Positions 1-64,000 of a stretch of DNA of 64,000 bases are shown in pieces. Positions within the stretch are counted from its first letter, which is position 1. Each line of letters begins with the position of its first letter. The notes under the pieces are model-generated. The model was not told the origin of the DNA and made no database searches. It saw only the letters and a list, made by a program, of their open reading frames with translations. Source of the DNA: a virus; the IMG/VR virus record IMGVR_UViG_3300027747_001761, positions 1-64,000 of that record; one strand, 5' to 3'. The translations under genes were made by a program, and so were the position numbers.

Positions 1-359
1 ATGGTTCCAAGTAGTTGTGTGATGTCTTGACCAAGAGAGTATCCGGGATGTTTGGTTATGTCCTTATCATATTCAATTTCATTGGGGAACTTAAGGTAAG
101 ACCATATTGCATATATCTTTTGATATCTTGGGTCATTCTTTAGTTCGTTCTTCCAATAGGGATTAACCGGAACCCCCATATAGTCAGAGAGTTTATCAAG
201 GTCTATTAGTAGGTCAATGTAATGTGCTGATTCGTATTGGTCTGACTCATCATCTTTATATCCTATAACAAATGGATATGTTTTGGATAGACCTTTGACT
301 GACATCTCAATCCCCTTTCTTTTCATTGGGGTTATATCCTTTGGGGTTTCTTCTTTCAT
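1..359 (-). CDS. Hypothetical protein, 3' part beyond window
   Basis: An open frame of 119 codons runs without a stop from an ATG at 359 to the left edge, so the C-terminus is missing. The start region reads MKEETPKDITPM and later has YPFVIGYKDDESDQYESAHY. It has no recognised domain and no clear N-terminal tag. The start is supported by an ATATTTAT motif that ends 4 bases upstream, the same spacing as at many other genes here. Function is unknown. Confidence 0.75.
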   Translation of the reverse strand, partial: MKEETPKDITPMKRKGIEMSVKGLSKTYPFVIGYKDDESDQYESAHYIDLLIDLDKLSDYMGVPVNPYWKNELKNDPRYQKIYAIWSYLKFPNEIEYDKDITKHPGYSLGQDITQLLGT

Positions 360-363
360 ACTA

Positions 364-371
364 ATAAATAT
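364..371 (-). promoter_or_regulatory. Late-type promoter motif ATATTTAT
   Basis: Sense-strand ATATTTAT ends 4 bases before the ATG at 359. No -33 element is seen. Assigned as a phage promoter from its recurrence at more than 20 gene starts. Confidence 0.55.
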
Positions 372-384
372 ATTGAATATTTTA

Positions 385-416
385 TTTGGTTATGTCATTT
401 GTTATTCGTACCTTTG
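385..416 (+). promoter_or_regulatory. Host-type promoter TTTG-20-TACCTTTG
   Basis: TTTG at 385-388 and TACCTTTG at 409-416 are 20 bases apart, the Bacteroidota -33/-7 arrangement. Transcription would start near 423 and read through an unusual GC-rich leader into the gene at 567. Confidence 0.7.
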
Positions 417-566
417 TATCACTGAATTGGTAACCACACCAACAGGGGGCGGACCTTAAGGGTGGAAGAGTAGACTCCACAGCGCTTTATATTTTTTATA
501 TAAATCCCCCCGTTTAATTTTTGTTGATTCTAAATAATATTATTCCTATCTTTAAATAAAAACACT
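417..566 (+). ncRNA. Structured leader or small RNA candidate
   Basis: About 145 bases separate the promoter at 385-416 from the next ATG. In a very AT-rich genome this stretch holds a GC-rich block (about 448-485) with short self-complementary arms around GAGTAGACTC, followed by a T-rich run (490-502) and a C6 run. It may be a regulatory leader or an independent small RNA. No known riboswitch class is recognised. Confidence 0.3.
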
Positions 567-716
567 ATGAAAGACGAGACTTATAAAATCATCATTCGTG
601 ATTCTAAATCACAAACCACAGTTGAGACAACAATTACCGCTAAAAGATATCAGGATGCTAAGTTAATGGCTGAATCTATGTATGGTGGAAAAAACATTAC
701 TATCACAATTATCTAA
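567..716 (+). CDS. Small hypothetical protein, 49 aa
   Basis: A 50-codon frame begins MKDETYKIIIRDSKSQ and ends GGKNITITII. Alternating hydrophobic and polar residues at both ends suggest a small beta-alpha-beta fold. The body (TTITAKRYQDAKLMAESMYGG) looks like a genuine coding sequence rather than chance. TATCTTTA just upstream may be a weak second promoter. No family recognised. Confidence 0.65.
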   Translation: MKDETYKIIIRDSKSQTTVETTITAKRYQDAKLMAESMYGGKNITITII

Positions 717-722
717 GATTTT

Positions 723-803
723 TTGAGAATATCATAATTGACCCTACGTGGTTTTGAAAAAATAGTGTAATGATTCCCCCATTTATTTGAGAATGTCATA
801 ATT
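723..803 (+). repeat. Direct repeat 17 bp, possible operator
   Basis: TTGAGAATATCATAATT at 723-739 recurs at 787-803 with one change (A to G), 64 bases apart. The second copy covers the -33 element and spacer of the promoter at 787-817, where a repressor or activator could act. Confidence 0.5.
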
Positions 804-817
804 TATTTATATCTTTG
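787..817 (+). promoter_or_regulatory. Host-type promoter TTG-20-TATCTTTG
   Basis: TTG at 787-789 and TATCTTTG at 810-817, 20 bases apart. It drives the small membrane gene at 866 with a leader of about 40 bases. Confidence 0.75.
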
Positions 818-865
818 TACTTTACCGGTGTTCATCGCCGTCAACTCTTAATAACTTAAACTATT

Positions 866-1021
866 ATGACTATGTTAATCATACTATTAATTTCCGGAAT
901 CCTACTTCTAATGATGGCTTATATGGATAAACATATTATCCCCACTCTTAATCCGGAAAACAAGTTCCGTAAATGGTGGAGAAAACATATTATTGATGAA
1001 GACCCTTTTGACCATTTATAA
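866..1021 (+). CDS. Small membrane protein, 51 aa
   Basis: The frame starts MTMLIILLISGILLLMMAYM, one transmembrane helix at about residues 3-20, followed by a polar tail with KWWRKHIIDEDPFDHL. It is probably an inner-membrane peptide with a charged cytoplasmic end. It lies 48 bases after a good host-type promoter, so early expression is likely. Its 3' end overlaps the convergent gene at 990-1313 by 32 bases. Confidence 0.65.
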   Translation: MTMLIILLISGILLLMMAYMDKHIIPTLNPENKFRKWWRKHIIDEDPFDHL

Positions 1022-1313
1022 AATCGGTCACATAAGATAGGGAATGATTTCGTATCTCCATATTTAAATCCTTATAATCCCCCTCATTCAGTGGGGACTC
1101 TTGGTCTATTAATGTAATCACCTTCCACATATCCGTTTTGATTAGTTGAAGGACATCCTGTTTTATTCTCTTCCCTATCCTTGAATAGGTATATACACAT
1201 TCCCCCACTCCATAATCTACTACATATGTCTCACCTGACACACTGACAGATGGGGTAAACCCGGTTAAGTATTTGTAAATCGACTCGTTAGAGGAGTATT
1301 GTTTTGGTACCAT
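990..1313 (-). CDS. Hypothetical protein, 107 aa
   Basis: Begins MVPKQYSSNESIYKYL. It has a central beta-rich stretch (SVSGETYVVDYGVGECVYTY) and a helical C-terminal half. No family recognised and no N-terminal tag. A late-type motif lies 18 bases upstream of the ATG. The last 32 bases overlap the convergent small membrane gene. Confidence 0.7.
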   Translation of the reverse strand: MVPKQYSSNESIYKYLTGFTPSVSVSGETYVVDYGVGECVYTYSRIGKRIKQDVLQLIKTDMWKVITLIDQESPLNEGDYKDLNMEIRNHSLSYVTDFINGQKGLHQ

Positions 1314-1331
1314 AAATGTTAATAACTTTTT

Positions 1332-1339
1332 ATAAATAT
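1332..1339 (-). promoter_or_regulatory. Late-type promoter motif ATATTTAT
   Basis: Sense ATATTTAT 18 bases upstream of the ATG at 1313. Confidence 0.45.
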
Positions 1340-2252
1340 AGTTATCAACAATGGGGATATCAATACTGTCAGGGGGAATTGTTTATAACTTTTTATGTTA
1401 AAATTCTTGATTTTGACAAAATGTCAGTCACGTTCGTCGATGGGGATAATCCTTTTCCCCCCTTTTAAGGTACAGACCTTACCCCACTCTACCACTTTTT
1501 ACCACCAAATATGTGTTCCAGCATAGTGAGAAGTCAATTTTTTCCCCCTGACGATACTCTCAGGACCAATTATTTTACTATATACGTTTCCCAGTAAATT
1601 CTGTAAGTAATGGTATAGTAGGCGTGGGAACCGTTAGGTGTTAGGAAAGTATCTTCAACGACCACTTTAGTGGGGTATTTATGACCTATAATGAACGAAC
1701 TCAATCATCCATATATGGGACACCATACAGACACAAAATACCATTAAAAGTTATTATTTGTATCACTCTTATGAGTTTAAAACTGACTACACTGATACAA
1801 AACATAACTTATTATACCGGATTATATTCATTCACATATAATTAACCACTTGTGGTTCCCTTTATATGTCTTTACATATAATCCACAATAACATCCCTGA
1901 GTGTTCATCTCATTACATTGTTCATTGCCAATGAACATACACTTTAAATGAACACCATACCGGATAACTAATTGTGTCGGAGACCGACACATAGTGGAGT
2001 GTCCTTCACTTGTCCCTCTTCTTAGTGGGGGGAACGAAGTTCCCCATTATAAATGGGGGGATATTCGTATTTATCCGTATATATACGAATTGATATACGT
2101 ATAAATTATTGAGTTTTTTATACAGATGAATATTGATGTGTATAAATAAATGGATTCTTTATATATAAGAAAATAGTAAAGGATGAAACTATGAGTGAAT
2201 TCCGGAACGGAGTGTAGGACTATGAACGAATGGATTTATCGTTTAGTATTTT
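1340..2252. other. Hairpin-rich, mostly non-coding stretch
   Basis: About 900 bases with no convincing gene but several perfect inverted repeats: AACCAC/GTGGTT (1844-1857), GTTCATT/AATGAAC (1920-1936), TGTGTCGG/CCGACACA (1973-1991), and GGGGAAC/GTTCCCC (2029-2045), whose 3' arm can instead pair with ATGGGG at 2053-2058. Palindromic TATACGAA-type repeats follow at 2060-2105. It could hold structured RNAs or a replication or packaging site. No tRNA cloverleaf was found. Confidence 0.5.
1828..1992 (-). CDS. Possible small Cys-containing protein, 54 aa
   Basis: A minus-strand frame starts MCRSPTQLVIRYGVHLK and ends NHKWLIICE, with six cysteines including a C-x-C pair in NTQGCYCGLYVK. The composition looks protein-like, but no promoter motif lies upstream and the frame runs through two of the hairpins of this region. 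It may be a real small gene or chance. Confidence 0.3.
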   Translation of the reverse strand: MCRSPTQLVIRYGVHLKCMFIGNEQCNEMNTQGCYCGLYVKTYKGNHKWLIICE

Positions 2253-2690
2253 TTAATTAGTTAATATTATTTGATACTTCATATCGGCAACATATTCTAA
2301 TATAGATTTTTTGGGTTGTTTAATAAATCTCATAATATGTTTGTTTGGGTTGAACTTTTCTAATTCAGGTAATACATCATTATCCCCCATAACATAATTG
2401 TGGGTTTTAGTATAATCTAATGCGTATTTATTATATCCTTCACCATCCATAATAGTAATAGATTTTCTATCTCCACCCCATAATTCTAATTCGGTGATAT
2501 ATTTGTCTAAATCATCCTCATATATACACCAACATTGTATTCCTTTATAAGGAAGTTTTCTTTTTGTTCCTATGTTATCAAACTTATCATATCTAACAAA
2601 TATGTATTTCCCCCGGGTTTCTTCATCTGATGATTCTTTTATAACCCCCATCATTTGTTTTATCCTATGTATGTTTTCGTGTAAGTTCAT
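2253..2690 (-). CDS. Class A tagged protein, 145 aa
   Basis: The N-terminus MNLHENIHRIKQMMGVIKE is nearly identical to that of the next gene, while the bodies are unrelated. The tag ends in I-K-E, fitting the [ILV]-x-E form of prohead-protease sites. The body (from about residue 20) is soluble, mixed alpha/beta, with no recognised domain. An ATATTTAT motif ends 4 bases before the ATG. I infer a capsid-packaged protein of unknown activity. The promoter, tag and terminator are part of a 103-bp repeat shared with the upstream gene. Confidence 0.8.
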   Translation of the reverse strand: MNLHENIHRIKQMMGVIKESSDEETRGKYIFVRYDKFDNIGTKRKLPYKGIQCWCIYEDDLDKYITELELWGGDRKSITIMDGEGYNKYALDYTKTHNYVMGDNDVLPELEKFNPNKHIMRFIKQPKKSILEYVADMKYQIILTN

Positions 2691-2694
2691 ACTA

Positions 2695-2702
2695 ATAAAT
2701 AT
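2695..2702 (-). promoter_or_regulatory. Late-type promoter motif ATATTTAT
   Basis: Ends 4 bases before the ATG at 2690; lies directly after a terminator hairpin. Confidence 0.6.
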
Positions 2703-2705
2703 AAA

Positions 2706-2734
2706 AAAAGGGAGAATGTTACTTCCCCCTTTTA
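2706..2734 (-). terminator. Intrinsic terminator
   Basis: Sense AAAAGGGGGAAG / CTCCCTTTTTTT hairpin after the gene at 2763-3236, imperfect stem followed by a T run. Confidence 0.7.
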
Positions 2735-2762
2735 ATTATTTTCTGATGAATAGTTTTATCGT

Positions 2763-3236
2763 TTAGTATTTTTCTAATACAACATACATAATATAACCAT
2801 CATCATAAAAGTATCCGTAGTCTTTTATTTTCATATTAAACTCTTCCCCTATTCGTGGGAATCTATTTGTTACGATACTTTCTATAACTTCTGATTCGGA
2901 CATACCTTTGTATTGTGGTTTGTTATATACGGCTGACCAACAAGAATCAACCCATCCTTCATAGAATACAATTGTGTTATTATCTAATATGTTCTGTATA
3001 TATACTTGGTCATCGTAACCGTCCCAATCATCCACCAACATATCGTACTCAGGTTTCTCTATATTGTAGTTTGGATTTTCATTAACTTGTTTGAAGAAAT
3101 TATCTATTAACTCCATTCTTGTTATATCTGACATTGAACAAGACCTATATTGTTCTTCCCCCATTTTTTCGAATCGGTTCTCATCAATTGAATCCATCAT
3201 TTGTTTTATCCTATGTATGTTTTCGTGTAAGTTCAT
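2763..3236 (-). CDS. Class A tagged protein, 157 aa
   Basis: Starts MNLHENIHRIKQMMDSIDE; the first 14 residues equal those of the gene at 2690 and the tag ends I-D-E. The acidic body contains DDWDGYDDQVYIQNILDN and a Trp/Cys pair in GWVDSCWSAVYNKP. No domain recognised. ATATTTAT ends 4 bases before the ATG, so it is probably transcribed separately from the nitroreductase upstream. Inferred virion-packaged protein. Confidence 0.8.
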   Translation of the reverse strand: MNLHENIHRIKQMMDSIDENRFEKMGEEQYRSCSMSDITRMELIDNFFKQVNENPNYNIEKPEYDMLVDDWDGYDDQVYIQNILDNNTIVFYEGWVDSCWSAVYNKPQYKGMSESEVIESIVTNRFPRIGEEFNMKIKDYGYFYDDGYIMYVVLEKY

Positions 3237-3240
3237 ACTA

Positions 3241-3248
3241 ATAAATAT
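3241..3248 (-). promoter_or_regulatory. Late-type promoter motif ATATTTAT
   Basis: Ends 4 bases before the ATG at 3236. Confidence 0.6.
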
Positions 3249-3251
3249 AAA

Positions 3252-3280
3252 AAAAGGGAGAATGTTACTTCCCCCTTTTA
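3252..3280 (-). terminator. Intrinsic terminator after nitroreductase
   Basis: Same hairpin as at 2706-2734, directly after the nitroreductase stop codon. Confidence 0.7.
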
Positions 3281-3281
3281 A

Positions 3282-3905
3282 TTATTTTCTGATGAAGAAC
3301 ATATCTCTTCTTACTTTCTTCATTGTGGATAGTGAATCATTCTCTGTGTCTCTATATCCTAATGGTAATACAAGTGTAGATTTTAATCCTAATTCTTTTA
3401 ATTCTAATATCTCATCTACTTGTGATGGTACGAATCCCTCCATTGGAGTTGAATCCACCCCTTCTATTGCTGATGCTACTAATGAGAACCCTAATCCTAT
3501 ATACGTTTGTTTCTGAGCCCATATTGTTTTTTGTTCTTCAGACATATTTGTGATTGTTCCCACCATCATACCTTTTAAATCATCTAATACATTCACCGGG
3601 ATGTTTCTTTGGTCCGCTATAGTGTTGATGTAGTTCTCCACCGACCATTCGGTAATCTCGTCCCATACAGCGAATACCAATACAGCTGATGAATCTTTTA
3701 GTTGCGTTTGCCCGTAACACGCTCCTACTAACTTTTCTTTTAACTCTTGGTCCTCCACCACGATTACCTGATACGGTGTTAGCCCATATGAACTCGGAGC
3801 CAATCTTGTTGCCTCTAAGATTCTCTCTAATTTATCCTGAGGTATTTTATCCCCATTCATTTTCTTGGTGGCATATCTCCACTGTAACGATTCTATTAAT
3901 TCCAT
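3282..3905 (-). CDS. Nitroreductase-family NAD(P)H:FMN oxidoreductase
   Basis: At 207 residues it has the usual length of NfsB-like flavoproteins. Visible family features are the N-terminal helix with RYATKKM (about 10-16), the phosphate-contacting RLAPSSYGLTPYQ (about 34-46), and the C-terminal LPLGYRD. Such enzymes bind FMN as dimers and reduce nitro compounds or quinones with NAD(P)H; the phage substrate is unknown. It is the last gene of a group running from 4571 and ends at a terminator. It carries no N-terminal tag, so it probably acts in the host cytoplasm. Confidence 0.88.
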   Translation of the reverse strand: MELIESLQWRYATKKMNGDKIPQDKLERILEATRLAPSSYGLTPYQVIVVEDQELKEKLVGACYGQTQLKDSSAVLVFAVWDEITEWSVENYINTIADQRNIPVNVLDDLKGMMVGTITNMSEEQKTIWAQKQTYIGLGFSLVASAIEGVDSTPMEGFVPSQVDEILELKELGLKSTLVLPLGYRDTENDSLSTMKKVRRDMFFIRK

Positions 3906-3909
3906 AGTG

Positions 3910-4266
3910 TTATTTGTTTTTTATTAGTTTTATTATGTTTGTTTGAATATCTATGTTTTCTATATTCCATTCACCCTTTGGTAAGGGAAAATAAATTTCA
4001 TCCCAATTACTACTATCGTTTGTATCAGCAATTAATTTATTGCTAGTAGATATTCCCACATTCATATACCCTTTTGGTATTTTAATTATTAATTCTTTCA
4101 TATCCTCCTCACTATAACCTTGTTGTTGCTTTTCCATTTCTTTGGCTTGTTCAAGTAATTTACGTTCTCTGTCATCAAACTCACTTGGTTTCATTTCTGT
4201 AAGTTCAGATTGTTTAATTAGTTCTTTTAGTTCAATATAGAACCATTCTACTGCTGATTTTTTCAT
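3910..4266 (-). CDS. Hypothetical phage protein, 118 aa
   Basis: Starts MKKSAVEWFYIELKELIKQ and contains EQAKEMEKQQ at about 39-48. This AVEW...QAKEMEKQQ layout is one I associate with conserved unnamed Bacteroidota phage and prophage proteins. The C-terminal half (KGEWNIENIDIQTN) is beta-rich. It sits 4 bases before the nitroreductase gene and 1 base after the previous stop, so the genes are co-transcribed. Function unknown. Confidence 0.75.
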   Translation of the reverse strand: MKKSAVEWFYIELKELIKQSELTEMKPSEFDDRERKLLEQAKEMEKQQQGYSEEDMKELIIKIPKGYMNVGISTSNKLIADTNDSSNWDEIYFPLPKGEWNIENIDIQTNIIKLIKNK

Positions 4267-4267
4267 A

Positions 4268-4450
4268 CTAATATTTGTTGTTTATTTGTTTTAATTCATT
4301 CTCTATTAACTCTTTTTTGTATATTAACAGTAACCTTTTACTCTCTTGTCGCACAATATCTTCCGCTATAAGATAAAGTTGTCTTCCCTCCTCTGTTGAC
4401 CATCCTGTTCTTGTAAGACATAATGCCTGTATTAATGTTAATTCTTCCAT
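4268..4450 (-). CDS. Small helical protein, 60 aa
   Basis: The start MEELTLIQALCLTRTGWST at 4450 fits directly behind the small membrane gene that stops at 4455. The rest is charged and helical (EDIVRQESKRLLLIYKKELIENEL), likely a short coiled coil. No family recognised. Confidence 0.6.
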   Translation of the reverse strand: MEELTLIQALCLTRTGWSTEEGRQLYLIAEDIVRQESKRLLLIYKKELIENELKQINNKY

Positions 4451-4454
4451 AATC

Positions 4455-4571
4455 TTATTTCTTTTTAATTTTTTGTTCGTTTTCATCATATAGGGGTTCA
4501 TTCCATAATATTCCTACTACAGCAGCACCCAATACAAATCCTATTATCATTCCTATAAATAATAGTTCCAT
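4455..4571 (-). CDS. Small membrane protein, 38 aa
   Basis: MELLFIGMIIGFVLGAAVVG is a single transmembrane helix with small-residue spacing, followed by a charged tail ending KIKKK. It begins the operon that leads to the nitroreductase. It may be a phage membrane peptide. No clear promoter motif precedes it. Confidence 0.6.
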   Translation of the reverse strand: MELLFIGMIIGFVLGAAVVGILWNEPLYDENEQKIKKK

Positions 4572-4631
4572 AATCTTATTTGATTTTATCTAATTATAAT
4601 TATTTTCCCCCGGATAATCAATAAAATGTTT

Positions 4632-4651
4632 TATCTTTGTTTGATATTTAT
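4632..4651 (+). promoter_or_regulatory. Dual promoter: TATCTTTG and ATATTTAT
   Basis: A host-type -7 box TATCTTTG (4632-4639, no clear -33) is followed by the late motif (4644-4651) ending 4 bases before the ATG at 4656. Both early and late transcription are possible. Confidence 0.5.
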
Positions 4652-4655
4652 TTAT

Positions 4656-5090
4656 ATGAAAGTAACGATAACCGAAAATAGAATGTATAACCTCCTTAAT
4701 AAATCCCTCGAACATTTGTTTGATGGCTTTGATGATACCTATTATACTTGGGCAGACTTTAACTGTGGTTGGGGTGTATGTTGTGATATATATGCCGTTG
4801 GTTTTACACTTCCCGATAGGGAACACGATGACTACCTTTTTAAACTAATTGATAGTGAGAACTATGATAATAACGGTGACTACGGTGAAGAACTAACAGG
4901 CGAACTACCTGAAATATGTGAAGAACAACCTGACATAACCAACCCCCAATTTGATACCATTATCTTTTATGAACTATTTGTAGAAGAACTTGAGAGTTAC
5001 TTAGGTCCAATACGTAATTGGGGTAGTGAATTGTTAGGTCTGTTAAATACTAAGTTCGGTATGAATGCTAAGAAAATAATATTCATATGA
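4656..5090 (+). CDS. Class C (ITE) tagged protein, 144 aa
   Basis: The start at 4656 gives MKVTITENRMYNLLNKSLE; an upstream ATG at 4626 would precede the promoter motifs and is rejected. The tag has the V-T-I-T-E core. The body is acidic and ends with ELLGLLNTKFGMNAKKIIFI, a C-terminal helix-plus-strand also found in the next gene. First of three overlapping tagged genes (4-base overlaps). Confidence 0.8.
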   Translation: MKVTITENRMYNLLNKSLEHLFDGFDDTYYTWADFNCGWGVCCDIYAVGFTLPDREHDDYLFKLIDSENYDNNGDYGEELTGELPEICEEQPDITNPQFDTIIFYELFVEELESYLGPIRNWGSELLGLLNTKFGMNAKKIIFI

Positions 5091-5392
5091 GAATAATAAT
5101 CACAGAAGATAAAAGAAATCGTCTCGCAATTAATTGGTTAGAAGATGAATATCCCGACTTAAAAAAGATGGTGTTCCCCTCACACGAAGGTGTATTTATA
5201 TCCGATAAAGGAATGTTCAAAATGCTTTACAACAGTAGAGTAAAAGGATTCTATGTTTTAAGTGAAATATGGGACTTTATCCGTCATATGTTTGGATTTG
5301 ATAATGATGAAGTTAGTAAGATATTATTAGAGTGGGGTAATAAAAAGTTTGGATTCAGAGCCAAGAAATGTTATAAAGTAGACCAAATATGA
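5087..5392 (+). CDS. ITE-family tagged protein, 101 aa
   Basis: Starts MRIIITEDKRNRLAINWLED. The layout (tag, WL, short sheet, then EIWDFIRHMFGF, then LLEWGNKKFGFRAKK) matches the proteins at 17928 and 18276, so this is one of several paralogues. The ATGA overlap with both neighbours implies translational coupling. Function unknown; inferred virion cargo. Confidence 0.85.
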   Translation: MRIIITEDKRNRLAINWLEDEYPDLKKMVFPSHEGVFISDKGMFKMLYNSRVKGFYVLSEIWDFIRHMFGFDNDEVSKILLEWGNKKFGFRAKKCYKVDQI

Positions 5393-5745
5393 AAATAGTT
5401 ATAACTGAGAACAAAAGAAACAAAATTGTAACCAAATGGTTGGATATGAACTATGGTGACTTAGTGATGGGGTCGACTGGTCATAGATATATATATTATC
5501 TTGATAAGGGTAGAAACAAAATCTTTACATTTAATCGTAATACAGCAGGGATAGTTGATTTATCTGAGGAGATATCAAATCAATTAGTATCTATGTTTGG
5601 TATAACAAGTGGTTATGATATAAACGATATCTTTATCCCTTGGCTTATGAAAACATATAATCTATATGTTGAAAAGGTTAGGTATACTACTTGGCATTGT
5701 AATAAGTGTGGTAGATATCATATCACTAAATATCATATTGATTAA
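5389..5745 (+). CDS. ITE-family tagged protein with C-terminal CxxC
   Basis: Starts MKIVITENKRNKIVTKWLDM and follows the ITE-family layout with MNYGDL and SNQLVSMFGI. Unlike its paralogues it ends in WHCNKCGRYHITKYHID, a C-x-x-C plus histidines that could bind zinc. It closes the three-gene tagged operon. Confidence 0.83.
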   Translation: MKIVITENKRNKIVTKWLDMNYGDLVMGSTGHRYIYYLDKGRNKIFTFNRNTAGIVDLSEEISNQLVSMFGITSGYDINDIFIPWLMKTYNLYVEKVRYTTWHCNKCGRYHITKYHID

Positions 5746-5804
5746 TCCCCACGCTTATTAGTTTGTAGACTTATATTGTTGGGTTATAAGGTTGGTGACT
5801 TATA

Positions 5805-6062
5805 TTATGAGTATTCGTAGAAATCATCCCCATCTGTGGTGAATCTAAACAAAAATCTGTAGGGTATTGAACCAAGAATATTTAAAACACTATGACATTC
5901 ATCTACAATCTGTTCCTCAACTTCCTCTTCGGTTCCTGCCATCCAAAATGTAATCTCTATTAGGTTATCATACGATGTTATGTGATATTCCATAATATCA
6001 TCATCCATAGGTAATACGTATTTATCTATTAACTTATCTACTATTTTTAATATTGCCTCCAT
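5805..6062 (-). CDS. Hypothetical acidic protein, 85 aa
   Basis: Starts MEAILKIVDKLIDKYVLPMD and ends RFTTDGDDFYEYS. The helix-then-sheet pattern with a long acidic middle (GTEEEVEEQIVDE) is similar in style to other small phage proteins, without a named family. No tag. Separated from its neighbours by about 60 bases on each side. Confidence 0.65.
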   Translation of the reverse strand: MEAILKIVDKLIDKYVLPMDDDIMEYHITSYDNLIEITFWMAGTEEEVEEQIVDECHSVLNILGSIPYRFLFRFTTDGDDFYEYS

Positions 6063-6130
6063 AGTGTTAAATGTATATTATATAATACATTATCCCAGTT
6101 TTTATTGTGTTTTGTATATTATAATATACA

Positions 6131-6544
6131 TTAATAACTTTTTCCTGTTCCTTTATGTAACAATCTAAGACAGTCCGGCAATATGTTCTCAAATGTTACT
6201 ATATGATGTTTATAGTCACCATCATCAAAATGTCTATCTTTATACCAAGTAACCCCGGCACATTCCGTATTGATAATCCAAATGTCATCATCATAAGTAG
6301 AATCAAACATTTGTTTTTTGTCTAACGAATCTGTTGCGAATATGGATGGTTTACATTCCGTATCACCCCCGACGTGTTGTTGGTAACAATCCCCTACCGA
6401 TGTTTGAAGTCCGGTAAGTTCTATGTTCTCCCTCCACGCAGGATTTGATTTATGAACAATATATTCTCCCGGAGTATATTCATCACTCGCCGGAGAATAG
6501 GTTTCTTCCCTTAATATTCTTCTTATGGTATTTTTTAAACTCAT
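6131..6544 (-). CDS. Class B tagged protein with ART-like features
   Basis: The tag MSLKNTIRRILREE is followed by a body that resembles ADP-ribosyltransferase / RNA phosphotransferase-like folds: VHKSNPAWRENIELTGLQ (30-47, the common His-then-I-x-x-x-GL opening), IFATDS in the middle and a late HHIVTFENI strand. T4 Alt is a tagged, head-packaged ADP-ribosyltransferase, so the combination is suggestive. The catalytic glutamate cannot be assigned. Last gene of the five-gene tagged operon led by 8910. Confidence 0.6.
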   Translation of the reverse strand: MSLKNTIRRILREETYSPASDEYTPGEYIVHKSNPAWRENIELTGLQTSVGDCYQQHVGGDTECKPSIFATDSLDKKQMFDSTYDDDIWIINTECAGVTWYKDRHFDDGDYKHHIVTFENILPDCLRLLHKGTGKSY

Positions 6545-6546
6545 AT

Positions 6547-7005
6547 CTATTTGTAGTGTTTTAATGCGTCAACCATAAATAAGAAAACCTCATCTAATGT
6601 ATTATCATCTAAATCTGTATATCGTTCAGTAAAACTACTTTTGTGTCTTTCATAATCTTCACCATCATAAACATCTACGGTAACAAAGTCCGAATGGAAA
6701 TACTCAATTTGATGTAACTCATCACCAGGAGAACCATATGGAATTGCATCCATATTTAATTCATACGTAGATATCCCGGTTGAGTTACGTTCTTCGGCCA
6801 AATGTTTGACCACATCATTAATAAAATCAATCATTTCTTCATTTGAAAACACATAATCCCCCATCATTTTTGTAAGATTATTATATCCCCCAAAATAACG
6901 AATGGCTTGGTATAACCCCATTTCTTGAACAACATCAACCACTTTATTCTCATTGATAATCCCCATCATCTGATGGATTCTATGTATGTTCTCGTTTAAA
7001 TTCAT
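6547..7005 (-). CDS. Class A tagged protein, AIRYFG family
   Basis: The tag MNLNENIHRIHQMMGIINE precedes a body with QAIRYFGGYNNLTKMM and a C-terminal block starting ELHQIEYFHSDFVTVDVYD. The same two blocks occur in the next upstream gene, which carries a different tag. Function unknown. Two bases separate it from the gene at 6544, consistent with one transcript. Confidence 0.82.
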   Translation of the reverse strand: MNLNENIHRIHQMMGIINENKVVDVVQEMGLYQAIRYFGGYNNLTKMMGDYVFSNEEMIDFINDVVKHLAEERNSTGISTYELNMDAIPYGSPGDELHQIEYFHSDFVTVDVYDGEDYERHKSSFTERYTDLDDNTLDEVFLFMVDALKHYK

Positions 7006-7008
7006 ATC

Positions 7009-7734
7009 TTAATGGTTTAATAATATCTCAACCAATTCCTCAATTATTTGCACAGGTAAACTTTCATACTTAGCATAATAGTCCCTTAAATGACTACTAT
7101 ACTCATTTTCATATACACTAATGTCCACACTTGTTAGTCCTAACCATTCTATTTGATGTTCCTCCCCATCTTCATTACTATAATGAAGTGGTTCTTCATC
7201 TATCACTTGTAAAACAATACCACTACCATCATCACTTAATTCTTTAACTTTTTCTTTAATAAAATTAACCTTATCAATCACTTTTAAGTATGGCTCAATT
7301 GTGTAGTAATTCCCAAAATAACGGATGGCATCAGAAACCCCCAAAGTTTTAATCATATTGGAAATACTATTATCTTTATCCTCTTTTATAATATCATTAC
7401 AACTATTTACGTATTTGGTAAACATATCTAATTTCTGTCCGGTATAATTATAAACCAAATCCCACACTTCATTCATTACATTATCCATCAATTGAGCTCT
7501 TGTTGCTGAATACCCACCTTTATGAGCGATTAAATAAAATGTTATCCTGTAATTCTCATAATTATTATCCGAATGTGGTAGTTTGGTTCTATTGTCCGGA
7601 TGTTTAACCTCAACCTTACAAAGAATGTCTTTGTGGTCATCAACAAACCCATCTAGCAATGTTTCAATAACTGAAGTTAAATCTCTTTTAGATTCCTCAT
7701 TAACTATACTCTTTATGGTTCTTATTAATTTCAT
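7009..7734 (-). CDS. Class B tagged two-domain protein, AIRYFG family
   Basis: The tag MKLIRTIKSIVNEE is followed by a first domain (about 20-110, with YRITFYLIAHKGGYSATR) and then a domain homologous to the body of 6547-7005 (SDAIRYFGNY, EEHQIEWLGLTSVDISVYE). It is thus a fusion of two cargo bodies behind another tag class. Its ATG overlaps the previous stop as TAATG. Confidence 0.82.
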   Translation of the reverse strand: MKLIRTIKSIVNEESKRDLTSVIETLLDGFVDDHKDILCKVEVKHPDNRTKLPHSDNNYENYRITFYLIAHKGGYSATRAQLMDNVMNEVWDLVYNYTGQKLDMFTKYVNSCNDIIKEDKDNSISNMIKTLGVSDAIRYFGNYYTIEPYLKVIDKVNFIKEKVKELSDDGSGIVLQVIDEEPLHYSNEDGEEHQIEWLGLTSVDISVYENEYSSHLRDYYAKYESLPVQIIEELVEILLNH

Positions 7735-8138
7735 TAGTAACTTACTAAATTTGCTGCCGTTATTTCTCTAACACCATAATCCGGGAAATGTTTTTTGAAG
7801 AAGTCCTGAAGTGCGTATTTAAAATGTCTTGATAAATAACCGTATGGTATATAACCTTCCAAATTTTCTTGTAAGGAATAATCATACCATAATCTTTCAT
7901 TTATTTTATCGTATTTAATTAGATTTTTGTCAAGGTTTTTCCCATTAAGTAAAACTATTATTTTACCATTGTTAATTTCCGCATATGAATTTATTTCTGA
8001 CTCTAAAAGCTTAATTATAGTTTTTTTCCATTTTGGATATTCTTCCTCATACTCTTGGTCAGAACGAGCTCTTGAGACGTAGGCATCTTTACCTTCCATC
8101 ATTTCTTTGATTCTATCAATGTTTTCCTGTAAGTTCAT
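7734..8138 (-). CDS. Class A tagged protein, 134 aa
   Basis: The start at 8138 gives MNLQENIDRIKEMMEGKDAY, matching the class A tags; earlier in-frame starts would overlap the upstream gene by about 75 bases and are rejected. The body is lysine-rich with NYAEINNGK-like and DFFKKHFPDYGVREI segments. No domain recognised. This tag lacks a clear [ILV]-x-E end, ending M-E-G instead. Confidence 0.75.
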   Translation of the reverse strand: MNLQENIDRIKEMMEGKDAYVSRARSDQEYEEEYPKWKKTIIKLLESEINSYAEINNGKIIVLLNGKNLDKNLIKYDKINERLWYDYSLQENLEGYIPYGYLSRHFKYALQDFFKKHFPDYGVREITAANLVSY

Positions 8139-8139
8139 A

Positions 8140-8910
8140 TTATTTTTCTTCAGGTAATTTAGTATCTTTAATAAACTTCTTGTGTGAATCTTTATACGAT
8201 TTCTCAGTCTCATCATTTACATCTTTGGTGTATTGCCAATTCCAATACAAGTCATCGTTTGGTTTAAATCCATAGAATCTGTGAACTTCTTTCTGAACTT
8301 CAGTAACATTCTCACCATTCCAATTCTGTCCAACACAAATGAATCCGGTCTCAATATCTTTAACAAGATTTGATTCCCCAAGTGTTGCGTGTCTGTTCTC
8401 AATCCAAGTCAATCTCTCAATTAAGTTCTGATAGAACATATTGGTTTGTCCCCATCTAACTGAACTGAAGAATACAACAGCATCAGATTCAAATAACTCT
8501 TTGGATATCTTCCATAACTCATCCTTTGGATTGTTATAACTTGCCCAACATCTATGGTCTCCGGATGGATTCTTTTTCTTATCTTTGAGCATCGCTTTAA
8601 GTAATCCACAGCTGTTCCCGTCTTTTCTTGATACATTCCCCTCACAAGGAACAATATTAAGTTCAGAGACATCAATTAACATTGAGTCTTTTAACTCATC
8701 GTTAAGATACATTGCAATCATCTTTGATTTTGGTATGTCAAGGTTTTTATCATCCCAATTATGTCTGTTGGAACAACTTAAGATTAAAACTTTTTTCTTT
8801 TCTTTAAGAATATCTAAGGTTTTTTTAATTGATTTCCACGCATCTGATTGAACCATCTCTTCCGAAATCATCATTTCTCTTATTCTTTGTATGTTCTCGT
8901 GTAAGTTCAT
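8140..8910 (-). CDS. Tagged flavodoxin-fold NAD(P)H oxidoreductase
   Basis: The class A tag MNLHENIQRIREMMISEE is joined to a flavodoxin-like body starting near residue 38 (KKKVLILSCSNRHN, the phosphate-binding loop after strand 1). Later family-like segments are DAVVFFSSVRWGQTNMFYQN and the C-terminal GFICVGQNWNGENV. Relatives are NADPH-dependent FMN reductases and WrbA-like flavoproteins. A tagged redox enzyme could be carried into the host with the DNA. It leads the operon running to 6131. Confidence 0.8.
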   Translation of the reverse strand: MNLHENIQRIREMMISEEMVQSDAWKSIKKTLDILKEKKKVLILSCSNRHNWDDKNLDIPKSKMIAMYLNDELKDSMLIDVSELNIVPCEGNVSRKDGNSCGLLKAMLKDKKKNPSGDHRCWASYNNPKDELWKISKELFESDAVVFFSSVRWGQTNMFYQNLIERLTWIENRHATLGESNLVKDIETGFICVGQNWNGENVTEVQKEVHRFYGFKPNDDLYWNWQYTKDVNDETEKSYKDSHKKFIKDTKLPEEK

Positions 8911-8914
8911 AATA

Positions 8915-8922
8915 ATAAATAT
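8915..8922 (-). promoter_or_regulatory. Late-type promoter motif ATATTTAT
   Basis: Ends 4 bases before the ATG at 8910. It is divergent from, and abuts, the -33 element of the host-type promoter at 8927-8958. Confidence 0.6.
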
Positions 8923-8926
8923 ATTA

Positions 8927-8958
8927 TTTGGCGGAATAGTTTTAATTTTATATCTTTG
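8927..8958 (+). promoter_or_regulatory. Host-type promoter TTTG-20-TATCTTTG
   Basis: TTTG 8927-8930 and TATCTTTG 8951-8958 with a 20-base spacer; drives the gene pair at 8977-9644. Confidence 0.8.
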
Positions 8959-8976
8959 TTGTCTAAATAATATACG

Positions 8977-9348
8977 ATGGAATCACAAAATCACAACACC
9001 GCGCTTAAACTTATATCACATATTAAAAAATATGTTAAAAAATACCCTGTAACCGGAATGGTCGAAAGAGAACAATGGTTTCAGTTTAATTATAGAGTCA
9101 CCGGAGTTAAATTTAATGACGACAGATGGTATTGGAATAGAGCTCTTTATGTAAATGTTGAAGTGTCTGACAAATATTGGTTACAATCAACCCAAGAATG
9201 GAGTTACGTAAAATACTATATGTGGTCATCAAGAAGAAGAAACCAACACATTAGAGCTTTGGTAAAAGACGAGGTAAAACAATTTTTTGACATATTCTCA
9301 TTCCCTTATAGAGTGGTGATTAAAACAATTAAAATGGTGAAACCTTAA
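8977..9348 (+). CDS. Hypothetical protein, 123 aa
   Basis: Starts MESQNHNTALKLISHIKKYV. It is basic and rich in aromatic residues (DDRWYWNRALYVNVEV, YYMWSSRRRNQHIRAL), compatible with nucleic-acid binding, though no domain is recognised. It follows a strong host-type promoter and is untagged, so an early host-directed role is plausible. Confidence 0.7.
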   Translation: MESQNHNTALKLISHIKKYVKKYPVTGMVEREQWFQFNYRVTGVKFNDDRWYWNRALYVNVEVSDKYWLQSTQEWSYVKYYMWSSRRRNQHIRALVKDEVKQFFDIFSFPYRVVIKTIKMVKP

Positions 9349-9365
9349 TTTAATACCTTTAAATA

Positions 9366-9644
9366 ATGAAACTACTTAAATACTTAATCATCCGAGTGAC
9401 TTGTAAGAACGCCGACACCGCTCTTAAAGTATATACAACATTATATTCTAATGTAACACCAATCGTTTCTCAACCACAAGTTGTTAAACAATTTATTAAT
9501 GTACCTAACTCTCCTCTTAAACCTATGGATAAGAAACAGGAGATGATTGAATCATTGGAATACCTTAAATCAAAATCTGTGAAATCCAAACAAGATAAGG
9601 AATCTATCTCTATGTTGGAAGCTGTGTTAAAAAATATGATGTAA
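9366..9644 (+). CDS. Hypothetical protein, 92 aa
   Basis: Starts MKLLKYLIIRVTCKNADTAL; an N-terminal beta-alpha segment, a proline-containing linker (PLKPMDKKQE) and a C-terminal helical hairpin (EYLKSKSVKSKQDKE). Co-transcribed with the gene at 8977 and followed by a strong terminator. Confidence 0.7.
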   Translation: MKLLKYLIIRVTCKNADTALKVYTTLYSNVTPIVSQPQVVKQFINVPNSPLKPMDKKQEMIESLEYLKSKSVKSKQDKESISMLEAVLKNMM

Positions 9645-9660
9645 TTACCTTTTATGGTAG

Positions 9661-9687
9661 GATAAACCCCATAAATTGGGGTTTATC
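9661..9687. terminator. Strong bidirectional terminator
   Basis: Perfect 10-base stem GATAAACCCC / GGGGTTTATC. It ends the plus-strand pair 8977-9644. Confidence 0.85.
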
Positions 9688-9817
9688 TTGTGGTGATTGG
9701 TAATATATTTCATTCACGCTTTACTACACATTTTGGGTAGTTTTGCAAATGAAATATAATAAAAAATGCTCGTTATTACGGACATTCGTAATTTTGTTCA
9801 GAATAACGGACATTTAA
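9688..9817. other. Intergenic with short repeats
   Basis: No gene. Two near-copies of AT[TA]ACGGACATT (about 9775-9786 and 9802-9815) lie here; role unknown. Confidence 0.4.
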
Positions 9818-10147
9818 TCATAACTCATTATCTATCCACAGCTCAGAATATCTAACTATTTTATCTGTTAATTCCTCAAAACATATCCCTATCATTTCCT
9901 CAAATTCTTCTTTAGATGAAACAAACATTCTTAAACTCATAAAGTAATCCGGATATATAATTAATTGATTGTTACTTGGTCTATATAACAATCCTGTAAC
10001 ATTATTATCATCATATACCTCATCAAAGTAAATATAAATAATACTTGTACCACCACCCATTCTTGTTGGAGTTAATTTATTAAACAGGTTTTTAAACTCC
10101 TCTCTAAATAACATATCTCTTTTATCTTCTGTGATTACTATTCTCAT
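9818..10147 (-). CDS. ITE tagged protein, 109 aa
   Basis: The start at 10147 gives MRIVITEDKRDMLFREEFKN and overlaps the previous gene by 4 bases. The body has a predicted sheet (GGGTSIIYIYFDEVYD) and a C-terminal helix ending ELWIDNEL. It is the last of four tagged genes from 11382. Confidence 0.8.
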   Translation of the reverse strand: MRIVITEDKRDMLFREEFKNLFNKLTPTRMGGGTSIIYIYFDEVYDDNNVTGLLYRPSNNQLIIYPDYFMSLRMFVSSKEEFEEMIGICFEELTDKIVRYSELWIDNEL

Positions 10148-10461
10148 TTTTCCCATTTACCATCCAATTCCCATTTTGTTTTTCTTTCACCAATATTAAG
10201 ACCAAACATTGAATTGATTTCACGTTTAATTTGTTTTAATGTCCAAGTTGGACTATGTGTCATTTTACCATTAATAAACCCAACACTAATCACATTTTTA
10301 AGTAATGGACTTTCCTTTGAGGTAACATCATTATCTTCAAAACCCCAAATATAACCTTCAGGTCTTGTTGAAAATGTCACACTTTTAACCATAGGATATC
10401 CATCAAGGATATATCTCTCGATGGCGTTATGTAATTTATTCTCTGTGATTAGTACTTTCAT
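10144..10461 (-). CDS. ITE tagged protein, 105 aa
   Basis: Starts MKVLITENKLHNAIERYILD with an ITE-family body: DGYPMVKSVTF, GFINGKM, LKQIKREINSMFGLNIG. The MFGL near the C-terminus matches the EIW...MFGF segment of other family members. Its ATG and the previous stop share a base. Confidence 0.8.
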   Translation of the reverse strand: MKVLITENKLHNAIERYILDGYPMVKSVTFSTRPEGYIWGFEDNDVTSKESPLLKNVISVGFINGKMTHSPTWTLKQIKREINSMFGLNIGERKTKWELDGKWEK

Positions 10462-11051
10462 TATCTATTTCGTGAGTTATAAACACTTCTGTATTTACTT
10501 TTTAGTTCATTATCAGACATATCTTCTAATTCATTTTTTCTATAGGCTGTTTGGTTATCTAAATAATCAATCATCTCTTCTCTACTCAAATTTTCAGTAT
10601 TAATCATCTGATAACATTTACGCCAATCATCCATCTCGTGAGTTTCATCTATTTCAAACTCCGGGTGTCCGGTCTCTTGACCAAACTTGGTAGCGTATTT
10701 ATCATCATACCATTCGGTAACCACATTAAGTATAAAGGATTTTCTAACTTTTAACATTTGAGATAAAAAATCAATCTCTTCTTTATCAATATATAAATCA
10801 CCAGCGAAGAACTTTTCTTCATCACTATCTTCACTATTGAAAAAGTATCTCGCCTCCATAATAATTTTATTACCTTTACACCATTCCTCACTATAATTTC
10901 CGTAATTATCATCAGGTGGAACAATAACTCTATTTGTTTCAGAAATTAAAGACTCCATTTGTTTAATAATAAGACGCTCAAAACTTTGATTAGATTTTGT
11001 AAATCTTTTCTGAACTTCCTCTCTCAATATCTTTTTAATTAACTCTTTCAT
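10461..11051 (-). CDS. Class B tagged protein, 196 aa
   Basis: The tag MKELIKKILREEVQKR ends I-L-R-E. The acidic body has an IDFLSQMLKVRKSFIL segment and a C-terminal EEMIDYLDNQTAYRKNELED. No domain recognised. Second gene of the tagged operon starting at 11382. Confidence 0.8.
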   Translation of the reverse strand: MKELIKKILREEVQKRFTKSNQSFERLIIKQMESLISETNRVIVPPDDNYGNYSEEWCKGNKIIMEARYFFNSEDSDEEKFFAGDLYIDKEEIDFLSQMLKVRKSFILNVVTEWYDDKYATKFGQETGHPEFEIDETHEMDDWRKCYQMINTENLSREEMIDYLDNQTAYRKNELEDMSDNELKSKYRSVYNSRNR

Positions 11052-11052
11052 A

Positions 11053-11382
11053 TTAGTTTAATACTTCTTTATTTACGTGATGAACAATCTCAACCGGTAA
11101 TTCAAAAAACTCTAAAAACCATTCACCAATAATATCTCTAACTTGTTTTTGTGTATAACTCAACATTCTAAGTGGACGAGTAACATCTTCACAGATATAT
11201 AAAGATTTTGCGGCACTACCATAAATCATAATAACACCATCACCATTACGATATTCAATACGCATCTTTTCCCCCATTGAATCAGTGTAATAATTAACAT
11301 CCTGATACATACCGGAGAACTCCTCAGTTAATATCTGTTTGGCTAATCTGTCTCGTTTATCTTCCTTAATCACAATCTTCAT
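11053..11382 (-). CDS. ITE-type tagged protein, 109 aa
   Basis: The start at 11382 gives MKIVIKEDKRDRLAKQILTE; it has I-K-E where most have I-T-E. The ATATTTAT motif ends 4 bases before this ATG, which decides against the longer frame. Body: RIEYRNGDGVIMIYG sheet then YTQKQVRDIIGEWFLEFF. Leads a four-gene tagged operon. Confidence 0.8.
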   Translation of the reverse strand: MKIVIKEDKRDRLAKQILTEEFSGMYQDVNYYTDSMGEKMRIEYRNGDGVIMIYGSAAKSLYICEDVTRPLRMLSYTQKQVRDIIGEWFLEFFELPVEIVHHVNKEVLN

Positions 11383-11386
11383 AACA

Positions 11387-11394
11387 ATAAATAT
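11387..11394 (-). promoter_or_regulatory. Late-type promoter motif ATATTTAT
   Basis: Ends 4 bases before the ATG at 11382; follows the terminator at 11404-11430. Confidence 0.6.
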
Positions 11395-11403
11395 CTTATA
11401 AAT

Positions 11404-11430
11404 TAAAAACCCCCAATTAATCTTGAGGGT
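11404..11430 (-). terminator. Intrinsic terminator
   Basis: Sense ACCCTCAA / TTGGGGGT stem then a T run. It overlaps the stop codon of the gene at 11417. Confidence 0.75.
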
Positions 11431-11935
11431 CATCTAAATAATCATTTTCACACTTCTTTATTGATGTAGGTTTTTCATACTCACCAATAGTTTCTAATTT
11501 ACTTTTTAACACGTCAATGTCTTCTTGAGAATACATTGGAGCAAAAGATGGTCTTGAATGAAACGGAATGTTCTCTCTATCTTCCCATTTTTTTAGTCTA
11601 TACTCATAATTTTTTATGTCAGCAACAAATGATGATGCCCCATACCACTTATCATAATCCTCCTCAGATTTGATGTAACTAACCTCGCCATAGTTACTAA
11701 TGTTAGCATCCGGATTGGTTGTATACACATCCACGATACCATCGTAACCATCATACTGCTCGCATAAGTCATTCACAGCACGTTCGTTGGTTAATGTTTG
11801 TTTCCAATTATTACCATACGACCTAACCTGACAGATATAAACAAACCCATCGTTAAGATTGTGTATGTAATTACCTATCTTGTTTTGAAGTTCTCTTAAT
11901 TCCGATACCGAGTATTTTGTAAAGTCCATTTCCAT
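11417..11935 (-). CDS. Hypothetical protein, 172 aa
   Basis: The start at 11935 (MEMDFTKYSVSELRELQNKI) is 4 bases after a TACATTTG promoter box; a second ATG at 11929 is also possible. N-terminal helices are followed by a beta region (DGFVYICQVRSYGNN) and a C-terminal helical segment ending DYLDDPQD. Untagged, and in contrast to its tagged neighbours it has a host-type promoter. Function unknown. Confidence 0.72.
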   Translation of the reverse strand: MEMDFTKYSVSELRELQNKIGNYIHNLNDGFVYICQVRSYGNNWKQTLTNERAVNDLCEQYDGYDGIVDVYTTNPDANISNYGEVSYIKSEEDYDKWYGASSFVADIKNYEYRLKKWEDRENIPFHSRPSFAPMYSQEDIDVLKSKLETIGEYEKPTSIKKCENDYLDDPQD

Positions 11936-11939
11936 TTGG

Positions 11940-11971
11940 CAAATGTAAGCATAAAAAAAGGAAGTAACAAA
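11940..11971 (-). promoter_or_regulatory. Host-type promoter TTTG-20-TACATTTG
   Basis: -7 box at 11940-11947 ends 4 bases before the ATG at 11935. The -33 TTTG at 11968-11971 lies in the loop of the terminator at 11958-11980. Confidence 0.8.
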
Positions 11972-11980
11972 CACTTCCTT
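11958..11980 (-). terminator. Terminator overlapping a promoter
   Basis: AAGGAAGT / ACTTCCTT stem with a T run ends the gene at 11987; its loop holds the -33 element of the next promoter. Confidence 0.78.
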
Positions 11981-11986
11981 GATTTT

Positions 11987-13564
11987 TTATTTCTTTTTTT
12001 CGATTGCTTCATTCAGTGTCTTGAGAACTTTATTGACCGATTCTTGAACTGCTTCAGGTTGGGGATTATTACCTACCGCACAATGTTGAGCCATTGGTAA
12101 TTGAATATTAACATTAAAACTGTCATTTAAAGCGGTTTCAAGTTTACGAAGACCACTATTATCACAACCGTAAATGTTAATCACATTTTTAATAAACGCA
12201 CCCGGTCTTTTTCTTATATTTTGAATAATTAATGGATTTAAACTATTACCTCTTTCACCAAATAATTTTCTAATAGCCGCTTCTCTACCTTTATCTGAAA
12301 CTTTAGTTTTAGTTAGATACAACCCTTTTGATTTTAAATGAGAATAGTCTAACAATTTTTTTATTAATAACTCTTGTTCAGGTGTTCTTTTTTTATTTCT
12401 ACTTAATGTTTCAACATCTTTCAATATTGCTTGATTAATCATTTCCTCCCTTAATGATTTATCTAATACAATATTTCTACCCATATCATCAACCCTAAGT
12501 GTTTGAATAATAAAATATTCCACATCATAATCTAAATTATCATCAACAGTTATATCTACTTTTCGTCTTCTAACTTCAGCAACAGTTATATCTCTCCCAT
12601 CAATATTTTTAGTAATTCTTGATGCCAACGTTCCTTCATTCGTAAAACTATTAAAATTAACATTAATCCCTCTTCTGTTTGAATTGAATATGTTTCTTTT
12701 TGATTTAACAAATTGAGGGAATTTTATTAAAACTTTTATTGGGTCTACACCAATTAAATTTTTAACCCCTATCGCACCATTAACAAAATAAAAATTATTT
12801 ATATCCTGAATAATATGGTCAATTATATCGTTCTTGTCATATTGATAAACATCTATTTCATTTATAGTCGCAAAATTACCAAACATAAAATAAGTTATTG
12901 GTTGGAATGTTTCCGGTCTATTCAACATTTTTTCAATAAATTCTATACCTGTATCACCAAAAATAGGATTAGTCATTAAATTATTAAAAACATCTTTAAT
13001 ATTTGCACCAGTTATTTTTTTATCTTTATATAACTCATTTATTTTTTCTTTAACACCTGTAGTATCTTCATCTAATTGTGGGTGAAAACCTTTCATTATA
13101 CCCCCTAAAGTTTGTTTTTTATTTGGGTCAAAGGATTCGGAAAATTTAATCGATATGTTATTACTCCCAACTTTAACATCAGTTTTATCCAAAGTACCTT
13201 CCAAATTAACCACACTACCACCAAATACACCACCAATTAAACCTTCAAAAGCTTTACCTCTTAAACTTACAGAATCAGGTGATAATATTACATCATAATA
13301 CCATTGTATAAATCTTTGTTGTGATTCAAGTTTAAAACCATCAGTACTACTCACTCCCGGAAATGAAAGTGTGCTTGGTCGACCAACTCTAAGTGGTGCT
13401 ATGTCATATGACGTTAACGCTAATTTCATCGCCTCACAAGTTGCCGCAGGTGAAATGTTGAATGGAGCGATTTTACTAATACTCCTAGAATAGTCACTTT
13501 CAACATCTTCAGACAATATTAATTTATTTAATTGTGATTCACTTATTTGTATGTTAAACTTCAT
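11987..13564 (-). CDS. Tagged protein, possible PD-(D/E)XK nuclease
   Basis: The tag-like start MKFNIQISESQLNKLILSED resembles ITE tags (I-S-E, I-L-S-E). Residues 102-141 have a nuclease-like order: RGKAFEGLIGG (E107), KTDVKV (D129) and NISIKFSES (K140). This E...D...xxK spacing fits the restriction-endonuclease-like fold, but the second acidic residue before the lysine is replaced by Ser, so the call is tentative. The remaining 380 residues are unknown, with GNPQPEAVQ-like C-terminal helices. Co-transcribed with 13568. Confidence 0.6.
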   Translation of the reverse strand: MKFNIQISESQLNKLILSEDVESDYSRSISKIAPFNISPAATCEAMKLALTSYDIAPLRVGRPSTLSFPGVSSTDGFKLESQQRFIQWYYDVILSPDSVSLRGKAFEGLIGGVFGGSVVNLEGTLDKTDVKVGSNNISIKFSESFDPNKKQTLGGIMKGFHPQLDEDTTGVKEKINELYKDKKITGANIKDVFNNLMTNPIFGDTGIEFIEKMLNRPETFQPITYFMFGNFATINEIDVYQYDKNDIIDHIIQDINNFYFVNGAIGVKNLIGVDPIKVLIKFPQFVKSKRNIFNSNRRGINVNFNSFTNEGTLASRITKNIDGRDITVAEVRRRKVDITVDDNLDYDVEYFIIQTLRVDDMGRNIVLDKSLREEMINQAILKDVETLSRNKKRTPEQELLIKKLLDYSHLKSKGLYLTKTKVSDKGREAAIRKLFGERGNSLNPLIIQNIRKRPGAFIKNVINIYGCDNSGLRKLETALNDSFNVNIQLPMAQHCAVGNNPQPEAVQESVNKVLKTLNEAIEKKK

Positions 13565-13567
13565 TAC

Positions 13568-13939
13568 TTATTTTTTATTAAATTCTTCATTATTCATATA
13601 TTTTATGGTCCGGATATCTTCATAATTTCTTTTTTTAAATCTATCTGTGTAAACTTTAAAAATTCGTTTGATTAAATCATCTTTGATTAAATCATAAACT
13701 TTATGTGAACCAACAAATTTACTAATCAAATCATAAAACTTATCATCATTTACCACCGTTAAAATTATATCAGGATAATATCGTGAAATAACACTTTGTC
13801 TAGTTCCAGGTGTTACAAATTCTATACGATGATTAGTAATACTTCTTGATTGAAAAGAATCATACTTATCAACTCCAAGACCATCAAAGACAATATCTTT
13901 CAAATAATTTAATTTATCCTCACTAATCTTAATTTCCAT
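13568..13939 (-). CDS. ITE-type tagged protein, 123 aa
   Basis: Starts MEIKISEDKLNYLKDIVFDG, ISE in place of ITE. The body includes GTRQSVISRYYPDIILTVVN and a basic C-terminus (DRFKKRNYEDIRTIK). The late motif lies 4 bases upstream of the ATG. Leads the two-gene operon with the possible nuclease. Confidence 0.78.
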   Translation of the reverse strand: MEIKISEDKLNYLKDIVFDGLGVDKYDSFQSRSITNHRIEFVTPGTRQSVISRYYPDIILTVVNDDKFYDLISKFVGSHKVYDLIKDDLIKRIFKVYTDRFKKRNYEDIRTIKYMNNEEFNKK

Positions 13940-13943
13940 ATCT

Positions 13944-13951
13944 ATAAATAT
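13944..13951 (-). promoter_or_regulatory. Late-type promoter motif ATATTTAT
   Basis: Ends 4 bases before the ATG at 13939. Confidence 0.58.
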
Positions 13952-13984
13952 AACACAAGGGCGAAAATTACTCCCGTCTTTTGA

Positions 13985-14057
13985 ACGAGGGTAATTCTTT
14001 TAATTTTTTACTCTCGTTTTTATTACGAAGGTAATTATTTTAATTTTTTACTCTCGT
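13985..14057. repeat. Tandem pair of 33-bp inverted repeats
   Basis: Units at 13985-14017 and 14025-14057 have a 40-base period and differ at a few bases. Each is a hairpin ACGAGGGTAA ... TTACTCTCGT. A third related half lies at about 13964-13980. No gene; binding site or RNA structure possible. Confidence 0.7.
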
Positions 14058-14065
14058 TAAATAAA

Positions 14066-14087
14066 AAACCCATCCGGAGATGGGTTT
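14066..14087 (-). terminator. Intrinsic terminator
   Basis: Perfect AAACCCATC / GATGGGTTT stem, 4-base loop, T run on the minus strand; ends the small gene at 14092. Confidence 0.82.
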
Positions 14088-14091
14088 GATA

Positions 14092-14205
14092 TTAGTACTT
14101 ATCCTTGTTGTGTTTTGGTTTTCTGTTGTAAGCTTTCTTACTTTTTTGGATTGATGGACGAGATGCCGCCCATATCTCTTGCATTGTGAAGGTAATTGTT
14201 TTCAT
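14092..14205 (-). CDS. Small basic protein, 37 aa
   Basis: Frame MKTITFTMQEIWAASRPSIQ then a lysine-rich tail (KSKKAYNRKPKHNKDKY). It has its own promoter and terminator, which supports a real gene. The basic tail suggests nucleic acid binding. No family recognised. Confidence 0.65.
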   Translation of the reverse strand: MKTITFTMQEIWAASRPSIQKSKKAYNRKPKHNKDKY

Positions 14206-14247
14206 AGTTTCTGTATGTGTTAAGGTTGTTGTTTCATTTTGACAAGA

Positions 14248-14278
14248 CAAAAGTAATTCTTTTAATTGAATTATACAA
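14248..14278 (-). promoter_or_regulatory. Host-type promoter TTG-20-TACTTTTG
   Basis: -7 box 14248-14255 and TTG 14276-14278; transcribes the 37-aa gene with a leader of about 35 bases. Confidence 0.7.
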
Positions 14279-14291
14279 GTATTTATTTAAA

Positions 14292-14305
14292 ATATTTATA
14301 TTTAT
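14292..14305 (+). promoter_or_regulatory. Late-type promoter, two overlapping motifs
   Basis: ATATTTAT occurs at 14292-14299 and 14298-14305; the second ends 4 bases before the ATG at 14310. Confidence 0.6.
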
Positions 14306-14309
14306 TACT

Positions 14310-14966
14310 ATGAAGGAATTAATCAGACAGATATTAAGGGAATATACAGAACCAAAAATTACATTTAAAGTAATTGGTAATATTCACGACTCAATTAATG
14401 AATCTGCAAAATATGGTAATTTTAGAACAGGAGAACAAGTATTTAAACCTTCATTTGAAAAACAACCACCTCATTTTAAACCTGAAATACCAAGAGATAT
14501 TTTTGATTTAATCAACAATGAAATTAAACAAACAAACCCATTCTTTGGTCATTTTATTGATAAACATACCGGTGAAAAGAAAAGAGTTGAATTCCATATA
14601 ATCCCAACTAAACATTATATAGATAGATTGTATAGATTAAGTGACCCTAACTTTCAAGTTGGTGGTAAAAATTATAATCCTAAATTAACTAACCCACTTC
14701 CTCTTGAAGGTATTGATATGATAGTTAATAATAGAGACAAATTAGCTCAAGAAATTTTAACAAAACGTATTAAAGATGGAGATGAAGTTGAAGTTTCATC
14801 AATTGACGGTTCTAAATTTAATATAATTATCACACTTAACCATAAAAAAACCCTTAAAAATGTTCCACAATATCTTATACATTTAAAAACACAAATTAAA
14901 GGTGATAATTTTTATGATAAAAAACACCAAAAACAAATTAAAGTTCACCCAAACCCAACTAAATAA
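14310..14966 (+). CDS. Class B tagged protein, 218 aa
   Basis: The start at 14310 gives MKELIRQILREYTEPK; 31 upstream in-frame codons lie before the promoter motif and are excluded. The body contains FHIIPTKHYIDRLYRLSDPN (about 92-111), GIDMIVNNRDKLAQEI, and a C-terminal sheet (LIHLKTQIKGDNF) with KKHQKQIKVHP. The H-x-x-x-R-x-x-R...DP pattern and paired sheets recall small RNase/toxin-like phage proteins, but no family can be named. Followed by a strong terminator. Confidence 0.75.
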   Translation: MKELIRQILREYTEPKITFKVIGNIHDSINESAKYGNFRTGEQVFKPSFEKQPPHFKPEIPRDIFDLINNEIKQTNPFFGHFIDKHTGEKKRVEFHIIPTKHYIDRLYRLSDPNFQVGGKNYNPKLTNPLPLEGIDMIVNNRDKLAQEILTKRIKDGDEVEVSSIDGSKFNIIITLNHKKTLKNVPQYLIHLKTQIKGDNFYDKKHQKQIKVHPNPTK

Positions 14967-14967
14967 C

Positions 14968-14994
14968 AAAACCCCCACTTTTGATGGGGGTTTT
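14968..14994. terminator. Strong bidirectional terminator
   Basis: AAAACCCCCA / TGGGGGTTTT stem with a T6 run; serves the tagged gene to the left and the RNA candidate from the right. Confidence 0.88.
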
Positions 14995-15148
14995 TTAATA
15001 CAATAACCTCTCGCGTTGTATTATAGTTTTGCGTTTGGTAGGGTTAAAAACCAAATTACCCACTTAACCACCATCTTTCAATGTATTTGCTGTATCGGAC
15101 AAGCCTTTACCCACTTATTTTCAGTTAAGATTTTTTATTCCTTATTTG
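14995..15148 (-). ncRNA. Candidate small RNA between promoter and terminator
   Basis: A good host-type promoter (15154-15184) points left and the next terminator is at 14968-14994, giving a transcript of about 180 nt with no frame longer than 17 codons. It holds an 11-base repeat (sense TAAGTGGGTAA, at 15056-15066 and 15107-15117) and GGCTTGTCCGATACAGC. No known RNA family recognised. Confidence 0.45.
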
Positions 15149-15153
15149 TTTGA

Positions 15154-15184
15154 CAAAGATACTACTTTTTTTAATACTACCAAA
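15154..15184 (-). promoter_or_regulatory. Host-type promoter TTTG-19-TATCTTTG
   Basis: -7 box 15154-15161, -33 15181-15184; no protein gene downstream. Confidence 0.7.
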
Positions 15185-15190
15185 CAAATT

Positions 15191-15364
15191 TCATTTTTTT
15201 TTCATTAATTCTTTAATATATTCGTGAGTTTCAAATAATTCAGGGTCAGTTTCCAAAAGATAACGAGATTTTATATTATTGTAATTCACTCGGATATCTG
15301 ATATACACCATCCGAAGAACACAAATAATAATTTAACTCTTATCTTTAGTTTTTTTAAACTCAT
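15191..15364 (-). CDS. Small membrane-associated protein, 57 aa
   Basis: Frame MSLKKLKIRVKLLFVFFGWC followed by a polar helical tail ending YIKELMKKK. A short hydrophobic segment (about 11-22) may insert in the membrane. It overlaps the preceding gene by 32 bases in another frame. Last gene of the small-membrane-protein operon. Confidence 0.6.
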   Translation of the reverse strand: MSLKKLKIRVKLLFVFFGWCISDIRVNYNNIKSRYLLETDPELFETHEYIKELMKKK

Positions 15365-15443
15365 CTTTTATTAAAATTAACGCAAATACACAAATAATAC
15401 CAATCAATAATGGTACCGGAGCAGAAGGGTCTAAATGTTCCAT
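15333..15443 (-). CDS. Small membrane protein, 36 aa
   Basis: MEHLDPSAPVPLLIGIICVF is a single-span peptide with a lysine-rich end (KDEFKKTKDKS). Its ATG overlaps the previous stop (TAATG), implying coupled translation. Confidence 0.6.
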   Translation of the reverse strand: MEHLDPSAPVPLLIGIICVFALILIKDEFKKTKDKS

Positions 15444-15601
15444 TAGTCCTTCTTTGTTTTCTTTTTATACACCCTTTTTTTCTTAACCGGTGGTTGGACG
15501 ACCACTTCCTCTTGAACCAATTGTTTAGGTTTTTTCTTTACTAAATAAAGAACAAGCGACACTAAAATCGCGAGGATTGCGGCAGATGCAATAAAATTCA
15601 T
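15443..15601 (-). CDS. Small membrane protein with basic tail, 52 aa
   Basis: MNFIASAAILAILVSLVLYL forms one transmembrane helix; the rest is Pro/Val spacer (EEVVVQPPVKKK) and a very basic end (RVYKKKTKKD). The layout resembles the C-terminal part of the 16209 protein in mirror order. Cytoplasmic basic tail could contact DNA or lipids. Confidence 0.65.
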   Translation of the reverse strand: MNFIASAAILAILVSLVLYLVKKKPKQLVQEEVVVQPPVKKKRVYKKKTKKD

Positions 15602-15693
15602 TTTTTTTGGGTTTGCTTATAGATTAGGGAAGATTAATACATCTTCATCGGATAAATATACACAAATTTCCATTTATTCTTGAGATTATTTAA
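15602..15693. other. Short intergenic, no feature seen
   Basis: AT-rich spacer within the small-gene operon; no promoter or terminator recognised. Confidence 0.4.
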
Positions 15694-15813
15694 TTAAACA
15701 TCTTTTTTTTCTTTTAATCGTCTAAAAATGTTTCTAAATAACTCAATCATTATAAAAAACCAAGACCCAACACCTAAAACAACAAATATTGATAATATAA
15801 TTACTTTAAACAT
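15694..15813 (-). CDS. Small membrane protein, 39 aa
   Basis: MFKVIILSIFVVLGVGSWFF with a basic amphipathic end (RNIFRRLKEKKDV). One transmembrane helix. Begins 1 base after the previous stop, so it is in the same transcript. Confidence 0.6.
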   Translation of the reverse strand: MFKVIILSIFVVLGVGSWFFIMIELFRNIFRRLKEKKDV

Positions 15814-15814
15814 A

Positions 15815-16207
15815 TTAATTGGTTGGTTTGCAAACATAATACCAAACATAGTCACTATACTCAACACCTAACGCTAATTTGCCCGGATTATCTTTTAATG
15901 ATATAAGATATATGTTACAACGAACACCTTGTTCATCTAAACAATACCACTCACCACCTTCTGCAGATTTATTAGCCATTGAAATCACATTATAAATTTG
16001 TGATGTTTTTGAATAAATAGTTATTTTGTTAGTATCTAATTTAATTAATATATCACAACTTTTTAATGAAGTATTATCCCACATAACTTCTTTGTTGTAG
16101 TTCATTTTCCCTGCTTGGAATGTCTCCGCTCTCATTAAGAATGGATTATCCTGAGAATACATCAATGTTGTTAAAAACAACACAAATACTAATAATAGTT
16201 TTTTCAT
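15815..16207 (-). CDS. Exported hypothetical protein, 130 aa
   Basis: MKKLLLVFVLFLTTLMYSQD is a standard Bacteroidota-style signal peptide, cleaved near Ser18-Gln19. The mature part is a small beta-rich domain with four cysteines (SCDILIKLD, WYCLDEQGVRC, YYVCKPTN), which could form disulfides in the periplasm. No family recognised. Within the operon starting at 16798. Confidence 0.72.
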   Translation of the reverse strand: MKKLLLVFVLFLTTLMYSQDNPFLMRAETFQAGKMNYNKEVMWDNTSLKSCDILIKLDTNKITIYSKTSQIYNVISMANKSAEGGEWYCLDEQGVRCNIYLISLKDNPGKLALGVEYSDYVWYYVCKPTN

Positions 16208-16208
16208 T

Positions 16209-16652
16209 TTATATTGAATAAATTATGTGACAAACAATTGCAGTAACTACACTACCAATAAATAATCCTTTAATAAACCAATAATTATTAACAGGTTCCG
16301 GAACAATAACCTCAACTTCTTTTGGTTTGTTGTATTTCTTTCTGTAATATGGTTTTTTCTTTCTAACCGGTTTAACGTCAGATTCACCCGTTACAGGTTC
16401 TTTCGTAATTTTAGGAGTTGTTGCTCTTTTTTCTTTGTTGAATAATTCTTCTTCAACGTGTTCGCTTAATTTTCTAGCACTCATTTCTTTTGTTTTTTTT
16501 CTTTTGTTTGATGCCGCAATGGCAGGAATAATGTTTGGTCTCATTTCTTTTGGTTTTAAGAAACTCCAATAATTTTTTTTGAAGTTAACTAATTGTTCCC
16601 GGTATTCATCCATAGATTGTCCGGGATATGGTATTGGTAATAACTTTCCCAT
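16209..16652 (-). CDS. Tail-anchored basic protein, 147 aa
   Basis: Starts MGKLLPIPYPGQSMDEYREQ. The middle is lysine/arginine-rich and Pro-containing (KKKPYYRKKYNKPKE) and the C-terminus FIKGLFIGSVVTAIVCHIIY is a transmembrane anchor, so most of the chain faces the cytoplasm. Start and previous stop share a base. Confidence 0.7.
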   Translation of the reverse strand: MGKLLPIPYPGQSMDEYREQLVNFKKNYWSFLKPKEMRPNIIPAIAASNKRKKTKEMSARKLSEHVEEELFNKEKRATTPKITKEPVTGESDVKPVRKKKPYYRKKYNKPKEVEVIVPEPVNNYWFIKGLFIGSVVTAIVCHIIYSI

Positions 16653-16798
16653 TAATGTTCTGATTTACTTTCTCCAATTACAAGAAAGGCAATTGCCGGG
16701 ATGGCAAATATCGGACTAATAAATAACATTGAAATTATACAACCTGCGGATAAAAGGTCGTATTTTTTCTTGATTATAAATTCTTTTAAATTATCCAT
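16652..16798 (-). CDS. Small membrane protein, 48 aa
   Basis: MDNLKEFIIKKKYDLLSAGC then one or two short hydrophobic helices with prolines (ISPIFAIPAIAFLVIG). The start at 16798 is fixed by a promoter box ending 4 bases upstream. First gene of the 16798-15191 operon. Confidence 0.68.
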   Translation of the reverse strand: MDNLKEFIIKKKYDLLSAGCIISMLFISPIFAIPAIAFLVIGESKSEH

Positions 16799-16802
16799 AG
16801 CA

Positions 16803-16833
16803 CAAAGATAAATAAAAAACCCCAAGAACTCAA
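16803..16833 (-). promoter_or_regulatory. Host-type promoter TTG-20-TATCTTTG
   Basis: -7 box 16803-16810, 4 bases from the ATG; TTG 16831-16833 lies in the loop of the terminator at 16816-16850. Confidence 0.78.
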
Positions 16834-16850
16834 CTCTTAGGGTTATTTTT
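16816..16850 (-). terminator. Terminator overlapping a promoter
   Basis: Sense AACCCTAAGA / TCTTGGGGTT hairpin then T6; ends the gene at 16852. Confidence 0.78.
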
Positions 16851-16851
16851 T

Positions 16852-17031
16852 TTAACATTTACAAATTCCGTCACCACCTTTAGCTGGGTTACAAACACAT
16901 TCCTTTTTGGGTTTACCGGTAATTAGTTTATATTCAGGAAATAAAGTCATTAATGATTTAATCTCATCAACTTTTCCGGCACTATCTTTAATGGTAATAG
17001 TTTTGGTTTCAGTATTAATTTTATACTCCAT
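16852..17031 (-). CDS. Small Cys-rich-tail protein, 59 aa
   Basis: Starts MEYKINTETKTITIKDSAGK; a beta-hairpin followed by a helix and a tail KKECVCNPAKGGDGICKC with four cysteines that could bind zinc. Overlaps the small membrane gene before it by 11 bases. Ends at a terminator. Confidence 0.68.
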   Translation of the reverse strand: MEYKINTETKTITIKDSAGKVDEIKSLMTLFPEYKLITGKPKKECVCNPAKGGDGICKC

Positions 17032-17140
17032 AAAAATCTACAATTAAAGCTCCGACAATAATCAATCCTATTATAACCAATAACATTATTGACCCCCTTT
17101 TATATTCTTTTTGCATTTCCATATATTCTTTCTTTTTCAT
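17021..17140 (-). CDS. Small membrane protein, 39 aa
   Basis: MKKKEYMEMQKEYKRGSIML leads into one transmembrane helix (LLVIIGLIIVGALIVDFYGV). The start at 17140 fits the end of the phosphoesterase gene at 17142. Confidence 0.63.
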   Translation of the reverse strand: MKKKEYMEMQKEYKRGSIMLLVIIGLIIVGALIVDFYGV

Positions 17141-17141
17141 T

Positions 17142-17861
17142 TTATTTTTTGTGGAACTCAATAATCTTCCACTGACCTTTGTTTGTTTCAACAAGAGCGG
17201 TGCAGTTCTCACACCAATCCCCACTATTCATATAATTATCTTTTAACTCCGGTTGATGAATATGACCACATACGGCAACATCACATCCTTTTTTGTAAGT
17301 TAATAATATTGCGTTGTGTTCAAAATCATTAATAAAGTTAACGGCTTTCTTAACACCATTTTTGATATCTTTGGAGATGGAATAATAAGGTAACCCTCTC
17401 ATCTCACGATATTTGTTGTAAACTCTATTCATCCATAATGCTAAATCATATCCTATTGAACCAATGTGAGCCAACCATTTTGCTTTGGTGATGAACACAT
17501 CCAATACATCTCCGTGAAACACATACATCTTACGACCATCTATTGATGTGAAGGTATAATCCTCTGTAATTGTTAGATTGGATAATTGGAATGGGATAAA
17601 ATCTTTTAGGAACTCATCGTGATTTCCTCTAAGCCAAATAACATTCACACCCTTCTCGCTCATCTTCATAATCTTTCTCAATACTTTGGTATGACTTTCC
17701 TTCCATTTCCCACCTCTTTTGAGAGCCCAACCATCAACGATATCCCCATTTAATATTAAGGTCTCTGTGGTGTTGTTTTCAAGGAATTCTATAACATCGT
17801 TGGCTCTACTTGATTTGGACCCCAAGTGAATGTCAGATAAGATTATTGTTTTGTATTTCAT
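17142..17861 (-). CDS. LpxH-like metallophosphoesterase
   Basis: The calcineurin-like metal motifs are all present: SDIHLGS (9-15), NGDIVDGW (38-45), GNHDE (about 80-84) and CGHIHQPE (about 198-205). The 239-residue length and the order resemble UDP-2,3-diacylglucosamine pyrophosphatases of lipid A synthesis in Bacteroidota. Together with the glycosyltransferase upstream it suggests alteration of host lipopolysaccharide, but a nucleotide or nucleic-acid phosphate substrate is possible. Confidence 0.82.
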   Translation of the reverse strand: MKYKTIILSDIHLGSKSSRANDVIEFLENNTTETLILNGDIVDGWALKRGGKWKESHTKVLRKIMKMSEKGVNVIWLRGNHDEFLKDFIPFQLSNLTITEDYTFTSIDGRKMYVFHGDVLDVFITKAKWLAHIGSIGYDLALWMNRVYNKYREMRGLPYYSISKDIKNGVKKAVNFINDFEHNAILLTYKKGCDVAVCGHIHQPELKDNYMNSGDWCENCTALVETNKGQWKIIEFHKK

Positions 17862-17915
17862 ATTATGTTAATTTGTAATCCAACGTAGGTAATGGTTTTG
17901 TTAATGTGGACATTG

Positions 17916-18015
17916 TTGTTGTTACCCTTAAATTGTAACGTTCCTCCACCACCGCATATGCGCCTGATGGAAAATATGGGTTGTTGTTACCCTTAAATTG
18001 TAACTTTCCTCCACC
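17916..18015. repeat. 35-bp direct repeat, 65-base period
   Basis: 17916-17950 and 17981-18015 match with one mismatch. The right copy encodes the WVEESYNLRV segment; the left copy is read in a different frame and forms the last residues and 3' flank of the gene. Confidence 0.85.
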
Positions 18016-18269
18016 CATACCTTTGTTAGGTCCCGAATTTGTTCATATTCCATACCAAAAAACGATTCAAAAAATGACCAAATTTCCTCGTAATTAACAT
18101 ATACATATCCATTTTTTTTATTGTAATCAAAGATTATTTTTTTACCTTCTAAGTAAAAAACGTGGTCAGGATGTTCTTCCGTCTCATATGGTTCCAAATC
18201 ACCATAGTTATTGTTCAACCAATTAATGGCGACTCTCTCTAATTTACTTTCTGTTATTATTATCTCCAT
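17928..18269 (-). CDS. ITE-family tagged protein, C-end altered
   Basis: Starts MEIIITESKLERVAINWLNN. The full family layout is visible: NYGDLEPYE, HVFYLEGKKIIFDYNK, YEEIWSFFESFFGMEYEQI, LTKVWVEESYNLRV. It is clearly paralogous to the next gene (18276). After NLRV the sequence changes to a short ending (RWWRNVTI) produced by a partial tandem duplication read out of frame. Confidence 0.83.
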   Translation of the reverse strand: MEIIITESKLERVAINWLNNNYGDLEPYETEEHPDHVFYLEGKKIIFDYNKKNGYVYVNYEEIWSFFESFFGMEYEQIRDLTKVWVEESYNLRVTTTHIFHQAHMRWWRNVTI

Positions 18270-18275
18270 ATTAAG

Positions 18276-18620
18276 TTAATTTGTAATGTTCTTCCAACTG
18301 TTATTTTCTTGACCGGCATTTGCTGGGTATACTACCGACACCTCTAAATTGTAACGTGACATCACCCATAACTTTGTTAAATCCTGAATTTGTTCGTATT
18401 TCATACTAAAATAAGATTCAAAAAAATTCCATATTTCATTATATGATATTGTAACACTCTCATCTTTTTTATTATAAGTAAATATTATTTTACCATCTTT
18501 CATAAAAAAAATCACATTCTCATATCTTTCAGTTTCATATAGTTCCAAATCACCAAAGTTATCATTCAACCAATTAATACCAAGTTTTCCTAATTTACTT
18601 TCTGTTATTATAATTTTCAT
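18276..18620 (-). CDS. ITE-family tagged protein, 114 aa
   Basis: The start at 18620 gives MKIIITESKLGKLGINWLND. Segments FGDLELYE, KIIFTYNKKDESVTISYNEI, FESYFSMKYEQIQDLTKLWV align with the 17928 protein throughout, showing a recent gene duplication. Its start overlaps the end of the glycosyltransferase gene. Confidence 0.83.
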   Translation of the reverse strand: MKIIITESKLGKLGINWLNDNFGDLELYETERYENVIFFMKDGKIIFTYNKKDESVTISYNEIWNFFESYFSMKYEQIQDLTKLWVMSRYNLEVSVVYPANAGQENNSWKNITN

Positions 18621-18630
18621 ATTAATTTCA

Positions 18631-19341
18631 TTATGTCCAGTAATTATGTTCCTTTGTAAAGAACTCATCGTTATTTCTATTAAACCAACATTTAATCATC
18701 ATCTTAACCACATAGAGTAAACCTTTGTTTTTGAATCGTCTTGATGTGGTATAAACAATTTTGTCAGCCACATAAAACTTATTTGGTTTTATCTTTGAAC
18801 TTAAATGATAATCCTCAGCAAATTTATCTTCCGGATTAAACCCACCCAATGAATTGAATGCCGCTAATTTAAATAACATAAATCCTCCAACAGCAAATGG
18901 TGTGGAGAATTTGGTTAGGTATTGGATAACATCAAATGATTTATATACATAATTGTATTGACCATCGTCAGTTCTTATTTTAGTTGTGGATAAATGATAA
19001 TCATTTTCTTTCATTTGTTCAACCATCTCCTTCAACAAATTATAATCGTTCAGGTATATGTCCGCATCCAAGAATAAAACATAGGGTGTCGTTATCTTTT
19101 TGGTTCCATTGTTTCTGGCCTCAGCAGGAAATCCACCCTTAACAATCTTTACATTAATATTTGGATGATATGAATTAAGAATACATTTTTGGGTATATCC
19201 GTTGTCCGTTGAAGAATCGGCAACCATAACATTTACACCTTTGATATTAGTTTGCAGGTTTAACAATCCTAAAGTTTTCTTTATGATTAATCCCTCGTTT
19301 TTGCAGGGTATAACTATTGTTAAATCTTTACTTAAACTCAT
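18631..19341 (-). CDS. Family 2 glycosyltransferase
   Basis: The GT-A start TIVIPCKNEGLIIKKTL (8-24) and the D-x-D metal site in VLFLDADIYL (about 90-99) are clear, with NVMVADSSTD as the first nucleotide-binding Asp and a later FAEDYHLSSKI (ED motif, likely the base). No transmembrane domain is evident until a weak C-terminal segment. It probably transfers a sugar to a surface glycan or lipid. The late motif 4 bases upstream makes it the leader of an operon with two tagged genes. Confidence 0.88.
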   Translation of the reverse strand: MSLSKDLTIVIPCKNEGLIIKKTLGLLNLQTNIKGVNVMVADSSTDNGYTQKCILNSYHPNINVKIVKGGFPAEARNNGTKKITTPYVLFLDADIYLNDYNLLKEMVEQMKENDYHLSTTKIRTDDGQYNYVYKSFDVIQYLTKFSTPFAVGGFMLFKLAAFNSLGGFNPEDKFAEDYHLSSKIKPNKFYVADKIVYTTSRRFKNKGLLYVVKMMIKCWFNRNNDEFFTKEHNYWT

Positions 19342-19345
19342 ACTT

Positions 19346-19353
19346 ATAAATAT
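19346..19353 (-). promoter_or_regulatory. Late-type promoter motif ATATTTAT
   Basis: Ends 4 bases before the ATG at 19341. Confidence 0.58.
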
Positions 19354-19377
19354 AACGAAACTAAATTATTGATGTGT

Positions 19378-19385
19378 ATATTTAT
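19378..19385 (+). promoter_or_regulatory. Late-type promoter motif ATATTTAT
   Basis: 15 bases upstream of the ATG at 19401; divergent from the motif at 19346-19353. Confidence 0.52.
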
Positions 19386-19400
19386 TGTTAAATATAAATT

Positions 19401-19988
19401 ATGAAAAACTTTTTATTAGTATTACTTACCCTAACCACATTCACATCATTTTCACAAGTATTAAGAGATAGTATTGTGGTTAAAACACCAATGTTTGAGA
19501 TTGTATACTCAGAAAAATTGGAACAACCTAAATTCATTCGTTATACCGTTCAATGTCCAAATGGAACCGCATCAAGAACAGGTATGGATTTTTATGTTGA
19601 TAAAACAATTAAAACATCTGACGCTAAAGATTACGAAAAAAACCCTTATGACAAAGGACATCTTGCACCAGCCGCTGACTTTAATTGTGATAAAGAAACT
19701 CTATACAAAACTTTCACCTACCTGAATTGTTCCCTACAACAAGAGAACCTTAACAGAACAACTTGGAGATTACTTGAGGTTAGAGAAAGAGAACTAGCAA
19801 AAACAAATAAAGTAGTTGTGGTTGAAATCAGATGTATCTTCGGTCCAAAATCAATTATTCTCCCAACCGGAGCAACAGTCCCAACAGCTTACAGAAAAAC
19901 AATTAAGTATGATAAAGTAACAGAAGTATATTACTTCAAAAATGAAAAACCATTATCAACCGACTTCACAAAATATAAAGTAAAATAA
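19401..19988 (+). CDS. Exported DNA/RNA non-specific endonuclease
   Basis: A signal peptide MKNFLLVLLTLTTFTSFSQ (cut after about residue 19) precedes a NUC1-type nuclease. The catalytic motif appears as YDKGHLAPAADF (83-94, His87 as base) and the metal-binding Asn region as NCSLQQENLNRTTW. The family cuts DNA and RNA using one Mg ion. Export to the periplasm suggests scavenging or destruction of incoming DNA from other phages. It lies alone between a late motif and a terminator. Confidence 0.87.
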   Translation: MKNFLLVLLTLTTFTSFSQVLRDSIVVKTPMFEIVYSEKLEQPKFIRYTVQCPNGTASRTGMDFYVDKTIKTSDAKDYEKNPYDKGHLAPAADFNCDKETLYKTFTYLNCSLQQENLNRTTWRLLEVRERELAKTNKVVVVEIRCIFGPKSIILPTGATVPTAYRKTIKYDKVTEVYYFKNEKPLSTDFTKYKVK

Positions 19989-19990
19989 AA

Positions 19991-20012
19991 AAACCCCCTG
20001 AATTGGGGGTTT
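19991..20012 (+). terminator. Intrinsic terminator
   Basis: AAACCCCC / GGGGGTTT, 6-base loop, T-rich tail, 3 bases after the nuclease stop. Confidence 0.85.
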
Positions 20013-20034
20013 GTTTTTTTATAAAGGATTACTC

Positions 20035-20574
20035 CTAATACCAATCAATTTTAGGACAATACTTGTTGTATTTTGCTTTAATAAATTCTGCAGTCATATT
20101 AACTTTGGTTTTCTTATAAACCCATTTGTTTTCTTCCTCAGAGTAATATGATTTATTTGTGGTCGTATATTCTCTCAAATGTTTAACACCCTCAATGATT
20201 CCAATCACAATCAATGCTGCCCAAAATAAACTTCCACCAACTACCAAATGTACAAATAAAGTGTCTTTCTCAACTTTGATGAATAAGGCAAGTATTGCTG
20301 AGATTAAATTCACAAGAATAAATAACGCAATATAAATTCCCACACTAACACCTAATCTTTCACCGGTCTTTCTATCCCCATTATCATACCCTTTATCAAA
20401 CAAATCATAAACAACCACGGGGATTGAGAATAATGTGTAAGGAATGATTGTAAGATACATTAACACCATACGCCAAAAATAAGGGCAAAGGTTGTTTGGT
20501 AATCCTTGATACTCACTAACAGCATAAAACCATTTGTATAGTTTTGCACTAACAGAATTTTGATTTAATTTCAT
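20035..20574 (-). CDS. Polytopic membrane protein, 179 aa
   Basis: The start at 20574 gives MKLNQNSVSAKLYKWFYAVS. It has a conserved-looking GLPNNLCPYFWRMVLMYL entry, then hydrophobic helices at about 37-57, 78-98 and 110-130, and a soluble C-terminal tail ending CPKIDWY. I associate the LPxNLCxYFW layout with unnamed phage membrane proteins. Last gene read from the promoter at 20600. Confidence 0.72.
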   Translation of the reverse strand: MKLNQNSVSAKLYKWFYAVSEYQGLPNNLCPYFWRMVLMYLTIIPYTLFSIPVVVYDLFDKGYDNGDRKTGERLGVSVGIYIALFILVNLISAILALFIKVEKDTLFVHLVVGGSLFWAALIVIGIIEGVKHLREYTTTNKSYYSEEENKWVYKKTKVNMTAEFIKAKYNKYCPKIDWY

Positions 20575-20599
20575 AATTTTTATATTTAATATTAGAATA

Positions 20600-20630
20600 C
20601 AAAGATAAACTTTATTATTCAATAAAACAA
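20600..20630 (-). promoter_or_regulatory. Host-type promoter TTG-20-TATCTTTG
   Basis: -7 box 20600-20607 and TTG 20628-20630; leader about 20 bases to the ATG at 20574. Confidence 0.72.
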
Positions 20631-20636
20631 CTTTCT

Positions 20637-20867
20637 TTATTCTTTTTTTTCTTTATCAAAGAAAACACCTTTCATATTCTTTAAAAACATACAAATGTTA
20701 TCCCAAAAATATAATATTGGTGCACCATACAATATCACACACAATACAAATCCCGAGTAAAAAGTTAAATTATCAGTTTTAGTCATTAGGTAAAATGATA
20801 TATTAAGTAATCCTTTCCAAATAGCAAAAACTACTAAAACAACAATAAACCAAATTAATGTTCGCAT
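20637..20867 (-). CDS. Small membrane protein, 76 aa
   Basis: MRTLIWFIVVLVVFAIWKGL is the first transmembrane helix and FYSGFVLCVILYGAPILYFW the second; the C-terminus FFDKEKKE is charged and cytoplasmic. Follows the 74-aa gene by 1 base. Confidence 0.68.
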   Translation of the reverse strand: MRTLIWFIVVLVVFAIWKGLLNISFYLMTKTDNLTFYSGFVLCVILYGAPILYFWDNICMFLKNMKGVFFDKEKKE

Positions 20868-20868
20868 A

Positions 20869-21093
20869 TTATCTCTGAATTAACATATTAGTATTTGCTA
20901 TCGCCACTCTTAACACAGGAACTACACCTCCGTTTTCTCCTGATTTTTGCATTACTTCGTAATACCCGTTTTCCACTTTTACGGTTGGAACATCTTTAAA
21001 TACGTAAACGATTTTATCGTTTTCAACTAATCCCTGAAATAGAATTACTTTTTTTTCTGTTGTATTAAATACCAGTGTTTGAATTATCATCAT
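20869..21093 (-). CDS. Hypothetical beta-rich protein, 74 aa
   Basis: Starts MMIIQTLVFNTTEKKVILFQ; alternates strands and turns (KIVYVFKDVPTVKVENGYYE) like a small beta barrel. The ATG overlaps the previous stop as ATGA. No family recognised. Confidence 0.68.
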   Translation of the reverse strand: MMIIQTLVFNTTEKKVILFQGLVENDKIVYVFKDVPTVKVENGYYEVMQKSGENGGVVPVLRVAIANTNMLIQR

Positions 21094-21836
21094 TTTAATT
21101 TTAATTTATTTAATAATTTATTTAATTTACCTATCCATTCTTTATCAACTTTTGGTCTCTTAATTACTCTTGGTTCTATAGGAATACTCATACGTAATCT
21201 ACCATCAATATATTGATTCTTAGGTTCATTCTTCAAAGGAACTCTATCATCTCTTAATTGGAGAAACTCTCTCTTTTCTTTACTTATATCTAAATAGGAA
21301 TATGAATATGGGTCAGCAGTTGAAGAAGTTTTTTTTGTAACTCTTTTATACTCCGGATTTCTAATTATCCACTCTTTCATTTGCTGAACTCTTGGATGTG
21401 TATCTATCAATACTTGCATAGATTTATATCCTGGCATAGTCATATACTCATAAAACAAATCCAAATAAGTAAATCTAAAAGTCTCATATGGTGTGACGAT
21501 AATAATATTGAAATTAAATTTAGTTGTCAAGTCATACCATTTTAACACCTCATCGGTTGATTCTAAAATAGACCCAATAAGAATATCCACATTGTTATGT
21601 CTTTCTTTTATTCTATAAACCAAACAATAATTGTCCGAACCCCAATACTTTGTAAAATAAACTTCTTCCAACATTGTGTCTCTTTGAATGTGTTCACCCA
21701 ATTCCATATCAAGAACTTCATTAATAACTTTTGTTATCTTATCTTCTTGTTGACGAAAATTACGATTCCAATCGGGATTAATCTTATAACCTCGCGGAAC
21801 TAAATCTAAATCGTTATGTAATGTGTTAGATACCAT
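21090..21836 (-). CDS. Hypothetical protein, 248 aa
   Basis: The start at 21836 (MVSNTLHNDLDLVPRGYKIN) is 4 bases after a TATATTTG box; 44 upstream codons are excluded. Residues 80-140 alternate strands and helices (YCLVYRIKERHNNVDILIG, FNIIIVTPYETFRFTYLDL), and the C-terminal tail is basic (KEWIGKLNKLLNKLKLK). It could be an alpha/beta enzyme domain with a nucleic-acid-binding tail. No family recognised. Confidence 0.7.
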   Translation of the reverse strand: MVSNTLHNDLDLVPRGYKINPDWNRNFRQQEDKITKVINEVLDMELGEHIQRDTMLEEVYFTKYWGSDNYCLVYRIKERHNNVDILIGSILESTDEVLKWYDLTTKFNFNIIIVTPYETFRFTYLDLFYEYMTMPGYKSMQVLIDTHPRVQQMKEWIIRNPEYKRVTKKTSSTADPYSYSYLDISKEKREFLQLRDDRVPLKNEPKNQYIDGRLRMSIPIEPRVIKRPKVDKEWIGKLNKLLNKLKLK

Positions 21837-21840
21837 AAGG

Positions 21841-21848
21841 CAAATATA
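21841..21848 (-). promoter_or_regulatory. Host-type -7 box TATATTTG
   Basis: Ends 4 bases before the ATG at 21836; no clear -33 element. Confidence 0.5.
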
Positions 21849-21869
21849 GACATTTTTTTTGAATCTGTC

Positions 21870-21877
21870 ATATTTAT
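21870..21877 (+). promoter_or_regulatory. Late-type promoter motif ATATTTAT
   Basis: 14 bases upstream of the ATG at 21892, divergent from the box at 21841-21848. Confidence 0.52.
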
Positions 21878-21891
21878 AATAAAAAAGTTTT

Positions 21892-22386
21892 ATGAGTGCA
21901 AGTGTGTTTGAATCAATCCCGGACAAAACCTTATTTAGATTTATTAAAATAGTAATGGAACACACCAATTTTGAAACGTTGGAATCGTCTCAAGATTTAG
22001 ATTTATCAGAAGGTGTTGAAGAAGCCGAATCTACTCTTGGAATTAGAGGTAACGATAGTTCACTTGATTGCGATTACATTTATAATGTTTGGAAATTGAA
22101 CGAAGATTTGTTTGAAGAAGATAGGTTAACCGGAAATCTTGATAGACCAACGTTTAAAAAAGTAGAATTTGATTGGTATGCGTGGGAAACTAATTGGGTT
22201 AAACAAACTTATAGACATCAAGTTGAAACTTATGCAACAGATAAAGATGATATATATAATTATATCTATGGAATGGCTTCTGATGGTGACTACTCGTATT
22301 GGAATGGTAACTTAATAAATAGCGATATTTATGATTCAGAAACAACCGACGACTCAATTGATACAGACTCTTTTAAAATTAGTTAA
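21892..22386 (+). CDS. Hypothetical acidic protein, 164 aa
   Basis: Starts MSASVFESIPDKTLFRFIKI. Strongly acidic, with DLDLSEGVEEAESTLG and an aromatic middle (KVEFDWYAWETNWVKQTYRH). No tag of the three classes and no domain recognised. Co-transcribed with the zinc-finger gene 5 bases later. Confidence 0.7.
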   Translation: MSASVFESIPDKTLFRFIKIVMEHTNFETLESSQDLDLSEGVEEAESTLGIRGNDSSLDCDYIYNVWKLNEDLFEEDRLTGNLDRPTFKKVEFDWYAWETNWVKQTYRHQVETYATDKDDIYNYIYGMASDGDYSYWNGNLINSDIYDSETTDDSIDTDSFKIS

Positions 22387-22391
22387 GTATT

Positions 22392-23210
22392 ATGGAAAAA
22401 CACAAATTACTTTCATTAGTTAAGAAAACCGCAAACTACTTTGATGACTACTCATCACCTAACTCCGTATACCAATCTTTATGGAATGATAAACATTTCA
22501 AACCATTATTAGATAGAATGTCACCCGAAGATGTTATTTTTTATAGTTTCTTAATCCCTATTAATAATAAGGAACAAGATATTGACGAATCTTACGACAG
22601 AATTGAAACCAATATGTTTGCCGTTGAATTAATTGAAATTTATAACACTGAACCTGAAGTAGATTGTCCTAATTGTCATAACGGACACGAACCTTGCGAT
22701 AATTGTGATGGAACAGGTGAAACACAATGCGATAGATGTGATGGTAATGGTGAAGAGGATTGTGATTATTGTGGTGGTTCAGGTATGGATGAAAATGCTG
22801 GTGAAGAATGTGATATGTGTGAAGGTTCAGGAAGAATGACTTGTGGAAGATGTAATGGTAGTGGAGAAGAATCTTGTCAATATTGTGGTGGTGATGGTGA
22901 GACAAATTGTTACGAGTGTGACGCAACAGGAAATATATTTAGTGATGAACAAGTTGAGATTCAATATTTAGATTATATATCTTGGAGCCCTCGTTGGAAA
23001 GATTATTTCTTCAAAGCAAAACCTGACGAACAATTAGATGAAGAAGATACTAAAAACTTTGGGTTCAACTCTCAAACAATATTGTTGGGTATGTCTGAGG
23101 AAATTAGTGAAGAGTATTTAGGATATGAAAATGGTAACGTACTCTTGTATGTCGCTAAAGACACAAAACATTTAAATTTACAAAAAACAAACGAAAGAAT
23201 TTTACCTTAA
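22392..23210 (+). CDS. DnaJ-type zinc-finger protein without J domain
   Basis: Residues about 93-176 hold eight C-x-x-C units, most as CxxCxGxG (CDNCDGTGE, CDRCDGNGE, CDYCGGSG, CDMCEGSG, CGRCNGSG, CQYCGGDGE), twice the number in DnaJ. There is no HPD-type J domain; the flanks are acidic and unrelated. Such modules bind zinc and unfolded chains. It may act as a holdase or scaffold. The 3' end overlaps the convergent gene by 9 bases. Confidence 0.82.
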   Translation: MEKHKLLSLVKKTANYFDDYSSPNSVYQSLWNDKHFKPLLDRMSPEDVIFYSFLIPINNKEQDIDESYDRIETNMFAVELIEIYNTEPEVDCPNCHNGHEPCDNCDGTGETQCDRCDGNGEEDCDYCGGSGMDENAGEECDMCEGSGRMTCGRCNGSGEESCQYCGGDGETNCYECDATGNIFSDEQVEIQYLDYISWSPRWKDYFFKAKPDEQLDEEDTKNFGFNSQTILLGMSEEISEEYLGYENGNVLLYVAKDTKHLNLQKTNERILP

Positions 23211-23750
23211 CTGAGAACTACGATAATTGTCCAAATGTTGTGAGATTGCCTCATAAACTTTAGGTAAGTAAAATCTTCTTATCCACATACTGTATGATGC
23301 AAGATTATCAAATTTTTTATTCCACTCAATAGAAGTGTAAGATTGATTATTATCCAAATCATTAGGACTTAATAAAATACCATTATTATTTGAATCCACC
23401 GCCTTATATAATTCAGTGTCAACGGGAATATTACTATGACCATCCCAAAATGGTGTTGCCATACTAGATGTTGTTTCATCATTATAATCATCATAATAAT
23501 CACCACTCCAATCACAATCCCAATTAACCACACCACTAAATCCATCATAACTTAATTGACAATTTTTATACTTCATAGGGAATAATTTTTCCCTAAATAA
23601 ATAACTAAGAATATTATTTGCCATTTCAAAATCTATTTGACAATCACTTTTTTGTATTAACTCCATAGTAGTTAAACCCAACAGTGACTTAGCTTCATCA
23701 AATCCTTCTTTTTCAATTAAATTTTGCAACCAACTTTCAAATTTTCCCAT
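23202..23750 (-). CDS. Hypothetical protein, 182 aa
   Basis: Starts MGKFESWLQNLIEKEGFDEA with an N-terminal helical part (LLGLTTMELIQKSDCQIDFE) and an acidic aromatic centre (CDWSGDYYDDYNDE). No tag or known domain. Divergent from the gene at 23793, the two sharing a short region with late motifs in both directions. Confidence 0.7.
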   Translation of the reverse strand: MGKFESWLQNLIEKEGFDEAKSLLGLTTMELIQKSDCQIDFEMANNILSYLFREKLFPMKYKNCQLSYDGFSGVVNWDCDWSGDYYDDYNDETTSSMATPFWDGHSNIPVDTELYKAVDSNNNGILLSPNDLDNNQSYTSIEWNKKFDNLASYSMWIRRFYLPKVYEAISQHLDNYRSSQLR

Positions 23751-23770
23751 AAACTATATTCATTATTTAT

Positions 23771-23778
23771 ATAAATAT
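23771..23778 (-). promoter_or_regulatory. Late-type promoter motif ATATTTAT
   Basis: 20 bases upstream of the ATG at 23750. Confidence 0.42.
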
Positions 23779-23780
23779 AT

Positions 23781-23788
23781 ATATTTAT
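23781..23788 (+). promoter_or_regulatory. Late-type promoter motif ATATTTAT
   Basis: Ends 4 bases before the ATG at 23793. Confidence 0.58.
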
Positions 23789-23792
23789 TGTT

Positions 23793-24452
23793 ATGAACAA
23801 AGATAAATTATTACGACTATTCCTTAAAGACATTAACCCTCCGGTTAATGTTAATGGATTAATATTACACGCCCAACTTAAATCGGATGACTATATTGAA
23901 TGGAAAATTGAAAATCCTAATGATTTATCTTATAGTAATTTCGTTGTTGATGGTCACCTTGAGGAAATGTTTTATAATTTTATGGTAATGACCGGAACCA
24001 AAGATTTACCAGCGTGGGGTTCAGACATTTACGAAAAATATTGTAGAGTGGGAAATGTAAGATACTTTTATATTAACCAAGAATTAAGAGATGAAATTAA
24101 TAATAAATGTAATAATTTCACATCAATTGAGTTATATGATGATGGAAAACTTGATTCGGAATGTTATGTTATGAATTGGGATATTGGTTATGAAGATTCT
24201 GAAATGTTTAATTTTTACTTATCATTAGAATTAACCAACCCAAAAATTGATGGTGTAGATGTTGATGATGATACACTCTACGATTTTATTCAGAATTTTA
24301 CTTATAATGACACTGCTCAAGAACAAGAGTTAGATGCTGTTTGGCACATTGTATCATTAATAATTGACAATAAAAATATGTATGATAATACCTATATGTA
24401 TTCAAATGCTGTTATTGGATACTTTGACCAATTTGGAAATGGTTTGACTTAA
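23793..24452 (+). CDS. Hypothetical acidic protein, 219 aa
   Basis: MNKDKLLRLFLKDINPPVNV is a short amphipathic start that only loosely recalls the tags. The body is acidic (GVDVDDDTLYDFIQN, LDAVWHIVSLIIDN). No domain recognised. Its end overlaps the convergent gene 24449-24817 by 4 bases. Confidence 0.7.
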   Translation: MNKDKLLRLFLKDINPPVNVNGLILHAQLKSDDYIEWKIENPNDLSYSNFVVDGHLEEMFYNFMVMTGTKDLPAWGSDIYEKYCRVGNVRYFYINQELRDEINNKCNNFTSIELYDDGKLDSECYVMNWDIGYEDSEMFNFYLSLELTNPKIDGVDVDDDTLYDFIQNFTYNDTAQEQELDAVWHIVSLIIDNKNMYDNTYMYSNAVIGYFDQFGNGLT

Positions 24453-24817
24453 TAAGAAAAATCAACATCAAGGCAAACATTTGAAAACCACATTTCAATT
24501 TCATCAAGAATTGAATCTTTAATATCATCTTCAACCCAACTTGGCAAATCTGAAACATATTTCAAATAATCCCAATCACCTTCAAAACCAACCTTTATTT
24601 CAATTGGTTCAAGATATATGGTTCCACTATATTTACAACTTTTATATTTTTCGGTCTCCCAAAGGGCAACTTTACCAATCTTATAAGTTACAGACCAATC
24701 CGCATAATCATCATCAGCAGATGAATAAGGCATACTATATTGACCTTCTTTAGTTATAACCTCATCAAACAATTTAATGATGTTCTTTTTAATTAATCCT
24801 ATTTTTCTATCTTCCAT
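24449..24817 (-). CDS. Hypothetical protein, 122 aa
   Basis: Starts MEDRKIGLIKKNIIKLFDEV, helix then a beta-rich body (ADWSVTYKIGKVALWETE, SGTIYLEPIEIKVGFEGDWD). No family recognised. Its ATG shares a base with the previous stop at 24817, so it is coupled to that gene. Confidence 0.7.
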   Translation of the reverse strand: MEDRKIGLIKKNIIKLFDEVITKEGQYSMPYSSADDDYADWSVTYKIGKVALWETEKYKSCKYSGTIYLEPIEIKVGFEGDWDYLKYVSDLPSWVEDDIKDSILDEIEMWFSNVCLDVDFSY

Positions 24818-25851
24818 TATACATAGTCAGGAAAAAACTCATTTATGTATTTATCCACCAAACTACTACTCGGATAATCCGGAATTCTAAAATCAAGCCA
24901 AGACTCATCACCATTATCCATAAAAGTATTCATCATATTTACCCAAGTAGTAACATAATCAAGGTTATTAGCGTAATATCCCCAATTACCAGTATCCGCA
25001 ACATATTTGCTAATAGAATTAAAAACCTCATTTGGATTAAATTTTAATACATAATGTTCAATAAGTTTGTTAGGATTATAATTGGACGGAATTGATTCCC
25101 ACTTAGCCGTTTTCATATCAAAGAATGTTTCCAACTCATTTGTCACAGAATTATATACTTCAGTTTCATACGCACTATTATAAGCATTTGAGTGAATACC
25201 ATATAAGTCACCCGATAAATCACCCAAATAATCGTTATCTATTAAATACATAAACGATTCCTCATCACCAATTACATCACCCACATTTTCAGGTGTTAAA
25301 TTAAAAATACCATCTTCAGAATAATTGTTAAATAAATCAGGTGTTAAATCATCAATCTCAATTTTCAAATTGGTTAATACATCTAACATATGTTTTTTTA
25401 ATAGTTCAATATTTGCAGGGTTCAATTCTTCAATAACATCTCTATATACATCATCGGTTGTGTTACCCCATCTATCCCACATATCATCTTCACCCAATAC
25501 TATTTTGGCAACATCTCTAGCAGAAGTATCACGACCACCACCATAAAATAACTCAGCTAAATCCTCTCTATCTTTAACATATAAATAATATCCATCATCT
25601 TTAGTCACAATATCATCTAACTTAGAAACACAAACTCTAAGTGTTTCTTTATCTTTTAAGACATTTAAATTAAAATTTAATATCTCCAATTGATAATCAC
25701 TTAATTCATCATCAAAAGGGTCAATATCATCTAATATGTTTTGTTTTTGGAAGAAGGTAAGTATTTGTCCCATACTACCAAAGATTTTTAATAAATCTTC
25801 CATTTCTCCATTATTAAATTCGTCTATGTATTCTTGTAATTGTGGTTTCAT
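24817..25851 (-). CDS. Hypothetical acidic protein, 344 aa
   Basis: Starts MKPQLQEYIDEFNNGEMEDL. Many short acidic segments (FDDELSDYQLEILNFNLN, GEDDMWDRWGNTTDDVYR) and an aromatic C-terminal region ending FPDYV. No domain recognised. It lies between two co-directional genes, the upstream one tagged. Confidence 0.7.
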   Translation of the reverse strand: MKPQLQEYIDEFNNGEMEDLLKIFGSMGQILTFFQKQNILDDIDPFDDELSDYQLEILNFNLNVLKDKETLRVCVSKLDDIVTKDDGYYLYVKDREDLAELFYGGGRDTSARDVAKIVLGEDDMWDRWGNTTDDVYRDVIEELNPANIELLKKHMLDVLTNLKIEIDDLTPDLFNNYSEDGIFNLTPENVGDVIGDEESFMYLIDNDYLGDLSGDLYGIHSNAYNSAYETEVYNSVTNELETFFDMKTAKWESIPSNYNPNKLIEHYVLKFNPNEVFNSISKYVADTGNWGYYANNLDYVTTWVNMMNTFMDNGDESWLDFRIPDYPSSSLVDKYINEFFPDYV

Positions 25852-25853
25852 AA

Positions 25854-26372
25854 TTATTGTTGACTTATATATTCTGAATCAAAAATTATTTTAATCCCTG
25901 TTTTTGATGTTATGTTCTCTTTGAAATAATCGTTTATACCCCACTGAACCTCGTCACTAATTTCCCATCCGTAATCATCATCATTTAATGCGTCCTCTAA
26001 TGTTCTATTTTCATTGTTACCAAGAGTAACACTTCCACCTAAATCATTAACCTTAACACTAACAACTACATTGGGTTTTTTTTCATCCAATTCCCAATAA
26101 TCAATGTCATCCACCTCAAAAAAGAAATCATATCCACCATATTCATCTATATGATGTGGGTTCTGAAGTAATAAGGTTTTGGCAAGTTCTTTTGATTCTT
26201 CCTCACCTCTCCACTCAATTAAGTATTTGTAAGCTTCATCGTAACTAGTAATACCCTCTCTATTATCCAACTTAAACATATTGATAAATTGATTGTCAAT
26301 TTCACCCCCAAACTTATCAAAGTATTTGAATATAAAGTTCTTATATCTAGACTCCGTTATTATTAATTTCAT
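25854..26372 (-). CDS. Class C (ITE) tagged protein, 172 aa
   Basis: Tag MKLIITESRYKNFIFKYFDK. The body is larger than the ITE family norm and different: KYLIEWRGEEESKELAKTLL, VNDLGGSVTLGNN, DEVQWGINDYFKENI. The late motif is only partly conserved (CTATTTAT at 26404-26411). Leads the 26372-24449 group. Inferred virion cargo. Confidence 0.78.
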   Translation of the reverse strand: MKLIITESRYKNFIFKYFDKFGGEIDNQFINMFKLDNREGITSYDEAYKYLIEWRGEEESKELAKTLLLQNPHHIDEYGGYDFFFEVDDIDYWELDEKKPNVVVSVKVNDLGGSVTLGNNENRTLEDALNDDDYGWEISDEVQWGINDYFKENITSKTGIKIIFDSEYISQQ

Positions 26373-26425
26373 TCTTTTCTATGCAGTAATTTTAATTATA
26401 ATTATAAATAGTTAAAACTACAGAA

Positions 26426-26776
26426 ATGGCTCACCCACTTTTACATTCAAAATCATCCGCTAAAAAATTTGGTGGTATTCCGGAGGATTATATCCATTTA
26501 CATAATTGGTTAGACGAAACCAAAGCTTGGTATGGTCACTCATTACATAGAATGTGGAGACATCATTCTGAGGGTATATTTGAGATGGAACGACTCTTTG
26601 GTCAATCATTTCTGAATAGTGATGGAAAAATTGTTTACACTCGTTATGTGGGTGAACAACACGTTAAAGAAGATTGTTATAATTACTTGCCTAGTGCTAA
26701 AGAATGGATACAAGCAATAGAATCCAAAGAAAAACCGGTTTGGATGATACGGACATTAGATATTAATGTAGATTAA
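26426..26776 (+). CDS. DUF6915-like protein
   Basis: The sequence follows what I recall of this family: AHPLLHSKSSAKKFGGIPED start, HNWLDETKAWYGHSLHRMWR, HHSEGIFEMERLFG, NSDGKIVYTRYVGEQHVKED and a final PVWMI. The His-rich core (H-x-x-W, RHH, GEQH) suggests metal binding. Members occur in phages and bacteria with unknown function. Not tagged. Confidence 0.75.
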   Translation: MAHPLLHSKSSAKKFGGIPEDYIHLHNWLDETKAWYGHSLHRMWRHHSEGIFEMERLFGQSFLNSDGKIVYTRYVGEQHVKEDCYNYLPSAKEWIQAIESKEKPVWMIRTLDINVD

Positions 26777-26777
26777 C

Positions 26778-26785
26778 ATATTTAT
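26778..26785 (+). promoter_or_regulatory. Late-type promoter motif ATATTTAT
   Basis: 13 bases upstream of the ATG at 26799. Confidence 0.5.
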
Positions 26786-26798
26786 AATAAAAAGATTT

Positions 26799-27500
26799 AT
26801 GCAACCACAAGTTACACCGGAACAATTAAAATCATTAAAACTATTCGCAGTTTATCTACAATCATACGGAGCCGAAACAGCCACTAAAGAATACTTTATA
26901 GAAGGTTGTTCTATTGATTGGGAAGATGAAGAATTCCGCTCACCGCAGACAAACATATCTATAGAAACTTATGCAAAAATTGATGAGGTTCTTAAAGAAA
27001 TTGTTGAAACCAATGAACTAATAGAAAATGCAACCACAGATTGTGACCTTAGAGGACAATTAACACTTGAAATTGATTGTATTAAAAGAACATTAACCGC
27101 TCACGCAACTCAATGGGAATTTGAAAGTAGAGGATATGATTTCTCAAAAACTTTAAATGAAATTTCCGAAGATTATAGCGAAGAAACATATAATGAAGTC
27201 ATCAGATTATTTGAAGAAATTGGTCAGGATGGTGAAGGTGAAGAACAATTTAATGGTGGTGGTGATAGTGGAGCATTAGATGATTATATGAATATTAATG
27301 GGTCTCAAATACGTCTACCAAAACTTATTGAAGATATGTTATATAAATGGTTAGAAGAAACTGATATAGACTGGTACAACAATGAAGGTGGTCAAGGTAG
27401 TTTTATATTTAGACCAAGACATTCTGAAATTGTTTTAAATTTGGAACAGAACTACGAAGAAAATGTTGATGTCCCATTAAACTTTGAAATAAAATTTTAA
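26799..27500 (+). CDS. Hypothetical protein with GGQG sheet motif, 233 aa
   Basis: Starts MQPQVTPEQLKSLKLFAVYL. The first 150 residues are helical and acidic; the C-terminal 60 contain TDIDWYNNEGGQGSFIF followed by EIVLNLEQNYEENVDV, a two-strand motif also seen in DUF6878-type domains. Function unknown. Ends at a strong terminator. Confidence 0.7.
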   Translation: MQPQVTPEQLKSLKLFAVYLQSYGAETATKEYFIEGCSIDWEDEEFRSPQTNISIETYAKIDEVLKEIVETNELIENATTDCDLRGQLTLEIDCIKRTLTAHATQWEFESRGYDFSKTLNEISEDYSEETYNEVIRLFEEIGQDGEGEEQFNGGGDSGALDDYMNINGSQIRLPKLIEDMLYKWLEETDIDWYNNEGGQGSFIFRPRHSEIVLNLEQNYEENVDVPLNFEIKF

Positions 27501-27506
27501 AAATAC

Positions 27507-27537
27507 AAAATCCCCTGATTTCTCAAGGGATTTTTTT
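27507..27537 (+). terminator. Intrinsic terminator
   Basis: AAAATCCC / GGGATTTT stem with a 12-base loop and T7, directly after the stop at 27500. Confidence 0.8.
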
Positions 27538-27725
27538 ATAGTCAGGTTGGAAGTTCAATAAGTAAATTAAAAAGAGTTTTAAGTTTTGACAAATTAATTT
27601 TGAACTGCTGAGTGTTGAGGTTTGAGAACTTTATCATTATCAAAACGTCGAGGACTCTGTTAATAGTTTGTAGGTAATACGGAATAGTCCATATACATTA
27701 CATTATATTCCTCCCGGACACTGAA
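27538..27725. other. Intergenic, nothing recognised
   Basis: About 190 bases with no frame, promoter motif or stable hairpin that I can support. Confidence 0.4.
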
Positions 27726-27914
27726 CTATACTTTAGGAACCCCACACTCGAAACAAGTTTTAACAATGATGAAATATCCACCTTCATTATACAACTTCAA
27801 ATATTCCTCAGGGTTTTCCGGTTTAACATATTTGGTTGGTCTTAGATAAGTTCTCTCAACCGGTTTTTCTATATGACAAAAATCACATTCGTCAAATTCT
27901 ACATCTCCACTCAT
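27726..27914 (-). CDS. Small zinc-ribbon-like protein, 62 aa
   Basis: The start at 27914 gives MSGDVEFDECDFCHIEKPVE. Two C-x-x-C pairs (CDFC and CFEC) frame a 35-residue linker, a classic small zinc ribbon. Follows the coiled-coil gene by 1 base. Confidence 0.72.
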   Translation of the reverse strand: MSGDVEFDECDFCHIEKPVERTYLRPTKYVKPENPEEYLKLYNEGGYFIIVKTCFECGVPKV

Positions 27915-27915
27915 A

Positions 27916-28353
27916 TTATATTTCGGTGATTTGGTTATGGTAATCCAAAATATCTTGAATCTCTTCAATTTGGTTTTCCATATGTTTAACCATCTCGTCT
28001 CTTTCAACAATTGAGATTTCCGTCTCTTTCACTGCAGGTGTCTCACGATTTCTTGAGTAGTAATCCTGAACAATCCCCTCATTACAATCCAAGTTTTTGA
28101 TTCTTGCAATCATAGATTTTAATTCCGATAATCTAAAAATGTGGTGATATACCGACCCATTTGCTCTGTGGATGTTTGTTTTAAGTTCCACTAACTCATT
28201 ACTCTTTTGGTTAAGTAATTCCATTGATTCTTTAGCCGAGTATGGTCTAACATTACCAACCTCAACTGAGTTGTATGTCGCCACTTTGGCGTGCAAATCT
28301 TGAATCTCTTTAACCAATCGGTTTTTCTCTTTTAAAGCTTTCTTTATATTCAT
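27916..28353 (-). CDS. Coiled-coil hypothetical protein, 145 aa
   Basis: MNIKKALKEKNRLVKEIQDL begins two long helices (to about residue 90 and 115-145) with heptad-like spacing, separated by a DYYSRNRE linker. It resembles the antiparallel coiled coil of septation- or SMC-like small phage proteins. No catalytic motif. Confidence 0.7.
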   Translation of the reverse strand: MNIKKALKEKNRLVKEIQDLHAKVATYNSVEVGNVRPYSAKESMELLNQKSNELVELKTNIHRANGSVYHHIFRLSELKSMIARIKNLDCNEGIVQDYYSRNRETPAVKETEISIVERDEMVKHMENQIEEIQDILDYHNQITEI

Positions 28354-28411
28354 AATAAAATTGTTTTATTGTTTGTTTGTATAATATAATCTATTTTTTT
28401 CTAAAGTCAAA

Positions 28412-28750
28412 TTACCAAACCTCATATGCACAAGTTTTGAACTCACTACCCCTTAATTCTTTAATGGAGTCATCAATAGGTGTAACTATGTATTTTTGAA
28501 AATCATCCGGTTTCATTAAAACTCCTTCTACAAACCCAAATGTTTTAGCAATACCATTTATTACCGACACCATATTATCAATTTGATAATCATCAGGTAT
28601 TAAATTTGTTAAAACAATAAAATACTCTCTTGCATCAGGATATGACCAATGTAAATAAAAAAAACGATAGTCAGGGTGTCTCCTTAACTCAGGAAACTCC
28701 TTATACACCTCTTTTAAAATTAACTGTAATCGTTTAGGATATGGATTCAT
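28412..28750 (-). CDS. Hypothetical protein, 112 aa
   Basis: Starts MNPYPKRLQLILKEVYKEFP; central FFYLHWSYPDAREYFIVLTN and C-terminal KTCAYEVW. The ATG is 4 bases after a TATCTTTG box, making a leaderless early mRNA likely. No family recognised. Confidence 0.7.
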   Translation of the reverse strand: MNPYPKRLQLILKEVYKEFPELRRHPDYRFFYLHWSYPDAREYFIVLTNLIPDDYQIDNMVSVINGIAKTFGFVEGVLMKPDDFQKYIVTPIDDSIKELRGSEFKTCAYEVW

Positions 28751-28753
28751 ACG

Positions 28754-28808
28754 ACAAAGATAATACTTTATTTTATATAAACAAAAAAAAGGAACTAAAT
28801 GTTCCTTT
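28754..28808. repeat. 55-bp direct repeat, copy 1
   Basis: Perfect match to 29581-29635. It contains the host-type promoter and a terminator hairpin; a weaker third copy is at about 32970-33006. Confidence 0.95.
28755..28785 (-). promoter_or_regulatory. Host-type promoter TTTG-19-TATCTTTG
   Basis: -7 box 28755-28762, 4 bases from the ATG at 28750; -33 at 28782-28785, next to the terminator. Confidence 0.8.
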
Positions 28809-28810
28809 TT
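28786..28810 (-). terminator. Intrinsic terminator
   Basis: AAAAAGGAAC / GTTCCTTTTT stem; ends the gene at 28820 and immediately precedes the next promoter. Confidence 0.82.
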
Positions 28811-28819
28811 TAAAATGAA

Positions 28820-29560
28820 TTACATTATGTATTCCAAAACCCATTTACCATCCCACTTTTTGACTTGAGATTTAGGAACCCAAAATTCCATTTCACCAAT
28901 CTCATCAACTCTTCTCAAGTAATCCTCACGGAATCTCTCAGCTTGACTTCTATCAGTGATGTAAGAGATTTTCATATTTTTAGCACAAGTTTTTCCAACT
29001 CCTGTTAACATTGAAAACTCATCAGTCAATCTTTTAGCACAACACCCACAAACTTTACTTCTACCCTTTGTCATTTTTCCTGAGAACTTGAACGCCTTTG
29101 GAGAAACCGCCAACAACTTAGTAATGTCAATAACCATTGGGTTAAATTCCAATCCGTAAGTTTCTTTCATTTGTTGACCAATTTTACGACCAACAGTTAT
29201 GGTATCACCCGGAGTAGGAATTTTAAAATTACGAGTGTTCTCTTTATCGTTGTCCTTTTGGATTTGAGTTAAAGTAGCGTTTACTTGTTTATCAGACAAT
29301 GTTCCGTATTTAAGTAACTTACCTTTGATTTCGTTGATGAAATTATTTGGACCATCATACTTAGCAATCTTTTGTAAGTTTTCAGACATTGTTTCAACAT
29401 TAACTGTTTGAACACCTTTCAACGCTTTCTCAGCAGATTCAAGTTGTTTTGGAGTTAATGAACCCCATCTTTCTAAAGATGATTTAAGATTTAATAAGAA
29501 TTTGTTAGAACCTTGATAATTTCTAACTCTTGAAGCGGTAGTAGTAGTGGTAGTTGTCAT
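28820..29560 (-). CDS. Two-repeat protein with Cys cluster, 246 aa
   Basis: The start at 29560 gives MTTTTTTTASRVRNYQGSNK; a longer frame would begin inside the promoter box. Two similar helical units (NKFLLNLKSSLERWGSLTPKQ and NNFINEIKGKLLKYGTLSDKQ) are followed by a basic segment and VCGCCAKRLTDE...GKTCAKN, four cysteines fit for zinc. The G-x-L-[ST]-x-K-Q repeat is common in phage proteins that I cannot name. Early promoter suggests a DNA- or RNA-related role. Confidence 0.75.
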   Translation of the reverse strand: MTTTTTTTASRVRNYQGSNKFLLNLKSSLERWGSLTPKQLESAEKALKGVQTVNVETMSENLQKIAKYDGPNNFINEIKGKLLKYGTLSDKQVNATLTQIQKDNDKENTRNFKIPTPGDTITVGRKIGQQMKETYGLEFNPMVIDITKLLAVSPKAFKFSGKMTKGRSKVCGCCAKRLTDEFSMLTGVGKTCAKNMKISYITDRSQAERFREDYLRRVDEIGEMEFWVPKSQVKKWDGKWVLEYIM

Positions 29561-29581
29561 AATATATCTGTTTTGTGAGTA

Positions 29582-29612
29582 CAAAGATAATACTTTATTT
29601 TATATAAACAAA
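29582..29612 (-). promoter_or_regulatory. Host-type promoter TTTG-19-TATCTTTG
   Basis: -7 box 29582-29589, -33 29609-29612; leader about 15-20 bases to the ATG at 29560. Confidence 0.78.
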
Positions 29613-29614
29613 AA

Positions 29615-29635
29615 AAAGGAACTAAATGTTCCTTT
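29615..29635 (-). terminator. Intrinsic terminator
   Basis: AAAGGAAC / GTTCCTTT; ends the tagged gene at 29634, overlapping its stop codon. Confidence 0.78.
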
Positions 29636-30557
29636 AATTTAATAATTCTATTTCTGTGTTACTATCCGTTAAGTAGGATGGATAAGTTCTTAGTATGTCC
29701 TGTTTAATTGTTTTCATAATACCATCTAATAGTTCGGGGTTGTCTCTAAAGTTGGAATCCGGAATCATTTTTCTATCAATCATTTTACCAGCTTTAAGAA
29801 CTTGAATAGATAATTTAATCTTACCATCAACTTCTTCAACATCTTTAATCATAAAATTAACTCTATGAGCATTGTCTCCCCAACCTCCACTAATTAATTT
29901 TGATTGATTGGTTACTTTATCTTTACGACTAACAAAGTTTGAAATTCTATCTGTATTAACTCGTTCAAGATTATAACGACCATCTATAAGACGTTCCATC
30001 TCACCTTTAGTCACACTTACAACATCTGATTTTAAATTTGAATCATATTTAACAGGATTCACCTGACTCATTTGTTTTCTAGTTGAGGGTGAATAAGTAT
30101 CTAATGTTCTATACCATTGGTCATTAATAAATAAAAACACAGGATAGTATCCGTATGATTTAATTTCGTAATACCAATCATTGTTATTATTCACATTCCA
30201 CTGTCCTTCAACATTTGACCCCTTAAACGGCATCTTAGCTGTTGCATACTCATAAGCAGTATTGTTAGTAACCTTTCTTTGTTTGAATTGTCTGTAGTCC
30301 TTAAAGTTTTCTTTTGTTAGGTTCTCGTAATCACCATCTGGTCTAAAGTTAGCCGTGTATATTTCATAATACATTGTTGCCTCATTTATTGGCATTCCAA
30401 AGTATCTTAACATTTCTTTAATAAACTTAATCATCTCGTTTTTAGTACCAGCGTTTTGTTTATTGTCGTTAATGTATTTGAACAACAAAATCTCCTTCTT
30501 ATTTAAGACAGGAGACTCTTGTTCTTCTTTTAATATACGTTTAATTAATTCTTTCAT
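29634..30557 (-). CDS. Class B tagged protein, 307 aa
   Basis: The tag MKELIKRILKEEQES ends I-L-K-E. The body has a helical first part (KEILLFKYINDN, MIKFIKEMLRYFG), a Trp/Tyr-rich middle (GQWNVNNNNDWYYEIKSYGY) and a beta-rich end (KLSIQVLKAGKMIDRKMI). No domain recognised. Third gene of the tagged 31345 operon, which also encodes a Dps-like protein. Confidence 0.78.
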   Translation of the reverse strand: MKELIKRILKEEQESPVLNKKEILLFKYINDNKQNAGTKNEMIKFIKEMLRYFGMPINEATMYYEIYTANFRPDGDYENLTKENFKDYRQFKQRKVTNNTAYEYATAKMPFKGSNVEGQWNVNNNNDWYYEIKSYGYYPVFLFINDQWYRTLDTYSPSTRKQMSQVNPVKYDSNLKSDVVSVTKGEMERLIDGRYNLERVNTDRISNFVSRKDKVTNQSKLISGGWGDNAHRVNFMIKDVEEVDGKIKLSIQVLKAGKMIDRKMIPDSNFRDNPELLDGIMKTIKQDILRTYPSYLTDSNTEIELLN

Positions 30558-30558
30558 T

Positions 30559-31023
30559 TTATTTTAAGAATCTCAATTTGTATAATGTAGAATAAAGTAA
30601 TTCTTGGATTGTATCAATTTGATTTTGAATATATGATTCTTTAACACTTTTTCTATCTTTCTCAATAGCCAAGTCTAAAGCTTTAAAATATGAAATTAAT
30701 TGTTCAACATTTTTATAATCTTCAAGTTTAATTGTGTCATATCCGGTAATAATGTTGTGTTTTCCTTGATAACTTTCTACTAAACCGTCAGTTAAATCAC
30801 CAATACCTTCATAAAATCCACCCAAAGCCATATGTTCAGCAAAAGATGATTGTGACTTTGTTTGCCAATGAAAAATGTGAACCTGAATTCTTGAATGAAG
30901 TAATTTAGAAACCAATTTATTGATATTACTTGTTTCAGTTTTTTCTTCTTTTTTAGTTTCCGATTCTTCTTGTTCTCTTAAAAACATATTTCTTTTTTTG
31001 AATTGCATTAAATTTTTTTCCAT
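30559..31023 (-). CDS. Tagged Dps/ferritin-like protein (DUF5856-like)
   Basis: After a tag-like start (MQFKKRNMFLREQEES) and an acidic linker, residues 35-154 read as a ferritin-like four-helix protein: LLHSRIQVHIFHWQTKSQSS, EHMALGGFYEGIGDLTDGLV, YQGKHNI. The H-x-x-H...E pattern matches DUF5856, which I recall from phages. Ferroxidase activity cannot be judged. Packaging of a Dps-like protein with phage DNA would be novel. Confidence 0.75.
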   Translation of the reverse strand: MEKNLMQFKKRNMFLREQEESETKKEEKTETSNINKLVSKLLHSRIQVHIFHWQTKSQSSFAEHMALGGFYEGIGDLTDGLVESYQGKHNIITGYDTIKLEDYKNVEQLISYFKALDLAIEKDRKSVKESYIQNQIDTIQELLYSTLYKLRFLK

Positions 31024-31024
31024 T

Positions 31025-31345
31025 TTATTTTCCTATTATTAGGTCGTCAAACCCTAGTTTATTCATTCCACCAACTTCTTCATCGTCTTTTAGTTCGTCA
31101 TACATATATGCTTTAACAACTGACGTAATACTTTGTTCCGCTTGGGCTATTTTACTTTCCATCCAATCGTCCAATTGAACATCACCCTCTTCTTCCATTT
31201 TCTCCCACATTTTTTCAGCCATTTTAGCGATGGTAAAAAGAAATTGTTTAGACATATAAGAACCACGACCCTCATCTTCTTTAATAGTTTTCATTTTGGT
31301 AACCAACTTTTCAAGTTGTTTTTCTGTTAATATAATATCCTTCAT
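31025..31345 (-). CDS. Class C tagged protein, 106 aa
   Basis: The start at 31345 gives MKDIILTEKQLEKLVTKMKT with I-L-T-E. The body is helical and acidic (KMWEKMEEEGDVQLDDWMES) and contains SYMSKQFLFTIAKMAE. Leads the three-gene tagged operon. No domain recognised. Confidence 0.78.
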   Translation of the reverse strand: MKDIILTEKQLEKLVTKMKTIKEDEGRGSYMSKQFLFTIAKMAEKMWEKMEEEGDVQLDDWMESKIAQAEQSITSVVKAYMYDELKDDEEVGGMNKLGFDDLIIGK

Positions 31346-31358
31346 ATTCAGTTTATTT

Positions 31359-31366
31359 ATAAATAT
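31359..31366 (-). promoter_or_regulatory. Late-type promoter motif ATATTTAT
   Basis: 13 bases upstream of the ATG at 31345, next to a terminator. Confidence 0.55.
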
Positions 31367-31375
31367 CACATAAAA

Positions 31376-31405
31376 CAAAAAACCCCCACGTTATGTGAGG
31401 GTTAA
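31376..31405 (-). terminator. Intrinsic terminator
   Basis: Sense AACCCTCAC / GTGGGGGTT with T6; ends the transcript that includes the gene at 31457. Confidence 0.78.
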
Positions 31406-31456
31406 TTTTGGACCAACATAATGTCGGCGACTCCACCATCCTATCTTTAAAGAGAA

Positions 31457-31960
31457 TTAGGAAAACTCTGCTGTTGATGATACTCGAAGACCATCAACTT
31501 CTTTATCATAATAATTTGACATATTAATGAAACTTGGTCGGTAATTAGGTTGTTTACTTTGTTCCACAACATAATTTTCATCCAACACATAACCATCCGG
31601 TTGACCCCACTCCAAAGCCATCTTAATGAACTCTTCGGTGTCTTGTAATTCACCATACTCATCCACAACTCTACCTGAACGGATGAACTTTAATAGTTCT
31701 TCTTTATTAGTATAGAATTTACCATCTTGGAAGTTCCATAAGAATTTCCAACCTGAACTTCTTTTACCAATATGAATCTTTAATCCATCAATGAACTCAT
31801 CCCACGCAGACCATCTCTCAAAACCTTTTTCAATGTCTCTAAACTCATTCATTATGTTATCCGGACTCCATATATCCAAATCATTTATCTTTTCAACCAA
31901 GTCAAGGTATTTGATTCTAACCTCACTTGCTTTTGGAATTTTGTAATAATTTGTGCTCAT
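31457..31960 (-). CDS. Hypothetical protein, 167 aa
   Basis: Starts MSTNYYKIPKASEVRIKYLD. Aromatic and helical, with ERWSAWDEFIDGLKIHIGKR, FLWNFQDGKFYTNKEELLKF. Its style resembles an unnamed phage family; function unknown. Two bases separate it from the membrane gene before it. Confidence 0.72.
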   Translation of the reverse strand: MSTNYYKIPKASEVRIKYLDLVEKINDLDIWSPDNIMNEFRDIEKGFERWSAWDEFIDGLKIHIGKRSSGWKFLWNFQDGKFYTNKEELLKFIRSGRVVDEYGELQDTEEFIKMALEWGQPDGYVLDENYVVEQSKQPNYRPSFINMSNYYDKEVDGLRVSSTAEFS

Positions 31961-31962
31961 TG

Positions 31963-32184
31963 TTATCTCTCTTGTTTATAGATGAATAACGTATCTACCG
32001 TCTTTCCATCTGTTGTTAATCTTTTTTCCGGTTGAATTCTTTTGTTTGAATGAATCTCTATTGGAGTATCTTTATTTACCATAATAAATAAAATAACACA
32101 AGTTATTAACCCAAAAAACCATCCCATAATCAGTGCACCGACATCAAATGTGTCAATAGTACCACTTCCTGTTGTTGTATTCAT
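31963..32184 (-). CDS. Small membrane protein, 73 aa
   Basis: MNTTTGSGTIDTFDVGALIM then GWFFGLITCVILFIMVNKD, one transmembrane helix (about 18-40) and a polar C-terminal part of about 30 residues (EKRLTTDGKTVDTLFIYKQE). Confidence 0.68.
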   Translation of the reverse strand: MNTTTGSGTIDTFDVGALIMGWFFGLITCVILFIMVNKDTPIEIHSNKRIQPEKRLTTDGKTVDTLFIYKQER

Positions 32185-32202
32185 ATCTCTTTAATTATTT
32201 AA

Positions 32203-32478
32203 TTATTTAGTTACCAACGCCTCTACTTTACTTCTCATATGGTCAGCCAAATCATATTCATTAACTGATGTTACCACGATTGACTCAACCAAATACTTGA
32301 ATGGAACGTGAATTAAGAAGTCACTCCCGTTAAAGAATGTTAAATCGTTTTTCAATTCAAGACAACCCTGAACCATTTTCAAGAATAACTTGAATTGGAT
32401 TGCATCCACAAATGTTTCGTGTAATAGTTTTCCGAACTTTTCGTTCTCAATTCTAACGGAGTAAGTATTTGTTTTCAT
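32203..32478 (-). CDS. Hypothetical protein, 91 aa
   Basis: Starts MKTNTYSVRIENEKFGKLLH; alternating strand/helix (DAIQFKLFLKMVQGCLEL, FLIHVPFKYLVESIVVTS). Compact alpha/beta domain, no family recognised. A TATCTTTG box lies 19 bases upstream. Confidence 0.7.
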   Translation of the reverse strand: MKTNTYSVRIENEKFGKLLHETFVDAIQFKLFLKMVQGCLELKNDLTFFNGSDFLIHVPFKYLVESIVVTSVNEYDLADHMRSKVEALVTK

Positions 32479-32497
32479 ATGTTTCAGTTTGATAGGA

Positions 32498-32505
32498 CAA
32501 AGATA
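32498..32505 (-). promoter_or_regulatory. Host-type -7 box TATCTTTG
   Basis: 19 bases upstream of the ATG at 32478; no clear -33 element. Confidence 0.5.
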
Positions 32506-32545
32506 ATATTTTTTTTCTAATATAAAAATTTTTTTTTGTTTTTTT

Positions 32546-32728
32546 TTAGAACGGACAATATTCTTTTTTTGGTTTTGGAATTAAATCCACATATTCTTTT
32601 TTAATTTTTTCAGAAATAGCATTTCTGATAAACTTACTAACATCAATGTTATAAGATTTCATTTTTTGAAGTGTTTGTAGTTGGGTTTCTGAAATACGGA
32701 TAACTTTTGTTTTCGTGTATTTTTGCAT
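32546..32728 (-). CDS. Ribbon-helix-helix-like protein, 60 aa
   Basis: KTKVIRISETQLQTLQKM is an RHH-type strand plus helix and IDVSKFIRNAISEKIKKEY the second helix, ending in a basic tail. The size and order match small CopG/Arc-like DNA-binding proteins of Bacteroidota. It could be a phage transcription regulator; operator sites are not identified. Confidence 0.7.
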   Translation of the reverse strand: MQKYTKTKVIRISETQLQTLQKMKSYNIDVSKFIRNAISEKIKKEYVDLIPKPKKEYCPF

Positions 32729-32781
32729 AATTGTAATACATTTATATCGGTTATCAAGTAGTTATAGGTAATAAAATAAAA

Positions 32782-32955
32782 CTACCCAATCTTACTACTA
32801 CACCACGTTAAAATACCAGTAAGTAATCCTAAACCACCACACAAAACTATTAAGATATTCCATATATACTTAATAGTTTTATTTTCGTATTTTACCGTGT
32901 TGTTCCATATTATCATACCCAACACACCCATTATTAACCAAATTGTTATTGTCAT
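32782..32955 (-). CDS. Small membrane protein, 57 aa
   Basis: MTITIWLIMGVLGMIIWNNT is helix 1 and IWNILIVLCGGLGLLTGILT helix 2, with a basic loop between. Two-span topology with both ends on the same side. It has its own host-type promoter 15 bases upstream of the ATG. Confidence 0.68.
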   Translation of the reverse strand: MTITIWLIMGVLGMIIWNNTVKYENKTIKYIWNILIVLCGGLGLLTGILTWCSSKIG

Positions 32956-32970
32956 ATGTTATATTTTTGA

Positions 32971-33001
32971 CAAAGATAATACTTTTTTTGATATAAACAA
33001 A
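32971..33001 (-). promoter_or_regulatory. Host-type promoter TTTG-19-TATCTTTG
   Basis: -7 box 32971-32978, -33 32998-33001; resembles the 55-bp promoter-terminator repeat at 28754 and 29581. Confidence 0.75.
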
Positions 33002-33002
33002 A

Positions 33003-33037
33003 AAAACCCCAACAAAATTTACTCTGTTGAGGGTTTT
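33003..33037 (-). terminator. Intrinsic terminator
   Basis: Sense AAAACCCTCAACA / TGTTGGGGTTTT with a T run, ending the Nudix gene transcript; abuts the next promoter. Confidence 0.78.
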
Positions 33038-33105
33038 AATAATACCAACCGTAGAAAGGGGTTGTTGGCTTATGAGATTATAAATATGTTATAAAATTAA
33101 AAAAG

Positions 33106-33531
33106 TCAATCTTTTTTTAAGATTCTCGTAATTAATCTACATAATTGGTCGTTTTCATCATCAAATGGTAGATTTTCAAGGTCAAAGTATCCACACTGAG
33201 AGTGTTCATCTCCATCAAAAGCATTTTCTAAGTCAGGATTTATCTTCTCATCCGTCTCCATTAAAAACACATACATCAACCCTTTTACTTCCGAACCATC
33301 GCGATTGTATCTCTTAACAAATCCAACTAATTTTAAATCATTATTTAAAGTATAATCAGTTTCTTCTTTGAATTCGCGCTTAATACCATCCATTGGATGT
33401 TCATTTTCTTCTAAATGACCACCAGGAATACTCCATTGTCCCGGTAAACTACCCGTAGCGTTTCTTTTACATAGCAATACCTCATCACCACATTTGACAA
33501 TTACACCGGAATATCGTTTTACTTGTTTCAT
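33106..33531 (-). CDS. Nudix hydrolase
   Basis: The Nudix box is complete: G-G-H-L-E-E-N-E-(7 residues)-R-E-F-K-E-E-T at about 37-58, with the last glycine replaced by Asp. The flanking SGVIVKCGDEVLLCKRNA and GQWSIPGG are typical of MutT-type enzymes. It cleaves nucleoside diphosphates linked to another group; a role in nucleotide sanitation or RNA decapping is possible. Divergent from the DUF192 gene. Confidence 0.9.
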   Translation of the reverse strand: MKQVKRYSGVIVKCGDEVLLCKRNATGSLPGQWSIPGGHLEENEHPMDGIKREFKEETDYTLNNDLKLVGFVKRYNRDGSEVKGLMYVFLMETDEKINPDLENAFDGDEHSQCGYFDLENLPFDDENDQLCRLITRILKKD

Positions 33532-33546
33532 TTTATATTTTTTTGT

Positions 33547-33554
33547 GTATTTAT
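33547..33554 (+). promoter_or_regulatory. Late-like motif GTATTTAT
   Basis: One mismatch from ATATTTAT; ends 6 bases before the ATG at 33561. Confidence 0.38.
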
Positions 33555-33560
33555 AAGTAT

Positions 33561-33908
33561 ATGGAATTAACTATAAACAAAAATAAATTTAAAGTCAAAA
33601 CTGTCATCTCATCCAAAGACACTAGTCAAGGAATGATGAACAAAAAATTTGACGATACCTTTAATGGTATGTTATTTATTATGTCTGAAGGTCAACACTG
33701 CTTTTGGATGAAGAATTGTATAACCAATCTTGATATAATCTTTATTGAAGATGATGTTATAACAAAAATTCACCACAACTGTCCCCCTTGTAAAACCAAA
33801 GATTGTAGAAACTATTGTGGTGAAGGTGATATGATACTTGAACTTCAGGGTGGAACCTGTAAAAAATTAGGTATTAAATCCGGTGACAAAATTGTTCATC
33901 ACGATTGA
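33561..33908 (+). CDS. DUF192 family protein
   Basis: The start at 33561 gives MELTINKNKFKVKTVISSKD. Family features are QGMMNKKFDDTFNGMLFIM (about 23-41), FWMKNCITNLDIIFIEDD and the C-terminal LELQGGTCKKLGIKSGDKI. It has an extra Cys-rich insert (CPPCKTKDCRNYCGEG). DUF192 proteins have unknown function. Its end overlaps the convergent DHH gene by 10 bases. Confidence 0.83.
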   Translation: MELTINKNKFKVKTVISSKDTSQGMMNKKFDDTFNGMLFIMSEGQHCFWMKNCITNLDIIFIEDDVITKIHHNCPPCKTKDCRNYCGEGDMILELQGGTCKKLGIKSGDKIVHHD

Positions 33909-35305
33909 TTTATCTTCTCCTGTAATAATTTTACAAACTCATTCTGAATCATTTTAGTAAATTTAACATAAGGTGAGTCCTCCGAATCAGGATTGTATTT
34001 ATAATTCCCTTTTGGTGGTCTATTACTTCTACCCATAAAGTTTAAACCCGATATGTTTGTAATACATTTATGTCCTCCACTATTTGCTTGAATAAAATCC
34101 CAAGCATTAACTTTAATATTGTCCAACATTTCTCTATGTTCTTCAGGTAATTCAGAAAAAGGTTTCTCCATCATCTCACCGATATGAATTAATTCCTCTT
34201 TACCATCTTCCTTATTTTTATATTCCTTACCATATAAAGCAATAAAATCTTTAAATGTAAATCCTGTTGATTCCGGATTAAAATCTTTTGATGATTCTGA
34301 AATCCATTTAATAGTTGATAATGGTATTTCTCTTTGTTTTAATTGGTCCTCCCATTTTGATAATACCTCTTGAGCAATCTCACCTAAGTTAACACCTTTT
34401 AATTGACGCTCACTTTTGAATGGATTACAAGACGCTTGAACCAACCCTAATGGCCAAGCAATTACTATAAAGTCAGCCTCCGGATTATTTTTAAACGGTG
34501 TATATCTATCGTATGAACCTGGTTTAAACATTGAACCACCACCATATTGAACAATGATGTTACCCAATACTTTAACATTAGGATTGTCTTGCATTGATTT
34601 AACATACTCATCTTTATTTTTTTCAAGTTGGTCCGGTTTAGCATAACCTTTTTCAACCATTATTTTTTTAATAGTGTGAAGTATGTTTAATAAAGATGGA
34701 CTACAATCCATTACCAATGTTTCTAAAAACCCTGGTTTATTTTTAAATGCCAATAATAGTTTGTTAACAACCAAACCCATTAACATTTTATTTTTTTCTA
34801 ATGATTTGTCTTTATCTAACTTAAATAAATAAGATATAACTTCATCAACTGAAATGTTGTTAACAGCATAGTTTGCAGAATCTACAGTTGAAATAAGTAA
34901 TATATCTGAGGATGGAAATAACTCTTTTGGAGAAACAACCTGAGAGATTGTCTCAACATTTGAACGAGAGTGTCTGAATGATGTTGATTTAGTATCTTCA
35001 GCCCCGGCTTGTCTGTCGTGGTGGTCAGTGTGAATTACAAACATTGGTTTTCCGTGAGCAAAATCAACTAACACCGGCATTGTATCACCTTGAGCATCAT
35101 TTTTCTTAACAGCAAACTCTTTATCACCGTATTGAATAATATGAGCACCAACTACTTTAATACCATTGTTCTCAAGGTATTGTTTCATCGCAATAGCTGT
35201 AGTCACACCATCTAAATCTTGGTGAAAATATATCTCAGCCTTTGGATATCGTTTAGCAAGAGCTTTGATATCTCTTAAACCACTTTCGGTTATAAGTTTT
35301 TTCAT
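33899..35305 (-). CDS. Tagged DHH-family phosphoesterase
   Basis: The tag MKKLITESGLRDIKA is followed by DHH motif I (FHQDLDGVTTA, 27-37), motif II (LVDFAHG), motif III (HTDHHDRQ, DHH at 94-96), a STVDSANYA Asp and, near the end, the DHHA1-type NSGGHKC. At 468 residues it is closest in layout to RecJ / NrnA-like exonucleases or oligonucleotide phosphodiesterases that use two Mn ions. An injected nuclease that degrades nucleotides or second messengers is a reasonable inference. Confidence 0.85.
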   Translation of the reverse strand: MKKLITESGLRDIKALAKRYPKAEIYFHQDLDGVTTAIAMKQYLENNGIKVVGAHIIQYGDKEFAVKKNDAQGDTMPVLVDFAHGKPMFVIHTDHHDRQAGAEDTKSTSFRHSRSNVETISQVVSPKELFPSSDILLISTVDSANYAVNNISVDEVISYLFKLDKDKSLEKNKMLMGLVVNKLLLAFKNKPGFLETLVMDCSPSLLNILHTIKKIMVEKGYAKPDQLEKNKDEYVKSMQDNPNVKVLGNIIVQYGGGSMFKPGSYDRYTPFKNNPEADFIVIAWPLGLVQASCNPFKSERQLKGVNLGEIAQEVLSKWEDQLKQREIPLSTIKWISESSKDFNPESTGFTFKDFIALYGKEYKNKEDGKEELIHIGEMMEKPFSELPEEHREMLDNIKVNAWDFIQANSGGHKCITNISGLNFMGRSNRPPKGNYKYNPDSEDSPYVKFTKMIQNEFVKLLQEKINQS

Positions 35306-35664
35306 TAATCTAATCCAAACATATGTAATCCTTTATCTATTATACTACCTTCGTCAGCAATACATTGTTTGAAAAGTTCAACATCTTTACTTGGCATTTT
35401 ACTAGCTGTTGCAGGACCCCAAGTACCATCTGCAGGTGAAACACCAATTTTACTTTGATATTTAGTAATAGCCTCCATAGTTTTATCATCTATCTTACCA
35501 TCAACCTCTAAAGGTTTATTAGAATCATCTTTAATACCTTTTTTATTAAGAAAACGTTGTAACCCTTTTTTTTGTTCAGGAGTTTCCTGTTGCTCATTAA
35601 CTAACCCGTATCTTGAACGAATATCGTTTTTCTCTTCTTCTGAAATTATAAATCTTTTTGCCAT
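35305..35664 (-). CDS. Tagged peptidoglycan-binding-domain protein
   Basis: The start at 35664 gives MAKRFIISEEEKNDIRSRYG with the tag-like end YGLVNEQ. Residues 33-97 form a PG_binding_1 domain: LQRFLNKKGIKD, VDGKIDDKTMEAITKYQ, ADGTWGPATASKM. The domain binds cell-wall glycan; a head- or tail-associated wall adaptor is plausible. Its ATG is followed by the DHH gene with shared bases. Confidence 0.82.
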   Translation of the reverse strand: MAKRFIISEEEKNDIRSRYGLVNEQQETPEQKKGLQRFLNKKGIKDDSNKPLEVDGKIDDKTMEAITKYQSKIGVSPADGTWGPATASKMPSKDVELFKQCIADEGSIIDKGLHMFGLD

Positions 35665-35680
35665 AGTATTTGTTTTAGTT

Positions 35681-35688
35681 ATAAATAT
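35681..35688 (-). promoter_or_regulatory. Late-type promoter motif ATATTTAT
   Basis: 16 bases upstream of the ATG at 35664. Confidence 0.55.
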
Positions 35689-35707
35689 ACTGAAAATAAA
35701 AAAGAGG

Positions 35708-36571
35708 TTATAACACCTCTTCATTTAATTCTAATTTTGTTTGTTTTTGTTCATCAATTAACACTTGAACTCTTTTCCGAGCAATCTCTGTATAATCCGG
35801 AGACACCTCAATCCCAATCCATCGTCTATCTAATAACTCAGCAGCAAATGCCGATGTTCCACTTCCCATAAAGGGGTCAAGAACTATGTCATTCTTATAC
35901 GATAATATTTTAATCGCCTTTGATGGGATATCCATTGAGAATGTAGCTTTAGTTAATGATTTAGTATCTGAAAAATAGTTCCATCTAGCAAAAACCAAAT
36001 CCATAAATTCTTTTTTATCTTCATCTTTATAAACCATTTTGTTTTTGACTTTACCATCCTCACCAGTAACCTGTATTTGTTCCCCCAACCATTGTGATTC
36101 ACCTTTGGTTAGTTTTTTATTAGTTTTCTTATAAGCTAATATCACACATTCCTTTGGGTTATATAAATAAGGACTAGATGCTGACATCCAAGAACCCCAA
36201 GCAGTTTGTCTAACTCTATGAGGACTGTCCTCATTTAAGTCAATCATACCAAAGAACTTAAACCCAACCTCTTTCATCTTCATCCAAAATTCAGCGTTGA
36301 ATAATATTCTACCCCCTCTTTCTTGGACATTGGTTTCTATTGGAACATTGATTGCAACTCTACCATCATCTTTTAATACTCTGTAAACCTCCGTTAACCA
36401 TTTATTTGTAAAATCCCAATACTCATTCATTGGAATACTATCATTATATACATCGTATTTGATGTTAACAGAATATGGGGGGCTAGTCACCACTAAATCC
36501 ACACAACCTTCAGGAAATGTTCTCATAACCTCAACACACTCACCATTTATAATCTTTCCAGTCTCTATCAT
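35708..36571 (-). CDS. DNA methyltransferase, beta class (SPPY)
   Basis: Motif IV VVTSPPYSVN (SPPY at 30-33) precedes motif I DPFMGSGTSAFAAE (about 240-253), the beta-class order. SPPY favours N4-cytosine but N6-adenine is possible. 287 residues fits the family. No cognate restriction gene is nearby, so it likely protects phage DNA from host restriction. Clustered with DUF3310 and glutamine synthetase. Confidence 0.9.
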   Translation of the reverse strand: MIETGKIINGECVEVMRTFPEGCVDLVVTSPPYSVNIKYDVYNDSIPMNEYWDFTNKWLTEVYRVLKDDGRVAINVPIETNVQERGGRILFNAEFWMKMKEVGFKFFGMIDLNEDSPHRVRQTAWGSWMSASSPYLYNPKECVILAYKKTNKKLTKGESQWLGEQIQVTGEDGKVKNKMVYKDEDKKEFMDLVFARWNYFSDTKSLTKATFSMDIPSKAIKILSYKNDIVLDPFMGSGTSAFAAELLDRRWIGIEVSPDYTEIARKRVQVLIDEQKQTKLELNEEVL

Positions 36572-36572
36572 A

Positions 36573-36875
36573 TTACTCTGTTAATTGGTATTCCCAACCA
36601 TCTTCTTTTTTTATTGGTGTAATCTCTAAATCTAAAAACACTGCGTTCTGTTCACTAGCGTGTAACCCTAATATATTATAATCGTAAAACTCTTCAGCCT
36701 CACCATAAGTCATTAGGTCTCTTTCTTGTAGGATGTGTAATATTCTTGGTTTTGAATACAACATCTTTCTTCCGGGAGAACCAAAATCCTCAACAATCCC
36801 AACAATTGCACTTTCTAACCCATCTAATAGAACCGCACCTTCTGCGTATTCATCAATATCAACCGTTATTTTCAT
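36573..36875 (-). CDS. Conserved phage hypothetical protein, 100 aa
   Basis: Contains LESAIVGIVEDFGSPGRKML, RILHILQERDLMTYGEAEEF, YDYNILGLHASEQNAVFLDL. This arrangement of strand, helix and FYxYNIxGxxxxE recurs in unnamed phage proteins. Follows the methyltransferase by 1 base; its start overlaps the DUF3310 end by 17 bases. Confidence 0.75.
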   Translation of the reverse strand: MKITVDIDEYAEGAVLLDGLESAIVGIVEDFGSPGRKMLYSKPRILHILQERDLMTYGEAEEFYDYNILGLHASEQNAVFLDLEITPIKKEDGWEYQLTE

Positions 36876-37104
36876 TTCTTTCCTTTCTTAAGTTTTCTAT
36901 TCTACGATTAAGATACCATTCAGCCTTAAGTAGGTCTTCCAATTCTTTATCCGGGTATTTCTTACCCGCTCTTGAGATATATTTAACCGTATTACCTAAA
37001 TGAAAATCTAAATCCCAAGCCTCAATAACTTTTATCGCTTCATAAATGTTGTCTGCTCCCCCATAATGGTCTGGGTTTTTTACCATTTCTTTATTCTCAC
37101 TCAT
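36859..37104 (-). CDS. DUF3310 protein
   Basis: NPDHYGG (12-18), AIKVIEAWDLDFHLGNTVKY and ISRAGKKYPDKELEDLLKAE are the hallmark segments of this phage-wide family, once called SaV-like. It is thought to be nucleotide-related but the activity is not established. Two bases downstream of the glutamine synthetase. Confidence 0.88.
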   Translation of the reverse strand: MSENKEMVKNPDHYGGADNIYEAIKVIEAWDLDFHLGNTVKYISRAGKKYPDKELEDLLKAEWYLNRRIENLRKERNENNG

Positions 37105-37105
37105 A

Positions 37106-38290
37106 TTATTTTGATGTTATATCTTCTGTTGGTACATTTGCGTTTGATTCCATCATTTCCGGAGTCAACTCATAATCATCATCATTTCGGTATTCACATA
37201 GTAACTCTTCATCAGACATAATTCCCGAGAATTGTTCTTTTAATTTTGATGTATCCACATCGCCATACATTGCGTGAATAGTTGTATTTAATTGGTCAGC
37301 AAAACCCAATGCCCTATAGATAACACCAATAACTTTATATGGGTTAGCATTTGACGATGGTCTTCTATCCTCAAGATAACCTTTCCAAGTTTCACCAACC
37401 GATTTAGGAACTCTAATAGATGCTCCTCTATCTGATACACCCCAACTAAATTTATCAATTGATTGTGTCTCAAATTTACCTGTTAATCTAAAATGATTAT
37501 CCGAACCATATTCATCAATGTGAAGTTTTTGTCTTGTTTCAAAAGCGTTGAAGATTGATTTAAAATAACTTTCACCACCCACTTCTCTCATCTTTTTACT
37601 TGAGAAGTTTGTATGTAATCCTGAACCATTCCACTCACCCCATTGAATTGGTTTTGGGTGAAGTTCAATTGAATAACCTCTTTTCTCGGCTAGTTTATGT
37701 AAGATGTAACGCGACATCCATAAGTCATCAGCCGCAGCTAATTTACCTTTGGAGAATATTTGATATTCCCATTGTCCAAGTGCAACCTCAGCATTGGTTC
37801 CCTCAACATTAATACCTAACTCAAGACAATAATCCAAATGTTCATCACTTAAATCTCTGCCTACAATTTGCCCACCAACACCACAATAATATTTACCTTG
37901 TGGTTCAACATTACTACTTCTTTCAAACCCCAATATATCCTTGTTGTGTCCTGAACGAATAAAATATTCTTGTTCAAACCCAATCCAAAAATCGGTGTCT
38001 TCATTACCTAATTTACTTCTGTCGTTTGTTTCGTGTGGCTCACCATCTTTATTTAATACCTCACATAAAACATAAACCAAATTAGTATTACCTTTTTTAT
38101 ACATTCTCACAGGTTTAAGGTAACAATCTGAAGAGAATCCTTCGGCTTGCATAGTTGAACTACCGTCAAAACCCCACGCAGGAATATCACTAATCTCTTT
38201 TGGTAATGAATCAACAACTTTAATTTTACTTCTTAAATTTGGTTCCGGTTTGTATCCGTCAAGCCAAATGTATTCTAAACGAATCTTCAT
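37106..38290 (-). CDS. Glutamine synthetase, type II (GSII)
   Basis: All catalytic landmarks are present: AWGFDGSSTMQAEG (38-51), FEQEYF (105-110), GQWEYQIF (172-179), EWNGSGLHTNFS (219-230), GVSDRGASIRVPKSV (284-298) and LEDRRPSSNANPY (306-318). It should make glutamine from glutamate, ammonia and ATP in the cytoplasm. At 394 residues it is slightly longer than usual, with an acidic C-terminal extension (about 355-394). A phage-borne GSII could feed nucleotide and amino-acid synthesis. Untagged and grouped with DNA-modification genes. Confidence 0.93.
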   Translation of the reverse strand: MKIRLEYIWLDGYKPEPNLRSKIKVVDSLPKEISDIPAWGFDGSSTMQAEGFSSDCYLKPVRMYKKGNTNLVYVLCEVLNKDGEPHETNDRSKLGNEDTDFWIGFEQEYFIRSGHNKDILGFERSSNVEPQGKYYCGVGGQIVGRDLSDEHLDYCLELGINVEGTNAEVALGQWEYQIFSKGKLAAADDLWMSRYILHKLAEKRGYSIELHPKPIQWGEWNGSGLHTNFSSKKMREVGGESYFKSIFNAFETRQKLHIDEYGSDNHFRLTGKFETQSIDKFSWGVSDRGASIRVPKSVGETWKGYLEDRRPSSNANPYKVIGVIYRALGFADQLNTTIHAMYGDVDTSKLKEQFSGIMSDEELLCEYRNDDDYELTPEMMESNANVPTEDITSK

Positions 38291-38511
38291 AATTTAACTA
38301 TATAATATTTATTTATTTTTATACTTTTTTTATAACCATTTCTTACTGAGAATAATGGATTTGTTGTTACAGTTAAACCAACACCGGGAGAACCAAATAT
38401 GATTGAGTAACTAAATGGTGATTTATTAAAAATAATTGGATATTTGAATATCCTAATTATTGTTTGACTACAATCATTACCAATATGATGTGTTTTTTTA
38501 GACAGCCACAT
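38287..38511 (-). CDS. Hypothetical protein, 74 aa
   Basis: Starts MWLSKKTHHIGNDCSQTIIR; beta-rich (NKSPFSYSIIFGSPGVGLTV) with a basic end. It overlaps its neighbours at both ends (ATG inside the preceding gene, stop overlapping the glutamine synthetase ATG), which supports a coupled gene. No family recognised. Confidence 0.6.
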   Translation of the reverse strand: MWLSKKTHHIGNDCSQTIIRIFKYPIIFNKSPFSYSIIFGSPGVGLTVTTNPLFSVRNGYKKSIKINKYYIVKL

Positions 38512-38680
38512 AGTATCCATCACTTACATTACTTTCTTTTATATAACCCTCAGAAATTAACATCTCTAATTGTCGTTTTGTTTCGTCCATATCCTTTCTA
38601 AGAATGTATTTGGAGATGTAACTGATGTGGATTGGTTGTCGTAACTTATCCATTAAGGTTTTAATTTGTTTTTTGTCCAT
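38498..38680 (-). CDS. Winged-helix-like small protein, 60 aa
   Basis: MDKKQIKTLMDKLRQPIHIS, KDMDETKRQLEMLISEGYIK and a short YYVAV end form helix-helix-helix-wing, a possible small DNA-binding domain. It overlaps the previous gene by a base. Regulatory role not shown. Confidence 0.62.
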   Translation of the reverse strand: MDKKQIKTLMDKLRQPIHISYISKYILRKDMDETKRQLEMLISEGYIKESNVSDGYYVAV

Positions 38681-39441
38681 TATGATAATAATTTTCTAGT
38701 TATTTTAATGTTTTGATTGATATATGATAATATTTTTCTTTTAAAGATTGGGACTAGTGTTTGTTCTAAAGGAAACACATCATTACAAAACACTTCAAAT
38801 ATTGGATAATCACATTCTTTATTTTTTTCATATGTTTTTGAAAATGTAGAGATAATTTCCGGTATAGTCAAACTATCCTGTTGCCCTTTGAAAACTAATT
38901 TTAAAGATGTTTTGGTTTGTCCTTTGGTTTTATACACTTTTCTTGTTGTGTATTGCCAAATATATAAAATTTCCGGTGTCTTATAAGAAAAGAAACCTGA
39001 TTTACTTTGTAGATTGGTTTTGTTTTTCTTTACAACAACATCTATGGAATCGTAAACAATACTCCATATTGATTTTGCAAAGTTAAAATAGTCGTGTAGT
39101 TGTGGTTGACTACTTTTTAATATTTTTTGATATTCAATAACTTCCTCATCATCTAAAACGGGAATGTCTTTAACTTTTAAATCAGATAACACTAGTTCAT
39201 CATCATTAGAAGTTAATTTTTTATCGACATATAAAATTTTGTTTTGTGTAAGTAAGGTCTGTATATTACCCAAATGTAGTGAAAGCTCAATAAACATTGG
39301 GTAGACCTCCATTCTCTCAAGATGTTTGTTCATCTTTTGAAAGTAATCTAATAACACATATTGTTTTTGCTCAGCATCTAGAATACCTTCAAATAACCAA
39401 TCGGTATCCATTATAAATTTATTTTTCTGTTTCATTCCCAT
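38680..39441 (-). CDS. Conserved phage protein, 253 aa
   Basis: Starts MGMKQKNKFIMDTDWLFEGI (or at 39435). KQYVLLDYFQKMNKHLERME, YPMFIELSLHLGNIQTLLT and LDDEEVIEYQKILKSSQPQL are the kind of conserved segments I associate with an unnamed family in Bacteroidota and T4-like phages. Begins the methyltransferase - glutamine synthetase gene group. Function unknown. Confidence 0.76.
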   Translation of the reverse strand: MGMKQKNKFIMDTDWLFEGILDAEQKQYVLLDYFQKMNKHLERMEVYPMFIELSLHLGNIQTLLTQNKILYVDKKLTSNDDELVLSDLKVKDIPVLDDEEVIEYQKILKSSQPQLHDYFNFAKSIWSIVYDSIDVVVKKNKTNLQSKSGFFSYKTPEILYIWQYTTRKVYKTKGQTKTSLKLVFKGQQDSLTIPEIISTFSKTYEKNKECDYPIFEVFCNDVFPLEQTLVPIFKRKILSYINQNIKITRKLLS

Positions 39442-39489
39442 ATTATATTACTTAAAATATACGGGAAAAAATTTAAAAAAGGAATAGTT

Positions 39490-40854
39490 TTAGTTAGTTC
39501 TCATAATATAATAGGTTACACCATTAACATCTTCACTATCATAATTACCATCATAACTATTCATAACACCCCAACCATCAGAGTCAACTAACCCTTGAGC
39601 TAAAGCGTCTTCATCAATATAATCTTTAATATCATAACCAAGATTTTTAAGATAATCTAATGGGTCTCTTCTTACGTCTCTAACAAGTTCCGCAACTTTA
39701 TTCTCAATCATATCTTCACTTGGTTCGGTGTCAACTTCAATACTATCCAACTCTTCCTGTAGAGCGTCAATTTGATTTTGTATATCCTCCTCATAATCAT
39801 AATAATTTTCATCATCAGAATCTAATTCTTTTAATTGTTCTTCCAAATCAGCAATTTGAGATTCAAGTTGTTCTATTCTTTCTTCTTGTTCCGAAGTCAG
39901 TTCATAATCATCATCATTAAAATAACTTTCAGGGTTCTCTCTAACTTGATAATCATAATCATCTTCAGCCATACTAACAATAGCATCAACATCTAAATAA
40001 TCTTCAATAAATGATTCATTAAATCCATCAGCACCAACATCATCAACATAAGATTTTGCATATTGTAATGCCGCCTCATCCATTTCTTCTTCAGTTCCAA
40101 CAGTATATTCTCTATCCTTGAATCCCGGAATTAAAACCTCAAATTGTTGTAAACCATAATGAGTATATCTTGGATGTGCATACATCATATAAACATCTGC
40201 ATCATTTTCCTCTAATTCTTCAATTTCCGTTTGTGTTTCATCAATAGCTTCTTGAACTTCGTATGCCCTGTCATCATTATCATCAATCCCCTCATACTCT
40301 TGCTCTAAATCTTGAAGTTTACGTCTCAAAATTGTTAATTTTTCTTTGTCCTCGTCCGATAATGGTTCTATTTCACCAACATTAACTAAATTATCAAATA
40401 ATGCGTGAGCTTTTTCTCCGGTTTCATCACCCTGTTCTAAAGCCCATTCGTCACTATCACGAAGAGATTCTTGTTCACCAAGTTTAGCATTTAATTCTTG
40501 TTTTTCTCTAATTCTTTCACGAGGAGAATCACTATCAGAAATATATCTTTTAACTTGTAATCCACCTAAATCAGCAACTTTAGTATTACGAATATCTAAA
40601 TAACCATCAATGTAAGCTATTGGCCCAATATCTTTAACATCTTTACCACCCAAATCTAAATCACCGGTAATATATAATGGTTTACCACCATATTGTTTCA
40701 TTTTTCTAAAAACGTTACCATTGTAACTAGCATATTGCATTACATCCAAGTAATCCTCAGGAGATATTCTATAATATTCGTCCTCAGTTTCTTTAATGAT
40801 TCGTTTAATTACTTTATATAATTCGGATTCAGTAAGTCTTAATTTTCTACCCAT
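39490..40854 (-). CDS. Tagged acidic coiled-coil protein, 454 aa
   Basis: The tag MGRKLRLTESELYKVIKRII combines L-T-E and I-K-E sites. Residues 54-95 have two beta-helix-like units (LYITGDLDLGGKDVKDIG, YIDGYLDIRNTKVADLGG). The rest is very acidic with long heptad coils (LTILRRKLQDLEQEYEG; RIEQLESQIADLEEQLKE). The make-up resembles internal virion or tail-associated proteins of large phages. Its start follows an ATATTTAT by 4 bases. Confidence 0.8.
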   Translation of the reverse strand: MGRKLRLTESELYKVIKRIIKETEDEYYRISPEDYLDVMQYASYNGNVFRKMKQYGGKPLYITGDLDLGGKDVKDIGPIAYIDGYLDIRNTKVADLGGLQVKRYISDSDSPRERIREKQELNAKLGEQESLRDSDEWALEQGDETGEKAHALFDNLVNVGEIEPLSDEDKEKLTILRRKLQDLEQEYEGIDDNDDRAYEVQEAIDETQTEIEELEENDADVYMMYAHPRYTHYGLQQFEVLIPGFKDREYTVGTEEEMDEAALQYAKSYVDDVGADGFNESFIEDYLDVDAIVSMAEDDYDYQVRENPESYFNDDDYELTSEQEERIEQLESQIADLEEQLKELDSDDENYYDYEEDIQNQIDALQEELDSIEVDTEPSEDMIENKVAELVRDVRRDPLDYLKNLGYDIKDYIDEDALAQGLVDSDGWGVMNSYDGNYDSEDVNGVTYYIMRTN

Positions 40855-40858
40855 ATCA

Positions 40859-40866
40859 ATAAATAT
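40859..40866 (-). promoter_or_regulatory. Late-type promoter motif ATATTTAT
   Basis: Ends 4 bases before the ATG at 40854. Confidence 0.58.
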
Positions 40867-40909
40867 CCACGAAGATACAAAATTTATTTACTTATTATCA
40901 TTATTATTG

Positions 40910-40917
40910 ATATTTAT
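40910..40917 (+). promoter_or_regulatory. Late-type promoter motif ATATTTAT
   Basis: 30 bases upstream of the ATG at 40948, divergent from 40859-40866. Confidence 0.42.
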
Positions 40918-40947
40918 GGATATATAAACTTTAAATCATATATTACA

Positions 40948-41091
40948 ATGAGCTGTGGATGCAAAAACAAAGGAAATCAAACCCCACCACCAGCACAACA
41001 AACGAATACTCCTGCAGGACAAAGTCAACCACAGACACAACCTATCCAAGAGTCAATTCGTAAAGTTGTAGAAAAATATTACAAGAAGTAA
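40948..41091 (+). CDS. Small Cys/Pro-rich protein, 47 aa
   Basis: MSCGCKNKGNQTPPPAQQTN, a CxC start and a Pro/Gln-rich stretch, then a helix QESIRKVVEKYYKK. The MSCGC...VVEKYYKK layout is one I recall from Bacteroidota phages. It could be a small metal-binding or virion-associated peptide. It is followed by its own terminator. Confidence 0.7.
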   Translation: MSCGCKNKGNQTPPPAQQTNTPAGQSQPQTQPIQESIRKVVEKYYKK

Positions 41092-41120
41092 TAACTAAAC
41101 GTTTGGGGTAAAAAACTACA

Positions 41121-41145
41121 GGGGACAATTTTGTTCCCTTTTTTT
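41121..41145 (+). terminator. Intrinsic terminator
   Basis: GGGGACAA / TTGTTCCC (one G-T pair) then T7. Confidence 0.78.
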
Positions 41146-41193
41146 ATTTATAATTAAAATTAATTTCGATATCATTTTGTATAACTTAAAAAT

Positions 41194-42012
41194 ATGAAAT
41201 ATATAAATGAGAACTCAAACAGAGGATTGGTTAATTTATTCTCCGATTATATTGTCAACCAAATAAATAAAGACAAACAATATGATGTTGTTATTGAAGT
41301 AACTGATTGTGGTAAATTCTTTGTGGTTAATGGAATGACCAACTCCGACAAGATTTTGGATATGGTTAAGGTAAAAGAATCTTTCCTTGAAAGTTATAAA
41401 TCCCTACTAACTAATTTTGGTTATGAGAATGTTAATGTAATTGATTTAATTATGTATGAAAAAGAATTAGCAAAGAAAGATGACTATACTTTTGACTTTT
41501 ATAATTCTTCAAGACCAATATATCATTACAAATTAATTAACACATTAATTGATAATTCCCAACCTAAATTTAATTCCATTTCATACACCGACAGATTAGA
41601 ATACGAGTTGGATTATTCTGAAGATAACACTCATAATTTAGAATATTATACTTACGCCCCGTTAAACATCTCATCTGAGTTTCCACACGGGTATAGTTTG
41701 AGTATGGGAAGACAAGAGTTATACTATTCAGAATACATCTGTAATCAATTGTTTGATGTGATACTAACCGACAAATTAACTTTTAAATATTCATCCGTTA
41801 AACAAGACGAGGATAACCAAATAAACATTCAATCAATGAGTTTGTTCCCACGAAAAGATGTTATTTCTATGGTGTTAGATGTATTTGATTTTGATATGTT
41901 AATATTTAATGATATGATTAAAGGTTACAACATTATGGAAGACGTAACCAAACCATTTGATAAAAAACCTTGGCTCATAAGAGATAAAATTAAAGACCTG
42001 ATATTATTTTAA
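41194..42012 (+). CDS. Hypothetical protein, 272 aa
   Basis: Starts MKYINENSNRGLVNLFSDYI. Alternating strands and helices: YDVVIEVTDCGKFFVVNGMT (about 29-48), ENVNVIDLIMYEKELAKKDD, GYSLSMGRQELYYSEYICNQ. The first part vaguely recalls S-adenosylmethionine synthetase-like viral proteins, but no catalytic motif can be assigned. Not tagged; ends at a bidirectional terminator. Confidence 0.72.
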   Translation: MKYINENSNRGLVNLFSDYIVNQINKDKQYDVVIEVTDCGKFFVVNGMTNSDKILDMVKVKESFLESYKSLLTNFGYENVNVIDLIMYEKELAKKDDYTFDFYNSSRPIYHYKLINTLIDNSQPKFNSISYTDRLEYELDYSEDNTHNLEYYTYAPLNISSEFPHGYSLSMGRQELYYSEYICNQLFDVILTDKLTFKYSSVKQDEDNQINIQSMSLFPRKDVISMVLDVFDFDMLIFNDMIKGYNIMEDVTKPFDKKPWLIRDKIKDLILF

Positions 42013-42016
42013 AAAG

Positions 42017-42040
42017 AAAATCCCCAATCAAGGGGATTTT
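42017..42040. terminator. Bidirectional terminator
   Basis: AAAATCCCC / GGGGATTTT with a 6-base loop between convergent genes. Confidence 0.85.
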
Positions 42041-42041
42041 T

Positions 42042-42329
42042 TTATAGTCCAAAATGTTCTTTAATGATTGCAACACCTTCTTCAATCTCGTTGTAATCTC
42101 TGTCCGGAGCATATAGATAACTTTTATGGTCATCTGTATCCGGTGATTCAACTATCATAAACGCAGGAACAAATTCATTCTCAGTAATCTCAACAAACAT
42201 TTCGTATTCATCTTCGTGTTCGTTAATATCTCTAACCTCAAATGATATATTTGATTCCTTTAATTGTTTCTTCATTGTCTCACAGTGGGGACAACCTTTC
42301 ATTGTGAAAAGAATTAATAACTTATCCAT
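42042..42329 (-). CDS. Glutaredoxin/thioredoxin-like protein
   Basis: The active site CPHC is at 13-16 in FTMKGCPHCETMKKQLKE, and a cis-Pro loop follows as EFVPAFMIV. 95 residues fit a glutaredoxin-size fold with a short acidic insert. It probably reduces disulfides, such as those of ribonucleotide reductase. Its start overlaps the thioredoxin stop by 8 bases. Confidence 0.85.
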   Translation of the reverse strand: MDKLLILFTMKGCPHCETMKKQLKESNISFEVRDINEHEDEYEMFVEITENEFVPAFMIVESPDTDDHKSYLYAPDRDYNEIEEGVAIIKEHFGL

Positions 42330-42645
42330 TGATTAGGTTAGTTGCCAATTGTTTAATTTGACCCTCCATTTGCATTCCTGGTTGAGAATACACTTCTTTA
42401 CCACCTGAGAATGATTTTAATGTTGGCACCGCTCTAACACCCAATTCTACCGCTAAATCTCTATTTTCTTCAACATCTAAAGTATATAATTGAACTTCTG
42501 AATTTTCATTTCTATATTGTTCAGAAACTTTTTCAAAAATAGGTTTCATAACTTTACACGGACCACAAAATTTGGCCCAGAAGTCAACAATCAATTTATC
42601 ACCATTTTCAATTTTTTTTCTTAATTCTTCTTGTGTAATTTCCAT
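42322..42645 (-). CDS. Thioredoxin
   Basis: FWAKFCGPCKVMKPIFE holds the CGPC active site (27-30) and AVPTLKSF the cis-Pro (about 74-81). Length 107 is typical. Acts as a cytoplasmic disulfide reductant; in phages it can serve ribonucleotide reductase or a polymerase. Paired with the glutaredoxin gene. Confidence 0.92.
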   Translation of the reverse strand: MEITQEELRKKIENGDKLIVDFWAKFCGPCKVMKPIFEKVSEQYRNENSEVQLYTLDVEENRDLAVELGVRAVPTLKSFSGGKEVYSQPGMQMEGQIKQLATNLING

Positions 42646-42649
42646 AATT

Positions 42650-43318
42650 TTAATTTATATTAGACCAACTTCTACCATTTTTTAACTCATAAAAAAAATT
42701 TTCTCTGACTTGGGGGTAGAGTTCTTTTAATTGTTTAACTTTTAACCCTTCTTTTATTTTTTGTTTTATTTCTTTAACTAATTCAACCCCATATTTAGAG
42801 TTTTTTTGTTTAGTCTCTTTTGCTTTATTAACTCGTTTTTCTTTTTCATCATCAGATATTGACCCCCACCCATTTTTAACTGATAATCGTCGTTTTTCTC
42901 GTTGTTCATCTGCTTTATCACCATATAGTTCCTCATATGTTTTACCTTTATGAGAATTACCATTTTTAACTGCCTCAGATATTTTAACCCTCATTTCCGG
43001 AGAGTGAACATATCCTAAACAACCTTCACCACCTATTGTAGCGTTTAATCCATTATTATATGAATTATATTGGTCTATATATTTTTTTTCTGTTTCGTAA
43101 ATAAGATTAAAATCACATTCTTCAATTAATTCTATGGTAAAATTTTCTTGACCATATTTTTTCATTGAGTTATATAACTTTGATTTATAATTTGAGGTAA
43201 AACATCTTGATAAATGTTCTTTAAACCTTTTATCTAATGACGATATAGTACAACCTATATAAATTAAACCATTTTCTTTATTTGTTATTTTATATATCCT
43301 TCCTTTTTCTACGCTCAT
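42650..43318 (-). CDS. GIY-YIG homing endonuclease
   Basis: RIYKITNKENGLIYIGCTIS (7-26) has the GIY-YIG strands, with RFKEHLSRC supplying the catalytic Arg. A NUMOD-type DNA-binding part follows (HSPEMRVKISEAVKNGNSHK) and a C-terminal helix-turn-helix-like segment. Free-standing, between thioredoxin and an unknown gene. It has a late-type motif upstream, as expected for phage homing endonucleases that are expressed late. Confidence 0.9.
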   Translation of the reverse strand: MSVEKGRIYKITNKENGLIYIGCTISSLDKRFKEHLSRCFTSNYKSKLYNSMKKYGQENFTIELIEECDFNLIYETEKKYIDQYNSYNNGLNATIGGEGCLGYVHSPEMRVKISEAVKNGNSHKGKTYEELYGDKADEQREKRRLSVKNGWGSISDDEKEKRVNKAKETKQKNSKYGVELVKEIKQKIKEGLKVKQLKELYPQVRENFFYELKNGRSWSNIN

Positions 43319-43332
43319 TGGTGTCTTTTATT

Positions 43333-43340
43333 ATAAATAT
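43333..43340 (-). promoter_or_regulatory. Late-type promoter motif ATATTTAT
   Basis: 14 bases upstream of the homing endonuclease ATG at 43318. Confidence 0.55.
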
Positions 43341-43358
43341 CACCAAGTAACATAAAAG

Positions 43359-43679
43359 TTAATCTTTTTTTGTTAATCGTTTTATTTGTAGTAAAATATA
43401 ATCAACTACGTTTTGTTTATCCACCTTTGTTAAAATAAATATCTTAGTCTCCGACTTTCGTAAAATTAAAATACCAGTAGAGTCATATTCGTATAATCTA
43501 TCTTTATAAAATATGTCGTGTTCATTGTTCATAAAATAGTCAAACCACAGTAAATGTGATTTATTTAAAAATTTGTCAGTGTCTTCTTTAGACATCGTTG
43601 GATACACCTCTACAATACTAGGGTGAACTCCAAACCTTTCTTTAAAAGTATCTACGCAATGTTGTGGTATTTCTTTCAT
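43359..43679 (-). CDS. Hypothetical protein, 106 aa
   Basis: Starts MKEIPQHCVDTFKERFGVHP; strands GILILRKSETKIFILTKVD near the C-terminus. Compact alpha/beta protein, no family recognised. One base after the PcfJ-like gene. Confidence 0.7.
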   Translation of the reverse strand: MKEIPQHCVDTFKERFGVHPSIVEVYPTMSKEDTDKFLNKSHLLWFDYFMNNEHDIFYKDRLYEYDSTGILILRKSETKIFILTKVDKQNVVDYILLQIKRLTKKD

Positions 43680-43680
43680 C

Positions 43681-45438
43681 TTAAAAATCTAAAACGTCCG
43701 GGTCATTATAGACCGGAACTAGGTTATAATTATTATACGAATTTAATTTCATAATTGAATCGTTTTCCCAATCTAAATACACACTTTTTGTATTACTTGT
43801 AAGACTATTATATTCTTTAATAGTGTAATCAGAGAATACTTTCCTTCCCCCAAATTCACCACCAATCTGTAATGTATCAAACAACTTCTCACGAACAATA
43901 TATTCAATTCTATCATCCAATTTACTCAAAACATCATCCCAAGAACTATCTAATCTATGATTAAACTTACCCAAAGTCTGAACTCTATTCAGTTTAAAGT
44001 TAAAATCACCATTACTCCACACAAGTGGTCTCACCTCAATCTCAATTGACGCTCTTTCTTCAGTTTCTCCCTCACCACGTCTTAACGATATTAATACAGA
44101 ACCCACACGTTTAACATATGTCTTAACACAATTAGATTGAAACAACGACTCGTTGTTGTATCGTTTTGATGTTGTTAATACCTCAGGGAAGTATGGACCA
44201 TCTTTGGTTAAAATAACCTCATTTATTTTATCAACAAACTCTTGGTTATAGATTCTAGTAAAGTCACCATTGGTATAATGGTTATATTTTTCCGACCAAT
44301 CATAGTGTTCTTGAACAAACTCATCGTGAGTTCTTGATGTCCATTTAACCGGTTCCATTTGGTCTAACAAACGATAAAATCTAAAGTGGTCTTCAATCAC
44401 ATTACTGTTAACCAATCCTTTTTGAAATAATTTATATATCTCAAAGAAATTGGAGAACTCCTTTTTTGTTAACAACCCTTTTCCAATGTTATTATGGAAT
44501 ACAATTTGTCTATTATGTTCCAATAATAATTGAATAAAATCATCAGGTTGATTTAATATAAATTTTTCACCAAAAATGTTACAAGCATTTTTGAAATTAT
44601 TTACACCCTCAAATGATTTAACGTTATGTAATACTCTCTTAACCTTATCCCCCTTTAAGTTATGAACTCTCATTAAAGCATCAATATACTTATACCCACA
44701 CTTCACCAAATCTTTTTTCTTTGGTTGGGGATAGGTATTCATAAGTTCAAACCAATTGTTTGGAACTTTGGTTCCTTGAGCATCCAAATATCTTTTGTAG
44801 ATTCTTTGTTCAGGAAGTAAGTCAGCATATAGTTCAGTGCCGGGAATGGCATTTACAAAGGTTGAGATTACCTGATTAACTATTGTTGGGATATCAACTT
44901 TATCTTTATCAACTATTGAGTTGAATGACTCTCTCAAGTATCGTCTCATATTATTGATAGGGTCATTATTAAAAAGGACTCTTCTAATATTTTTACGACA
45001 TTTTCTCTTCAAATGGTAATTATCTAATGAACCGGTATATAACGCATTTGTTTTATAGTTGAATGTGATGAACTTACAATTAGTTCTTAATTTAAACCAT
45101 TTACCCGCAACACGTCTTGTTTTACTATAATTGAATACCTTGAAGGAAACTTTATCATTCTCTTTAGTCACACAGATAATCACCCTAGTCAAATATAAGT
45201 GAGCAAGTGGGTTCCCGTAATGTTCTACAAATTTTTCTTCTGTATTGTAATTCGCATTAACAGTATAGTCACCCCAAGGCGTATAACTTGTATGTCTTCC
45301 TGAACTTAAACTAGTTTCAATCGTCCCCCAATCAAACTCGTCCTCAACTTCTTTTTTAAGAGGACGAATAGGATTAGTATCCAAGTATTCCCATACTTGA
45401 TACTTCTTTGCGGTATAGTTAAATAATTCTTCTTTCAT
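43681..45438 (-). CDS. PcfJ-like protein, 585 aa
   Basis: The start at 45438 (MKEELFNYTAKKYQVWEYLD) follows a TACTTTTG promoter. The C-terminal third has QSNCVKTYVKRVGSVLISLR, ERASIEIEVRPL and KLNRVQTLGKFNHRLDSSWD, the Cys-Val-x-x-Tyr / I-E / V-Q-x-x-G-x-x-N pattern of PcfJ-like proteins found on plasmids and phages. Their activity is unknown. The N-terminal 350 residues are unassigned and basic. Confidence 0.72.
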   Translation of the reverse strand: MKEELFNYTAKKYQVWEYLDTNPIRPLKKEVEDEFDWGTIETSLSSGRHTSYTPWGDYTVNANYNTEEKFVEHYGNPLAHLYLTRVIICVTKENDKVSFKVFNYSKTRRVAGKWFKLRTNCKFITFNYKTNALYTGSLDNYHLKRKCRKNIRRVLFNNDPINNMRRYLRESFNSIVDKDKVDIPTIVNQVISTFVNAIPGTELYADLLPEQRIYKRYLDAQGTKVPNNWFELMNTYPQPKKKDLVKCGYKYIDALMRVHNLKGDKVKRVLHNVKSFEGVNNFKNACNIFGEKFILNQPDDFIQLLLEHNRQIVFHNNIGKGLLTKKEFSNFFEIYKLFQKGLVNSNVIEDHFRFYRLLDQMEPVKWTSRTHDEFVQEHYDWSEKYNHYTNGDFTRIYNQEFVDKINEVILTKDGPYFPEVLTTSKRYNNESLFQSNCVKTYVKRVGSVLISLRRGEGETEERASIEIEVRPLVWSNGDFNFKLNRVQTLGKFNHRLDSSWDDVLSKLDDRIEYIVREKLFDTLQIGGEFGGRKVFSDYTIKEYNSLTSNTKSVYLDWENDSIMKLNSYNNYNLVPVYNDPDVLDF

Positions 45439-45456
45439 CAGGTTTATTTTGAACCA

Positions 45457-45488
45457 CAAAAGTAAGATATTAAATTTGAATATACAAA
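45457..45488 (-). promoter_or_regulatory. Host-type promoter TTTG-20-TACTTTTG
   Basis: -7 box 45457-45464, -33 45485-45488; drives the PcfJ-like gene. Confidence 0.78.
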
Positions 45489-45779
45489 TTAATTAAGGGA
45501 AAAATGAGCAAATTGTGTGTGATAAATTATGGACTTAATCTTATCCATATCAACCTCATTGTTCTGAGATTGTTTAAGAGCCACAACGATAGATATAATT
45601 TGTTTTTGGGTTAAGGAAACATCCTCACCATTCTCAATATTATCTAATGATTGTTGTTTTACTCTGTCGTAGAAGTCATCCTTTAAAACATCCCCAATTA
45701 ACTGAATTAAGTCATTGGGGTTGTTATTAAAGAAAGTTATAAATTGATTAATGTAGATTTCAACGTCAACATTTTTCAT
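45489..45779 (-). CDS. Hypothetical helical protein, 96 aa
   Basis: MKNVDVEIYINQFITFFNNN, then helices (LIQLIGDVLKDDFYDRVKQQ, SLTQKQIISIVVALKQSQ). All-helical small protein with no family recognised. The next promoter directly follows its stop. Confidence 0.68.
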   Translation of the reverse strand: MKNVDVEIYINQFITFFNNNPNDLIQLIGDVLKDDFYDRVKQQSLDNIENGEDVSLTQKQIISIVVALKQSQNNEVDMDKIKSIIYHTQFAHFSLN

Positions 45780-45796
45780 AATAGTTTTTTTTTAAA

Positions 45797-47191
45797 TTAT
45801 TCTTCCATATGGTAGAAACCTTCACCCGTATTGTATTGTTCTAATGCTTTTGGCACTTGAACATTCGGACATCTACTTACATTCACAAATGTAAGGTTTG
45901 GTAAGTTTACAATACAGTCAGGGATTGTTTGTAATTCTTTGTTGTTTGGACAAGCCAAGAACACTAAGTTCTTTAATTCACAGATTGAGTTTGGAAGTTG
46001 ACTAATCATATTCTCAAACAATATTGCTGTTAGCGATTGGAATCTACTGATTGTTTCAGGAACATCAATATTAACAGTTTCATTTGAAGTGTTAATAATG
46101 TTTAACCTTTTGATTGTTGTTGGTAGTGAGTTGAATAATTCTTCAAAACCATATAATGCCACAAACTTACCTGTTGCAGAGTCCGGATATTTAATCTCAA
46201 CATTATCTGAATTTGGTTTAACAAATCCTGCTGCAAATTCAGGTTTAAATATTTCTTTAAACTCAGACCATTTTCCATTCAAATATTCAACAACCGGAAT
46301 ATTACCCCCGTGTTGGTTAGCAAATTTAAATTGGTTAGATGGGAAGTGAAATTGATATCTTTCAGACGGTAACCCCGTAACTTCCCCCACTTTACCTTTA
46401 TCATCATTAGCAATAAAGATATATAATGGACCTTGTTGTCTGTAAGTATTTGAATAACTAGAACCTTCAGCCGCTGTACACCAGTTAGTTTCACCTCTAT
46501 CAAGACCTCCATTATAACCTCCAAAATACGAAGCCGCTTTAGAACCTAAAGCTCCTTTATCCGCAATTTTAATTAATGTGTATTCAGAACCAACTTTTAA
46601 GATTTCAGCGCCAGGAATATTAAAGTTTGTGTTAGACGCAGCACCCACCTCTTTCTTAACTTTTTTACCACGATACATATTTAAATCAACAGTTTCACCA
46701 TCACCAACTTTAACTTTTAAGTGTGATAAATCACCTAATGATTTAACATTATTAATATCTTTCTTAGCAGCATCTTCTAAACTACCTTTAAATCTATCAT
46801 ATTTCACCAATAACTCAGTGAATTGAGATAAATCTTCTAAGAAAAGTCGTCTGTATTCATTAGCTTTTGATTTATATTCATCACTACCAACCTCAATTGG
46901 TTCATTAGAACCTTCACGAGTTAAATATGGTTTAACAAATAGATTCAATAACCATTGAGTGTATTTACCAACTTTAACTTTGTCACTTGTCATATCTTGA
47001 ACAGACGCCGCATCTTTATCGTAGTTCTCAGGAACTCTTGTTGTAGGGTCAGCAAAAACAATTTGCTTAACAACCTCAAATGGTAAAATACCTTTTTTTC
47101 TGTCACCACTAGGTAAAACATATTTCTTGTATAATATTTGAAAACGAGCGTCTTCAGTAATTAAGTTCGATAATACTTTTGTAATCTTCAT
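45797..47191 (-). CDS. Tagged leucine-rich-repeat protein, 464 aa
   Basis: The tag MKITKVLSNLITEDARFQ has L-I-T-E. Residues about 200-300 contain GETNWCTAAEGSSYSNTYRQ, GPLYIFIAN and YQFHFPSNQFKFAN, a conserved-looking WCTA...GPLY...F domain I know from large phages but cannot name. The C-terminal 110 residues are LRRs (LPTTIKRLNIINTSNE, LPNSICELKNLVFLACPN, LPNLTFVNVSRCPNVQVP). LRRs bind proteins, so an injected effector or decoy is possible. Both late and host-type promoter motifs lie upstream. Confidence 0.8.
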   Translation of the reverse strand: MKITKVLSNLITEDARFQILYKKYVLPSGDRKKGILPFEVVKQIVFADPTTRVPENYDKDAASVQDMTSDKVKVGKYTQWLLNLFVKPYLTREGSNEPIEVGSDEYKSKANEYRRLFLEDLSQFTELLVKYDRFKGSLEDAAKKDINNVKSLGDLSHLKVKVGDGETVDLNMYRGKKVKKEVGAASNTNFNIPGAEILKVGSEYTLIKIADKGALGSKAASYFGGYNGGLDRGETNWCTAAEGSSYSNTYRQQGPLYIFIANDDKGKVGEVTGLPSERYQFHFPSNQFKFANQHGGNIPVVEYLNGKWSEFKEIFKPEFAAGFVKPNSDNVEIKYPDSATGKFVALYGFEELFNSLPTTIKRLNIINTSNETVNIDVPETISRFQSLTAILFENMISQLPNSICELKNLVFLACPNNKELQTIPDCIVNLPNLTFVNVSRCPNVQVPKALEQYNTGEGFYHMEE

Positions 47192-47207
47192 TTTAATTGT
47201 TTTTATT

Positions 47208-47215
47208 ATAAATAT
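47208..47215 (-). promoter_or_regulatory. Late-type promoter motif ATATTTAT
   Basis: 16 bases upstream of the ATG at 47191. Confidence 0.52.
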
Positions 47216-47265
47216 TTGATTTTTGTAAATAATTCGTTAAACCCATTTACTTTTCTTTAACGGGA

Positions 47266-47296
47266 CAAAGATAACTCATTTTTTTTAATATCCAAA
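47266..47296 (-). promoter_or_regulatory. Host-type promoter TTTG-19-TATCTTTG
   Basis: -7 box 47266-47273, -33 47293-47296; about 70 bases upstream of the LRR gene. Confidence 0.72.
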
Positions 47297-48145
47297 CTAT
47301 TTTACGTAATTCATAATTAGAAGTTCTTCTCCCATATTTTGAGCTTTACCTTTCTTAGCCGCAGCCGCTTTAGCAAACTCTTTCTTCTCCCATACATATT
47401 GAAGTGGTGGGAACCAAGTGTGTAATTGTGGAAAATCATAATAAGATAATGAGAACTTACCTTGAATACCTTTCAAACAATCCGCTAACCTCTCGTGGTC
47501 CGCACTATCAAAGTCGTGGTTATTATAATAGTTCTCAGTCTTCCAATATGGAGGGTCAGCGTAAACATATGTAGATGGTCCATCATACTTTTGAATAACT
47601 TCTTCAAAGTCCATATTCTCCACTTTAGTAATCTTTAAGAAATGTTCTACCCAATCCGGTTTAGATAACTTATCTCGGAATGTAAGATACTTTGATTTAT
47701 ATTTACCTTTTAGGTCAATGAAGTTACTTGTTTCAGGCTTAGACCCTGAGAATACTTGAGCCAATACATAAGCGTATTTTGCTGCAACAACATAATCATA
47801 AGGTTCTACCTTGAAATTATCGGCGAATATTTCAGCCTGAAACCTGATGAATTGTTCTCTGTAAATGTCCGGTGTTGGAAACTCCCCTCTTTGTTGACAA
47901 GGAATGTTATTCACTTCTTCCAATAATCTTTCCGGATTCTGAAGACATTGAAATAAATTGTAGTTAAGCGGATTAAAGTCGTTGTAGACAACTTCTTTTA
48001 AATTGGGGTATTGTTTTAAATCCATATTAAAGAATACCCAAAACATACCTGAAAATGGTTCTACGTATGTTTCAATGTCATTTGGTATAAATGGAACAAT
48101 CCATTTACCTATTTTAGATTTACCCCCGATGTATGATAATGCCAT
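47297..48145 (-). CDS. DNA adenine methylase (Dam-like, alpha class)
   Basis: SYIGGKSKIGKWIVPFIP (4-21, motif X/I), ETYVEPFSGMFWVFF (25-39, the F-x-G loop) and YADPPYW (195-201, motif IV) in alpha order, as in Dam and the D12 class. It methylates N6 of adenine in DNA. With no partner nuclease it probably protects phage DNA. Independent host-type promoter. Confidence 0.92.
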   Translation of the reverse strand: MALSYIGGKSKIGKWIVPFIPNDIETYVEPFSGMFWVFFNMDLKQYPNLKEVVYNDFNPLNYNLFQCLQNPERLLEEVNNIPCQQRGEFPTPDIYREQFIRFQAEIFADNFKVEPYDYVVAAKYAYVLAQVFSGSKPETSNFIDLKGKYKSKYLTFRDKLSKPDWVEHFLKITKVENMDFEEVIQKYDGPSTYVYADPPYWKTENYYNNHDFDSADHERLADCLKGIQGKFSLSYYDFPQLHTWFPPLQYVWEKKEFAKAAAAKKGKAQNMGEELLIMNYVK

Positions 48146-48160
48146 AATTTTTCTTTTTTA

Positions 48161-48191
48161 CAAAGATAAGAAATAAAAAGTAAAAAAGCAA
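48161..48191 (-). promoter_or_regulatory. Host-type promoter TTG-20-TATCTTTG
   Basis: -7 box 48161-48168, TTG 48189-48191; 15 bases from the ATG at 48145. Confidence 0.78.
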
Positions 48192-48215
48192 GTTTCTCTT
48201 TCAATTATTTTTTAC

Positions 48216-48223
48216 TATATTTG
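48216..48223 (+). promoter_or_regulatory. Host-type -7 box TATATTTG
   Basis: 16 bases upstream of the ATG at 48240; no clear -33. Confidence 0.5.
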
Positions 48224-48239
48224 TAGTAAATTAATATTT

Positions 48240-48464
48240 ATGAATATGAAAGAATCTATTGAAACTCAAATTATCGAAGAAAAAGATATTATTGACATTA
48301 CACCGGACCAACTAGAACAACCTGAAAAAGAATGTAAATCTTGTAAACAAAAAAAAATAACTAATAGTCAGTTGGCTATGGTAATTGCATCATTTTATAT
48401 ATTATTCTCTTCAATATATGGAACAGTTAAATTAATCAAAGAATTAATTCACCTTATCCCTTAA
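48240..48464 (+). CDS. Small membrane protein with CxxC, 74 aa
   Basis: Starts MNMKESIETQIIEEKDIIDI (or at 48246). An acidic N-terminus, ECKSCKQKK with a C-x-x-C, then one transmembrane helix (LAMVIASFYILFSSIYGTV). Tail-anchored; may bind zinc. Divergent from the Dam gene. Confidence 0.7.
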   Translation: MNMKESIETQIIEEKDIIDITPDQLEQPEKECKSCKQKKITNSQLAMVIASFYILFSSIYGTVKLIKELIHLIP

Positions 48465-48470
48465 AAAAGA

Positions 48471-48489
48471 AACCCCTTTTATAGGGGTT
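48471..48489. terminator. Bidirectional terminator
   Basis: AACCCC / GGGGTT with a 7-base loop between convergent genes. Confidence 0.75.
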
Positions 48490-49399
48490 ATCTTTTAAAT
48501 TTAACAAACAATTTAATATATAAATCACCTCTATTGTGATACCCTTTACCTTTAACTCTTAATGGTTTTGACGTATCAAATTCTCCCGGTAATTTAATTG
48601 AAATCTCACCTAACGGATGTGGGACTTTAACAGTATCTTCTTTCAAGGAATTTAAATCAAAATAAGCGTTGTAAATTAAATCATCCATTGATTTTTCAAA
48701 ATTATTTTCAGGAACAATTTTAATTCTAACAACTAAATTACCATACATACCATCTTTAAAATCCCCTTTACCTTGTACTCTTAAAAATTGACCTTCATCT
48801 ATACCATTTGGTAATTTAATAGATATTGTCTCTACATTAGATGTTGTAGTTTTTCCGTGACAAATTCCACAAGTTGTTTTATATGAAAATCCTCTACCAC
48901 CACAAGACCCACAACTTTGTCTTATAATTTGAGTAAATAATCCGGTCCCTATTTGTTGAGTAATAACTCCTTGTCCACCACAAGTAGAACAAGTTATTCT
49001 TTCACCTCCGGACCCATTACATCCACCACAATTATGGTCTCTATTATATGTTATACTTTTTTCACCACCTTTATAAGATTCAACCGCACCAACAACAACT
49101 TCAACTATTTTATCAGGAACTGCTCGTTTTCTTTGAGTGTGCATTTGATTAAACATATCCTCAAAAGGGTTAAATCCTCCACCACCCATATTAGCAAATG
49201 GGTTCCTTCTTTGATTATCGTATTGACTTCGTTTATTTTCGTCACCTATCGTATCATACGCCTCCGAAATCTTTTTAAACTTATTTTCGTCACCCCCTTT
49301 ATCCGGATGGTGCTCTACCGCTAACTTTCTATAAGCTTTCTTTATTTCGTCTTGTGAGGCATTTTCACTAACACCCAATATTTGATAAAAATCTTCCAT
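48488..49399 (-). CDS. DnaJ-type co-chaperone
   Basis: J domain at 1-62 with the HPD motif (31-33), a Gly/Phe linker ([19 protein letters not shown]), four CxxCxGxG zinc repeats ([32 protein letters not shown], about 123-180) and part of the C-terminal substrate domain. It has 303 residues against about 370 in host DnaJ, so it lacks part of the C-terminus or dimer region. It should stimulate host DnaK, perhaps for phage assembly or replication. Confidence 0.92.
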
Positions 49400-49437
49400 T
49401 CTTTACTTAGTTTATATTTAAAGTTAAATTATATATT

Positions 49438-50082
49438 ATGAATTATTTAATTGTTCTATTCAAAAATAAAGTAAAAAAGAAAATAATCAAGAAGTTTAAG
49501 ACCTCAAATAGAGCGAATACTTTCTACGAATCTTTATTATTGGAAAGTGGTAATGTTATTTTTGATAAACAATATGAAAACGGATTCTCCTTTAATTATG
49601 AAATTGCCATACTTGAAAAAGTGTCGGGAACTTTTTTACCTGTATTTTTAAAAGATGAATTTGGTAGAAATATTAAAGTAAATTTAGATAATGAAGATTT
49701 TTCTATAAAAAAAATAAACCCATACCATATCGAAGAATTAATTTTAGATACTACATTAAATAAAAAAATAAACTCAAAAGAGTTTATTAGGTTATATTTA
49801 GACCCACCCGGATTTAAACTAGTTTCTAAATTAAATAATAAAATTGTTGTTCAAATTGACGATAAATTTAATTTATTTACATTAAAAAATGAATATGATT
49901 CAAGTAGGTTTATTGATTCAATTTCTGAGTTTTTTATTGAACAAAAACGTTTTGACTGTATGTTTGTTAAAGATTACTCAAATGCTCAAAGAAAATATCT
50001 TTATAACTTATTAGTTGAAAATGGTTTTTCTAAGTCTTACTTACAACGTCAGACAACGACCCATCCTTCAATAAAAACATAA
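49438..50082 (+). CDS. Hypothetical protein, 214 aa
   Basis: MNYLIVLFKNKVKKKIIKKF is basic; the body alternates strands and helices (GFSFNYEIAILEKVSGTF, FIRLYLDPPGFKLVSKLN). No family recognised, no tag. Its last 53 bases overlap the convergent gene at 50030-50284. Confidence 0.7.
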   Translation: MNYLIVLFKNKVKKKIIKKFKTSNRANTFYESLLLESGNVIFDKQYENGFSFNYEIAILEKVSGTFLPVFLKDEFGRNIKVNLDNEDFSIKKINPYHIEELILDTTLNKKINSKEFIRLYLDPPGFKLVSKLNNKIVVQIDDKFNLFTLKNEYDSSRFIDSISEFFIEQKRFDCMFVKDYSNAQRKYLYNLLVENGFSKSYLQRQTTTHPSIKT

Positions 50083-50284
50083 ACTCAACTCCGGACATAT
50101 CTATTTTAAACTGATTAAAGTTCCTATCAACATCTCTAAAATTTTTTTGAACTTTTTTATAATCGTCATAACTAAGTTCCATAGCAACAGCCATAGTCCC
50201 ATCCGGAAATAATGTTTGTAATCCATCAGCAACAAGAGCTAATTTCTCAATTATCCCATCAATACTTTGTGTAGTCTCTCCCAT
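50030..50284 (-). CDS. Hypothetical protein, 84 aa
   Basis: MGETTQSIDGIIEKLALVAD, helix, GTMAVAMELSYDDYKKVQKN, strand, ending FMFLLKDGSLSD. Overlaps its upstream neighbour by 34 bases. Possible start alternatives cannot be decided. Confidence 0.65.
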   Translation of the reverse strand: MGETTQSIDGIIEKLALVADGLQTLFPDGTMAVAMELSYDDYKKVQKNFRDVDRNFNQFKIDMSGVEFMFLLKDGSLSDVVSKT

Positions 50285-50451
50285 AATGTTAATTTTTTAG
50301 GTTGTTCAATCGGTTTAGTAACAATATCTTCCTTATTTATTTTTTTAATTGTCTTAATAAAATCTTCTTTTTCTCTGTTTAAAATAATTTGATTCTTAAC
50401 AATTTCTTTATTCAGTAACTCCAGTTCCTTTAACTCCTTCTTCTCCATCAT
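50251..50451 (-). CDS. Small helical protein, 66 aa
   Basis: MMEKKELKELELLNKEIVKN, a charged helix with heptad spacing, and a C-terminal amphipathic LTLWERLHKVLMG that could contact membrane or protein. Overlaps both neighbours, so translation is coupled. Confidence 0.65.
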   Translation of the reverse strand: MMEKKELKELELLNKEIVKNQIILNREKEDFIKTIKKINKEDIVTKPIEQPKKLTLWERLHKVLMG

Positions 50452-50839
50452 CTAATTTTATTTTATTTACTTTTGGTTTCATCTCAAAACTTAAATCTTT
50501 TAAATTATTTAAATTTTGTTTTTCAAAGATAGATTTTAATTCGTTAACTTTATTTTGAAATAATCTATCTTTTTCTTCTAATTCAAGATTATATCTAATA
50601 ATATTTTTAAGGTTATCTGAAATTATTCCAACACTTTCTTCCGATATTTCAGACACAAAAGAAAAAAATCTATGATTCTCAACTTTACTAGTTTGTTCCA
50701 TTACTTTTTCTTCATCTACGTATTTTTTAGGTAATTTCCAAGTTGTCGGAAAACTAACATCAAAACTTAAATAGTTTTCTAATTTTCTGACAGACTGTAA
50801 ATAAGGTAAAAGAGATGAAAATTCTTTATATAAACTCAT
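50408..50839 (-). CDS. Coiled-coil hypothetical protein, 143 aa
   Basis: MSLYKEFSSLLPYLQSVRKL, then NYLSFDVSFPTTWKLPKKYV (a short sheet) and two helices (NIIRYNLELEEKDRLFQNKV). No family recognised; could be a small oligomerising protein. Confidence 0.68.
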   Translation of the reverse strand: MSLYKEFSSLLPYLQSVRKLENYLSFDVSFPTTWKLPKKYVDEEKVMEQTSKVENHRFFSFVSEISEESVGIISDNLKNIIRYNLELEEKDRLFQNKVNELKSIFEKQNLNNLKDLSFEMKPKVNKIKLDDGEEGVKGTGVTE

Positions 50840-50841
50840 AA

Positions 50842-51030
50842 TTAATTTTTAATAATAAATGTTAAGCAATATGATATTGCAAATCCAAGAAACATAAGTT
50901 CCCATTTACCCCACACCATTTGTTTTGGCGGATTTGAAAATAGGGAACTTATTATTCTACCAACCGTTCTAAGAACAGTCAAAACAGAAAATATAAATAC
51001 AAATAAAAATACTGTATTAATGTTATCCAT
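50842..51030 (-). CDS. Small membrane protein, 62 aa
   Basis: MDNINTVFLFVFIFSVLTVL is helix 1; a loop with SNPPKQMVWGKWE leads to helix 2 (LMFLGFAISYCLTFII). Two transmembrane helices. Two bases before the histone-like gene stop. Confidence 0.66.
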   Translation of the reverse strand: MDNINTVFLFVFIFSVLTVLRTVGRIISSLFSNPPKQMVWGKWELMFLGFAISYCLTFIIKN

Positions 51031-51032
51031 TA

Positions 51033-51206
51033 TTAGTCTTTTTTTCTTTCAGATAAAATCTCTTTTCTTAGACTATCTAATAATTTTTTTAAATCCTGTG
51101 CAGATTTTCTAGCTCTTGTTCCGGCACTATTGTTACCACCAAAAAACTTTGTCGTGTCAACTGATAATTCTTCAACCAATGACTTAATTTGTTCTAATGT
51201 TTCCAT
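51033..51206 (-). CDS. Histone H1 / Hc1-like protein, 57 aa
   Basis: METLEQIKSLVEELSVDTTK, FFGGNNSAGTRARKSAQDLK and KLLDSLRKEIL follow closely the small H1-like (Hc1) proteins of Bacteroidota, with the signature [G]N-x-A-G-T-R-x-R-K. These bind DNA and help compact it. A phage copy may condense its own DNA or act on the host nucleoid. No tag; 57 residues matches the small host proteins. Confidence 0.82.
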   Translation of the reverse strand: METLEQIKSLVEELSVDTTKFFGGNNSAGTRARKSAQDLKKLLDSLRKEILSERKKD

Positions 51207-51287
51207 CTGAATAATTTTAGTTAATTTATTTTTTATAATACTGTAAAAGTAATTTTTTTTACCCTATAGTAAATACTAACAAGGTTT

Positions 51288-51752
51288 TTAATGATTTAAA
51301 GACTTATCTAATATTTTATAAATGGTTGTAATCATATCTAAATCAGATTTAGTAAATGATTTTTCATTGTTAAATAAGTCAGTAAAAAAAAATCCTATGG
51401 ATGATTTAACTTTAATATCTTTTTGATGGTAAAATGTTTCATCAAAAAAAGATTCAAAATAATCAAAATGTTCACCTTTTTTATCAAATTTGATATTTTC
51501 CTTACTGAAATTATCAATGATTTTATTCCAACACCATTCAAAATGATTTCTATCATCATTTTCCGTTAAAATGATTTTAGTTTCATTAACCTCACTTTCA
51601 CCTAAGTAAGTGTTAAAAATAAGATTATTAAGTGAATGTGTGAAATCAGAATATAATTCCAATTTTTCAGGAATTATATTATTACTTCGGAACCAAACGT
51701 CAACGTCTTCCCGTAATAAAGGTTTTGATATGTAGTTAAAAAAATTCTCCAT
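51288..51752 (-). CDS. Conserved phage hypothetical protein, 154 aa
   Basis: MENFFNYISKPLLREDVDVW, FDYFESFFDETFYHQKDIK and SDLDMITTIYKILDKSL are segments I recall from an unnamed phage family. The start codon lies inside the right arm of the terminator at 51745-51771, whose T run encodes the Phe-Phe of MENFF. That geometry means read-through RNA from upstream would hide this start. Confidence 0.78.
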   Translation of the reverse strand: MENFFNYISKPLLREDVDVWFRSNNIIPEKLELYSDFTHSLNNLIFNTYLGESEVNETKIILTENDDRNHFEWCWNKIIDNFSKENIKFDKKGEHFDYFESFFDETFYHQKDIKVKSSIGFFFTDLFNNEKSFTKSDLDMITTIYKILDKSLNH

Positions 51753-51771
51753 AGAGTTCGTCTATGGAGAA
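51745..51771 (-). terminator. Terminator covering a start codon
   Basis: Perfect 11-base stem TTCTCCATAGA / TCTATGGAGAA with a 5-base loop and T7. It follows the large virion-type gene at 51800 and contains the ATG at 51752. Confidence 0.85.
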
Positions 51772-51799
51772 ATTATAAGTTATAATATTTGTTTGTAAA

Positions 51800-53287
51800 T
51801 TATTGAGTTTTTTGATTGTAACCAATTAAAGATTTCATTCTAGCAAACTCTTCATTAATTTGTTTTTGTTTTTTAACTTCAATGGATTCTAATTTAGCCA
51901 TTAATTTATCCCCTTCATCTTCACCTGCAGTATCTTTAATAATTGGTTGAGGAGCTTTGTTATAAGCCTTTTTCTTAATCTGACCTAAGATATTATCTTT
52001 TCTAATTTTATTACGTTTTTTATTAACATTAGATTCACCGGTGTTTGCCCACTCAGGATTATTACCTGTTCTTGAAGAACCTTCAATATTATCAGTAACC
52101 CATTCTTCATTTGGATGGATTTCATCGTACACTAAATTTTCTTGTCCTGCAGCAGTTAAATTATCAACATACTCTTCAACAGCACCTGACGGGATATACG
52201 CTTTTTTACTCATTTTTTCTAATTCACCATTTCCTTTTGGGAATATTTTAGGGTTCATATCGTAATCACCTTTAGAACCATCTTTAAGGTAATCTTTCAT
52301 TTTTTTGGTAACATCTTTAATGTAATCATTATTTTCTTTACCAGAACCATTGTGTGCTTTTTTATAAACTTCTAAACCTCTTGGAGAACCCCCCATTCCT
52401 TTAATGTTATTTTTTTCCGCAGGGTCCTTAACAATTTTATTTTTTTGCTCTTTAACAATTTTTTCAATTAAACTAATCATTTCACTTTCAGTTAATCTGT
52501 AAGATTCTTTAATATTTTTTTTGTGGTCAGCACCTTTATATGCTTTAATATTTTTAGCAAAGTTAGCTTGTTTAACTAATTTAGGGTCACCACTTTTTAA
52601 TGCTTTCTCAATACAAGATTTAGTCACTTCTCCTCCACAATGTTTAGAGAAATCACCTTTAGTTCCTTTTTTCTCAATTTCTTTTTCTGCTTTCTGAATA
52701 AAATTTTTACCTTCTTTAGTTTCAAATTTTTTACCGTCAACCTCAAAATTATCTTTACCTGTTTTTCTAGCTTGAGATAATGCACCAGTAAAGGCATTAC
52801 CTTCATCTGTTTCAGATTTTTTACTTTGTCTCAACATTTTGAAATCTTCAGCATCAATTTTATTGTTTTTATTTTTATCTAATCTTCTTTGACGACCTTT
52901 TAATGATTCAGTAATGTTAACACCTTGACACATTTCTTTAGTTACCGGGTCTTCTTTACCAAAATTTTCTATATGATATCTACAAGTTTTTTCTCTGTCT
53001 TCGTCAGTATTTTCCTCATCATTTTCAATATCGTCAATAGATTCATTCTCACCAACGTAGTCAAATTCATTATTGTTATTTAAATCTTGGAAATCGTGAA
53101 TGTCTTCCTCCATTTCACCACCTTTATAACCACATTCATTACATTCACCTTCATACATAGTTCCACCACATTCACATACATTACCACCTTTTATTTTAGA
53201 AACAAGACTATCAGCCTTCTCTTCTAAAGTCTCTTTTAGAATTTTAGACACTAAATTATCTAAATAAGTTGTATTTAATTTTTTCAT
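51800..53287 (-). CDS. Probable internal virion polyprotein, 495 aa
   Basis: The tag MKKLNTTYLDNLVSKILKE is followed by a zinc site (CECGGTMYEGECNECGYKGG, about 37-56), two EF-hand-like acidic loops (DLNNNNEFDYVGE; DKNKNNKIDAEDF), a GNAFTGALSQARKTGKDNFE segment, and a second internal tag, SYRLTESEMISLIEKIVKEQ, near residue 268. The end has KQINEEFARMKSLIGYNQ. Several [ILV]-x-E sites could let the head protease cut it into pieces. No enzyme domain recognised. Confidence 0.78.
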   Translation of the reverse strand: MKKLNTTYLDNLVSKILKETLEEKADSLVSKIKGGNVCECGGTMYEGECNECGYKGGEMEEDIHDFQDLNNNNEFDYVGENESIDDIENDEENTDEDREKTCRYHIENFGKEDPVTKEMCQGVNITESLKGRQRRLDKNKNNKIDAEDFKMLRQSKKSETDEGNAFTGALSQARKTGKDNFEVDGKKFETKEGKNFIQKAEKEIEKKGTKGDFSKHCGGEVTKSCIEKALKSGDPKLVKQANFAKNIKAYKGADHKKNIKESYRLTESEMISLIEKIVKEQKNKIVKDPAEKNNIKGMGGSPRGLEVYKKAHNGSGKENNDYIKDVTKKMKDYLKDGSKGDYDMNPKIFPKGNGELEKMSKKAYIPSGAVEEYVDNLTAAGQENLVYDEIHPNEEWVTDNIEGSSRTGNNPEWANTGESNVNKKRNKIRKDNILGQIKKKAYNKAPQPIIKDTAGEDEGDKLMAKLESIEVKKQKQINEEFARMKSLIGYNQKTQ

Positions 53288-53301
53288 TTTTAGTTTTTAT
53301 T

Positions 53302-53309
53302 ATAAATAT
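53302..53309 (-). promoter_or_regulatory. Late-type promoter motif ATATTTAT
   Basis: 14 bases upstream of the ATG at 53287. Confidence 0.55.
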
Positions 53310-53323
53310 ATTAGTTTTTAACT

Positions 53324-54286
53324 TTATTTCTTTGAAAAGGTATTTTCATATTCATAAGCAATAATTGTTTTAATAACATTTTCACTCATATTATGTCTCT
53401 TACTAATATTTTGAATAGCTTTCTTAACTTGTTCATTCTCAAATATTTTTAGAGCTTTAATATCCCCTTGATTACAATATGGAAATTTTTGACATTTCTT
53501 TTTAACCTGTACAAATTTTCCTCCAGGAATTTGTGTTTTCTTTTTACCACCCCAATCTTTCTTCTTTGTTGACTTAGCCCAAGCTGAAGTTGTTTCATAT
53601 GAACCCGATGCACCTGAACCTGTAGCCTCAGTCGCCTCAACTTTTTTGGTTTCACCACAAATACATTTAGATTTAACTCTATCACAAGAATCACAATATT
53701 CCTCCTTACCTTCTTTCACACAATTAGGGACCATTTTACCATTTTTATTTTTCATACCCTTTTGGTCATAACCTTTCCAACAATCCTCTTCCATTTCACC
53801 TTTGGTTGTTGAGAATAATGGACCTGAATAAGCTCCGGCTGAACTAGCACCTTGCTCCTTAGTTTCACCTTTATCTTTACCCGGTCTAGAGTATCTATTT
53901 TTTTTAATAAATGGGTCAGACACAGTTACATTTGGTGTACCAAATTCATTATTTTTTTCTTTAAACTTTTTAAAATCCGGGTCTGTTTGTAAATCTTTTT
54001 GGAATTGTTTTTTCCCGCTTTTATTTTCACCCATAATAGGTAATGATGAAGTTAATTTACCAACCGGTTTATTTATGTTAGTTTTACCTACTAATTTGTC
54101 AACAATACCTTTTTTCATTGGTCTTTTAATTATTTTTAATTTCTTATTATTTTCAGGAATTTCATTTTTATATTCATTTGCAGCTAAAACAGCATCCATA
54201 CCACCATTTACAATAGTATTAGACTTACCCATTTCAGTAGACATAGCTTTTTTTAAATCCGACCCATAACTTTCTTTAACTTTCAT
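53324..54286 (-). CDS. Probable virion-internal protein, 320 aa
   Basis: Starts MKVKESYGSDLKKAMSTEMG, with an early V-K-E site but no standard tag. It is low-complexity and basic, with EDCWKGYDQKGMKNKNGKMV and PNCVKE (a CWKGY...NCVKE motif common in T4-like phage internal proteins), a four-Cys block (YCDSCDRVKSKCICGE) and a C-terminal NISKRHNMSENVIKTIIAYE. Likely packed in the head with the 51800 protein. Confidence 0.7.
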   Translation of the reverse strand: MKVKESYGSDLKKAMSTEMGKSNTIVNGGMDAVLAANEYKNEIPENNKKLKIIKRPMKKGIVDKLVGKTNINKPVGKLTSSLPIMGENKSGKKQFQKDLQTDPDFKKFKEKNNEFGTPNVTVSDPFIKKNRYSRPGKDKGETKEQGASSAGAYSGPLFSTTKGEMEEDCWKGYDQKGMKNKNGKMVPNCVKEGKEEYCDSCDRVKSKCICGETKKVEATEATGSGASGSYETTSAWAKSTKKKDWGGKKKTQIPGGKFVQVKKKCQKFPYCNQGDIKALKIFENEQVKKAIQNISKRHNMSENVIKTIIAYEYENTFSKK

Positions 54287-54289
54287 AAA

Positions 54290-54694
54290 TTATTTAACTA
54301 TTAATAGATATGAAGTAGATAACACTCCTAAGAATGCCGCCGCTTTATATAAAAAAGATTTAAATTTAACACCTTTTAATTCTTTTTGTAAATCTTTAGT
54401 CATTAGGTCGTATTGTGTTATTTGTAAATCTTTCTGACCTATAATAAATTGATTATTTTTGTCTTTCTTTTCTAATAAAAAAATGATTGTATCTTTTTGA
54501 ACTTCTCTCTGCTCAACTTTACTTAGTTTTAATTGAGTTAATGATAACTCTTCTTTACACCCGTCAAACCTTAATAAGTCTTGATAGATTAATCTAGCTG
54601 TTTTAGTTGGAAGTACTACTTTGGTTGTATCTTGCTGCGAATAACTGCTCAAGCTCAACATTACCAAAGTTATTAACATTATTAACTTTTTCAT
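54290..54694 (-). CDS. Possible spanin-like lysis protein, 134 aa
   Basis: Signal peptide MKKLIMLITLVMLSLSSYSQ, a periplasmic coiled coil (EELSLTQLKLSKVEQREVQK; TQYDLMTKDLQKELK) and a C-terminal transmembrane helix AAAFLGVLSTSYLLIV. Its 5' end overlaps the next gene by 92 bases in another frame, as in Rz/Rz1 pairs. It lacks a lipobox, so it would be anchored at its C-terminus. Confidence 0.6.
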   Translation of the reverse strand: MKKLIMLITLVMLSLSSYSQQDTTKVVLPTKTARLIYQDLLRFDGCKEELSLTQLKLSKVEQREVQKDTIIFLLEKKDKNNQFIIGQKDLQITQYDLMTKDLQKELKGVKFKSFLYKAAAFLGVLSTSYLLIVK

Positions 54695-54968
54695 TTGTTT
54701 TTTCTTTTACTATTGTTAAATTATTATCAATGTGATGAATTTCTTTAGTGATGTTGGTAACATTTTCTTTTACCTCCATAACTTTAGTATCTATTTGTTT
54801 ATTAACCACTTGAGCTGAATCAACTTTAACTTGGATTCCCTCTATTTTCTTTTTATAACCACTAACGTCAGTTTTTATACCACTAGTTGTGAAAATATTC
54901 CAACCAACCAAAACACCAACAATGATTAATAAAATTGTTTGACTATTACCTTTAGTTATATCTTTCAT
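54603..54968 (-). CDS. Rz/i-spanin-like membrane protein, 121 aa
   Basis: TILLIIVGVLVGWNIF (about 12-27) is an N-terminal transmembrane anchor followed by a long periplasmic coiled coil (KIEGIQVKVDSAQVVNKQID, EVKENVTNITKEIHHIDNNL), the layout of an inner-membrane spanin. It precedes and overlaps the 54290 gene. Confidence 0.62.
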   Translation of the reverse strand: MKDITKGNSQTILLIIVGVLVGWNIFTTSGIKTDVSGYKKKIEGIQVKVDSAQVVNKQIDTKVMEVKENVTNITKEIHHIDNNLTIVKEKTNEKVNNVNNFGNVELEQLFAARYNQSSTSN

Positions 54969-55582
54969 TATTCCTCAGTTTTAATTGTTTTTTTTCTTGA
55001 AGCTAAAACTCCCGCCCATTTTGATTTAAATTTTTCGTAGTAAGTTTTTAATTTACCAATTAAATTTAAAAATTCATCATCAACTTTTAACATTTCACCA
55101 TTAATATAAACACCATTTTCTTCCCCTATTGAAAAGAAAAATTCAATATCAAATTCTATTAAAGTACCTGACCATTCAACATTATTTGTGTATACATTTA
55201 GTTTATTAAAATCTGCCATATCAGAAACACCCGAAACAAATTCATCCATAGTTTCTTGAAAAGCTATTTTTTCATCAGTAGTCAATTCTAAATCTGTTTG
55301 GTCTTTACCGTGTAAAACTAATAATCCGCCTGAAATTCGATAAGCTTGTTTTTTATCGTCTTCAGATTCTTCTTCATCATCTTCCGCAGTGTCATAATCA
55401 ATTTTATCTTGAACTGATTTAGTTACATTAATTTTTGAAGTTACATTATCGTCAGTTAGGTCAACACCTTGTTCTGTCAATAATCCGTATTGTCTACGGA
55501 TATCCTCATTAATAGTCTCATTATTTAATAATTTTCTTGAGGCTTCTAATAATTGTTTAATTTCATCGTGCGAATTATTCAT
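54968..55582 (-). CDS. Tagged acidic protein, 204 aa
   Basis: NNETINEDIRRQYGLLTEQG (19-38) is a tag-like region shared with the 35305 protein (R-x-x-YGL[LV]-x-E). After an acidic linker (DTAEDDEEESEDDKKQ) comes an alpha/beta body (IEFDIEFFFSIGEENGVYIN). No enzyme motif. Situated between the amidase and the spanin-like genes, which suggests a late, virion-associated product. Confidence 0.72.
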   Translation of the reverse strand: MNNSHDEIKQLLEASRKLLNNETINEDIRRQYGLLTEQGVDLTDDNVTSKINVTKSVQDKIDYDTAEDDEEESEDDKKQAYRISGGLLVLHGKDQTDLELTTDEKIAFQETMDEFVSGVSDMADFNKLNVYTNNVEWSGTLIEFDIEFFFSIGEENGVYINGEMLKVDDEFLNLIGKLKTYYEKFKSKWAGVLASRKKTIKTEE

Positions 55583-56171
55583 TTTCTATTTTTTTTAAAA
55601 GTTCATTAAATTTAAATGCGGGGCTAACATCTGTATAATCTACACTAAAATTACTTTTAGTTACAATTCCACAATATTTTTCAATCCCATTTATTTTTGT
55701 ATTATGTTCAATAACTTGAGGTTTAATTTTTACAGTGTCTAACAAATTTTTACATAATAATCCAAGATTTTCAATCTGAGATTCTGTATATGGTTGCCAA
55801 AAAAAGTAATCCCTCCACTTCTTTTCAAACACGTTACCTTTATAAATATCGCCAATCCAGTTAATGTAATGGTCTGTTAGTGGTTCTTTTTGTAACCACC
55901 CTAAATTTTCTAATGATATAATAATCGAATTACGATTTATATTGGGGTCTTTGAAGTATTCCGAATGTTCGGTGTTTCCCAATAATTGAATAATTTTACC
56001 TTCTCGGGTAACAATGTAGTTAGGTATTCGTTTAAAATCCCCATTATAACGAAACTTCAACGACTGAAGATAGTCGTTGAAGTTTCTTGATGTGTGTGTC
56101 AATATGATTTGGTGTTTCTTTTTTTGTTTCCCAACAGGTTTGAACTCACCGTATTTTATAATATCTATCAT
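55575..56171 (-). CDS. N-acetylmuramoyl-L-alanine amidase (endolysin)
   Basis: The Amidase_2/PGRP pattern is visible: ILTHTSRN with the first zinc His (26-29), PNYIVTREGKIIQLLG (the substrate loop), SIIISLENLGWL (the Glu/Tyr strand), and VIEHNTKIN with the second His. 198 residues, single domain, no signal peptide, so it needs a holin to reach the wall. It would cut the lactyl-Ala bond of peptidoglycan. It lies in a cluster of small membrane and spanin-like genes. Confidence 0.82.
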   Translation of the reverse strand: MIDIIKYGEFKPVGKQKKKHQIILTHTSRNFNDYLQSLKFRYNGDFKRIPNYIVTREGKIIQLLGNTEHSEYFKDPNINRNSIIISLENLGWLQKEPLTDHYINWIGDIYKGNVFEKKWRDYFFWQPYTESQIENLGLLCKNLLDTVKIKPQVIEHNTKINGIEKYCGIVTKSNFSVDYTDVSPAFKFNELLKKIENE

Positions 56172-56189
56172 TCCACATAGATTAATGTT

Positions 56190-56930
56190 TTATGATTGTG
56201 GTTTAATATAACTCAATCTATTTGGTTTCGGAGATTCATCTATAATATCTTCTTCAATAATTTCTTCAATCACTTCATCAACTGATTCTGATTGAAATTG
56301 TGGTAACTCAATATATTTTTCAACGACCACCTCAACCGGAACTTCAACTATTTTCTCAACAATCACTTCCTCAATAATCGGAACCTCAACAATTACTTCC
56401 TTAATAACTTCTTTTTCTACAATAACTTCTTTAATAACTTCTTTTATCACATCATTACTTGATTTTCCATCATCGTATTTTGTGAAGAAGTGTAAAGATG
56501 TTAACGAGATAACCGGAAGTAATCCACCTTCTAAGAATGCCAACCATCGTTTCATAGCAATAACATCATTGGCTTTAGAACCTAACATTTCCCATACCGG
56601 ACCAGTTAGTTCCATCCAAGATTTAAATAATTCTCCTGTCTCATCAATTTCTTTATAAGAGAAAAAGATATTACCAATCATTTGAATAAAAGTAATAATC
56701 CCAAACATAAACCATACTCCACCTTTGATTTTATTGGTTGCAGCAACCAATGCAGTCATTGCACCAATTTCAATCGCTATGGATAAGTATATAGCCCAAC
56801 TTATTGGGTTTGCTAAGTTATACCAAGATACAACGTGGGATATAGATATTCCGGCAACCAATAGAATTGGTACCAAGAACATCGCTCTATTTGGGTGTTC
56901 CTTAATGGATGCCCATAATGACTTAATCAT
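56190..56930 (-). CDS. Polytopic membrane protein with Val/Glu repeats
   Basis: Four transmembrane helices in the first 150 residues (AMFLVPILLVAGISISHVVS, ISWAIYLSIAIEIGAMTALV, VWFMFGIITFIQMIGNIFF and a fourth near 125-145). The C-terminus carries a repetitive stretch of [VI]-x-[EK] units (EVIKEVIVEKEVIKEVIVEV). Candidate holin or membrane scaffold of the lysis cassette. Confidence 0.72.
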   Translation of the reverse strand: MIKSLWASIKEHPNRAMFLVPILLVAGISISHVVSWYNLANPISWAIYLSIAIEIGAMTALVAATNKIKGGVWFMFGIITFIQMIGNIFFSYKEIDETGELFKSWMELTGPVWEMLGSKANDVIAMKRWLAFLEGGLLPVISLTSLHFFTKYDDGKSSNDVIKEVIKEVIVEKEVIKEVIVEVPIIEEVIVEKIVEVPVEVVVEKYIELPQFQSESVDEVIEEIIEEDIIDESPKPNRLSYIKPQS

Positions 56931-57219
56931 TTGTTAATTTATTTATTTCTTGGTCAATCTCAGTTTGTCTATTAACATCTAAGATTTTTCTATCAGACGC
57001 TTGAATAGCTCTTTTCTCTGATTTAAGACCTTCAATTTTTATTTCTTTACGAAGTTTAACCGATAGGGAATCAACACTATCATTAACATCTTGGATTCTT
57101 GAGTTAGTACTACAAGTTTTGAAAAATGTGATAATAACAAGGAAGAACATTATTCTTACTCCCCACGCATCAATAAAATTTAATATTGCTTTCATAATTT
57201 TTTGTATTAGTTTTATCAT
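56923..57219 (-). CDS. Membrane-anchored coiled-coil protein, 98 aa
   Basis: A single transmembrane helix (WGVRIMFFLVIITFFKTC, about 19-36) is followed by a coiled coil (SVDSLSVKLRKEIKIEGLKS). Candidate spanin or holin partner. Its stop overlaps the ATG of the 56190 gene by 8 bases. First gene of the lysis cluster. Confidence 0.68.
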   Translation of the reverse strand: MIKLIQKIMKAILNFIDAWGVRIMFFLVIITFFKTCSTNSRIQDVNDSVDSLSVKLRKEIKIEGLKSEKRAIQASDRKILDVNRQTEIDQEINKLTND

Positions 57220-57229
57220 AAAAGTAAAA

Positions 57230-57257
57230 AACCTTCTATCATAATAAATAGAAGGTT
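57230..57257 (-). terminator. Intrinsic terminator
   Basis: AACCTTCTAT / ATAGAAGGTT with a T run; ends the sigma-factor transcript. Confidence 0.82.
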
Positions 57258-57266
57258 CTAAACTTT

Positions 57267-58067
57267 TTATAAGTATTCAAATAATATTGAACTGTCATTC
57301 CTTAGTTTTCGTAAGGCTTTCTCTTTGATTTGTCTAACACGTTCTTTTGTTAAATTAAAATCACTTCCAATATCTTCAAGGGTTCTTGGTGTCCCACTAA
57401 GACCATAATAATCCTCTACAATTACTTTTTCTCTTTCATCTAATACACTTAGTAATGAATGTAATTGTAACTTTAATTCATCTTTAGTATTAAACCCTTC
57501 GTCAGGCATATCCGCTTGGTCATTTCTAATAATATCAACAAGAGTATCACCATCTTCATTAATACTCATATCCAAATCAACCATTGAAGGTAAGTTTTGA
57601 AACTTATCTTCTAATTTACCTCCGTTAGATTCAATAGCTTTTTTAGCTCTATGTAAATCCTGAACCACGTTAACCGGTAGTCTGATTGTACGAGCATTGT
57701 CGTTTAACGATTGAAGAATAGATTGTTTAACCCACCACACAGCGTAAGATATAAATCTAAGGTTCTTAGACCAATCAAAGTTTTGGATTGCTTTCATCAA
57801 CCCTAAGTTACCCTCAGAGATTAAATCAGGAAAATCTAAACCTTGATTTTGATATTGTTTTGCTACGGTAATAACAAAACGTAAGTTACCTTCCAATAGT
57901 TCTTGGTTCACCTCGTCAATCTCTCTTGGAGATAAAGTTCCGGACGTAATTAACTTTGACAATTCCCTCTCTCTTTCAGGAGTCATTACCTTAATTTTAC
58001 GAATGTCTTTTAAATACAAGTTAATCTCTTCTTGATTAATTGGAATACCTGAGTTTTTTTCTTTCAT
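57267..58067 (-). CDS. RpoD-type sigma factor
   Basis: Sigma 1.2 (NLYLKDIRKI, 16-25), sigma 2 (NLRFVITVAKQYQNQGLDFP, 61-80; FISYAVWWVKQSILQSLNDN, 105-124), a shortened sigma 3 and sigma 4 with the -35-contacting helix (TLEDIGSDFNLTKERVRQIK) are all present. It resembles the Bacteroidota primary factor but region 2.4 differs (LNDNART for the host-type LAEQSR), which could shift -10 choice. It may direct late transcription from the ATATTTAT motif. Confidence 0.92.
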   Translation of the reverse strand: MKEKNSGIPINQEEINLYLKDIRKIKVMTPERERELSKLITSGTLSPREIDEVNQELLEGNLRFVITVAKQYQNQGLDFPDLISEGNLGLMKAIQNFDWSKNLRFISYAVWWVKQSILQSLNDNARTIRLPVNVVQDLHRAKKAIESNGGKLEDKFQNLPSMVDLDMSINEDGDTLVDIIRNDQADMPDEGFNTKDELKLQLHSLLSVLDEREKVIVEDYYGLSGTPRTLEDIGSDFNLTKERVRQIKEKALRKLRNDSSILFEYL

Positions 58068-58068
58068 A

Positions 58069-58644
58069 TTAATTTGAATATTTGTTTAGTTGTAATAATT
58101 CTTTTTCAGTCAGCGAATTTAAGCCTTTTTCTTTAATCTTCTCTAATAATTCGTCTAAAGATGGACTACGTTGTTTATTTTTAATTTCATCAATGTCGGT
58201 CCACTCATCGTCATCATAGTCAAAATCAAAGTTTTCAATGTTTAATTTAAAATTATCACGGATTTGGTCTTGTATCATTTTTCGTACCTCAAATTCATTT
58301 GGTTCAGAACCAAGTGGTTTTTCTGACATAAAGTCACTAATACCATCATTAAAAAGATGTTCGGATATTTTTTTAGGTAAACCGTATGACAAATTGTCAG
58401 AAGTATAAGGTAGTAAGACATACATAATATCCCCAACTCCTAAAATCATATCAATATAGTCTTTCACATCCTCGTGGGAATCCAATGTTGAGATTGTGAA
58501 CACAGATGATTCTGGTCCAAAATAAAAATTAAGATTTGGTGTGTCAGAAATAACACATAATTCTTCTGCAATTTGTTCTGTAAATTCTTTTGGGTTGTCG
58601 TTTTTTGTAAAGACAAATAAAATGTATTTGGTTAAGTCCTTCAT
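58069..58644 (-). CDS. Hypothetical protein, 191 aa
   Basis: N-terminal alpha/beta part (TKYILFVFTKNDNPKEFTEQ), an acidic middle (FDFDYDDDEWTDIDE) and a C-terminal motif LLEKIKEKGLNSLTEKELLQ, similar to the small DUF6576-like ending of Bacteroidota proteins. First gene of the sigma operon, with its own host-type promoter. Confidence 0.74.
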   Translation of the reverse strand: MKDLTKYILFVFTKNDNPKEFTEQIAEELCVISDTPNLNFYFGPESSVFTISTLDSHEDVKDYIDMILGVGDIMYVLLPYTSDNLSYGLPKKISEHLFNDGISDFMSEKPLGSEPNEFEVRKMIQDQIRDNFKLNIENFDFDYDDDEWTDIDEIKNKQRSPSLDELLEKIKEKGLNSLTEKELLQLNKYSN

Positions 58645-58675
58645 ACGTTATACGTTTAGATTAGATATTATGTTA

Positions 58676-58706
58676 CAAAGATACGAAAAAAATTATGTTC
58701 CCCAAA
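58676..58706 (-). promoter_or_regulatory. Host-type promoter TTTG-19-TATCTTTG
   Basis: -7 box 58676-58683, -33 58703-58706; leader about 25 bases to the ATG at 58644. Drives the sigma factor. Confidence 0.78.
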
Positions 58707-58709
58707 CTT

Positions 58710-61079
58710 TTATTGTGAAACATAGCTAACATTTTCTTCTTTTCGGATTCTAACCACATTATCAGCCCAATTGGTAACTAATGGATTGTGAGTTATAACA
58801 AATATTTTTTCAAAATAATCCTTAATTTTACTAAAAAATTCTGACACCATTTCCAAATTATCGTTTGATATTTTTCCAAAGACCTCATCGAATACCACCA
58901 GATTTGCACGTGGTAATGAACATATCTTACTCAACACCGCTCTTAACGCTAGTGACGCTATTGACCTTTCATATCCTGAACCGGAAGACATCGGTTTCTC
59001 AACTTGAGTGTTGTTGTCAATCATAAGGAAGTCAACCTCGTTCTTATCATTAATCTTAACCTCCAATCTAAAGTGACAACTATCTTCCAATAACCTTTGA
59101 AGTTCACTATTAATAAGTGGCATCATTGTTTTCATTATAAGTTTGGTTACACCATTCTTACCAAAGATTTCCAAATAGATTTTATAGATTCTTTCTTTCT
59201 CCGTTTCTTCAGCAATCTTTCTAATTGTTTCCAAGTTAGAAGTTATCTTGGTAGTTAGATTAGTAATCGTAAACTTATTGTTTGAGATACTAGTTTCAAT
59301 AGTTTTCTTCTCACCTTCAAGTTCATCAATTCTAATCCCCGCTTTAATCAACAACCCATCTGTCTTATTGTTTTCAATAATCTTATCCTGAACTTCAGAG
59401 TATCTTTCCAATTTGGTTTTTAACGCATCAATCATCAATTGGAAACGTTCAACACTTAATTCATATTTCTCTTTGATAAGTTTGTTTTTCTCATACTCAT
59501 CAAACTCTTTTTTAAGATTAACAAAACTTTCTTCTTTGCTGGTTAATTCACGCATTAACCCCAATAATTCCTCTTTATGCGTGATAAATCCTGCAAGTTC
59601 ACCAATTTTTGCATTGGTTATAGCCGCATTCATCAGTTCAATACCACAGTGTTCACATTTGATTCCACCATCAACCGAACTCTTAAGTTCTTCAATACTT
59701 TTAATCTTAGCGTTGTTCTCCGCTTGTTTAGTTATCAAATCCTTAATCTCTTGTTTCACCTCATCGTGTTTGTCCTCGTGGTAAAATTCAGATGGTTCAA
59801 CAACCTTAACACCATCTCTATCTGAAATAGCTTTGGCTTTTTGTAGGTCCAACCCATTAATCTCTTCCTGAACTTTGTCCGGAGAAACCGTCACCAATTC
59901 ATTATCAATGTTGTGTTTGGATTTTAACAACCCATCACGATACTCTTGTCCTTTAAGGATTCTTGCTTTAGCATCTTCCAATTGAGTATCTAATGTAAGA
60001 TTAGTTTCGGTTAGGGTATCAATTGTTTCTTGACTAGTTTGGTTATCCGTTTTAAGTTCTTCAGAGTTATAGATGTTTGATAACATTCCTTTGGAGAAGT
60101 CACTATAAATTTCTTTAGCGGCTTCTTCCTTACGTTTAAGGAAATCTAACCCCATAAACCTTGAAAGAACTTGACCCCTCGCCGTAGGTTTGGCGTCAAT
60201 TAGTTCTTCCAAGTTGGTGGCAGTTGTTAGGATTGTCATTAAGAAGTCCTCTTTGGTTCCGATAGACGTTTTAATAAACGCCTCGGTCTCTCTTCGTTGT
60301 TCTCCGGTGAAGTTCTGCAAACTACCATCAGACAATCTTTTATAAAAGTCCAACTCGGTCTTAACCGTCCATTCATTTTTCTTTGATAACTTTCTCTCAA
60401 TATTTCTCAATATAATATACTCCTCACCATCGATTGTAATCTCACCTTTTACGGCAACTTTGTTTCTGTCTGTAAACCTGTTGAATATTTCCTCCGCTTT
60501 AGATGTTTTGGTCGTCTCATTAAAGAATAAGAACATAAGTAAATCCACAGTAAGAACTGTCTTACCCCCAAAGTTAGGTGGGTTTGACTCTACAACCGTA
60601 ATCCCATCACACTTCTCAAAATCTATCTTTTGATTCTCACCATAGGATAAAAAGTTTGAGAACTCAATGTTCTTGATATACCATCTTTTAAACGGAGCAG
60701 CATCAGTTTGAGTTTGTAACAATTTGTTATCCACAATACTATTAAGTTGGTAGATATCATCGTAGTGTTCCATATTCCCCTTTGACTCCAAGAATGAACG
60801 AACTAGTTCTAATTGATAGTTCTCATCCAAGATGTTAAAGGAGATGTCTACGGTATGTGTGGTGTCGTCAGCAACCTTTGTCTTGGTGATTACGTTGACG
60901 TTGGTTGTGTTATACTTCTTTTGGAAGTAATGACGAACACTCTTTATTTTTTCTTGTGTAAAGTTTTCAGCATAATCCTCCCATACAATCTGTAGGTAAG
61001 GATTATCAAAACTTGTGATATCTAAATCTTTTATCATTATTGTGTAATTAAATTCTATGGGGGGATTAAATAAATCCAT
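58710..61079 (-). CDS. gp46/SbcC/Rad50-like ATPase
   Basis: Walker A-like ESNPPNFGGKTVLT (164-177), long coiled coils, a central zinc hook (KCEHCG), the ABC signature MSSGSGYERSIASLAL, Walker B LVVFDEVF and a final ITHNPL. This is the head-hook-head plan of T4 gp46 and Rad50. It should act with a gp47/Mre11 nuclease in recombination and host DNA breakdown; that partner is not in the window. The first 125 residues form an extra N-terminal domain. Alternative start at 61037. Confidence 0.9.
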   Translation of the reverse strand: MDLFNPPIEFNYTIMIKDLDITSFDNPYLQIVWEDYAENFTQEKIKSVRHYFQKKYNTTNVNVITKTKVADDTTHTVDISFNILDENYQLELVRSFLESKGNMEHYDDIYQLNSIVDNKLLQTQTDAAPFKRWYIKNIEFSNFLSYGENQKIDFEKCDGITVVESNPPNFGGKTVLTVDLLMFLFFNETTKTSKAEEIFNRFTDRNKVAVKGEITIDGEEYIILRNIERKLSKKNEWTVKTELDFYKRLSDGSLQNFTGEQRRETEAFIKTSIGTKEDFLMTILTTATNLEELIDAKPTARGQVLSRFMGLDFLKRKEEAAKEIYSDFSKGMLSNIYNSEELKTDNQTSQETIDTLTETNLTLDTQLEDAKARILKGQEYRDGLLKSKHNIDNELVTVSPDKVQEEINGLDLQKAKAISDRDGVKVVEPSEFYHEDKHDEVKQEIKDLITKQAENNAKIKSIEELKSSVDGGIKCEHCGIELMNAAITNAKIGELAGFITHKEELLGLMRELTSKEESFVNLKKEFDEYEKNKLIKEKYELSVERFQLMIDALKTKLERYSEVQDKIIENNKTDGLLIKAGIRIDELEGEKKTIETSISNNKFTITNLTTKITSNLETIRKIAEETEKERIYKIYLEIFGKNGVTKLIMKTMMPLINSELQRLLEDSCHFRLEVKINDKNEVDFLMIDNNTQVEKPMSSGSGYERSIASLALRAVLSKICSLPRANLVVFDEVFGKISNDNLEMVSEFFSKIKDYFEKIFVITHNPLVTNWADNVVRIRKEENVSYVSQ

Positions 61080-61084
61080 TTGTT

Positions 61085-61594
61085 TTAATTCAGTTCTTCT
61101 ACTTCTTCTTGAATGGAATCACCACCATCTCTTCTATCCTGAGCCACCAACACGGTATCCAAGTTCCAACCATCATATGCGGTTAGTTTTTCACATCCTC
61201 TATCCATCCAATAAAATTCACTCATCCAATCATCCCATTTGGAATCAACTAGTTTAATGAAGTTCTCATCGTTACCTCTATCTCTATATCGTTGGATGAA
61301 CTCCTCTTTTCTGTTATCATCCGGATAAACCAAATAGAAATATAAACAGTTGTCCAATAACGCGTCTCTCACTTCTTTATGTGAAGAAACAAAGATGTAT
61401 TTGTGTTTTCCAATGTTCTCTTTAATATGAGTAATATAGTTCTGAGGAAAACTTGGGTTTCTTGTTTTATTACCGTGTTCATCAATAACCCAACTAAAAC
61501 CACTTGAATCGGAATCCAAAGTGGTATCAGGATTATTTTTATGATAGGTAGTTTTTCCTACCCCGGGAAATGCTGATACTATCTTAGTTCTCAT
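61085..61594 (-). CDS. P-loop nucleotide kinase-like protein
   Basis: The Walker A SAFPGVGKTTY (8-18) is immediately followed by a HKNNPDTTLDSDSSGFSW segment as in phage (deoxy)nucleoside kinases. Later YIFVSSHKEVRDALL (strand and helix), LVYPDDNRKEEFIQRYRDRG (lid-like Arg residues). 169 residues. The acceptor is unknown; deoxynucleoside monophosphate or RNA end are candidates. Overlaps the 61584 gene by 11 bases. Confidence 0.8.
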   Translation of the reverse strand: MRTKIVSAFPGVGKTTYHKNNPDTTLDSDSSGFSWVIDEHGNKTRNPSFPQNYITHIKENIGKHKYIFVSSHKEVRDALLDNCLYFYLVYPDDNRKEEFIQRYRDRGNDENFIKLVDSKWDDWMSEFYWMDRGCEKLTAYDGWNLDTVLVAQDRRDGGDSIQEEVEELN

Positions 61595-61847
61595 TAGTCA
61601 CTTCAGGTGTTAAAACTTCAACATCAGTTATGTTAATTTCATTTACATCACCCATAATCTCAGCGTTTAATTCTGTTGTCTCACCATTCTCAGACTGATA
61701 TTGGGCTTTCAACTCCTCCATTTGTTTCTCAAACATTTCAGTATACTCTGCTTGAGCTTTTTTTCTTAATCCTCTAAGAGAGTTGTTTCTTGTTGTTACT
61801 CTTGCTTTGTGAGCCTTTGCTCCACCACGTAATTTTGACTTTGGCAT
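61584..61847 (-). CDS. Conserved phage protein with basic N-terminus
   Basis: MPKSKLRGGAKAHKARVTTR, then NNSLRGLRKKAQAEYTEMFE: a very basic start, a helix, and an acidic tail. I recall the PKSKLRGGAKAH start from other phages. The charge separation suggests an RNA/DNA contact or scaffold role; not known. Confidence 0.74.
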   Translation of the reverse strand: MPKSKLRGGAKAHKARVTTRNNSLRGLRKKAQAEYTEMFEKQMEELKAQYQSENGETTELNAEIMGDVNEINITDVEVLTPEVTNEN

Positions 61848-61859
61848 AATTGTATTTAT

Positions 61860-62387
61860 TTAATTGTTATTTATTTCTTGATTCATCTGTTCTCGTATTT
61901 CATCTAAAGTAATCCCCGGTTCACTATTAATTCGTTCCTTAACCTCATTAGTCAATCTATCAATAATGTCTTGACCCAAATTGTTATCTCTATCTGTAGT
62001 TCGTTTACCATTAAACGTTGTTTCATCTTCATCATCCTCATTTTTATAATAATCAAGCCAATCCGGTCTCTCATCAATTTTAATACTTTCAACCTTCTTA
62101 ATCATCTTTTGAACTTCTGTTTCAGACCCTCTTAACATTTTAGATAATTGAACTTTTCTTTCTATATTTCTAAATCGGGTATAAAAATTTTGAGTGTTAG
62201 CTTTATGAAAATTTATATCTATATTATTGTCTTCCAAATAATCTATAATATTAACAATTTCATCACTATCATCACTAATACCCATATCATTTACCAACTG
62301 AAAAAAATCATCACACTTAATAATCTTTCTCGTCTCAGTTTTATCTTTCAAAAACTTAATTACAAAGTCACCTAATTTATTTTCCAT
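61860..62387 (-). CDS. Hypothetical protein, 175 aa
   Basis: MENKLGDFVIKFLKDKTETR, helical with acidic runs (SDDSDEIVNIIDYLEDNNID) and a central NFYTRFRNIERKVQLSKMLR. No family recognised. In the gene group with the kinase and the membrane protein. Confidence 0.7.
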   Translation of the reverse strand: MENKLGDFVIKFLKDKTETRKIIKCDDFFQLVNDMGISDDSDEIVNIIDYLEDNNIDINFHKANTQNFYTRFRNIERKVQLSKMLRGSETEVQKMIKKVESIKIDERPDWLDYYKNEDDEDETTFNGKRTTDRDNNLGQDIIDRLTNEVKERINSEPGITLDEIREQMNQEINNN

Positions 62388-62390
62388 ATC

Positions 62391-62738
62391 TTAATTTTTT
62401 GTTGGTCTATTTTCCTCAAACCATTCTACAATAGCGTTTATTGCCCACACAGCTCCGGATGACAAAATCCCATCAAAGAACCAACTAATCCATAGTGGTG
62501 TTCCAAACAATGCTAAAGTTGGTGAGAATACTGTTAATGATAAAAACCAACCCCCGTGAAAGCTAAAACACATCGGACAGGTTAATATACCTGATATGAA
62601 GTGGCCTAATCCGTTAAACGGTAATTGACTTTCACCCCAATTTTTAAAGAAGTTTCTTACCCCTTGAAATATTGACCCGTAGACCATAATGTTCATAAGC
62701 CCGTAGCTTAATATGAACCAAGTTAAAATGTTAATCAT
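62391..62738 (-). CDS. Membrane protein with CPMC motif, 115 aa
   Basis: INILTWFILSYGLMNIMVYG and LSLTVFSPTLALFGTPLWIS are membrane helices; between them lies GILTCPMCFSFHGGW, a Cys pair with aromatic residues as in DUF1360-like membrane proteins. May bind a metal near the membrane. Starts 7 bases inside the HNH gene end. Confidence 0.72.
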   Translation of the reverse strand: MINILTWFILSYGLMNIMVYGSIFQGVRNFFKNWGESQLPFNGLGHFISGILTCPMCFSFHGGWFLSLTVFSPTLALFGTPLWISWFFDGILSSGAVWAINAIVEWFEENRPTKN

Positions 62739-63456
62739 ATTTTCTATTTTTTTTAATATTATCCTCAGCCCATAATGGCTGTAAATTTGTGTAATGGTTT
62801 AATGATAATAAATCTTCTTCGTTTTCAGATAAATAAAGTGGTTTTATATGGTCTAAATGCCACTCACCATAATTTTCCCAAGACATACCTTCAGTAAACT
62901 TACTTTCAATATACAACTTAAAATTTTCTTTATCAAGTCCTATAATATCAAAGGTTCTTTTACTTTTATTTTCACCTGTTAAAAATTCTCGTATCCTATT
63001 TCTAAGATTTTTTTTCATTCGTTCTAATGAGTCAGTTTTTAATTTATTTTTTTTCCACTCATTATTTTTATTTCTTTCATTTTTTTTATTATTATAATAA
63101 TATTGTTTTCTTTTCTCTCTTTCACTTTCAACATTATTCAAATAATATTCTTTTCTATTTATTAATTGTTTTTCCCTAAACTCAGAATTTTCACGATATT
63201 TCTTTAATCTTTCTTTTGAAGTCATATGCGGATTATTAGTTAGATACCTATCAATAGTTTCTTTATATTTTTCAGGATTGTTATCTCTCCATTTTTTACT
63301 ACTCTCTTTAATCTTATCCGAATTTTTACTTCTAAATTCTGAACTTCTTAATTTTTCACACGATTTACAATAAATTGATTTACCATCTTTATTATTTTTA
63401 TTGTTACCAAAATCACATAACAATTTTTCAATATCACATTTTTTACATATTTTCAT
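62731..63456 (-). CDS. HNH homing endonuclease
   Basis: An N-terminal zinc ribbon CKKCDIEKLLCDFG...YCKSCEK (3-34), a long basic helical linker, and the HNH core at the C-terminus (WHLDHIKPLYLSENEEDLLS, NHYTNLQPLWAEDNIKKNRK). Free-standing phage homing endonuclease with a late-type motif upstream. Confidence 0.9.
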   Translation of the reverse strand: MKICKKCDIEKLLCDFGNNKNNKDGKSIYCKSCEKLRSSEFRSKNSDKIKESSKKWRDNNPEKYKETIDRYLTNNPHMTSKERLKKYRENSEFREKQLINRKEYYLNNVESEREKRKQYYYNNKKNERNKNNEWKKNKLKTDSLERMKKNLRNRIREFLTGENKSKRTFDIIGLDKENFKLYIESKFTEGMSWENYGEWHLDHIKPLYLSENEEDLLSLNHYTNLQPLWAEDNIKKNRKYD

Positions 63457-63472
63457 AATTTAACCTTTATAT

Positions 63473-63480
63473 ATAAATAT
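63473..63480 (-). promoter_or_regulatory. Late-type promoter motif ATATTTAT
   Basis: 16 bases upstream of the HNH gene ATG at 63456. Confidence 0.55.
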
Positions 63481-63518
63481 CATAAAATATAAAATGTATG
63501 ATGTGTTCGGGAAAAATA

Positions 63519-63797
63519 TTATTCTCCTATATAATGTGTACTTATGTTCTCACCTTCTTCAACTTCACTTATGAATTTTTGGATAGAACGAAATTCTTTT
63601 ATTTTTTCAATTTGGTCATTTTCAGTTGAGGTCGTTTCAAAACGTAGTCTAGCACTACCATCACCATCTACTGTGACCGGGATAGTTCTGCTAGACCCAA
63701 CTGAACCTAAAATTTGTATCTTTGTTAGTAATTCAAGTAATTCTTGTATTTCTTCCTTACCACCACTAACTCTAACATTTAAATAATAATTTTCCAT
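63519..63797 (-). CDS. Hypothetical protein, 92 aa
   Basis: The start at 63797 gives MENYYLNVRVSGGKEEIQEL. Two strand-helix units (ELLTKIQILGSVGSSRTIPV; DGDGSARLRFETTS). Possible ferredoxin-like small fold. No family recognised. It follows the partial gene at the window end by 1 base. Confidence 0.7.
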   Translation of the reverse strand: MENYYLNVRVSGGKEEIQELLELLTKIQILGSVGSSRTIPVTVDGDGSARLRFETTSTENDQIEKIKEFRSIQKFISEVEEGENISTHYIGE

Positions 63798-63798
63798 A

Positions 63799-64000
63799 TT
63801 ACATTGTTTCATTTATGTTTGAACCTTTCAAATAGACTGCTCCCTGACTTACTTTAATTGATTCCAATTGTTTATTTATATTTTCAAGGTCTTCAATCCT
63901 TGTGTTTTTTAAAGATAGTTCTTTTCTAAGTTTCTGTAAAGTTTCTTGAAGAAGTAATACCTTATCATTTGGTTTTTCTACTTCAACTATTCTTTCCACA
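63799..64000 (-). CDS. Coiled-coil protein, 5' part beyond window
   Basis: The frame is open to the right edge, so the N-terminus is missing. Visible part: ERIVEVEKPNDKVLLLQETL, then a coiled coil (KLRKELSLKNTRIEDLENIN). The VERIVEVEK type segment is common in phage coiled-coil proteins. Function unknown. Confidence 0.65.
   Translation of the reverse strand, partial: VERIVEVEKPNDKVLLLQETLQKLRKELSLKNTRIEDLENINKQLESIKVSQGAVYLKGSNINETM

Follow-up and report, generated by a model that had tools for sequence, protein, structure and literature searches.

The internal proteins of phage T4 and Alt, an ADP-ribosyltransferase, are packaged in the virion and trimmed, and are later ejected together with the DNA to enter the next host. 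Another feature of T4-type phages, the PeSL cassettes, was reportedly described by Arbiol in 2010 and Comeau in 2014. T4 IPI-III and Alt carry capsid-targeting sequences (Mullaney and Black; reviewed in PMC9026906); the internal proteins are targeted to the core by propeptides of 10-19 residues, and gp21 cuts after L/I-X-E (PMC9026906). In phiKZ and SPN3US, N-termini cleaved by the prohead protease target ejection proteins, and paralogues with identical N-termini occur (PMC5694885). Polyvalent proteins are injected effectors of phages and plasmids (PMC5512222), and PeSLs are mobile regulatory cassettes of T4-type phages (PMC4503421).

The locus described here, next to a nitroreductase gene of an uncultured virus, resembles the T4 internal proteins in that a short N-terminal sequence ending in [I/L]xE precedes different bodies and occurs with a gp21-type protease and gp23. 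Unlike in T4, the tag sequences are others and fall into five classes, tag-rich contigs hold about 16-35 tagged genes, one body can stand behind different tags, and cargo arrays lie in variable slots. As in the head propeptides of phiKZ and SPN3US, N-termini can be identical and would serve head targeting, with cleavage predicted here; however, those propeptides mostly exceed 100 residues and end in AxE or SxE, whereas the tags here have about 7-25 residues and [I/L]xE. To account for the observed repeat, slot variants and empty site, tag swaps, site enrichment and the co-occurrence of tag, protease and gp23 in relatives, we propose that the repeat probably arose by duplication of the head of a cargo slot with variable contents, in a large T4-type phage whose cargo carries removable targeting propeptides; packaging, cleavage, ejection and the order of recombination are inferred parts of this proposal.

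The window analysed, 64,000 nucleotides, is part of a 64.3-kb IMG/VR record, and its DNA had no match among phage records by blastn. The first-pass annotation had described positions 2648-2750 and 3194-3296 as identical, and they indeed agree at 103 of 103 bases, with sharp edges and a different neighbouring base on both sides. The exact repeat DNA had no match in IMG/VR; apart from one pair of about 55 bp, it is the only same-strand exact repeat of at least 30 bp in the window. Its contents, too, are as had been described. On the minus strand, where all features of the locus lie, each copy reads through the last five nitroreductase codons including the stop (TTCATCAGAAAATAA; protein ending FIRK), a terminator hairpin, ATATTTAT, TAGT, ATG and 43 coding bases giving MNLHENIHRIKQMM (tag codons at 3195-3236 and 2649-2690). 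Only the 3194 copy belongs to the nitroreductase gene (3282-3905, 207 aa; Pfam Nitroreductase, E 1e-19; PHROG 18935), which by synteny is a fixed landmark at one slot end in relatives; in the 2648 copy the first 15 bases (2736-2750) are a remnant of its 3' end. The intrinsic terminator (11-bp stem, 6-nt loop, T tract; GGGGGAA-GTAACA-TTCTCCC plus T7) occupies 3252-3279, where the 61-nt stretch folds at -17.2 kcal/mol (z -3.6), and 2706-2733. Its hairpin occurs in the window at these two copies only, none being expected from shuffles. The motif ATATTTAT follows at 3241-3248 and 2695-2702, four bases before the ATG.

Behind the 3194 copy lies a gene for a 157-aa protein and behind the 2648 copy one for a 145-aa protein. 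That the two proteins are unrelated past the repeat holds up: they fall into separate clusters (E<=1e-3) and a mutual match is absent at E<=0.1. No known domain was found in either, and the 157-aa protein, although modelled with confidence (pLDDT 83.5), matched no BFVD or PDB fold at E<=0.001. Predicted prohead-protease sites stand just beyond the repeat edge, each body bringing its own: I-D-E before N (3180-3188) in the 157-aa gene, matching the L/I-X-E motif of T4 gp21 (PMC9026906), and the [I/L]xE motif I-K-E before S (2634-2642) in the 145-aa gene. The bodies then extend over 2763-3179 and 2253-2633, respectively. If the two genes were paralogues that diverged along their full length, with the repeat kept by gene conversion or selection, the identical order of parts in both, a similar 3' flank included, would be explained. 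This is extremely improbable, as the bodies are without similarity, the 157-aa body belongs to a separate family in which other tags occur, and the 3' flank is slot DNA that is present also without any tagged gene.

A search of IMG/VR with the nitroreductase gave 29 loci, on contigs of which many are fragments. Between the nitroreductase gene and the conserved 3' flank, these loci hold no tagged gene (four contigs), one, two or three. At the empty site (L254-L256, L258), nitroreductase is followed by another terminator and then immediately by DNA matching that to the left of window position 2253. Locus L257 has one gene, L259 two, L260 three and the window two; in the more distant setting of L275 and L280, where the flank was not reached, at least four genes follow nitroreductase. 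The check suggested earlier, a search of relatives for the same unit with other bodies, was positive in L257, L259 and L260 and supports the earlier proposal that recombination had joined the unit to a new body: their slot head is that of the window (terminator, ATATTTAT, ATGAACTTACA), the arrangement of terminator, ATATTTAT and ATG being kept in these four phages, and their first bodies differ. Slot bodies shared between loci are limited to the 187- and 118-aa genes, common to L259 and L260; L260 has one extra whole tagged gene, inserted between the head and the second gene. The head remains at the nitroreductase slot and bodies are exchanged behind it. We infer that the window contains a variable cargo locus for proteins predicted to be packaged, cleaved and ejected; if so, comparing the empty slot with filled ones reveals how such cargo is acquired and swapped. 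In L257 (3670-4254), the single slot ORF of 194 aa carries a class C tag (MNLQESIRRILREE) in mid-protein, as if two tagged genes had fused. To the left of the slot, window positions 1500-2228 are AT-rich, with no clear gene and a hairpin at 1973-1991; this DNA is also conserved where the slot is empty (L254: 75% over 744 bp).

A second repeat, matching at 24 of 26 bases, lies 3' of both genes (2228-2253 and 2748-2773). The inner copy equals the L257 flank at 26 of 26 bases and abuts the second 103-bp copy, with TTC (2748-2750) common to both; the outer copy runs on into DNA conserved beside nitroreductase in relatives, and its two differences from the inner copy are also sites unlike L257 and L254. 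The simplest history looks like a single unequal crossover between two one-gene alleles: at the TTC microhomology, the 3' flank of one allele would have been joined to the point where nitroreductase ends in the other, and the resulting two-gene allele would contain the 103-bp repeat. The parents and the order of events are reconstructed here from the sequence. As the 145-aa body has no relative in IMG/VR, its one-gene allele was not seen alone there. Because the contig is metagenomic and the two flank copies resemble two alleles, one might suspect that the assembler joined the alleles of two strains via the 103-bp repeat; this is very unlikely, since the inner junction shares three bases only, so that overlap assembly would not create it, and independent contigs also have multi-gene slots.

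The first-pass annotation had called the promoter in the repeat late, and a late type is supported by its distribution. WTATTTAT precedes 185 of 628 operon-lead starts, compared with 38 expected from shuffling and 60 on the antisense strand, and it is found before 28 of 40 tagged but 157 of 588 untagged operon-lead genes (odds ratio 6.4, P 5e-8). The Bacteroidota-like motif TAnnTTTG, in contrast, is rare before tagged operon-lead genes (1 of 40 versus 97 of 588 untagged). This pattern of promoter motifs, together with the similarity of a relative's gp23 to Flavobacterium phages, points to Bacteroidota as the putative host group. Directly before gp23 the late-promoter motif is absent in nearly all contigs, as expected within an operon. 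We do not claim ATATTTAT as a homologue of the T4 late promoter, as it is unlike T4 TATAAATA on the sense strand and closer to its reverse complement.

To find the tag of the repeat (class A) elsewhere, IMG/VR was searched with a degenerate DNA pattern for ENIxRIKxMM from which the cleavage site was excluded. Among 96 in-frame matches, 95 were at a protein N-terminus; 93 start 4-5 residues and two 8-9 residues after the start codon, and one is unrelated. The pattern was not found in 84,980 prokaryote genomes. An [I/L]xE lies within 8 residues after MM in 37 of 40 tag-bearing bodies (clusters unrelated at E<=1e-3) compared with 66 of 841 control windows (7.8%); three of the 40 are without a nearby site, and both repeat-linked genes have one. 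Although the end of the tag varies in length (GLLTE, GINE, ISE), [I/L]xE is constant. The window holds three further class A genes on the minus strand: 6547-7005 (152 aa; MNLNENIHRIHQMMGIINE before N), 7734-8138 (134 aa; MNLQENIDRIKEMM, without [I/L]xE in the next 8 residues) and 8140-8910 (256 aa; MNLHENIQRIREMMISE before E, also preceded by ATATTTAT). With tag classes defined by regular expressions and genes by an ATG-to-stop rule, counts per genome are approximate: about 16 tagged genes in the window and 24-35 in each of three contigs of 282-295 kb.

The same 14 of 24 large class A contigs carry both an S77 protease and gp23, and the other 10 carry neither, as expected of fragments. The gp23 propeptides end in LINE before A in 15 contigs. 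The window contig, a fragment without head genes, gave no match for gp23 or the S77 protease, so the link between tag and protease rests on relatives. In T4, used as a positive control, MKTYQEFIAE is common to IPII and IPIII, and the first residues are MELITE in Alt and MAKINELLRE in gp24; the class B tag (MKIIITE) resembles the start of Alt and class C (MKxLIRKILRE) that of gp24. The reading that fits the tag best is a capsid-targeting propeptide of the T4 type. Two further observations concern the head genes. In a 269-kb contig (G016, IMGVR_UViG_3300032296_003307), S77 protease and gp23 are each encoded twice, one set being of the type of Flavobacterium phage immuto; the contig may be a chimera or a co-assembly, or the phage may have two head modules. 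Next to gp23, a head-region protein (L175, L177, L179, G027:15328-16281, G005:153405-154343) has an N-terminus of varying length that ends in LNE, ISE, ILE or LKE, resembling the gp23 cleavage site, and is followed by a G/S-rich start.

Tags are exchanged on bodies. The 157-aa body stands behind MNLHENIHRIKQMMDSIDE in the window and behind four tag classes in relatives: MNLQEQITRIKEMMGVINE (L006 and others), MKIIITE (L013-L021), MNLQESIRRILREE (L131) and MKYLKLFE (L023). A body family marked by GLHDTSW is preceded by VINE, LLTE, LQKE, SLQE or LFE from different tags. Nine body families have two or more tag classes, and all five classes swap on bodies with [I/L]xE retained; 25 of 30 proteins, not all of them independent, have this motif close to where homology begins, versus 18.6% of controls. 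On the L023 contig (G013), for example at 58357-73371, 22 proteins begin with MKYLKLFEN or a similar sequence; over half of these are paralogues belonging to a single family, and the bodies of the others differ. A permanent N-terminal signal, for instance for a replication compartment, a membrane or protein turnover, would also suit a tag that by itself is a predicted helix and whose cleavage is itself a prediction. This is quite unlikely: [I/L]xE is retained at the boundary between tag and body despite changes in tag length and class, the tag co-occurs with the S77 protease and gp23, and the promoters on tagged genes are late-type.

Most tagged bodies match no known fold or function. DUF2237, a bacterial family (E 7e-39), follows a class A tag in L275 and a class C tag in L131, suggesting that a body of cellular type was captured. 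Among the tagged families, several (nucleotide kinase-like, DUF2237) have the look of ordinary cytoplasmic proteins; this is evidence neither for nor against ejection. ART-PolyVal is the match of one tagged body (E 2e-6, slightly short of the Pfam cut-off), a parallel to the packaged ADP-ribosyltransferase Alt of T4, and another body weakly resembles ParB_N. Like polyvalent proteins, the tagged proteins are predicted to be packaged and injected effectors. Unlike the large, multidomain polyvalent proteins, they are small, with a single body and a predicted cleavable tag; the 145- and 157-aa proteins do not have the two or more effector domains per polypeptide that define the polyvalent type.

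How far the repeat acts as a portable promoter-plus-tag cassette, as had been proposed, differs between its parts: the coding tag is shared genome-wide, but the promoter and terminator are not portable in general. Across 42 within-genome pairs of class A genes, the 42-nt tag DNA is 85% identical, whereas the 60 bp upstream (36%) and downstream (34%) are at background. The upstream part is shared in full by only one of the 42 pairs, 2648/3194, which indicates that terminator and promoter are a fixed feature of the slot, duplicated once, and not a travelling cassette. Concerted evolution of tags within a genome was not seen: tags of one genome do not resemble each other more than they resemble those of other genomes, so frequent recombination at tags is not apparent at the DNA level.

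Like PeSLs, the locus has a repeated terminator and promoter between genes, at a boundary for gene exchange. It differs in that the promoter is late-type, with ATATTTAT as its motif rather than the TTGACA/TATAAT or TAnnTTTG of an early, sigma70-like promoter, and in that the repeat extends into targeting-tag coding sequence. PeSLs occupy many intergenic sites; here the head is at one locus, the hairpin is present only at the two copies and the upstream DNA is unshared elsewhere. Plain PeSL-like shuffling, with promoter and terminator motifs as recombination handles and the shared tag codons as a by-product of crossover positions, would fit a head made of promoter and terminator, the terminator-promoter repeat of 55 bp at 28754-28808 and 29581-29635, and the presence of PeSLs in T4-like phages (cited in PMC4503421). 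As a full explanation it is unlikely, because the tag is shared across genomes without promoter or terminator and five tag classes swap on bodies while [I/L]xE is kept; it may still describe how the DNA is exchanged and, in that role, hold alongside a slot for propeptide-tagged cargo. The exact pair of about 55 bp, on the minus strand, combines a terminator hairpin (AAAGGAACATTTAGTTCCTTT) with a Bacteroidota-like TATCTTTG promoter before two genes and is a PeSL-like early cassette in the window.

For the cargo slot we propose the following working. The constant head by the nitroreductase gene would stop upstream transcription, start late transcription and encode the first propeptide codons, and behind it would come exchangeable bodies, each with its own prohead-protease site ([I/L]xE). 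The tagged proteins would be made late and drawn into the prohead core by the tag helix; the S77 (gp21-type) protease would then trim the tag, and the cargo would be ejected with the DNA into the next host. If this is true, [I/L]xE after one of a few N-terminal tags marks out as virion cargo tens of proteins in each genome that are uncharacterised in other respects, and supplies a set of candidates for anti-defence and host-takeover factors in large phages whose genes cannot otherwise be read.

A more tentative idea, possible but somewhat doubtful, is that class A tags mimic the C-terminal peptide of gp22, the scaffold of the same phage, and thereby load cargo, such that any body so tagged could enter the core beside the scaffold. 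For the gp22 C-terminus of phage immuto (SEQVSRWQKLAGIIK), the two best matches in the proteome are the N-termini of tagged proteins, MKKQILSEQFRRMQKLAGIITE and MKKQILSEQFKRMQFLAGIITE, each before S (scores 48 and 41, against 27 for the 99.9th percentile of interior windows). The gp22 of the uncultured phages has the C-terminus YENPQFLRMKDLMSKLK (in one, ENPQFSRIKEMMRKIK), and the tags read ENIxRIKxMMG. By local alignment the similarity between class A tags and gp22 C-termini in this lineage is weak and not significant, so scaffold mimicry is kept as a speculative case only. The motif R[MIL][KR]x[ML][MI] is, in the same lineage, almost confined to N-terminal tags and protein C-termini. If true, loading in these phages would be an open system, serving injected proteins that number in the tens and are interchangeable, and the idea makes it directly testable how a phage selects what it packages. 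A 495-aa protein of the window (51800-53287, minus strand) has an N-terminus like class C, and its C-terminus, NEEFARMKSLIGYNQKTQ, resembles those of the gp22 scaffolds; another contig (G019) encodes, at 89291-90481, a protein whose C-terminus is similar.
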